Source: Branchiostoma lanceolatum
Taxonomy: Eukaryota; Chordata; Leptocardii; Amphioxiformes; Branchiostomatidae
DNA: 64,000 bases
Direction of reading: 5' to 3'
Assembly: GCF_035083965.1 (NCBI RefSeq)
Contig: NC_089738.1
Coordinates: forward strand, 13,046,734-13,110,733
Made by a program: the position numbers and the translations under genes
In this document: piece by piece, positions 1 through 64,000 of the stretch
Numbering within the stretch: position 1 is the stretch's first letter
Layout: each line of letters opens with the position of its first letter
The notes under the pieces: generated by a model
Told to the model about the DNA's origin: nothing
What the model saw: the letters and a program-made list of their open reading frames with translations, nothing else
Database searches by the model: none

Positions 1-302
1 AGCCATTGCTATGGCTTCATAAGTTCATTTCCTGCAAAACGGTCCAGGACCTTTTTATATCTACACTGATATTCAATACAGGTTGTAATTTCCTGGTTTT
101 GTGGTAAATAGCATTTGTAACCATTCATCTTGTGACACTGCATGTATGTTTGTTCTAAACACAATAAATATGATTTTAATTCTCAAAAGGTATTAGGTAT
201 TATTAGCTTTTAGAAATCAATCACTTTCATAATCTGCTGAATCCTACAATTAGAACATGACATTTCTAAAGCATGATTGACTGCACTAATCAGTATATTC
301 AC

Positions 303-24746
<24,444 letters not shown>

Positions 24747-24748
24747 CT

Positions 24749-27163
24749 GAAAAAAGAAAAAGAGTAGAACTAGAAAACGAGACCGTTACAAAAGTACTCT
24801 AGCTGTAACGTAATCTGCACACACACATTGCTGCTTTTGTCCCCCCATTATTTGTGAAGTCGACCGTTTGTCCGACAACACGTTAGAACACCATATAGCA
24901 TGTCGCGCCGACCCCGAAAGAGCCAAGGGGGCTACAGACGGTTCTAAAAACAGGGAATGATAAAATATTTAGTACGTCTGTCATAAGCCAGCACCGTTGT
25001 TGAGTAATAAATTGCCAGCTTAATTGATTGTGACTCTTTCTTTGTGTTCAGTGAATCGTCATGGGCAGGGCCACATATTCCTTCTGTGAAATAATCGAAA
25101 TTCTATACAATGGAGAGAAAAATTTTTAAACGCTGACAACCGTGACATTGTTGTCTAGAACTGACATTCAAAGTTTAAAACTACCAGAACCAGAAATTTG
25201 AGCGCATCAAACCAATCTTTGAGTAAGTCAAATGTCAAAATTCTTCTACGATTTGGAGTAATTTTCACATCAAACATTGGCATGCATTAGACTGTTTAGT
25301 TTTAACAATGGCAACACCTTGAAACTAAATTGTTTGCCTGGTATTTAAGGGGCTAATGCAAAGTAAATATTGTATTTTGACAATATCTGGACAACGTTTC
25401 ACCTTTTGATATTCATTTACCAAAACGTCAACACAAAAGAACCCGGGAGGCCATTTTGTTTGCCGATGATAAGTTGAACACAAAGCAGTTTTTCACGCCC
25501 GCTATAATCTCCATAAAAAAAGATACAGATTGACATGTGGATAACAGTTTTCATGGGGATATCCCCTCTATTGTTTCCGATAACTTGATAAAACTGAAGA
25601 TTCTTGAAGCGGAAAGATCCGCACTTTTGTACAAACACTTCAAATCGACGGAAAATATCGATTGATTGCCCAGGGCCGGGTGTAAATTGGGAACAGTTCA
25701 AATTCCACCAGAAAAGTGACTACCAAGAAGTCAAGGGTAAACATGTTTGTGATCACAAATCATGATGAAATTGATAAGCATATTTTCTAGGATTCCTCTT
25801 TCTTTACAAGCAGAAAGTCTTGATACAAATTATTAACCTGAATTACGTGCAAATATTTAGTTTGGCTGCTTCGTAGTCTAACTACTGAACATATGCAAGA
25901 AGGTCTGAGTCGAACCGGTCTTTCACCTTTTAGTTTGTGTGCCAAAGTCAAGGTTTGTGACCCTCGTACGAAGCTGAGAAAAGCTGTGTCTAAGACTACA
26001 GTTCATGTAAAAGACATAAAAGGACCTTAAGTAGGTTTAAACAGAGATAAATGATGCCAAGTGTAAAGTCGACTGGTGAATACCTTTGAACACACCACCG
26101 AAGACCGGTGTTGCAAGTTACAGTTATTTTTGATCGATTGAGCTCGCGGCAACTAGCCGCCAAGTATACCCTTCTTTACGACGGAATTCCCGAGGACTAA
26201 ACGATCTACCCACCTCATGGATGTGTTTCCCTGGTTCGGTTGTATCTACAGAAGGCACGGGGTAAACTACGGCGCCAATTTTTACAAAAATAATCCGACC
26301 GGCTGAGCGGTATAAAAACTCCACCCAAAGGTTGGTGACCCTCGAAACTCTTTGTGTGTTCAAGGCAGCAGAACGAACAAAAAGTCATATCACTAATTGT
26401 GACGCTTAATCATACAAAGTGTTGACTTGAAAGATAATAATTTCAAATAATATTAAAATACCACAGTTATTATTGATATCATTTTATTATGTGCCTCCTT
26501 ATACGTTATAGAAAAACGCGTTATGCTTACTTCCTGGTTTTGCATGTAGATGCGTTGTTGACGGATAGCACGGCTGCGCGTTACGTCATGGGTCAACTAC
26601 GCAAACACGTGTAGGGGGGTGACGTTCAAGATTCCAACAGGTGGTTACATTTAATTCCCTCAGAAATTCCCTGTACTACTTATTAAAGATATTTCATACA
26701 ATTCATCATTGTCTTTAAACCATATAAAGATACGTTTTTCTCTTTTTGGGAACTTAATGCAGAATATAGCTGAGATCATTAGCTTCCCTTATTTCCAACC
26801 CCCCTATAAGGTGCAATAGATGGTTTATTCCTGTCACTCCTCTTTTTGCCCAGGTGACTTCTGAAAGAGTGACAGAGAGGCAACAGGAGGACCGAAAGCA
26901 AAGGTCTAAGAAAAGAGGTTCCTTGGTCTAAGGAATGAATAAGTGCAGCCTGGATCTACTGTTGTTGCAATCAAACACTGATGTACGGTGTCCCTAGTCA
27001 GTTGACCATGTGTATTATTTATTCATAGCTACTGCAAACTCTGCAAGACTGCATTGATGTTGTTTAATGAAAATATTATAATTATTGTTCTGGAAGTTCC
27101 TCCAATGTTGTTCTGAACCTCCTCCTATTTGAGATGGTACAGCCAAATTAATCCACTTAATGT
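24749..27163. other. Intergenic region between the divergent myosin VII and TPR-SGNH genes
   Basis: About 2.4 kb between two head-to-head genes, presumably holding both promoters and the myosin 5' non-coding exon. Read on the minus strand, a candidate donor context AGGAA/GTAAGC occurs near 26525-26535 and could close such an exon. The stretch 26100-26640 is somewhat richer in G+C than the rest. I see no convincing coding sequence or TATA box. Confidence 0.4.
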
Positions 27164-27359
27164 CTGTAGAAGGGGAAGTATTTGCAGTGGTTTTATGTTC
27201 GTTGTTTTCGTGGTGACCTGAGCCTCAAACTTCCAACCACCATGAAAATATTTCTTCAGCCTACCTCCTTGTTTCAATTGCGAACTTGAAACCGCTGCGA
27301 ACACTCCATTTTCTCCGTACTGCAAAGTTTAAATCCCTGCTAACATTCCCCTTTTACAG
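27164..27359. mobile_element. MITE of the CTGTAAA family abutting the TPR-SGNH start exon
   Basis: The left end starts CTGTAGAAGGGGAA and the right end is the inverted CTTTTACAG (reverse complement CTGTAAAAGGGGAA), giving terminal inverted repeats of about 14 bp with one mismatch. The right end is followed by TA. Interior TTCGTTG...GCGAAC stretches match other copies in the window (e.g. 38172 onward, 62041-62240). Its final AG at 27358-27359 is the apparent splice acceptor of the exon holding the start codon. Confidence 0.65.
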
Positions 27360-27372
27360 TATGTGACACAGG

Positions 27373-30300
27373 ATGAAGTTCTATGTCCACCGTGAAGACA
27401 CCCCTCAGTACACAGTTGTGTTCAACTGGGAGGACCAACATGAAGGAACTGTTGGAAGTCTTCTACAGGTAGAGATGCTGAACACTTTTCTATGTCAACC
27501 ATAAAAAATGATAAACAAATAAAAAAAGAATCAGTTTATTAGCTTCATCATCCTTAATTTGTAGTTGAAGTAGACTTCCTACTGATATTTTTCCATGTTT
27601 AAGAAGGTTGAGGCTATTGACAGGATGTCATGTCCATCAGTAAGAATCTTTTTTACTATTGACAGGATGTTTCTGTCGATAAGAGTTTTTCTTGCACTAT
27701 TGACAGGATGTGCAATACAAGTTTGTTTTTTCACTATTGACGGGATGTTCCAGTCAACAGATTAACATCCTGTCAATGGCCATGGCATTTTAAGAACTAA
27801 GCTGCACAGGTACTAAGTCCTTCACTTATCTTTTTAGCAATTTGTACAGTCCTACAACCTGAAGTTCCAAGGAGTTAATGAATTGGATGTTGAAGATGTT
27901 TTTGTCACAAAGTCCCAGAGGTGAGCAATAAGATCCTTGTTGTTTTCAAGGAATGTAAACATGTACTTTTTGTCTTACTTTCTGTTCTGTGTTTGCCCTT
28001 TGTGTCATCTTAAAGTTTGTATTTCAAAACCTTTGTTACCAAATTCCCTTCTGAGTCCTTTTCTAGCTAATAAGCACTTTTCTGAAAGGTGTTGGTAAAA
28101 TTTTATCATTATAGAATAGAATACACTTGTATTTTGGTTTACATAAATCTGTAGATTTTTACATAATGTAAGTTTCTTTTTACAGCTCGAGGCAGGCCAT
28201 TTCCAATGAAGAACAAGTGTCCAGAGCCGTGCGAGACCAAGAGGACATCTTTGTGATGTCCAAAGGGCCACCTGCAGTCATTGGTAATAACTAATTACAT
28301 TTTATTCTCTCCAATCTTTTGTCCACTATTGATCTGTAATAAATACTCCAAAAACACCAATTTTTCTGTCTCTGACAAAATATTTTTCAAACACCCTTAG
28401 CTTCTTCTGATCACCTCCAGGAACAAAAGTATAGTTTTTTTGTGAATCAGTTTGTTTTTGTTTCACTCTTAAACTTTTGATTTATTTTTTACTGTCAGAG
28501 CCATTGCAGAATGTGCAGAGCAGTCCAGTGGGAGTAGAAGAGGATGACAACGGAAACAGAGAAAGCAGGGCTTCATCAGATGAGGCATCTAATGTGGCTG
28601 ATAAGCACTCCTGCAGCCAGACTGATGACGACATAGGTTGGTATCCCCAACCATGTGATGAAATAGCTGGTCTATAGCTAATCCTTGAGCTAATACATGT
28701 ATCAGAAAGTCGAAATTAATTTCAATTTGTAATTTACAATTCTCTCATGCATATGCCAGGCCCATCGTTGTATGTTTCAAGCAACAACCCTGGCATACTG
28801 GCCCGCAATCTTTCCTTTTTGCTGAGTTAGCTCTGGTCAGACGTCATCAGCCAATCATATTGCCACATACAGTCAAGAGGCAACAAGATTGGCTGGTAAC
28901 TTCCCCTCTAGCAACGGCAGGGGAGTGTCTGATTGGCTGAAGGCAAGCCATCACTAACACTGCAGTTAGGACGGAACTCAGGCCAGTACGCCATATATAG
29001 CTGTTGCTTAACATGGCCGGTCATTGCATGAGAGGATGTAACTTACAAGACTGAGTACAGTCAAAACTGGTCAGGTAACCACCTGGTGCAAGCAACCACC
29101 TCCAGCCACAAGCCACATTAAAACAGCCCTTTACATTTTACATAGTTAACCCCTGTCCTGAACAACCACCTGTCCTCAGCAATCATTTTTCCTCCATCCC
29201 TAGAGTGGTTGCTCAATCTAAGTTTGATTGTATAAACAATGTACATTTTGAAGATCTATGTCTTTTTTTTAAAGATCTTGAGGACATGAGAGACTTGCTG
29301 GAAGGAGATTCTCCTGGGGGAGAGCTGAGAAGCAGCCCTCAGAGAAGGCACTCCTGGGAAGTATCCTTTGATGACGTCTCAATAGCCAATCTACAAATAG
29401 CACAACTCAAGAAGGAAAGGACTAAAGAGTAAGTATCATATCTGATCTTGAATGTCAGGTTTCTGAAATTAGTTCATGAGTAATATGATTCTATAAAGAT
29501 AAATTTATCAAGATTGAAAGAGAATTTACGGCAGATTGGTCTACTGATATCTGTCCTGATTCCTGATTCAGAGAAGCCTTTGGTATTTCATAGTATGATG
29601 TTTTTATGAATCCAGCCTGCTATGGCTGTGATTTTTATTGATTGATTTGATTTCTAGTAGATGGTGTAGATTTTCATCTTTAGTTTAGTTTAGGTTAGTT
29701 TAGTTTAGTTGATAGTTTAGCTCAGTTTAGTTTAGTCAAGTTCCAAAATAATATTCTGATGCCCATCGTTATGAGCAATGTCGAGAATCATTTCAAAAGC
29801 AATTCCAATCTATTCGAATTCTTTGAAGTTTCCAGATATCGTACAGAATCTTAAAGGTTTCCTTTTTTTCAACCAAGGCTGAATACAGGACATGATGCTC
29901 AGCACGTCCTGATTGCTAAGTGCGTCCAGAACGCCCAGAGACTGGTCGACCAGAAACACTGTGACAAGGCTGTCAAGATCTACGAACAAGTCAACAGACT
30001 CTTCCCTCACCAGAAGGAGTGTCTGCTGGGCTTGGGTAAGGCTTAAGAATTATTGCAAATTTGTTTATTTTTGCTGTGTTTTCAGTTTGCGATTGAAACA
30101 ACTCAGTACATGTACTACAATTGTAATACATGTACTGTACATTGCAAATAATGCTTTAAAAGATAGAAGCGCCGCAAACATTTCAAATATTGATGCAGTT
30201 TTCAATTTTTTTTTTCTCCTAGCATCCATCTATAGTAGTGCTGACCGCCCAGATAAAGCTCTGGAGTACCTCAGAACAGCTGTAGAGGCTTTTCCTGATC

Positions 30301-33300
30301 ATGCAGACCTCAAGTGCCGGTATGGACAACTAGTTACATTGTATTGCTGTAACAGTAGTAATACAGAATTATTTGAACTGTGAACTTTTAACACTGCCAA
30401 AACCTCCCTTCCGCTTCAACTGCAAAATTAAGTCCCTGCAAAGATAAATAAATTTACAGTATCACATAAAAGCATATCAAACACAGAGCAAGAGATACTT
30501 TTAGCCTATACAAAACTGTTCCAATCACATGACCTTGAACTGTGATATTTGTGACCTTCAGCCTTGCAGACTGCCTGCTTGACCTGGGTCAGGGGAAGGA
30601 GGCAAGTCGACTCCTGTATGAAGCTAAGAACATTCTGGAGAAGAAACCTGACACCAAACCTACACAACTCTTTGATCTTCAGGTGAGTACAAACATATGA
30701 GTTGTTGCTGTTTTTTTATGACTATCAATCATATTTGCAACATGAAAAAGGCAATTTGATACTTATCATACATATAATGGAAGCAAGCTAAATTCATTTC
30801 CACACCACACATACCTCAAAACTGCCCAATAAGACCACTCTGCAGGGCACCGATAAAATCTGATGTATGTGGACAGGTGGTTGCTATAGACAGTATTATT
30901 AAGGCTTGTGGTAATGGAAAAACTATCTAAGGGACCACCAAAAATTGGCCGCATTGGCCAGGTGGTCCTTATGTAAAGGTGCTCACTTGTATTTTGTATT
31001 TCTTGAGAATGAAACAATTCATTACACTGAGCAGCCAAGGCAGCTCTCGCTGGTAAGCAGTTGTAAATACCAGCACTTAAGGATATTGAAGACTAATGTT
31101 GCATTATCATTGTAATTTGTAAATATAATGATTATAGCAACCAATCAGATCCATTAAACCTCATTGGGTTAAGTTGATTATCCAATCTGGCTGTCTCTCA
31201 TTTAGGTGCAACTTGCAAAGGCCTTCATACTGCTGGGGAAACACACAATGGCTCTACAGATGTGCCAGGTAAAATTTTGCTTCTAGGTTTATTATATTCA
31301 GAGCAAAACATTTGAGTCAGTGAACAGAATGGGCATGTATATTTGGAATGCTTCCAAAATTCATTCAGAATAGTTTAAATGCACTTTGAATATCCAAGAT
31401 TAGAACAAAAATTTTTATCATGATAAGAAAAATATTCTGATAACCCCTCAATTACCCCTCTGAACAGTCAGGTGCAACATATTAGATTACAAAAAAACTA
31501 TTGGGCAAACTTCAAAGTGGAATACTAGTAGTGTTAAGAAATATTGGGTTTGTCTTAAAACAATATTCTTGCAAATTATGTTTCTTGATTCGTGTTTATC
31601 AATTTGTAGTGTACCCTTAGCAAGTTCATTTTCCACTTGCTTTGGGCTAAAAATTGACATTGATCTCTGGCAATCATCCCATTCTTTAATTACAACACAG
31701 GCTGTGGTGAAAGAGAAAAAGGACCACCTGGAGGCTCTGTTAGAGTATGCTGAGCTGACGTACAAGATGAGTTCAGCGCATGCCAAGGAGGCCCTGACCA
31801 TCGTCATGACCCTCATGGTCAACAAGAAGGACTGGATGTTGCCCAGAGACAGGCTGGTCAACATGATGAAATACATTCCTAACGGGCTGAAGATCATGGA
31901 GGGGTGAGTTGATCAAGCATTTTCAGTTTGTTACCTTCGTCTAGAAGCTGAGGTTACGTTTTCGGTGCTGTTAGTCTGTGGACAGCAAGAAACTGTGGAT
32001 GGTTTTTTATGATATTTGATGGTTCGTATATACTTATCTCCTGCTCTGGACATACTATATGGTTGTAATTTTTGAGTGGTAGATACAATGTAGCTCATGG
32101 GGTAGAGTGTAAGTGGTGTAGGTTTGACTACCCTAGCTTAACTTTTTGAACTGCAGTAGGCCTTTTTTTTAACTTTGGAAGAAGAGAACTTAAGCAGGGG
32201 TTGATGGATTTTCATTGTCATTGAACAATGTAGGTGCCATTTGCTATAGGCCTCATAGCAAAAAAGCTGTTTTATTATACAAATATTGTGGAAATTATAC
32301 AAATATTGGTTCCTTTTTGTATACCAGGGAAATCCATGAAGCCATCAAGTCAGTTCCTGCTCTGGTGTTCTTGTCCAATGTCTTTAGGGACCATGGAGGT
32401 TTGTTTGTTTGTTTGTTTCTTTGAGCTTTTATTCATTCATGGCACAGCTTTTCATTGAGGTTACGTTAAAGAACCCACCACACATACCGAAAAGAGCAGA
32501 TGTCTTTCCCGGTATGAGTGGATCATTAACCTTACAGTCAGGTCTTGAATAGCTATTTTACAAAACTGGTGTGTTACACTTAAAGGTGTTAAAACACACA
32601 CACAAACACACAAACAAACAGATGTTGTTTTCCCTCAGATGTCTCCAATGCTACCCAGCTCCTGGAGCATGCCATGCAGGTGGAGCCGTCCCACTGTACA
32701 GCCTTCCTCTCACTCATCCACATGTTTGAAGCACAGGACAGGCACGGGGAAGCTTTCAAAAGGATTAGGTAAAGAAAACTCTTGAGATTTTTCCAAAGCA
32801 TCTTGAGATTAAGTCAAATTGATATTTAGCACAAAATTTCAAGATGTTGGAATAGACCTCAAGATTTTTTTCTTTTGGATGAAGCATTGTAATTATGATC
32901 ATGTGACAAAGAAGTTTTTCCCTTTTTGGTGGTCCCTGAAATAGTTTTTCACATTGACTGTCTATCCACCAGATTTTATCGCTCCCCTGAGTGGTCATAT
33001 TGAAATCTCATGTACATAATCTCTTTTTCTACCCAGGACATTCCTGAAGCAGAATCCAGACATGTCCATCGCTGGTCTCGAAAACAAAGTATTCCTGCCA
33101 ATTCTGAAGGCAGTTAAGGAAGACATATATCTCCATGGTGAGCTTACTTCATGGTTGGTCAAAATATACTTTTTTTAGCATTTCGGATGACAACATGTTC
33201 TTTCTACCTCAATGTTTTATAGAAAACATCGCAAGTTGACGCTCCTTGTAGGATGTGTTAGTGACCCTGCCTCTGCATCAAGAGGTTGGGAGTTCAAATC

Positions 33301-36300
33301 CCATTGTGGAATGTCTGTCATGTCTGATAAACGACTAGTTCTCTGATCCTCTGAACACCACTTCCTGTCACTTCTGCGGTGACACCATCTTCCACTCTTC
33401 TGACAGTCTGTATTCAAATAACTACAAATACACACAAGAACACAAACATCCAGACACACCGAAAGAAGCAAAACCTCTGCACACGGAGGCTTTGCTGTCA
33501 AGCCAAGCAGGAAAAAGTTTCATCCGTCCTCCTACAGAAACCAGGTGATCGAGTGCATTGCAGAAGTTTGACTTTTCCTGACACTTAAGTTACAGAGACA
33601 CAGGAATTGAATATGAACACTTGGAAAAAAAGATGCTTGATAGGGCAATGTGGTGTGAGATATGTACTTCTTGTTTGGTCCTGGCTGATACAGGCCGATA
33701 GATGATGATGGTGATGATGAAACTTCTTGTTTGTCCTGTAGCCACATATCCCCGAGTGTCGGGGATCTCTGCTGACATGCAGCCACCCCAGCAGAGAGCC
33801 TACAACGACCAGGAGCTCAACCTGCTGGCTGTCATGTTCACACTGGTGAAAATACTCTTTGTGAAAGGAGCCCTGGGGCTACTGCCTTCTTTCACAAAAC
33901 TGCTCGGTAAGTTTTTTGCTAGCTTGCTTACTTGCTTATGTCGAGTCCAGGTTTCTCCGGTCTCGAGTCGTGATGGCTGCCCATGTGTCTCTGTCCCTCA
34001 TTACCTGGTACATATGGTCAACCTCAAGGACTGTGTTCTCACATTGAAGTGTGTTAATGTAGTTTGCTGCAGGTCTTCCTGGCTTCCTCTTCCCATGCCT
34101 GGGAGTCCAGAGCACCAAGTCAGCAACAAAAATGTTTTTTACTTGTTATGAAAAAAATAAACTATTCGCCAATAGTCAATTTGCCAACTCCAAAGATTGA
34201 ACTCGCGTATTCAACTGAATCGCTCAGTTCTCTTTAGCTATCTGACCCAATTGCTCTGAACTTAATGCACATGTGACATCAGCGGTGGGTTAAAGGTTAT
34301 CAGAAGTCGACATCGCTTGAATATGCACCCAAATTTGTATTATGTACTGTAAATCCATTTGATAGTGCGGTCGGTAATCTTAGCGGTTGCGGGGGAAAAG
34401 GAAATAGTTCACTGCATTTAATTTAACCGAGGGAACAAACATCACTGTCTCAAATGTTAATGATCAAATATTTGCGATGATGAAGTTTTAGCATTTGATT
34501 AGTGACCCTTAGATTAGCTAAAATTAAGTTACAGTTAACAAATCAAGAATTACTGTACATCAAAATTCAGCAGGGATAGGTTTGACTGGCTGATCTATGT
34601 GTCATTTCTCCCCACAGACCCAGCACATGCAGACAGGGACTTACACACGACTCTGATAAGAAATGAAGCGGCATATTACTCTACAATAAGTCAGGTATGG
34701 ACAATAGAACAGCTTAAGTTAGGCCTCAAACCCATCCTATTCTAGCTTCAGTTCGGCCTTCTGATCACTTCTATGCAGAATATAGTCTTGCCCCCATCCC
34801 CATTGAAACATTTGGTCCTTATGTCCTGCATCGTTTTAGGGATCAAATATTTCTCACAAGCAGTGTAACAGGGATTGAGCTTCCAAATGCCTGTTTGAAC
34901 CCTGTTAACATGCTGTCGGTATGACTGGGAGCCAGTCAGAGCTCTTGCCTATACAGTATTGTACTTTGTGCGAATATTCAAATGCCAATCGTTTCTTTAT
35001 TAATGAGGACAGACTATTCTGTGTGGAAACAACCAGAGGAGCATACTAAAGCTAGAATTTGGATGGATAGAGGCTACTAGTTTCTAACTTTTCACTATTG
35101 CATAGTTTAATCACTGGGAGAAATCCAATGGAAAGCCAATGATAAAAGTAACAAATTCAGCACCAAGGACAGGAATAGAACTGGTTACTGGGGCTGAAAT
35201 AGGTGGTTCATTCAAATCAATGACACAAAATGTATCCTGTTAATGTTAATGGGAGATTTCAAGACCATTTAGAATTGAAGATAGTATCAAAGGAGAACAA
35301 TCATCATAGTCTTTTGTAAATAGATGTCAGTAAAAAGGCATAAAAAGCTTGCAGTATCTCTTGTTAGATGGTCACAGTATTCGTAGGAGAAGTATGAGTA
35401 CATCATTAAGACTTTGAAGTTGCACTTTGTGTACAGCTGACACCAAATATGTCTGTCTTTTCAGGTGATGAAAATAAAACTGAACCCCTCCAGTCTGGAG
35501 AACAGCCCCCAGTTTGTGTACATGGCTGGTGACAGTCACTGTATAACTCCGGCATGGAGGTCTATACAGTACAAGGTAAGAATCACATAGTGGCATCGGT
35601 ACCTTCTGAAAACTCCTGTGTATGACTGATGAAGCAGTTTTCATCTTAAGAACAAACATGTACAAGGATATGTCAGAAGAAGGAGGATGTTTTGTCTTTA
35701 AGTGTAGTCTTCTGACTTATTCGATGAAGGGGGAATTATGATCCACCTAAACAATTGTTTTATGGACCCAATTATTTTGTAGACCAGATCTTACTAGAGC
35801 TAACAGTCTTTGGTATTCATGTATAGTTTCATCAGGTTGGTAGCAGAAGGACTAAGTCTACAGCATTGGCAGGTATTCAAATTTGGTTGGGTATCAGAGA
35901 ACCTTATTATCCGGTCTTTCATATTCAAATGAAAATGTGTATCCTCCCCACAGGGTGCTACCCATGTGCTCCACCCCCTTTTGTCCACTGGAACAAAGAT
36001 TTGGCACTTGAGACCCGAAGCCAAATTCTTCACCAAGGAAAACTTCTACAACGTCATGAAGAAGGTGCCGAGGAAGGCCACAGTCATCTTCGTGTTCGGA
36101 GAGATCGATTGTCGTGAGGCTCTGCCTGTGTGCCTGGCCAAGTGCAGATATGATGTGAGTTTTTTTTTGTAATCATCTTCATGTGGGCCTGTATTAACAG
36201 TAATGTATTAATGAGACCATAGTGTGTAGTGAGGAAGGTTACAAACACATGGGATACATCAATGAGGATCTGCATAGGGCACTCCCCACAACATTTAACG

Positions 36301-38083
36301 GATTTAAGCACAGCATGACTCTGAACCAATAGGTTTCAGGTTTGATACTCACCATGCCCCAAAGTTGTGCCCTTTGGAAAGGCACTTTACAAGACCTTCC
36401 CTGACAATTGAGTGATGCCCGCCAAGCTTCTTCGGCGAATCTGTCAAAAAGTGTGGGGAAAAAACGTGGATTTGGTTCGCCGCTGTGCCAACATTGGCAC
36501 ATCTGCAACCAAGAGCCATAATTTTTTTATAGCTCTGAAAAATTAGGTTCTATGGGACATGTTGACATGCTTGAATGACTAGTTTCTATTATTGATATTG
36601 TACTATAACAGTCAATGGAAGATGCTATCAGCAGACTACTAGAGATCTACACCCAGGCTCTGTTGGGACTGAAAAGGAAATACAAGTTCACCATCTACGT
36701 CCACCCTGTTCCTCCTGTACTGGATCTGACGAGGTGAGTAATAAGATATTAGATCATTCAAACAAAATATGGAACTCATCGAGCCATCTCTGAATGATTA
36801 TGATAGTCAAAGTTAACAGAAAGCTAGAATTTTGATATGTAGTTTTACTCTTTTTTTACTTTTGATTAATATTTCTGCATGACTATGTATTCAGGGATCA
36901 TTATTTGAAAATCAGAATGAGAGAGAACAGATAAAAGATTGCTTAAAATTTCCTCATTTGAAATGAATTCTGTACGCAACATTACTCTCCAAGCAGAGTA
37001 TGTCTCGGGGTTGTTTTTTCTGACATTTTCTACGATTATATGTTTATGTAGTTAAAGTGGCCACGATTCCTTTCATTATTGCAGCAACTACTAGGGAAAC
37101 AAAGAATCGCAAAAATGTCACACACCCAAAACAAGGAGACTAAAACATAACCACTGTCTGCTAAGCACATTTTCATGTTTTCTTTGGACCCAGTGGCTTG
37201 GGGCTAGCTAGCTAAACGATGACTTATACTGAACATGACCACCCCCGCCTATGAAGATGTTAAATGCCCAAGCGCTAATGATAATCAGCTTCATGATAAT
37301 TACATTTCAGACCAACTGTGATGAAGTTTAACACGGCCCTGAAGTCCAAGGTTGAAGCCACGTCTGGTCTGCACTGGCTGGACTTTGTAGATGAGCTGCT
37401 GTGTGATCATGGGACCATGCTAGACTCAAAATTTGGTACGTTTGAAGTTTCCATTCTAGTTCATTCTTGAAAACATACATGTCCATTAGGGAAAAAAGGG
37501 TACTGGTACTACCTTTGTAGACCTATTTACAAGTCAAAAAGCAACATTAAATAAAAACAAACAAAATACTTGCAATTTTGTGTACTACATGTTTTGTATT
37601 AGTCAGTAAGTAAACACACATTTCCGTGGGGCACTGCTATTGCCTTTGAAATGTTTACAAGTCAAAAAGCAACTGTTACATTAAATAAGAACAAACAAAA
37701 AAAATTAAATCTCTTCCTCAAAAATTTGATGCACATGTTTGTACTAGTCAGCAAGTAAACACACATGTTGTAAAGGATACCAGTTTCACTTGTGGTTGAA
37801 GAGTCCCTATTCAGTTTGGTTTCTGATGATGAATTTTTCACTTACTTATATCCCTGAAGTATAAATGGAAAAATCCTTCATGAACAGGAAAAATTCAAAT
37901 ACATGATTCAACAACAAGATATCCTGTATATGAAGGTGATGATCCTCCATCTAATCCCAAATCTTTTCTTTTGTCTAAACAGAGTTTGACGGCACACACC
38001 TGCACCCTTGCTATGTGGAGACACTTGAAAAAGCCTTGTCTGAGGCACAGGAGAGAAGAACTACCAGTAGTCCCAGGAAGTGA
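27373..38083 (+). CDS. Ubiquitin-like / TPR / SGNH-hydrolase-like multidomain protein, 804 aa
   Basis: Twenty exons: 27373-27468, 27838-27920, 28186-28283, 28499-28636, 29275-29428, 29878-30035, 30223-30319, 30562-30682, 31206-31268, 31701-31903, 32328-32398, 32639-32768, 33037-33137, 33742-33906, 34618-34694, 35465-35575, 35954-36154, 36612-36733, 37311-37435, 37983-38083. All have GT/AG sites and compatible phases, giving 2415 nt. Residues 1-~92 resemble a ubiquitin/PB1-type fold (MKFYVHREDT..., ending DIFVMSK). Residues ~93-190 are acidic, Ser-rich linker. Residues ~190-540 are helical TPR-like repeats (e.g. DKAVKIYEQVNRLFP, DKALEYLRTAVEAFPDH, ATQLLEHAMQVEPSH). Residues ~600-804 carry SGNH blocks: GDSH at 607-610, FGEIDCRE at ~670-677, DGTHLHP at 774-780 (DxxH = D774/H777). 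A hydrolase or transferase role for the C-terminus is inferred from family motifs. The block III Asn is not obvious (Asp in GEID), so activity is uncertain. The start ATG has A at -3. I do not recognise a named family. Confidence 0.85.
27613..27780. repeat. Intronic ~50-bp repeat built on CTATTGACAGGATGT
   Basis: Four direct copies of CTATTGACAGGATGT (one with a G change) are spaced about 45-55 bp, followed by an inverted copy ACATCCTGTCAATGG. It lies in intron 1 of the TPR-SGNH gene. Confidence 0.65.
28745..29037. mobile_element. ~300-bp foldback element, copy 2 (intron 4 of the TPR-SGNH gene)
   Basis: The outer segments GTTTCAAGCAACAACCCTGG and GCCATATATAGCTGTTGCTT are inverted, and TGGCATACTGGCC near the start pairs with GGCCAGTACGCCA near the end. 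It finishes with CATTGCATGAGAGGAT, the inverse of the start of copy 1. Confidence 0.5.
29057..29232. mobile_element. CAGTC-terminus MITE in intron 4 of the TPR-SGNH gene
   Basis: Starts CAGTCAAAACTGGTCAGGTA and ends AGTTTGATTGTA, an imperfect inverted pair. The interior carries AACCACCTGGTGCAAGCAAC-type words shared with the copy at 54308. It ends 42 bp before exon 5. Confidence 0.55.
29682..29738. repeat. (GTTTA)n simple repeat
   Basis: Imperfect GTTTA/GTTAGTTTA array in intron 5 of the TPR-SGNH gene. Confidence 0.7.
30815..30992. mobile_element. CAGTC-family MITE fragment in intron 8 of the TPR-SGNH gene
   Basis: Shares CAAAACTGCCCAA, GACCACT, GGACAGGTGGT, ATCTAAGGGAC and GGCCAGGTGGTCCTTAT with the 21535 copy. 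Its termini are eroded. Confidence 0.5.
32450..32590. mobile_element. Second SINE-like dispersed repeat, copy in intron 11 of the TPR-SGNH gene
   Basis: Contains GTTAAAGAACCCACCACACA and CTTTCCCGGTATGAGTGGAT, ending in GGTGTGTTACACTTAAAGG and a CA-rich tail before exon 12. Confidence 0.5.
33936..34118 (-). mobile_element. Non-LTR retrotransposon reverse-transcriptase tail fragment
   Basis: The minus-strand translation reads LWTPRHGKRKPGRPAANYI..., then RDRDTWAAITTRDRR. This is the typical C-terminal end of LINE polyproteins after the reverse transcriptase. It is about 60 residues, 5' truncated, in intron 14 of the TPR-SGNH gene and opposite to it. Confidence 0.6.
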
Positions 38084-38171
38084 CCATCATAACAGGTAGT
38101 GACATCATAACGGGGCATAACATTTTTTAGTGTCACCTTCAGTCACAAAATTCACAACAATATACAATATA

Positions 38172-38388
38172 CTGTAAAAGGGAAAATGTTCGTTGGGATT
38201 TAATTTTTAAAACAGAGTGTTTGCTCATTATGTTCATAGGTTTTAAGTTCATGGTTGAAACTGCAATGAAGGGTTTTGATTTTCAATGTTAAAAAGGAAA
38301 TGCTCACCGTGGCTTCAAGCGTGCGTTGAAGAGGTCACCATAAAAAGCATGAGCATAGCACCACTGTTAACATTCCCCCTTTCTGCCT
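38172..38388. mobile_element. Degenerate CTGTAAA-family MITE in the TPR-SGNH 3' flank
   Basis: Begins CTGTAAAAGGGAAAATGTTC and ends near an inverted CATTCCCCCTTT, with the interior GGGATTTAATTTT typical of the family. It lies 90 bp after the stop codon, so it may be part of the 3' UTR. Confidence 0.5.
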
Positions 38389-39288
38389 TTATTAAGTACT
38401 CAGTATCAAGTGCATAGCAAAGTGTTTTACAACTATAGCAACATTACATGTAGTGCATTAGAGTTGTTTCACTACATTAAGAATTACTGACATGTTCATT
38501 TCAAAAAGAATTCAAACTTTATCCACTCTTGCCTTAGAACAAAGTTAAATTCTTTCAAATGGTTACTCCACATGTTTGGACATAGCAAATGTTGTAAAAA
38601 ATGTTACAATGTAATGATGATTTTACAAAATGACATATAATATCCATTATAAAACTTGAAAACACTATATGAAAATAGTATCATATGTACTTTTAAGATA
38701 TGATGTACATCGTCTCATGTTATCAAGTTATTTAATAGCAATTTAACATCACATAATGTTACGTCATAAAATGATGTAGTTGAAGGTGATACATGTAAAG
38801 TTGAAAAATGTAATGCCTAGTTGTACTATGCAACATTACAAAATATAGTGCTGATTGTAAGTTTCTGTGTCTTTGTTTTAATTTTTCTGTTCTGGATGAT
38901 TTATTTTAAGCCTCATACACCTATTTAACCTTGACAGGGTCATCTGGGACTCAAAGTTATTCAGACCTATATGTTATAATTGGCTTGTGACACCATTTCC
39001 AATCGTTTTCTTTTTTACAACTTATCCGTTCACTAATGCTACGGTCAAATTTGCACTGGTGCCCATCGAGGGTGCAGTCGGAAGACAAATGTGCCCCAGT
39101 AGACCGCTGAACACCGATAGGGTACCTCTCAATGTTCTCAATCTCCCAATAACATTAACAGGATACATTTTGTGTCCTTCACTCCGGATTTCAATGATCG
39201 ACCTATTTCAGCCCAAAATGACCCTTTCTATCGCTGTCCTTGGTGCTGAATTTGTCACTTCTATCAATGGCTCTCTATCTCTCAAATA

Positions 39289-39332
39289 TATATATACATA
39301 CATACATACATACTTACATACATACATACAGG
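39289..39332. repeat. (CATA)n microsatellite
   Basis: ATATATACATACATACATAC continuing with one interruption, in the intergenic region before the TRIM-like gene. Confidence 0.8.
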
Positions 39333-40515
39333 TTTATGAAATTTCCTCATTAATCATGCAAATTAGATTCTGATTTGCAAAATTATCATTTAGCCATATC
39401 AAGTATCTGACCTCGGGTGATATTGTGATATTGATGACCACAACAATCGCAAAGTTCTGTTGTTCTGGCAGTGAAAGATTAAAACCGATGTTCGTCAGGG
39501 GAATGACTTTACTAATCTACTGAAACTGTTGAAAGGAAAGGGAATAAGTTTGATTCGGACAGTCACGACAAGCTTGCGGGATGAGGAGGAACTTGCCGAT
39601 ATACGTCCAGAATGTGTTAAAGGAAATCGGCATTTCCTGTCTTTGAGTTTCCTTTTTCCAGAAAACTGTCCCTGGCCTGCCTCCAGCTGTCCATGAGACT
39701 AGTCCGCCTGGCTTCACCCCCCCCCCCCCCCTTTTCCACCTCAACTGCGATTTCATCCCTCCGCACGCCTCTTGTCGTAGAAGCGCGCGCGCTTCGGCGT
39801 ATTCGCCATGATATATCAGTCAAACGTCGACAAGGGCAATTATCGTCTGATAATGACGTGCGTATCATATGACGTAATTACCAAAGCTTTAGAAATGGGA
39901 CAAGACAACAAGTATTTGTAAAACGACTCCCTTTATTGTGCCATGATACTCGTGTGGTGTATACAAGGGAACTATTGTGTTTTGCAGTAGTTACGTTATA
40001 TATGAATGTTGACGGACGGACGGGACGTTACGTGTTTAGATGTTTTAAATTAGCAACGCAGTAAATAATTGGCGCCTGTGCAGCAGCACTTCATCCGTGC
40101 GTCAGTATTCTCCCACGGCGTCCAAGCCAACTGGGCGAACCCGGAAGCGGCGCGCTTTTTTACGCGGTGCCATATTCAATAGAGCTCATATGCGCTAAGT
40201 ATGGAGCATTAGGGCATTATATAGAACAGGTTCCCGTTCAAGCCATCGACATACCACCGGCGGTGTCAAGGCACAAGCGCACCCTACAAATGACTGTATC
40301 TATTCAGTGTGATGTCTGTGGGCCAAACAAACGAGTTGACCAGTTCTAATATGATGCGTGTACGTAAAACGGGAAAGACCATGGGAAAGTGATCAGCCAA
40401 TCATGATCAATCATGGGAAAACATGACGAAGAGTGCATCTATATAGCCGGTATAACCGCCATTCGACGTAACACACCAGCTTCGCAGGCACGCGGCGCAG
40501 GAGCAGCTGGTTTTA

Positions 40516-40815
40516 TTACGCCGAACGACCTGTCACGTCTAACCTTCGCATATCTAACTGCGTGCATTGTTTAAAGCTGTCTAATGAGGATGCTTCCATG
40601 GTACTTGGTTGCAACGAGTTCCACTCTACGATCGTTCTAGGAAAATACGAATTTTTGAACACATCAATCTTAGGTTGAAAAGTCTGATAGTTAAAGGCAT
40701 GGCTATTTCTTGTCCTTTTCTGAGCTGGTATTAGGTACATATTAGTCGGTACGTCCACCAGTTTACTAGTCATTCTGTACTCACCGCCCTCCCACTCTGT
40801 ACGCGTTAGTTTCAA
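40516..40815 (-). mobile_element. Non-LTR retrotransposon tail fragment upstream of the TRIM-like gene
   Basis: A 99-residue minus-strand frame includes LVDVPTNMYLIPAQKRTRNS and YFPRTIVEWNSLQ...SLDSFKQC, the conserved carboxyl end of CR1/RTE-type LINE reverse transcriptases. No upstream RT domain remains. It ends about 330 bp before the TRIM-like ATG. Confidence 0.7.
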
Positions 40816-41143
40816 ACCAGTCCGAACTTTGATTTACTGAAAATGTCACTATTCACCGGCTTTACGGGTTCTAGATATGTTCAAATACGACCTATGCTGC
40901 AAACTGAAAGTAAAACTAAGGTAAATTAGTACAAAATATGTGAAAATTCGGGAGATTCTCGGAGCTCTCGAAATCCACTGCTGCTCGCCTCCGCGCCTGC
41001 GCACTTTCCCCGTCGTTCACGTAGCGTCGTTCACCTTTGACCGACCGAAACCAGCTTCCACGAAAAAAGGTTCACTTCCTTTTGGAGTCAAACACAGACG
41101 CAGATCGGTACGTGCTTTTGTTCGATTCTTCTTAAACAGCACG

Positions 41144-43012
41144 ATGGCGAGTAACTTTGAGGGATCCACCAACTTTGACGACCACTTCCTGACGTGTCCA
41201 GTCTGTGTGTTGCACCTGCGAACCATCAATGCCAATGTCAACCACTTGTTGAGACGAGGAGTACAAGGTTTGCCGTGCCAGGCGTCTAGTGAAACCATGC
41301 CCAGGAGCGTTCAGGGCCAAGCCTTCCGCCCTAATAACGGAAACCGAGAAACTTTCTTCAGTCAGCCCCGAAGAGACGAACAGAGCCCAACAGAAATGGG
41401 TCCTGACGCTGAAACCCAGAGGCAAGTCCTACACGACGTGTTAGAGAGAGTGGAACCCCGAGCGAGAGAGGTGAACTTCGCTCTCAATGACGTCAAGATG
41501 GAAATGTTGGAGATGCCAACAATTTCCAAATCCGCGATTGAACAGTCCAACGCCTATTTTGATGACCTCATTGCCTTGCTTCGAAACAGAAAAGACGCCG
41601 CCGCCCAAGAAATTGTTTCAGTCCACGAGAGCGTCGGTTGGTCTTTGCAAACACAGAAAGAAGCGATGGAGTCTGAATTGGCGGGACTGACGAGGGCATC
41701 TGAGTTCTGTAAACAAGCGCTGGAACACGGCGGCGAGGTGGGAGAACAGGAACTAGAGAGGATGGTGGAACTACTGACAACTCCAACCGACCTGACATCC
41801 AAACCAAGTCAAGTCATGTTGCGGAAGAGAAAGTCAGTGGAGGATTTCAGAGATGACGTGGACGAGGCGGTGTGTGCCTACGCACAGCTCAGAGAAAAGG
41901 TGGACGCGTCAAAATGTGCAGTTCAGATCGAACTCGAGCCTGCCGTTGTAGGATTTCTAAAAGTCTCCCAACTCAAGACAGTTGACAGATACGGGCGCCC
42001 GTGTGTTGTGCCTGCAGGTAACATCACAGCCATCTTGAAGGACCCCTCGGGTGAGAGGATACCAACTCACCTGAAGGAGAAGACCAGGGGAGGGTGCAAG
42101 TGGGAGATCTCCTACACACCCGCGAAGGTCACGGGCAATCACCGCTTAGAAGTGGCGGTAAACGGACGGCTTGTGGCGGGAAGTCCGTTCGATGTGTGTG
42201 TGGAAAGCAGCCACAGACCAGTCTTCACGGTGGGATCCGTTACTGAGGTGAAAGACCTTCCCCATCCCACAGATGTAGCAGTGGACATGCTCGGCAACAT
42301 CGCAGTCGTGGAGGAAGCGAACAAGAGGGTCCAGATTTTCGATGTCAAGACCAGTCGGCCACTCCACAGTTTCGCGGTGGATGTTGGTTTCGGTGGGAGT
42401 CCGTGCTGTATTGACATGGACTCAAATGGACGATTCTTTGTGACGTCAGACGGTCAAAACCAAGCCGTCAGGGTGTACTCACAGGATGGAGAACTTGTAG
42501 AGACGTTGAGGACTGGCTACGTGAGGAGTCCGTTTGGAGTGACAGTTCTGAGGGACGGCCGCATGGTGGTGGCGGACACCAAAAGGCAGTCGTGTCTTCT
42601 CCTGCAGCCTGATGGGAGCCTCATCCGGGAGATCGGCAAGGGCTACTTACGGTACCCCTGGTTCACAGCAGTGGACGAGTCACGTGGCCTGGTCTTTGTC
42701 AGCGATCACAGCGCCCATAAAGTATTGGTGTTTGACCTCGAGGGGAAATTCAAGGTCGGCTTCGGTAAAAAGGGCGAGAAAGACGGCGAGTTTCAGAATC
42801 CGTCAGGGATAGCATTAGACCTGGCGGGTAATGTCCTGGTGGTGAGCCGTCTTGACGGCCGTCTGCAGGTGTTCAGGCCGGACGGGAGGTATCTAAGAAC
42901 GGTGGTCAGGATCAGAGGAGGCCACCCCATGGGGATCGTCCTGACGTCGGATGGCTACATAGCTGTGGCGTGCAGCTGGGGAAATCAGACCGAGTTTTAC
43001 AAGTACAACTAA
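41144..43012 (+). CDS. Intronless TRIM-like protein: coiled coil, filamin repeat, NHL propeller; RING mostly missing
   Basis: A 622-residue single-exon reading frame. The ATG at 41144 has a good context (A at -3, G at +4). The frame is open further upstream but offers no ATG there, so this start is preferred. Residues 11-21 read FDDHFLTCPVC, the usual opening of a TRIM RING finger, but no cross-braced Cys/His pattern follows and no B-box is seen. Residues ~90-255 form a coiled coil (BBC region). Residues ~258-353 are a filamin/ABP280 Ig-like repeat (AVQIELEPAVVGF... to GSPFDVCV). Residues ~362-622 form a six-bladed NHL beta-propeller (e.g. FQNPSGIALDLAGNVLVV). This layout matches TRIM2/3/71-type proteins, which use NHL propellers to bind RNA or protein partners. 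Without a RING, ubiquitin-ligase activity is unlikely; a scaffold role is an inference. Lack of introns suggests retroposition of an ancestor. The open frame is clean, so it is not a decayed copy. Confidence 0.9.
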   Translation: MASNFEGSTNFDDHFLTCPVCVLHLRTINANVNHLLRRGVQGLPCQASSETMPRSVQGQAFRPNNGNRETFFSQPRRDEQSPTEMGPDAETQRQVLHDVLERVEPRAREVNFALNDVKMEMLEMPTISKSAIEQSNAYFDDLIALLRNRKDAAAQEIVSVHESVGWSLQTQKEAMESELAGLTRASEFCKQALEHGGEVGEQELERMVELLTTPTDLTSKPSQVMLRKRKSVEDFRDDVDEAVCAYAQLREKVDASKCAVQIELEPAVVGFLKVSQLKTVDRYGRPCVVPAGNITAILKDPSGERIPTHLKEKTRGGCKWEISYTPAKVTGNHRLEVAVNGRLVAGSPFDVCVESSHRPVFTVGSVTEVKDLPHPTDVAVDMLGNIAVVEEANKRVQIFDVKTSRPLHSFAVDVGFGGSPCCIDMDSNGRFFVTSDGQNQAVRVYSQDGELVETLRTGYVRSPFGVTVLRDGRMVVADTKRQSCLLLQPDGSLIREIGKGYLRYPWFTAVDESRGLVFVSDHSAHKVLVFDLEGKFKVGFGKKGEKDGEFQNPSGIALDLAGNVLVVSRLDGRLQVFRPDGRYLRTVVRIRGGHPMGIVLTSDGYIAVACSWGNQTEFYKYN

Positions 43013-43884
43013 CTTCTGTACTGCTTACCGCGCTCATGGACGAGGTGACAGCCAATGACAAAACTTTGACAAATATATTTTGCACTGCTAATACTGGAGG
43101 GGCAAAATCAATGCCTTACAACAACCAAGGGCTAGGACAACGCAACAAACAAGCAATGATTGATATCCCACTGAAGAAAGAGACAATAGACATAGAAAAA
43201 TAGAGAGCTACACCCGAGCAAATCAAGAGCACAGTACAATGAAAGTTTAACTTAGCTGGTGATAGATTGACAAAAATGGAACAAGTGTTCTCAGAGGCCT
43301 TTCCGTGGACACCACATGGTATGTGCTGTCGGGAAAGATGTTTTGAACAGCCCCGGTCAACAAAACATTCTTCTTGTAACCAAGGAGGTTTGATTAAACC
43401 TCCTTGTTGTAACGCACAGTAATCCCAAGCTGCACCAAAAGAACTTTGGACACACAGTTCAGCTCAGGCAGGTCTACAAAACAAATCCCTGAGAACCGTG
43501 TTTACGAAACTTTCTGTCTCTGGTGACAAGCGGCTAAACAATGGCGTTCAAGCGTACAAACACCGGAAACATCATTCCGGCTAATGATGTCATTTCTGGT
43601 TTCTTGCTAGTTACACGTCGTGTACATTTTTCAGTGGCGGGGCGTTCAAATTTTGTATATAATGGGAGAACCGAGTTTATATTTCGTAAACGTATAGGGT
43701 TACTGACTATTATATACTGTAATTAGTTACGATGAGATTATGTTGTCTTTAAGTGCCATATACACTTTAAGGTTGTTTTTGTGTGTGGTGTACAAAATGT
43801 ATTTCAAATACTAGTAATACTACATGTATGTGGTTGTTCTCAGTAACTTTGGAATATAACATGGTGGTGATGTAGTGAGTGTTT
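43013..43884. other. 3' flank of the TRIM-like gene
   Basis: About 0.9 kb with no coding signal and no tandem repeats; presumably 3' UTR followed by intergenic sequence. A short inverted pair CAAGGAGGTTTGA/TTAAACCTCCTTG lies at about 43381-43405. Confidence 0.35.
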
Positions 43885-44454
43885 TTTAAGTTACAAAACT
43901 CTGTGTGTGTAGCTGTAGAGGTCTACATCGTGGTTTTGTTTCTACCAGGCTGCATACTTGTACCTATCAAGCATACAGCATTCTATCCCACTTGAACAAA
44001 TCAAATGTTACGTTTGTGACCCCATTCTTCACACTGCAGCAGCGACACCTAGCTGCAGTGCGATATAGAACCAGCTTGCATTACCAATAGGAAGGTGACA
44101 GACGTTATAAGACGGTTGTCGAAACATCGGCTAAAGTCTAATTCTATGGCTGCATAGGGTATATAGACATTTTTATCCAAATATTGTTCATCATGTAATG
44201 ACATGTTGCTACTTTTGTTATTTTGTAACTTGTAAGGTCAGTTTGGCTTTTGTGCTGGTATCTTGTTTTGAGAGATAGGAAATGCCATGGATGCAGCATT
44301 TATGGATTTCTAGTTCTGTAGACTAGAGAATTCTGGACATTTTTACGCGCTATTGTGTCTGTTTGTGTCCTTGCAATTAGCCATGCATGGGACACGAGTT
44401 TGCAATAAACAAATAAATGTATAAATGAAATTGCAGTCATTTATCAGTATTAGA

Positions 44455-44890
44455 ATTATAGCTGTTTCTCATTCATTATGCAAAATAGGTCCTCATTAGT
44501 ATATTTTTTTCCTCTCTTCGTCAGTTACAAATGTCACATGTTGGAATAATCCAATCATGGAGCAGTTTTATGAAATTGCTCTCATTAATCATGCGAATTA
44601 GATTCTGATTTGCATAATTGGCATTCTATTATACCCAGCATTACTTAACCTATTTTCCTATGAAAAATCTTGATGATTCGTCAACCGCACCTTGAGCTAT
44701 ATCATTTTCTCATTCATTATGCAAGTTAGGTCTTAATTTGTATATTTGATACCTATCAATATTTCTCTCAGTAACATTTGTACCATGTTTCAGAGTCCTA
44801 TCATGAAATGCAGAGAACGTATAAACTTTCCTCATTAATTATGAAAATTAGATAATGATTTGCATGATAAGTATCAAATCATGAAGTTCA
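44455..44890. repeat. Tandem ~120-bp repeat with octamer palindromes upstream of hydrolase gene 1
   Basis: ATTATGCAAAATAGG, AATCATGCGAATTAGATTC/TGATTTGCATAATTGG, ATTATGCAAGTTAGG and AATTATGAAAATTAG/ATGATTTGCAT recur every ~110-130 bp. The orthologous block upstream of gene 2 is at about 48760-49180. Related palindromes occur at 39340-39385 and 51005-51150. Confidence 0.6.
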
Positions 44891-45464
44891 CAGTAACTCC
44901 GCCAAGAGACGCGACTAAGTGATTGGCCAATTGTCCGGAGATTTTAGGTCTCTTTGTTCACACTGTATTTTTTGTTTGCTTGCGGCCTGGGTCCACAACG
45001 CACGGCTGCTTTGCAAGGCACATATGTAAGTTATAACACTATTGTTTCATAGTGCTAAATATGGTAAAAACTGCGGAATTTTAGTCTTTAGGGATGTTAG
45101 ATAATGTGATCCTACTGCAGGCCGTCAAGTTTTGCGCATGCAAATCAAATATTGTTTCATTAACCAAAGAACTAGCTAGTCGACCTGTTTCATCTTTAGA
45201 CCCAGTTCCAAGTGGAGCCTGACAGGGGAACAGAGGTCAAAGTCCATTCCAACCAGCTGCATGCAGAATCATTGTATAAACATTTCATAAGGAAAGATCA
45301 GTTATTATATATCATATTATCTTTTTAAGGCAGTTATTGCCACACCGAAAGGTCACATATGTGAAGTATTTGTCTTGTTTCGTTGTACTTTTTTTCCACG
45401 CTGCCAATCTTTGATTTAACAGTTTGAGGATCTTATGTCACTTGTTTGTGTTTATAGATTAACG

Positions 45465-47816
45465 ATGGGTGTTCTCGGGACCGTGACATGGCTGACCGCC
45501 GCCAGTGCCCTGGGCGCCGCGGTTTTTGCAGCGTACGTGAACTCGTCTCTACCTCCTGACGTCGCAGAACCACGCAAGGTCTTCATCTTCAAGGGACTTG
45601 AGCGAATACGTCACTTTATTGTAAGTTTATATTTCAACATCATTCGCTTGTTCAGACCCTTGTACTGGTGTATTGTGGAACATAGGGCAGCAGATTTCCT
45701 TGCTGTTTCAGTAGCATGGTATGAGGCTGGAGGCCTGCCCGCCTTAGCCCGGGGCCTCCCCACCCCACTTTGCCCCTGACGTGGTCATCTTAGGGGGGAG
45801 GGGGGGGGGGTGCTAAGTTGAAGTATATATTTCAGGGAGGGCTTGCTCGCCCTTTAACGTGCTCTAGGCACCTCCTCGAACACGCATTTTACGTCCCCGC
45901 CGAAAGACGGGTGTAGCCGCAACCGAGATGTCATTGATCCGGAGTCTCCCAGTTAACAACTAATTTAACCCATGAGCTCAACTATGAGGCTCCTACAGTG
46001 TGGATAGATGGACTGCAATTCTAGTTGCGTTAGCAACTTTCTAAAGTGGTTATTGTTAGTCACAGAGGACAAAATAAAGTGTATGCAAGCAAAATTAAAG
46101 TCGTCGTATTCTCACGCACTTTGCTCAGACAATACCGTCTAAATCAATGATTACAGGAGCTATTCCGGTGTGATACCCTGCATGAATTGTCACAGGCATG
46201 GATATACGAGGAGATGGGGTTTGGCATAATGAGATCCCTGCCACTGCAACGGGTGTCACATCCTGACCTGAAAGTTACGGACGCGTCCTTCGATGGCGTC
46301 CGGGTTCGAGTCTACCAACCAAAAGCTCAGAAAACGGCGAAAGGGGGCAAGATGGCTGGTCTACTGTGGTTCCATGGAGGGGGATGGATCATTGGCTCAA
46401 TCGGTACGTTTGGGACATATTTTTCTTGTGTCACACGGCACCATGTATCGTATTTGTAAATCACATTCGTCTAAAAGTTTCGTTTGAGGCTGTTAAAAGA
46501 TTGAGTACGTATCAACTATTGTATTGTAATTTCTGAATTAAAATCAAGGACAGTAACTTACGAATCCGCCAAAAAAGGCTTTCTGTAAGCAAAGCATAAT
46601 AAATTCATATTCCTTTTTCTTTTCAGATTCATGCGACGCTCTTGTCGGACGCATCGCAAACCAGACGGGCGCTGCTGTGGTGTCAGTTGAGTAAGTATCG
46701 ATGATTAGTATGATATAGATATAACATATTAGTACATAGTATATTGCTGACTCCTTTCCACTTGTCCTCTTTCTTTTATTTGCCGTAAATGATTTCACAA
46801 CCAATAACAAAACCTGCCAATATTTTTGCCCGGGTAATCCTTCTGTTTGTACTTCGGGATATTTGTGGTGAGTACAACTCGCCGTATGATTTATGATGAC
46901 ATTTGGTCTGTGGGAAGGTCTTTAATAGGATGACGAAGGTCAGACTTAAGTTTGGGCCTCTAACGACTACCCTAGGTACTGCAGCAAAACTTCCAGTTTT
47001 TCTATCTTTCCTCCTGGACATGCTATGATCTTTTTTTGTTTCAGATATCGGCTGGCCCCTGAACATAAGTTCCCAATTCCGTTTGAAGACTGTCTTACGG
47101 CTACCCAACATTTCCTCCAACACGCCAGTGAGTACGGAGTCGACTCAACAAGAATCGGTGTGGCGGGAGACAGCGCAGGGGGCAACCTGGCTGCCGCGGT
47201 CGCTCTGAGGCTGAATAAGGACGACAAAAAGAAGTTCCCGCCCTTAAAACTCCAAGCCCTCGTATATCCCTCTCTCCAAACGTTCGACTTTCAGACCCCG
47301 TCGTACGTCAGAGGACGCAGTTTCTTCGTTACCCTCCCTTCTGAGGTGACGATTGGACTATGGCTAAGATATCTCAACAACAACATGTCCCTGGTCGACA
47401 CATTCTCTAACAACGGTCACACGGCTGCGCTGAAGAACTCACGCTTTGCCTCTTACGTTGACCGACACTTTCTCGACGAATCCGTGCCAAGATCGACGCC
47501 TGATGAAGACGTCAGCATAGATCTACCAGACGACATTAAGGACATCCTGAATCCCTACTTTTCTCCACTGATGGCAGAAGACGCCGACTTGTCCGGACTG
47601 CCGAACACCTACGTCACTGTTTGTGGGAAGGACGTACTGAGGGATGACGGGATCATGTACGCCAAGAGGCTGGAAATGGCGGGAGTTCAGGTCCAACTGG
47701 TGCGCTACCCGTCAGGCTTCCACGGGATCTTGACCTTCGCATCGGAACCGTTTTACTTTAAGGTCGGAAAACAGATGGAACAGGACTTGACAACGTTCTT
47801 ACGTGATCATCTGTAA
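45465..47816 (+). CDS. Arylacetamide deacetylase-like hydrolase, cluster gene 1 (399 aa)
   Basis: Four exons, 45465-45620, 46196-46403, 46627-46690 and 47045-47816, with consistent GT/AG sites and phases (0, 1, 2). Encodes 399 residues, the usual length for the AADAC/NCEH1 branch of the hormone-sensitive-lipase alpha/beta hydrolases. Residues ~5-25 are a hydrophobic signal anchor, followed by the family motif SLPPDVAEP, which suggests an ER membrane protein with a lumenal catalytic domain. Catalytic features: oxyanion motif HGGGW at 112-116, nucleophile in GDSAGG (Ser186), acid Asp339 in DVLRDDG, and His369 in SGFHG. Family members hydrolyse arylacetamides, xenobiotic esters and lipid esters; the substrate here is unknown. 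The gene lies head-to-tail with two relatives and shares a ~4.3 kb duplicated unit with gene 2. It resembles both AADAC and NCEH1, so no one-to-one symbol is given. Confidence 0.93.
45655..45995 (-). mobile_element. tRNA-derived SINE, copy in intron 1 of hydrolase gene 1
   Basis: Plus-strand sequence runs GGCAGCAGATTTCCTTGCTG ... CCCTTTAACGTGCTC ... ACCTCCTCGAACACG ... CGGAGTCTCCCAGTTAAC. It is homologous to 49985-50185 and 62845-63060, where the tRNA-like head is better kept. Confidence 0.55.
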
Positions 47817-47995
47817 TGTTGATATTGTCGATTTGTTGTAGAGATAAATATCACGCTTGATGTTTGCAGTTACCAAACTTGTTTTTTCTTTAGAAAATAA
47901 TGTATGATCATAGTCCTAATTCATCAAATAGACATTGTTCATCACATTGTACATGTGACACGAGATACGTTTGGGAATAGAAAAAAACCTGTTGG

Positions 47996-48184
47996 TTTGT
48001 TTGTGTGTCATACCATTTAGCCATATTAAGCATCACTTAAGCTATCTACATACCTAAAACTATGATGATTCGTCAACCCCTCTTGAGTGCCATGCCAAAA
48101 AGCCGCTCGGGGGCCCAAACCTGCACCACTTATTTTGTGCCCCAAAAGCTATCTACCACTCAAAACTCACGACCATGGCATGTT
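47996..48184. other. Junction sequence between the two duplication units
   Basis: About 190 bp with no partner elsewhere in the window that I noticed. It contains AGCCGCTCGGGGGCCC and no coding signal. Likely holds the duplication breakpoint. Confidence 0.4.
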
Positions 48185-49754
48185 TTAAAAAGTTACAAAA
48201 CTCTGTGTGTGTAGCTGTAGAGGTCTCCATCGTGGTATTGTTTCTACCAGGCTGCACACTTGCACCTATTAAGCTTACATCATCCTATCCCGCTTAGTTA
48301 TAAACAAATCAAATGTTACGTTTGTGACCCCATTCTTCACACTGCAGCAGCGACACCTAGCTGCAGTGCGATATAGAACCAGCTTGCATTACCAATAGGA
48401 AGGTGACAGACGCTATAAGACGGTTGTCGAAACATCGGCTAACGTCTAATTCTATGGCTGCATAGGGTATATAGACATTTTTATCCAAATATTGTTCATC
48501 ATGTAATGACATGTTACTACTTTTGTTATTTTGTAACTTGTAAGGTCAGTTTGGCTTTTGTGCTGGTATCTTGTTTTGAGAGATAGGAAATGCCATGGAT
48601 GCAGCATTTATAGATTTCTAGTTCTGTAGGCTAGACAATTTTGGACATTTTTATGCCCTATTGTGTCTGTTTGTGTCCTTGCAATTAGTCATGGGACACG
48701 AGTTTGCAATAAGTAAATAGATGAATAAATGAAATTGCAGTCATTGATCAGTATTACATTTATAGCAAAATAGGTCCTCATTAGCATTTTTTTATCCATC
48801 AACATTCCTCTCTTCGTCAGTTACAAACTTCACATGTTTGAATCATAGAGCACTGTATGATATTGCTTTCATTATTCACGGGAAGTAGATTCTGGTTTGC
48901 ATGATTGGCATTCAATTATACCCAGCATCACTTAGCCTATTTTCCTATGAAAAATCATAATGATTCGTCAACCGCACCTTGAGCTATATCATTTTCTCAT
49001 TCATTATGCATGTTAGGTCTTCATTTACATATTTGATACCGATCAATATTTCTCTCAGTTATATATGTAACATGTTTGAAAGTCCTATCATGAAATGCAG
49101 AGAACGTATAAACTTTCCTCATCAATTATGAAAATTAGATAATGATTTGCATAATAAGTATCAAATCATGCAGTTCACAGTAACTCCGCCTAGAGACGCG
49201 ACTAAGTGATTAGTCAATTGTCCGGAGATTTTAGGTCTCTTTGTTCACACGGTATTTTTTGTTTGCTTGAGGGCTGGGTCCACAACGCACGGCTGCTTTG
49301 CAAGGCACATGTGTAAGTTATAACACGGTTGTTTCACCGTGCTAAATATGGTAAAAACTGCGGAATTTTACTCGTTAGTAATGTTAGATAATGCGAATAA
49401 CCGGCAGGCCGTCAAGTTTTGCGCATATAAATCAAATATTGTTTCATTAACTAAAGAACTAGCTAGTCGACCTGTTTTTTGACCCAGTTGCACGGGGAGC
49501 CTGACAGGTGAATATGTGGTCAAAGTCCATTCCAGTCATCAGCAGAATCATTGTATAACGATTTTATAAGGCAGGATCAGTTATTATACATCATAATACA
49601 TGTATCTTTATAAAGCAGTTATTACTACACCGAAAGGTAACATTATGTGAGGCATTAGTTTTGTTTCGTTGTACTTTTTTCCACGCTGCCAATCTTTGAT
49701 TTAACAGTTTGAGGATCTTATGTCACCTGTTTGTGTTAACAGATTAAGGACAGT

Positions 49755-52533
49755 ATGGGATTTGTCGGGACTGTGACATGGCTGACCGCCGCCTGTGCCC
49801 TGGGCGCCGCGGTTTTTGCAGCTTACTTGTACTCGTCTCTACCTCCTGACGTCACAGAACCACGCAAAGCCATCATCATCAAGGGACTTGTGCGAACGCG
49901 TCACTTTATTGTAAGTCAATATTTCAACATCATTCGCTCGTTAAGACCGTCGTATGTATAGTGACGCATAACTTTAATAGCAATGTATATTTTTTCTTGG
50001 AGGGCTTGCTAGCCGTTCCCCTTTAACATGCACGAAGAATCTCCTCGAACACGGAACCCCCTTTTACGTCCCTTCCGGAAGAAGGGTGCACCTCAACCAG
50101 GCTGTCCTGCCCAATATTAAATCGGGGTCTTCCAGTTACCAGCTAATTGGAGGCTGCTATCAGCTGAGCTACGCGGACTTCTATTTCATATTTGGTCCTG
50201 TGTTGGAGGAGAGCCGCTCCTCTAGCACGTAAAAGAACCCATAACACTTATCGAAAAGATAAGGGGTCCTTCCCGGTGTGAGCGGATCAAACCTATATGC
50301 CCCAGACATGCATTTTGTTTCTTCAGTACAAACCTGGTGTGTCGCGCCATGAGGTTTACCGGGTATGCAATACAAACAAATACAGTGTATACAAGTCAGT
50401 ATGTTCTCAGGCACTCATTTGCTCAGACAATACCTTTTTAACAATCACAGTAACTATTCTGGTGTGATACCCTGAATTGTTACAGGAGTGGATGTTGGAG
50501 GCGATGGGGTTTAATGCACTTGCCATAACGAGATCGCTGTCGCCGTCACGGGTGTCACATCCTAACCTGGAAGTTAAGGACGCGTCCTTCGATGGCGTCT
50601 GGGTTCGAGTCTACAAACCACCAGCTCAAAAAACGGCGAAAGGAGGCAAGATGGCTGGTCTACTTTGGTTCCATGGAGGAGGCTGGATCATTGGCTCAAT
50701 TGGTAGGTTTGGGAAATATTTTGAAGTCAACATAACTCAAGAACCCCTAAATGGATTATGGTGATATTTTTTATGTGGTTAGGTGCTGGTACGACGAAGG
50801 TCAAGGTCAATTTTGGAGCCACTGGTATATGACCTTGGTACTGTAGCAGAACTTCCAATTTGCATTGCAGGGGCGTTTTTGTTAAAATCTTTGAAGGAGG
50901 ATAACTGAACAAAGGAACATCAGATTTCCGTAATATTCGATATGCAGGTGGCTTAGACAAAAATTTACATAATTTTGTAAGATGTAAATTATGCAGCTTG
51001 GGACTTGATTTGCATAAGTAATGAGGAAATTCTATAATCCCGGTGTTTTGTGCAATATGACTCATGTACATGAATCACATATAGTTTATGACATGTGGAA
51101 CATGACAAATACTTATTATGCGAATAAATCCCTGATTTGCATAATTAATGTAAATGTACTATAATTAATCAAAGTGGTAAATTATTGGACTATCCATATT
51201 GCGACATGTGTAAGTAAGTTAAATCATAGATTATGTGAATGTCGATGTAATTTGCTTTCTATGTGCAAACATAATAAATCTATATTGGTTTCTTTTCAGA
51301 TTCATGCGACGCTCAGGTCGGACGCATCGCAAACCAGACGGGCGCTGTAATGGTGTCAGTTGAGTAAGTATCACGATAATTTTCATGATATGAATATAAG
51401 ATATGAATATATAGGATATTGTTGACACCTTTCCACTTGTCCTCTTTTCTACGTGCCGTGAATAGTTTCAGAACAAAAATTAATACCTGCCAATGTTTTG
51501 CCGGGATAATCCTTCTGCTACTTAGGCCTTACCAGTGCACTTTCCATTTGTCGACGTCTATTATCAAGTCCTTGTCAATGCCTGTGAAATCTAAGAACAG
51601 CCGAATGAATTGTGATGACATTTGGTCTGTGGGAAGGTCTTATGATGACGAAGGTGAGGGGCAAGGTTGGGCCTCCTGTCGACTATCCTAAGTACTGCAG
51701 CAGAACTTCCAGTTTTTCCTATCTTTTCCCCTAAACATGCTGTGGTCTCTTTTTGTTTCAGATATCGGCTGGCCCCTGAACACAACTTCCCAATTCCGTT
51801 TGAAGACTGTCTTACGGCTACCCAACATTTCCTCCAACACGCCAGTGAGTACGGAGTCGACCCGACAAGAATCGGTGTGGCGGGAGACAGCGCAGGGGGC
51901 AACCTGGCTGCCGCAGTCGCTCTGAGGCTGAATAAGGACGACAAAAAGAAGTTCCCGCCCTTAAAACTCCAAGCCCTCGTATATCCCTCTCTCCAAGCGT
52001 TCGACTTTCAGACTCCCTCGTACGTTAGAGGACGCAGTTTCTTCGTTGTCCTCCCCTCTGACGCGATCATTGAACACTGGATAATGTACCTCAACGACAA
52101 CATGTCCCTGGTCGACACATTTTCAAACAACGGCCACACGGCTGCGCTGAAGAACTCACGCTTTGCCTCTTACGTTGACCGACACTTTCTCGACGAATCC
52201 GTACCAAGATCGACGCCTGATGAAGACGTCAGCATAGATCTACCAGAGGACATTAAGGACATCCTGAATCCTTACTTTTCTCCACTGATGGCAGAAGACG
52301 CCGACTTGTCCGGACTGCCGAACACCTACGTCACTGTTTGTGGGACGGACGTACTGAGGGATGACGGGATCATGTACGCCAAGAGGCTGGAAATGGCGGG
52401 AGTTCAGGTCCAACTGGTGCGCTACCCGTCAGGCTTCCACGCCATTATGAGCTTGGCATCGAAACCGTTTTATTTTGAGGTCGGAAAACAGATGGAACAG
52501 GACTTCGCAACGTTCATACGTGATCATCTGTGA
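49755..52533 (+). CDS. Arylacetamide deacetylase-like hydrolase, cluster gene 2 (402 aa)
   Basis: Exons 49755-49910, 50486-50702, 51300-51363 and 51762-52533 match gene 1 in number, size and phase; exon 2 is 9 nt longer (EWMLEAMGFNALAITRSLS). The product is 402 residues: a signal-anchor N-terminus (MGFVGTVTWLTAACALGAAV), HGGGW, GDSAGG, DVLRDDG and SGFHA. The residue after the catalytic His is Ala rather than the Gly of genes 1 and 3. Upstream and intronic sequence is recognisably the same as gene 1, including a SINE in intron 1. The copies therefore arose by tandem DNA duplication, not retroposition. Differences concentrate in a cap-region segment (FFVVLPSDAIIEHWIMYLND) and after the catalytic His, which may alter substrate choice. 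Likely an ER-anchored esterase with intact catalytic residues. Confidence 0.93.
49985..50185 (-). mobile_element. tRNA-derived SINE, copy in intron 1 of hydrolase gene 2
   Basis: On the minus strand it starts GTCCGCGTAGCTCAGCTGAT, which reads like a tRNA 5' half with an A box. The rest matches the copy in gene 1 intron 1 at the corresponding place, so insertion preceded the tandem duplication. Confidence 0.65.
50190..50350. mobile_element. Second SINE-like dispersed repeat, copy in intron 1 of hydrolase gene 2
   Basis: Core words GCACGTAAAAGAACCCATAA, GGGGTCCTTCCCGGTGTGAG and CTGGTGTG recur at 32450-32590 and 53690-53840, and in part at 23170-23320. This copy is absent from gene 1, so it inserted after the duplication or was lost there. 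Confidence 0.5.
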
Positions 52534-53524
52534 TGTTAACGTTGTTGTTGACGGTTTATGACAATCTCATCGCGCCAGAGAGTGAGGGATCGAGAGTTCG
52601 AGAAAGAGAGAGAGAGAGAGAGAGGGAGAATGAGGGAGAGAGAGTTGTCTATGTCAATCACATCCATTGGAGATTTAGAGATAAACTTCACGCTTAATTT
52701 GTGCAGTTACCAAATTTAAACTAGGAGTTTAGAGAAAATACTGTATGAGTACCTTCCCACCGTTCACCAAAGGACATTGTTTGCATTGTGACACGAGATA
52801 CGATTGGGAATAGAAAATTGTTTGTTTGTTTGTTTGTTTGTCTGTCGTTATCTGCTCATTTCTTTGCACACATTTCTTTAAACTGGACACAAGTTCACTA
52901 AATGCGTGATTTCCTCTGGTTACCTGCAATACGCGGAAGCACTACAAGACGGCGTTGCTAACATGACCTAGTGTTCGTCGACCCTTAACCTGCGTCGGCA
53001 CAGTTCATCAGTTTCCTAACAAGCTGAGCTGCAACCTTGTCGGTAAGAACGTTGTGCAGCCTAAATGTTGTCTTGTAGCAATAGTTCTACTTAATAAGCT
53101 TGATTTAGACACAGGGCATAGCAACTGCCGCCAAGGACTTGTAGGACATGTAGTGAACTGGCTGGCGACTTTCCTGCGGATTGACTTCCGGGTTTGGTTT
53201 CTTACTCAAAGCTTGGGCTTGAGATGGAAATATTTGGTTCATCTTGACTCGCCTAATCATACCAATCGTCAACGTCTGTTCATTCTTTTAAATTCCCTAC
53301 CACTGAATCTGAGTCTGGTTATATTTCTATGGCATTAAAATGCTCTTGTGAACAGCAAAACAAGGCACCGTATAGGTGTATCCATGCGACTTTAGTCTTG
53401 TTGTAGGTAAATTTCATAGGTAAGATTTCAGAGTAGCGAGTGTAGGAGCCCCGGTAGTAATCGTATGGCACCCAGGCTAAGTTTAATGCGTTGTTATACC
53501 AAGTTGTGAAGATTTTAAAAAGGT
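52534..53524. other. Intergenic sequence between hydrolase genes 2 and 3
   Basis: Holds the end of the duplicated unit (to about 52845), a GA-rich tract near 52594-52640, a (TTTG)n stretch near 52817-52842, then unassigned sequence with no coding signal. Confidence 0.4.
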
Positions 53525-53600
53525 GGTGTTGTGGTAAGGGTTGTGTTGACTTAACTAAAGTCTGAAGATTCAGGGTTCGAATCCCTGGCATCCCCAGTCT
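53525..53600 (+). mobile_element. tRNA-like SINE head upstream of hydrolase gene 3
   Basis: Contains an A-box-like TGGTAAGGGTTG and a B box GGTTCGAATCC with proper spacing, but the acceptor-stem halves do not pair well. Read as a tRNA-derived retroposon, not a functional tRNA gene. Confidence 0.5.
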
Positions 53601-53689
53601 TGTGACCTTGGGAAATGTACTTAACACCTATTTCCTCACTCAACTAAGGTGAAATTAGATCCTAGCTTCGGTTAGAGACGGTTGTTTAT

Positions 53690-53840
53690 TTGTTTGTTTA
53701 TTTTCTTGTCCTCTCGGATGGGAAGTAACGCCAGAGGTCGCGTGTTTGATGAGAGCCACACCTCGAGCACGTTAAAGAACCCATCACACTGATCAGAATT
53801 GAAATAGAGTAGGGGTCTCTCTGGTGTGAATGGTTGAAGT
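53690..53840. mobile_element. Second SINE-like dispersed repeat, copy upstream of hydrolase gene 3
   Basis: Contains GAGCACGTTAAAGAACCCAT, CACACTGATCAGAA and GGGGTCTCTCTGGTGTGAAT, matching the copies at 50190 and 32450. It ends about 150 bp before the start codon. Confidence 0.5.
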
Positions 53841-53988
53841 CTTGTAGTCAACCTTTAAAAAAATGATGGTCATCTGTTATGTCCATCGTTCATCAAATGT
53901 TTTGAATTCTAAATAGATGTATAAATAGATTTTATCTTTCAGTGATCACGGTAACATAGCTGACCGACAGGTGCCATAGCTGACCGAC

Positions 53989-56260
53989 ATGATGGGTGCC
54001 TGTAAAACCGTGACCTTGCTGACGGCTGTGACCGCTGCGGTTCTGGCCGTGTACGTGTACACGTCACTACCCCCTGACGTCACGGAACCCGGCAAGGTGG
54101 TCATGTTCAAGGCGGTCTTCGTGACTTTCAGCCTCATTGTAAGTCGGCTTGAATAATGTTTCAGACTTTGCACTTCGTTTTCCGTTTAAAGTTTGTTTTT
54201 ACTGACAATGTAATGCCCAGCATTATGCCCGTGTTACAGAATCAGCAACAACAAAACCACTTTGACCGCTAAGATTCAGTGGCTATTGCTCACTTAAAAG
54301 TTTTATACAGTCGAACCTGGTCGCATCAACCACTCAAGAGACTGAGGAAAAGTGTCTAGGAAAGGTGGTTGCTGAGGATGAGTGGTCGCTGGGCGAGGTG
54401 CCGCTATCTTGGTTGTTCAGTGGGGTATACATGCATGGAGACTGAGAAAATGGTTGCTGGTTGGGTAAAACAGGTGGTTGCTTAGCAGAGGGTCTTTATT
54501 ATGTAAAATTGGACGGGACCGTTTTAATGTGCCATGCCTTGTGATTGGAGGCGGTTGGCTGCGCCAGGTGGTTGACCCGTCAGGTTTGACTGTATAAAAA
54601 ACAAACACGTAAACACTGGCCTGGTCCCTACATCTGCTTGGAGACTAATGTCCAATTTGACTTGTGCCCGTACAGGGAAGTGTTTACGAGAAGATGGGCT
54701 TCGGCGAGAGGGCAGACTTCTTCCGCAAGATCGGCCTCAAACCCGCATTCCTGGTCTCAGATTCGAACCTGGAGGTTACCGACTCGTCCTTCAGCGGCGT
54801 CCAAGTTCGGATCTACAGACCACAACTCCAGGAGGGGGCGGGGGGACGCAAGATGACGGGCCTGGTGTACTTTCATGGAGGAGGATGGGTCCTCAGCTCT
54901 GTCTGTACGTTTTGGGAGAACGCTATCTACATCATCAGTTTGTGTGTAATATACAATATTAATAGAGCCGCCATTGCATATTTGCCTAGCCCTTCAGCAT
55001 GCTAAGGTAGCCGTTTGGCAGCAAATTTGTATTGGTAACGGGGTTAGGCAGCAGGGAGAAGGTGGGACATCCCAATGCTGGGTGGGCCATATCAATATGG
55101 CATCTGGCACATTACCAACCATACGATAATTTGCAAAGCAGATTATAAGGAAACGTATCATAATTCCTTTCAGATGCCTACGACCTACTCGTGGGGCGCA
55201 TTGCACAGGGAACAGGAGCTGTGGTCGTGTCAGTGGAGTAAGTTTCGATTATAACTTTATTTTCAGAATTTGTTATTCTATTTTATTTCAAACATAACGT
55301 TACATAGCGGTGCTATATTCAAGCACTTAGCTCATATCAGTGGCACAAGTGGACATAAGACAAAATTGCTTCGAATCCTATACATTTGAGATGTGTTTTT
55401 TTCATATTCAAGTTTGTCTTCGACCAGTACAAGATTACAGCTGTATTTGCTACTTATATGTAACGTTACTGCCTATTTCCAGATATCGAAAAGCCCCTGA
55501 ACACAAGTTCCCCATTCCGTTTGAAGACTGTCTTACGGCTACCCAACATTTCCTCCAACACGCCAGTGAGTACGGAGTCGACCCGACAAGAATCGGTGTG
55601 GCGGGAGACAGTTCAGGAGGCAACCTGGCTGCCGCGGTCGCTCTGAGGCTGAAAAAGGACGACAAAAAGAAGTTCCCGCCCCTAAAACTCCAAGCGCTAA
55701 TCTACCCCGCTCTCCAAGCGTTCGACTTTCAGACACCCTCGTGGGCCAGGGGGCACAGTGTGTACGTAAACCTCCCTGCTAATCTGATGATTGGGTTCTG
55801 GATAAAATACCTCAACAACAACATGTCCCTGGTCGACACATTCTCAAACAACGGCCACACGGCTGCGCTGAAGAAGTCGCGCTTTGCCTCTTTCGTTGAC
55901 CGACACTTTCTCGACGAATCCGTGCCAAGATCGACGCCTGATGAAGACGCCAGCATAGATCTACAAGACGACATTAAGGACATCCTGAATCCCTACTTAT
56001 CTCCGTTGATGGCAGAAGACGCCGACTTGTCCGGACTGCCGAACACCTACGTCACTGTTTGTGGGACGGACGTACTGAGGGATGACGGGATCATGTACGC
56101 CAAGAGGCTGGAAATGGCGGGAGTTCAGGTCCAACTGGTGCGCTACCCGTCAGGCTTCCACGGGATCATGTCCATGGACTTGGCTTTAAAACATTTTGAA
56201 TTTGAGATCGGAAAACAGATGCTACATGACTTGGTAACATATGTTCGAAAGCTGCTCTAA
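53989..56260 (+). CDS. Arylacetamide deacetylase-like hydrolase, cluster gene 3 (about 405 aa)
   Basis: Exons 53989-54138, 54676-54904, 55174-55237 and 55483-56260, with GT/AG sites and the same phases as the other two genes. Two consecutive ATGs (53989 and 53992) are in frame; the second gives the MG start seen in the paralogues and 405 residues. The signal anchor is MGACKTVTLLTAVTAAVLAV. Motifs are HGGGW, GDSSGG (Ser for Ala after the nucleophile), DVLRDDG and SGFHG. Exons 1-3 are clearly diverged from genes 1 and 2 and the upstream sequence is unrelated. Much of exon 4 is nearly identical at the DNA level to gene 1, while the cap segment (HSVYVNLPANLMIGFWIKYL) and the C-terminus (MSMDLALKHFEFEIGKQMLH) are distinct. 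Introns 1 and 2 each carry a MITE. Predicted ER-anchored, catalytically intact esterase. Confidence 0.92.
54308..54592. mobile_element. TA-flanked MITE with CAGTC termini in intron 1 of hydrolase gene 3
   Basis: The left terminus CAGTCGAACCTG and right terminus CAGGTTTGACTG are inverted with one mismatch, flanked by TATA on both sides. The interior repeats the word GGTGGTTGCT and relatives. A mariner-like non-autonomous element is inferred. Relatives are at 21535-21720, 29057-29232, 30815-30992 and 16409-16500. Confidence 0.65.
54991..55062. mobile_element. Third copy of the 72-bp piggyBac-like MITE
   Basis: Runs from CCTTCAGCATGCTAAGGTAG to GGCAGCAGGGAGAAGG, sharing TTTGTATTGGTAACGGGGTT; same 72-bp length as the copy at 7160. 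The flanking TTAA is no longer visible. It lies in intron 2 of hydrolase gene 3. Confidence 0.65.
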
Positions 56261-57356
56261 TACATAGTTGAAGTCCTTATAGTACCATATGGTTTATAGG
56301 GCGGCGCCCATCTCCATTTCTGTAGCCCTTGGGCCGCACGGCTTGCGGGCAAGTCCACTGGTAAATCTGTATGATCATTAGTTATATGTAACAGTTTGAT
56401 TGTGAAATTTCCAATTTCATCGCCAGCACGTGTGAAGTATGATTTTACATGCAAAGTACTAGTAACAGAATTTAGTTTAATCAACCCTTAAGCTTCTTCA
56501 TGAATAGTGATCCACTCCGATATCTGTCACGCGATCTTAGGAAACGTGACGTCAGAAGCGGGACACAGGTTCCCGAAAGTCTGTAAAACTCCAGTCTCAG
56601 TTGAGTCTAATCTATGCAAACATGATATAACGTCAGAGTATTGCATCATTATAAAGGCATAAACGAACAGCAATCATTAGCGAAGAAAGTGATGTACATA
56701 TTCTGAATGAAAGTTTAGTACATTTATGATGTGATAAATGCATTAAGTGCATAAAACAAGACTATAGTCATTAAACTGTATTAGATGTGCTCACCAACTA
56801 TCGAATGGTAAAAGGTCGTGTTGGATTCCTTCCTAGAAGATTGCCAAAAATTCAGAGATCATGGCAAAAATAGAATAATAAAACAAGTTGTGAAATCGTT
56901 CATGGTCAAGATCTTTCACATTCTTAATCATTAGTCTAAAGAAGTAAGGATCCCTCACCAAGCAAAGTAATAGGTGCTATGTCTTATGCTGCTGACTTTC
57001 ACTTTGTATGGAAATCGTGTTGTATTTAATACATATTTTCAATCTACTAGTCTCTATTTCATTTCTATATATTATAGTAGTATTCATTTCTATATATTAT
57101 AGTAGTATACATTTTTATAAGAATACATCGACCGATCTAATATTGCTACATGCTATCAGGTTACATACACCTTAAATTCTGACAGCGCAGAGAAAACGAT
57201 ATATTTTTAACAGAAGATTCATAGATTCAAAACGATCGTATCAAACAGAGGGTCTTTAATTTTTAGCCCTTTGATGAAGTGTTCCTTCACTAAATCGAAA
57301 AACTGGAACACAACAAAACTGACTTGACAAACATTTAACAGGTCAAGTGAGGAGAA
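56261..57356. other. Intergenic sequence between hydrolase gene 3 and the BAR-like gene
   Basis: AT-rich. Contains a 28-bp tandem doublet (CATTTCTATATATTATAGTA) near 57058-57112. No gene seen. Confidence 0.4.
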
Positions 57357-57403
57357 TCAACCCGGAAGTGGTTGCTGCCCGATAGTTGTGACTTCCGGGT
57401 TGA
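57357..57403. promoter_or_regulatory. Perfect inverted pair of ETS-type sites upstream of the BAR-like gene
   Basis: Arms TCAACCCGGAAGT (57357-57369) and ACTTCCGGGTTGA (57391-57403) are exact reverse complements separated by 21 bp. Each contains CCGGAAGT, the ETS/GABP core-promoter motif. The pair sits 221 bp before the predicted ATG, so it is a plausible promoter element. Binding is inferred from the motif only. Confidence 0.5.
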
Positions 57404-57623
57404 GAAATAAGACAGAACGTTTTGTTACGACGAAATCGGAGATGGTTTGGTCAAGTTCTGGTGACAAGAAGTCACAAAATACGCGCGCGGTTTAAATTCC
57501 TCGCACGTGCTGGCCCTCAAGGAATTTCAAGTACCATTCCTTATCATGAGACTTCGGTGAAGACTGCGAAAACAACTTCCGCTTTTTTTTTTCTGCGAGA
57601 AGGGCGGAACGTCGATCAGCGGC

Positions 57624-60600
57624 ATGATTCGCGACATTCGTCGGGCGGTGAAGGCGCTGTCCCCCGCCGGGATCGGGCGGCATTCCGAGCTGGTGGAGCT
57701 GCTGCACGCCCAGAAGGAAACTCACGAAGCTCTCTGTAAATACATCACAGCCAGCAATAACGGTCAGTACATCTAGCTGTGTAAGGAAACATCGCCTAAC
57801 CATGGGGAGGGGGGCATGCCTTCCTTGATACATACTTGCACTGGGAAGGTTCATAATTTGTTCCTGACACTCTGAATAATTGATATTAACAAAACAACCG
57901 TTTCAATGTGATGTTTTTTTTAATCAACATGTTCTTTTGCTTCCTAGCTTCACCATAATCCTTTCGATTTTATTCCTTTGATAATCTAGCGGTACAAGCT
58001 AGGGTTGGGTCGTGACGAAACATAATTTTTGCCACTCCTCTGCCCTTGCTGCAAAAACAAACGAGGAGCGAATAACGGTTGCGTGGACTGTTGGCTTGTG
58101 TAGAAACAACCGAGCGCAAATTAGATTTCCATTTCCAAGCGTGTAATCTGTGTGATTGCTCCTTTGATCCCATGTCAGCCAGTGCGCCGTGTATAAACAA
58201 TGACGTCTATCGCAGTCCACTGTTGGGCACACTGTAGTCAGGGACGAGCCATTAACAGTTACAGTGGAGACCGTTACCCTCCAAGCAGATGTTAGGCTCC
58301 GGCTAGTTAGCAACGTTTTTTATTCGCCTTTTTCAGGATTTCATTTTGTCACGTTTTCTTTACTTCTTGGTGTCACATAAAGAAAACGTGACAAAATAGA
58401 AAGCCGGACAAACCCCCCCAAAACATATTCCAAACTAGCTGGAGCCTAACCTCTGCTTGGAGAGTAGAGACTCAAGGTCAAAACTCCATGCAAAAATCCT
58501 AACACAACAAAAGAAACAAACATAAACAGACGTAAATTATTAGATTTTCTTATGGAAAACATTCCCTGTTTTTGCATATATTTTCCCCAAGGTACAAAGT
58601 ACTATTGGATGTTCCCTTATTAAGTAAACTATTTCACTAACCGTGACCTTTGCTGTTGATGTTTCTGACCACATCCACCGTTACATGCCGTTACATGCCT
58701 CGTGATCATGACATGTAACGTTAGAAGGTTCACTTAGGGTTTTGCAGTATGTTATGTTTTACAGTGCTCACTCTATGCAATGCAATAATCTCTAATTCTA
58801 TTCAATAGTATACAACATGAATAGAGCGATTCTCCTTCTATTTATGCCCTAGATATAAAAGGTACAGCCTGAGGTAACTAATGACTGTCAAAATAAGCCT
58901 GATAAATTATTTGGCCTAAGAACTAGTTGACTCAGTGAGTATCTTTGTTTACAAAATAATGAAATTCCTTTATGAATAAATAGTCTACTTAATAAGGGAA
59001 TTTCCAGGTATACTTGACTCATGATATTTGTGTATTTCCAGAGTCCCAACTTCTCCTGAAGTTTTCCAAGTGTCAGGATGACTTCACGATACGGGAGGTG
59101 TCAGTTCGGCAGGCGGAGATTCACTGGTTAGCAGACAAGATAGCAACAGAGTATGCTGACCAGGTGAGCACAAATAACACACGTATCTCTGACAAGAAGT
59201 TTATCTTTTGTTTGCTGGATTCTTGATTGTATGTAACAGTGGGGTTCAAGGGCCACTAACTGACCAGTCTAACTGGTCCGGACCTTTTAGCCTAGCGGTT
59301 ATGGCATGCGGTCTGTGCCCTGGTGAGCCCGTGTTCAATCCCGGGAGCCAGGAGACTGTGCCTCTTGTGTTTCAGGTTAACAGGATAACTCCAAGTCCAA
59401 ACATTGTGAATGGATATTTATTACAATGTGTTCATTCAGATTTTCACCTTGTATATGCTTTAAATTAACTCATTAGAGTAAAAATTATGATGATGATGAT
59501 GATGAAGAAGAAATTTTCTATGGGTAGTTCTTAGCCTTTGCCGGCGATACTGTTAACCATGTAGATGTTTCCCTTTCCACAATAATGTTAGCCATGTAAA
59601 TGTCACTGTTTCCACAGTACCTACAGTACAGGAAGGCCTTCAAGGAGGTTCTGGCGGAGCAGAAACTGCTGGATGAGATCCAGAAAGTGAAGGAAACGTG
59701 CGAGGCGAAGGTGCTGAAGCTCAGGAGGCAGACGGAGCACAGTAAGAAGAGGAGTGATGGGGCCAGGCTGGAGGCCATGCAGGCTGAGGTGGCCATGGTG
59801 AGTGGGGGGATCTCCAAGCAGATGTAGGGTCCATAATGGGGGTTATGTTTGATTGTGAAACCGAACAATCAGAAAGTAGAACACTTTCCTTCAATATTTC
59901 AAGAAGTTTACTGTTCTGAAACAGTAACTTTTAGAAAGCAGAATTTTTCCTTATATTTATATTTTTGACGCAGCACAGAAAGCAGAAGTCTTCATATCAT
60001 TGTTTCAACACTCTCCTTCCATATTTTGTACTAATGGGTTGGAAACATAAAGATTAAGCCAGTCATGTGTTTAATCTGCATTATATTTATACATTAGTAC
60101 TTCAAATATACATTTGTAGATAGAAAAACACTCATGGATGTTGGACGCTTGGCCCTTTTACAACTCGCCTATGGCTAATCAGACTCGGCTCAACACCCTA
60201 ACTCTAACCCTGGCCGAGTTGATGTGGACAAATCGGTAAAGGGCCGAATCATCCTGATCCCAATACTCATCATGATAAGAATTAGAAGAACTGTGACTAC
60301 ATATAAAGTATCATTGACTGCACGTACTGCTGTGCCAGTACAGTATTTCATGTCATGTACATGTTTCCCTTCAGGCTGTATCAGCTGCAGAGGAATCCCA
60401 GACAAAGTACCAGATTGCCAAGACCAAGTTTGAAGTATACAAGGTACGGCAGGAATGTCAAGTACAAGTGTTCATGCTTGGCACGCTTGCCAAGGGTCTC
60501 TTCAACTTGTACTATTTCTTCAAACAGTTTCCTTGAGAATCTTGAGAGCTCATACAACCTGACTGGCAACTATGCCCTTTATAGAAATTACACAGTGTGC

Positions 60601-63568
60601 TATGAAGAAAACTATTTTTGTTCTTTTGCATGAATATACAGTGGACCTGGTACTGATTTTTGTTTTAAAAGATTTGCTAGAACTACCACGACATTTTTTG
60701 TGTGTGCATCATTTTGTTTTTAATATGAACTATGAAATTTTTTTTCACTTCTACCATGAAATCAAATCCCCACGAAAATAAGGGAATGTACAATTTTTCC
60801 AACCTAATTCAACTACATGTATTTGCAATTGTTGGAAAATCAAATATTTGCATTGCAGGCCGGAAAGGTAAAGGCAGCCTTGCTGACGCTGGCAGACAGC
60901 ATGCAGCTGTACCACCAGAGATGCGGTATCCTAGCAACCACACAGCAGGCGCTGGCAGAGTTCATCCCCGAGGTCCCCACCCCCATGACTCCAGAGGATA
61001 TGAAGAGTTGTAAGTTTATGTTTTCAGCCATGAATTTGCCTTTCTTTGAGAAAAAAAGAACTATTTTGAGAAAAAAGAGAACTTATTTTGAGAACTATTT
61101 GAGAATAAGGTAACATTGGCAAGCCAATACATAATGTTTATCTTCACATGGCCTAGCCTAACAAACTACTGCTCTTACTCAAACATGATATTTGTGGTGA
61201 CCAGCCCCTCCAACTCTGTCCTGCCACTTGCTACATTATATAATGTTTAAATCATGGTCCAAGAACCTTATGTACTGAATCGCTTTGTTTTGTGTTTTGA
61301 TAGTGGATGACAAATGAGTTGTTTTCTCTGCTTTTTATGCTGATTTTATTTTTGTAAAATATATCATTTAAACTGTACATGGTAAAAAACATGGCAGTAG
61401 CCTTGGTGTCAAGCCTAAATGTTTCATTTGTTACAGTGGATGATGAAGGAGTCCATCTGGTGAGAGAAGTGGCAGAGAAACTCAACATGCAGAACCCTCC
61501 TAAGGAGGGGGGGCAGGAGGAAGGATCCACCCTCCACACCTACCGACCCCTCACCTACCAACCCTCCCTCCCCTCCACCCACATGGTGCAACCCACCTCT
61601 CCACAGCCAGCCACAGGGCATGTGCAGGACAGTACTACGTCTGCAGACGGAATGGGGGAGGACAGGGTCAGCATAAGAAAAAATCCTTTTGATGAAGAAG
61701 CAGTCCCACCTGCTAGTCCCGAGGTTGAAGACAGTGGACCACCTTTACCCTCTTCTCAAAACTCCAGCCAAAACTTAGCGCCTGAAGGGACAACAACCGC
61801 CAAGACCACCCCAAGCCGCCCCCCTCCCCCATCCCATCCCCCGTCGCACACAAGAGATGTCTCACCGTCTGCCAGAGATGACCCGGCAAGTTTATCATCA
61901 ACAGAAGCCCCTCCCAGAAGGCTGACGAGGATGCTGTCTGGAAAGGGTCCTCCCCCCGCCAGACCCCCACCCCCGAAAGCAGCAACTCTACCCAACAGGC
62001 CGCCCGCACCGCTGCCAAGACCAGGTAATTATATAAAGTACTGTAAATGCAGAAATGTTCGCGGGGATTTAATTTCGCGGTAGAGAGAAAATGGACTGTT
62101 CGCAGTGACTGTCGCAGTGACTGTCACAGTGCTACAGTCACATAATGGATTGGCTTTTTGTGGTGGGTTAAGTTCGGGGTAAAGAGTTCACCGAGAAAAC
62201 CACAAGCATAAAACCACCGCGAACATTTCTGCATTTGCAATACCTTCCCTGCATGTTGGATTTAAAGCACAGGACTTTGCTTTTATCTGGATGTAGCTGG
62301 AGGCCCTAGTCATTGAAACGAACAGCAAACATTTAAAAAATCACAGTACTCATACAAAATTATTGTGTCCTTTTCCAGATCTGATGGCCACACATGACGA
62401 CGACAGTCTGGACTACAGTGAACCCTACACAGATCTAAACAACTACATCGATCCCAGCACTGTCGTTGGTCCAAAAGTTGAACCTCAACAGCAAGCTCTA
62501 CAATCCAACGACACTGCCCAACAACCTCCTGACGTTGCCGTGCCAACAACAGATGTTTCCCAGCAACCGTCAGAAGATTCTGAAGTTGCAGCGGAAACTT
62601 CAGAAGTTGCCAGGCAACCGAGCAAGCCCAGTCGGCCGCCCCACAGCTTGCTGGCCAGACAGTTGTCGGATGCGCTGATGAGGAGACAGGCGTCAGGAGA
62701 CTCGATGGGAGAGGAGGAGGCGGCTCTGGAGAGGAGCGACTCAGTCGACCACAGCTATGTGGAGATTGTGGATGGAGTGCCACAGGAGGAAATTCAACAT
62801 AATGGTTAGTTCATTCATTCATTTGTTTGGAATTGGACCCTTGTTGTACCTAGTGGCACATATGGCAGCAAGTTTCCTTGCTGTGTTAGTAGTAGGATAT
62901 ATCTTTACAGGGAGGGGTTTCTAGCCCTTTAATGTGCTCGAAGAACCTCCCCAAACACGGGACCCCCAGTTTACACATCTTCCCAAAGACAGGTGCAGTC
63001 CCAACTGAGATGCCCTTCCCAGGTTTGAACCAGGGTCTCCAGACCATGGTTGAGAGTTAGACGTGAGGAAGGTCATCTGTGGTTGGGAGTTGGTCAGTGA
63101 GCTAGTCTCTAAAATTCGTCTGCACCAGCTGACTATAAATTTTGTAAAATAAAAATTGGGAAAGTTATCTTAGATGCAATAGGGGAGCAAACTGGAGCTA
63201 GAATAGGATGGATTCCAGGCTACTCCCAACTCAGCATATGTGTACATATCCACACTGATTTATCTTGTTTGGCATCCTTAGGTGATGGAGATAGCAGTCA
63301 GCTGACACAGGAGCAAGATGCCTCGTCCAAGGAGACTGAAGACGTCCCCAACCAAGACAGTGGTGGGATCACATTTACTGCAGAGGGCAGTGGAGACGCC
63401 ATAGAAGACCAGGATTCAGCTGATGTGGAGAAGAATAAGTGTGAAGAGGCTAGAAGTGAGAGGAAGGATCCAGACACCGACAAGGTGTCCAATGAAAACG
63501 TTAAAGGGGATGCTGAGGTAGATGTTGCAAACAGTAAAGAACAGCTGCAAACAGAAACACAGGCCTAG
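57624..63568 (+). CDS. BAR-like helical adaptor with NPF, proline-rich and acidic tail (653 aa)
   Basis: Eight exons: 57624-57762, 59042-59163, 59618-59797, 60375-60443, 60859-61009, 61437-62024, 62379-62804, 63282-63568. All have GT/AG sites and agreeing phases, totalling 1962 nt. Residues 1-~210 are almost entirely charged amphipathic helix broken into long segments (SELVELLHAQKETHEALCKY, then YLQYRKAFKEVLAEQKLLDE and onward), which resembles a BAR-type or long coiled-coil dimer. After ~220 the chain is low-complexity: an NPF tripeptide at ~303-305 (RKNPFDEE, the EH-domain ligand type), a proline-rich run at ~388-416 (GPPPARPPPP, RPPAPLPRPG, SH3-ligand type), Tyr-containing acidic motifs (DYSEPYTDLNNY, HSYVEIVDG), and a very acidic last ~95 residues. 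A role at membranes in endocytosis is inferred from this combination. I could not place it in a named family. The gene model is firmer than the function. Confidence 0.8.
59275..59512 (+). mobile_element. tRNA-like SINE with (GAT)n tail in intron 2 of the BAR-like gene
   Basis: A-box-like TAGCCTAGCGGTTATGGC, then GTTCAATCCCGGGAGCC as a B box. About 150 bp later comes a GATGATGATGAT tail. The order head, body, simple repeat is SINE-like. Confidence 0.5.
62041..62240. mobile_element. TA-flanked foldback MITE, CTGTAAATGC family (best copy)
   Basis: Terminal inverted repeats CTGTAAATGCAGAAATGTTC and its counterpart GAACATTTCTGCATTTGCAA are about 25 bp with few mismatches, flanked by TA on both sides. 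This is the layout of a Tc1/mariner-type non-autonomous element. It lies in intron 6 of the BAR-like gene, starting 17 bp after the donor site. Older relatives are at 22124-22318, 13488-13604, 23795-23908, 30340-30461, 34345-34400, 27164-27359 and 38172-38388. Confidence 0.7.
62845..63060 (-). mobile_element. tRNA-derived SINE in intron 7 of the BAR-like gene
   Basis: Contains CCCTTTAATGTGCTCGAAGA and GGTTTGAACCAGGGTCTCC, whose reverse complement holds a B-box-like GGTTCAAACC. Same family as the copies at 45655 and 49985. Confidence 0.6.
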
Positions 63569-64000
63569 TTTTTTACAGTACTGGTGGTTTATGAAAATGA
63601 AGCCTGTGGTATTATGTTTTGTGCCATTCTGAAATTCATGGTCTTGCATGTAGTATACCCCTTGTAATGTTCATATCCACTCTCTACATTAAGAAGGTTC
63701 TGTATGTTATGTTACCATTAAGACTTTATAGTCCATGTTGTGGGCTTTACTTCTCAACTCTGCACTGGTCACAGAAGACGTTTGTAACGAAAACAGAACA
63801 AGTACAACCATCTATGCACATGTTGACCCAGCCAGTAGGTAGTTAACTGTAGTATGATGCTTTGTATTTAGTGCCTCTATCGACACATTGACACAGGTTG
63901 GCTTTGAGTCTGAAGAGCCTCTATCAGCAAAGTAGGGAGTCCTGTGTGGCAGTTATGTTAAAAGTTTACAGTAAAGAGCTGAAAGTGTGTTCCAACACAA

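Follow-up and report, generated by a model that had tools for sequence, protein, structure and literature searches.

The window analysed here, a stretch of 64,000 nucleotides from Branchiostoma lanceolatum, harbors on its forward strand a gene whose product combines TPR repeats with a C-terminal SGNH-type domain. Splicing of the 20 exons resulted in 2415 nt, i.e. 804 residues and a TGA, with an unbroken frame and GT...AG borders in 19 out of 19 introns, which exactly rebuilt the 20-exon, 804-residue model of a first-pass annotation from the sequence at 27373-38083; the motif positions given there (GDSH 607-610, FGEIDCRE 670-677 and DGTHLHP 774-780) were correct as well. An in-frame TGA is located 9 bases upstream of the start codon (ATG, 27373), and just 5' of this ATG ends an acceptor-like CCCCTTTTACAG; the start codon may therefore sit within a second transcribed exon. 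A tblastn search of the protein against the window revealed no second copy. The spliced structure and the adjacent ORFs fit an animal gene. The features are as follows:

27373..38083, + strand: whole coding region from ATG to TGA (20 exons, 804 residues; 19 GT-AG introns with fitting phases)
27373..28283, + strand: N-terminal domain, suspected to be ubiquitin-like (exons 1-3, residues 1-92; DUF7357 at E 0.004 only, below the cut-off; best PDB E 0.43)
28499..29428, + strand: acidic, Ser-rich linker (exons 4-5, residues about 93-190; translation might alternatively begin at Met143)
29878..33137, + strand: TPR region (exons 6-13, residues about 190-504; matches at 204-483, from Pfam TPR models and a bacterial TPR-SGNH profile)
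33742..34694, + strand: helical linker ahead of the SGNH domain (exons 14-15, residues about 504-585; aligns with a Legionella ORF; hydrophobic stretch at about 530-555)
35465..38083, + strand: SGNH-type domain (exons 16-20, residues 586-804; 110 bits against the bacterial TPR-SGNH profile)
35528..35539, + strand: block I, GDSH 607-610, with Ser609 as predicted nucleophile (motif; no variation of Ser and His across 35 aligned rows from bacteria)
36095..36118, + strand: block III, FGEIDCRE 670-677 (motif; FGEIDCR invariant in 35 bacterial rows, which were, however, fetched by FGEIDCR)
37988..38008, + strand: block V, DGTHLHP 774-780, with Asp774 and His777 (motif; Asp and His nearly invariant in 35 rows)

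The TPR region was recognized by Pfam (TPR_19, E 2.2e-19; TPR_14, E 9e-17), and the profile of bacterial TPR-SGNH proteins aligns with it at residues 212-379 and 412-483. For residues 1-92, DUF7357 (E 0.004-0.005, below the cut-off) was the sole match in the profile search, with no ubiquitin-like or PB1 profile at E <= 10, and the PDB sequence search gave nothing convincing; for residues of about 93-190, Pfam returned no match at an E of 10. The linker encoded by exons 14-15 and the start of the SGNH domain match the Legionella ORF with 36% over 185 residues.

The C-terminal domain and its bacterial relatives

No family in Pfam, NCBIfam or PHROGs matched the C-terminus above the cut-off, and the animal domain gave no match to the Pfam models Lipase_GDSL and Lipase_GDSL_2 at E <= 10; one out of three phage relatives matched Lipase_GDSL_2 at an E of 0.021, which is below the cut-off. 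PDB sequence searches with the animal protein yielded nothing convincing, tblastn searches of plasmids and phages with the animal SGNH domain stayed at chance level (best E about 1), and searches of viral contigs with the animal sequence alone, or with the animal-Legionella pair, confirmed no relative. Against a profile built from 34 TPR-SGNH domains of bacteria, from which Legionella was omitted and whose members had been fetched by FGEIDCR, the animal C-terminus scored 110 bits; the highest of 1000 shuffles reached about 5. Another profile, made from 20 relatives on viral contigs that had also been fetched by FGEIDCR, gave 59 bits for the animal domain, with best shuffles of 4.5 bits in 2000 and 12.5 bits in another 2000. 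These 20 rows derive from 30 loci with 27 ORFs, seven of which were left out of this viral profile (two without block I, two short ones and three duplicates), and alignment A1 comprises the animal sequence and 11 of the 20. Masking of FGEIDCR in the viral profile resulted in an E of 1.5e-7 and additional masking of GDSH in 4e-6; masking of all three blocks left an E of 0.017, which is not better than the best shuffle, so that the signal of this profile lies mostly in the three blocks.

The bacterial family carries the signature G[DE]SH / GxKxxHL / FGEIDCR / DxxHL. In the animal protein, the serine of block I aligns with the family serine, Gly635 of GTKIWHL (a candidate for the block II glycine) with an invariant Gly of the bacterial family, and the D and H of DGTH (774-777, block V) with their family counterparts; in block III, both the animal protein and the family members fetched have GEID, and the Asn of GxND is absent by motif. 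The 35 FGEIDCR-fetched bacterial rows show no or hardly any variation at S, H, G, K, H, FGEIDCR, D and H, which suits an active site. Alignments A4 and A6 cover 35 of the 41 TPR-type loci.

The fusion is real, since bacteria encode both TPR repeats and the SGNH domain in one single ORF. As in the bacterial family, the TPR repeats of the animal protein are located N-terminal to the SGNH domain in the same chain; both share GxKxxHL and FGEIDCR, and the distance from G[DE]SH to FGEIDCR is 63 residues in the animal (607 to 670) and in all 39 readable TPR-type loci. The animal protein differs by its additional N-terminal region and, after FGEIDCR, is 2 residues shorter than the bacterial proteins, a feature which is also seen in Legionella (L031). 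No library name was found for bacterial TPR-SGNH proteins with FGEIDCRxxEG (e.g. L032, L033, L036 and L064 of Colwellia piezophila). Stand-alone GDSH/FGEIDCR proteins, which occur in phages, Chloroflexota, candidate phyla, Bacteroidota and archaea, show the same three blocks, likewise in order, but their spacing is different and they read FGEIDCRxH instead of xxEG in 21 out of 21 genome loci.

A phylogeny of the SGNH part, which the first-pass annotation had proposed as a check, grouped the animal domain with the TPR-linked bacterial clade, apart from the stand-alone clade (100/100). The tree comprises 79 rows, i.e. the animal domain and 78 of the 90 family ORFs after removal of nine fragments or duplicates and of identical rows; the 41 TPR-type loci include three fragments outside the tree (L053, L063 and L068), which were assigned by their FGEIDCRxxEG signature. 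Profile and tree, together with the missing match to a Pfam GDSL model, fit the earlier view that the domain is nearer to bacterial TPR-linked SGNH proteins than to GDSL lipases, and we regard the animal protein as almost certainly a TPR-SGNH protein of the bacterial family.

Because a full-length fold search with a bacterial homologue was swamped by TPR proteins and was uninformative on the SGNH part, the SGNH domain was modelled separately. The predicted structure is an SGNH fold near sialate O-acetylesterase (6xpg, 6njc) and PAF acetylhydrolase (1bwp), also resembling rhamnogalacturonan acetylesterase (1deo), at moderate Foldseek TM-scores (best 0.49/0.59, rmsd 8.2). These esterases have the Ser and the Asp-x-x-His in common with the animal and bacterial family, but identity amounts to about 10-19% and their block III Asn is lacking in the family; to our knowledge, none of the three has a TPR part. 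Homology and the predicted fold of the bacterial relative support the initial assignment of the C-terminus to the SGNH-fold family.

Genomic neighbourhood and origin

Flagellin-like ORFs were found at 12 of the 41 TPR-type loci versus none of the 21 stand-alone genome loci; 29 TPR-type loci are without flagellin in the available flanking DNA, and other neighbours are mixed. For 83 of 133 neighbour ORFs (16 loci), the commonest Pfam family among the matches listed was flagellin (Flagellin_N in 8), followed, among 25 of 107 families, by Radical SAM (4) and by FlgK, FlaG and MptE-like (2 each). Surface-polymer loci, which had previously been suggested as the context, were not seen among the neighbours examined and were rejected as a general context, flagellin being the most frequent family there.

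In the tree, the animal domain forms a pair (100/100) with a single MAG of Legionella from groundwater, and the closest relatives other than this pair show an identity of about 22-30%. Among 45 genomes of the genus and 143 genomes of the order, the Legionella copy is the sole one. The common branch points to a gene transfer between bacteria and eukaryotes, as considered in the first-pass annotation, in either direction and of any age; the claim of a transfer specifically from bacteria to animals was dropped, because the position of the animal inside versus beside the other TPR rows gave a p-AU of 0.25. Since the SGNH domain is that of a bacterial family and the same fusion is located near flagellin genes in bacteria, the gene may have been exchanged between bacteria and animals. 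With a probability that we put only slightly short of even, it belongs to an ordinary, old eukaryotic family of many invertebrates, from which Legionella acquired its copy via a eukaryotic host: the solitary Legionella copy and its firm pairing with the animal favor this origin and the 20 exons would be consistent with a long residence in a eukaryote, but the TPR-SGNH family is otherwise bacterial in everything searched, which included no eukaryote collection.

A possible function

Our best reading is that the protein would act on proteins or their sugars, as an O-acyl esterase or acyltransferase guided by its TPR part. Its core is a TPR superhelix followed by an SGNH domain in the same chain, and the bacterial family of this domain is absent from the searched libraries. 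O-GlcNAc transferase and SPINDLY have the same layout of a TPR receptor followed by a C-terminal catalytic domain, and the TPR superhelix predicted for the bacterial homologue resembles that of O-GlcNAc transferase (1w3b_A, TM 0.76 by target length); the likeness stops at the layout, the catalytic domain of both enzymes being a glycosyltransferase. By analogy with O-GlcNAc transferase, the TPR groove would pick a protein client. Ser609 would attack an acyl ester with the help of His777 and Asp774, and an O-acyl group, most likely O-acetyl, would be taken off or transferred on the client or a client-attached sugar. In bacteria, the client would be flagellin or its glycan, at least in some lineages, and in the animal the N-terminal region would recruit partners.

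We consider it probable that the gene product is an active serine esterase or acyltransferase, likely cytosolic, and rather doubtful that its substrate is a protein or a protein-linked sugar. The moderate TM-scores and the low identities beyond the animal-Legionella pair stand against the best reading, as do the loci without flagellin and the mixed character of the other neighbours. A cytosolic location, as assumed by the first-pass annotation, is plausible because an N-terminal hydrophobic stretch is absent, but residues of about 530-555 reach a hydropathy of 1.99 over 19 residues, above the usual membrane-helix threshold of 1.6, and could be membrane-associated.

It is unlikely that the SGNH domain is a pseudo-enzyme, which would bind an acylated or glycosylated client without cleavage, the whole protein being a TPR scaffold. 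In block III, GEID stands in place of the GxND of SGNH enzymes, with the Asn gone, and relatives that lost motif residues (GDQQ and FGEIDCH in L096, no GEID in L098 and L099) indicate that inactive forms exist; both points speak against an active enzyme, but Ser609, Asp774 and His777 are all conserved in the animal sequence, and an active enzyme remains our preferred reading. That exons 1-5 are part of a different transcript and the true protein is TPR-SGNH only, perhaps from Met143, is quite improbable: the N-terminus is seen in no bacterial relative, for exons 1, 4 and 5 a different frame has the higher codon score and Met143 is available as a start, but exons 1-5 are joined to the rest without a break in splice sites or phases, their joint score of 0.083 per codon is just higher than the 99th percentile of 150-base intron pieces (0.081), and the DUF7357 alignment, albeit below the cut-off, spans exons 1-3 (residues 2-83). 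Codon scoring gave no decision on exons 1-5.

If the activity is protein-directed, it suggests an acyl modification open to a direct search. At its most speculative, and with little probability in our view, a bacterial flagellin modifier would, in animals, have become an enzyme that writes or erases O-acyl marks inside the cell, with an OGT-like TPR receptor and an SGNH head working on proteins or their sugars; animals would then possess an acyl-modification pathway without description in the titles and abstract beginnings searched, none of which, among the matches listed, was on this protein. The TPR-SGNH family, whose SGNH part escapes the models of Pfam, NCBIfam and PHROGs that were searched, gains in flagellin a testable bacterial context. 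The same fusion is present in an animal gene, and its patchy occurrence among bacteria fits gene transfer.

Animal gene model and the SGNH-type domain

Splicing reproduced the gene model proposed in the first-pass annotation (27373-38083, +), i.e. 20 exons that join into a single open frame of 804 residues with GT-AG at 19/19 introns, and GDSH (607-610), FGEIDCRE (670-677) and DGTHLHP (774-780) lie in the spliced protein where they had been placed. The gene is taken to be of animal origin on the strength of its 20 spliced exons and of neighbours such as a long TRIM/NHL-like ORF, recognised by eye. Pfam TPR models match from about residue 204, in stretches up to 470, and the bacterial TPR-SGNH profile matches residues 212-379 and 412-483. 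Residues 1-92 form a putative ubiquitin-like region. Since the protein has no N-terminal hydrophobic stretch, its sequence suggests a cytosolic location, with residues 530-555 (hydropathy 1.99) as a counter-sign. By eye, a short repeat around TATTGACAGGATGT recurs several times in intron 1 (27600-27790, +), and an inverted copy lies near 27767. The following neighbours were also noted by eye in the window, the last three being mutually similar and suggestive of exons from a tandem cluster of arylacetamide-deacetylase-like esterases:

40925-43009, +, 695-codon open frame resembling an intronless TRIM/NHL-repeat protein
46950-47813, +, long ORF with GDSAGGN motif
51658-52530, +, long ORF with GDSAGGN motif
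55331-56257, +, long ORF with GDSAGGN motif

No Pfam, NCBIfam or PHROGs model matched the C-terminus above cut-off, and nothing among PDB sequences was close to it (best E 0.29). Relatives on viral contigs were fetched via DNA encoding FGEIDCR (30 loci, an ORF from 27), and in most of the 27 ORFs GDSH, FGEIDCR and DxxHL follow one another in this order. When 20 of these relatives were made into a profile, it matched the animal domain over about 190 residues with 59 bits, against 4.5 bits for the best of 2000 shuffles. Because FGEIDCR had served for fetching, it was masked, which left E 1.5e-7 (28 bits; best shuffle in that run 12.5), and E 4e-6 with block I masked as well. With all three blocks masked, the match (E 0.017) was no better than the best shuffle; the signal of this viral-contig profile is therefore concentrated in the blocks. 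Many phage-type contigs among these loci encode a stand-alone GDSH/FGEIDCR protein; when two such proteins were searched against PHROGs, one matched a family of unknown function, at best with E 0.00024.

Two kinds of bacterial relatives

The species-genome collection was scanned once with the pattern [FLV]xFGEIDCR, which overlooks relatives with altered motifs, and yielded 166 stretches and 62 confirmed loci. These comprise 21 stand-alone loci (Chloroflexota, candidate phyla, Bacteroidota, archaea and others) and 41 TPR-type loci, mostly proteobacterial or desulfobacterial according to their record titles, with longer ORFs in which the TPRs come first; TPR models match 34 of the 35 TPR-type loci scanned. 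Block I and FGEIDCR are 63 residues apart in all 39 readable TPR-type loci and in the animal protein, whereas this spacing occurs in 0/21 stand-alone genome loci and 1/25 readable viral ORFs. FGEIDCR is followed by xH in 21/21 stand-alone loci and by xxEG in 37/41 TPR-type loci (two others have GG, one DG); in the remaining one, from a Legionella metagenome-assembled genome (MAG), two residues are absent, and it shares the shorter E(A/G) with the animal. A profile of 34 TPR-type SGNH domains, Legionella excluded, matched the animal domain with 110 bits, and the full-length TPR-type profile matched first the TPRs and then the SGNH domain (182 bits in total).

When a profile was run against 369 genomes of the class that includes the Legionella MAG, seven had a match. 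Among them, L100 belongs to the stand-alone kind and L101 matches weakly and in part. Altered motifs (GDQQ, FGEIDCH, or GEID absent) mark the TPR-SGNH relatives L096 (1477-2895, -), L098 and L099 as probably inactive or altered forms.

The Legionella pair and possible gene transfer

The TPR kind, with the animal included, and the stand-alone kind form separate groups at 100/100 in a tree of 79 rows, in which the animal's partner, again at 100/100, is the Legionella longbeachae groundwater MAG; the pair lies inside the TPR clade. The Legionella ORF is incomplete, ending at the contig end, and its region before the SGNH domain also matches the animal (36% over 185 residues). By eye, its contig (L031) also carries a Fic-like ORF (2-778, -) and, directly before the TPR-SGNH ORF, a P-type-ATPase-like ORF (3045-5270, +), so the contig looks bacterial and not like a eukaryotic contaminant. 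With the animal protein as query, this ORF was the only match in 45 genomes of the genus and 143 of the order, and such patchy distribution fits gene transfer. Host genes are taken up by Legionella. Constraining the other 37 TPR rows to form a single clade produced a tree that was not rejected (p-AU 0.25), so that the phylogeny is compatible with both directions.

Gene neighbourhood, novelty and proposed function

Flagellin-like ORFs occur at 12/41 TPR-type versus 0/21 stand-alone genome loci (Fisher p 0.005), a value that overstates the link, since the 12 loci represent about five tree lineages (L043 with the Colwellia group; L036; L038 with L049; L039; L048) and flagella may be absent from many of the stand-alone hosts. 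The gene is flanked on both sides by flagellin-like ORFs in L059, L064, L065, L066 and L067; at other loci, the immediate neighbours examined vary and include alanine dehydrogenase, M20 and U32 peptidases, a GlmS-like enzyme and a mechanosensitive channel.

SGNH domains and TPRs are well-known modules. The bacterial fusion is present in public genomes, its SGNH part being missed by the models searched. The animal protein, with its additional N-terminal region, is a new version of this fusion; searches of open-licence papers brought up nothing on it, and it quite possibly already has an entry in another database as an uncharacterised protein. We propose that the TPR receptor would hold out a client to the SGNH domain, where Ser609, His777 and Asp774 would form or cleave an acyl ester. 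Because the Asn of the canonical GxND motif is absent, the active site is probably completed by the conserved motifs GxKxxHL and FGEIDCR. Given the fold neighbours and the flagellin loci, the likely substrate class would be an O-acetylated sugar or protein.
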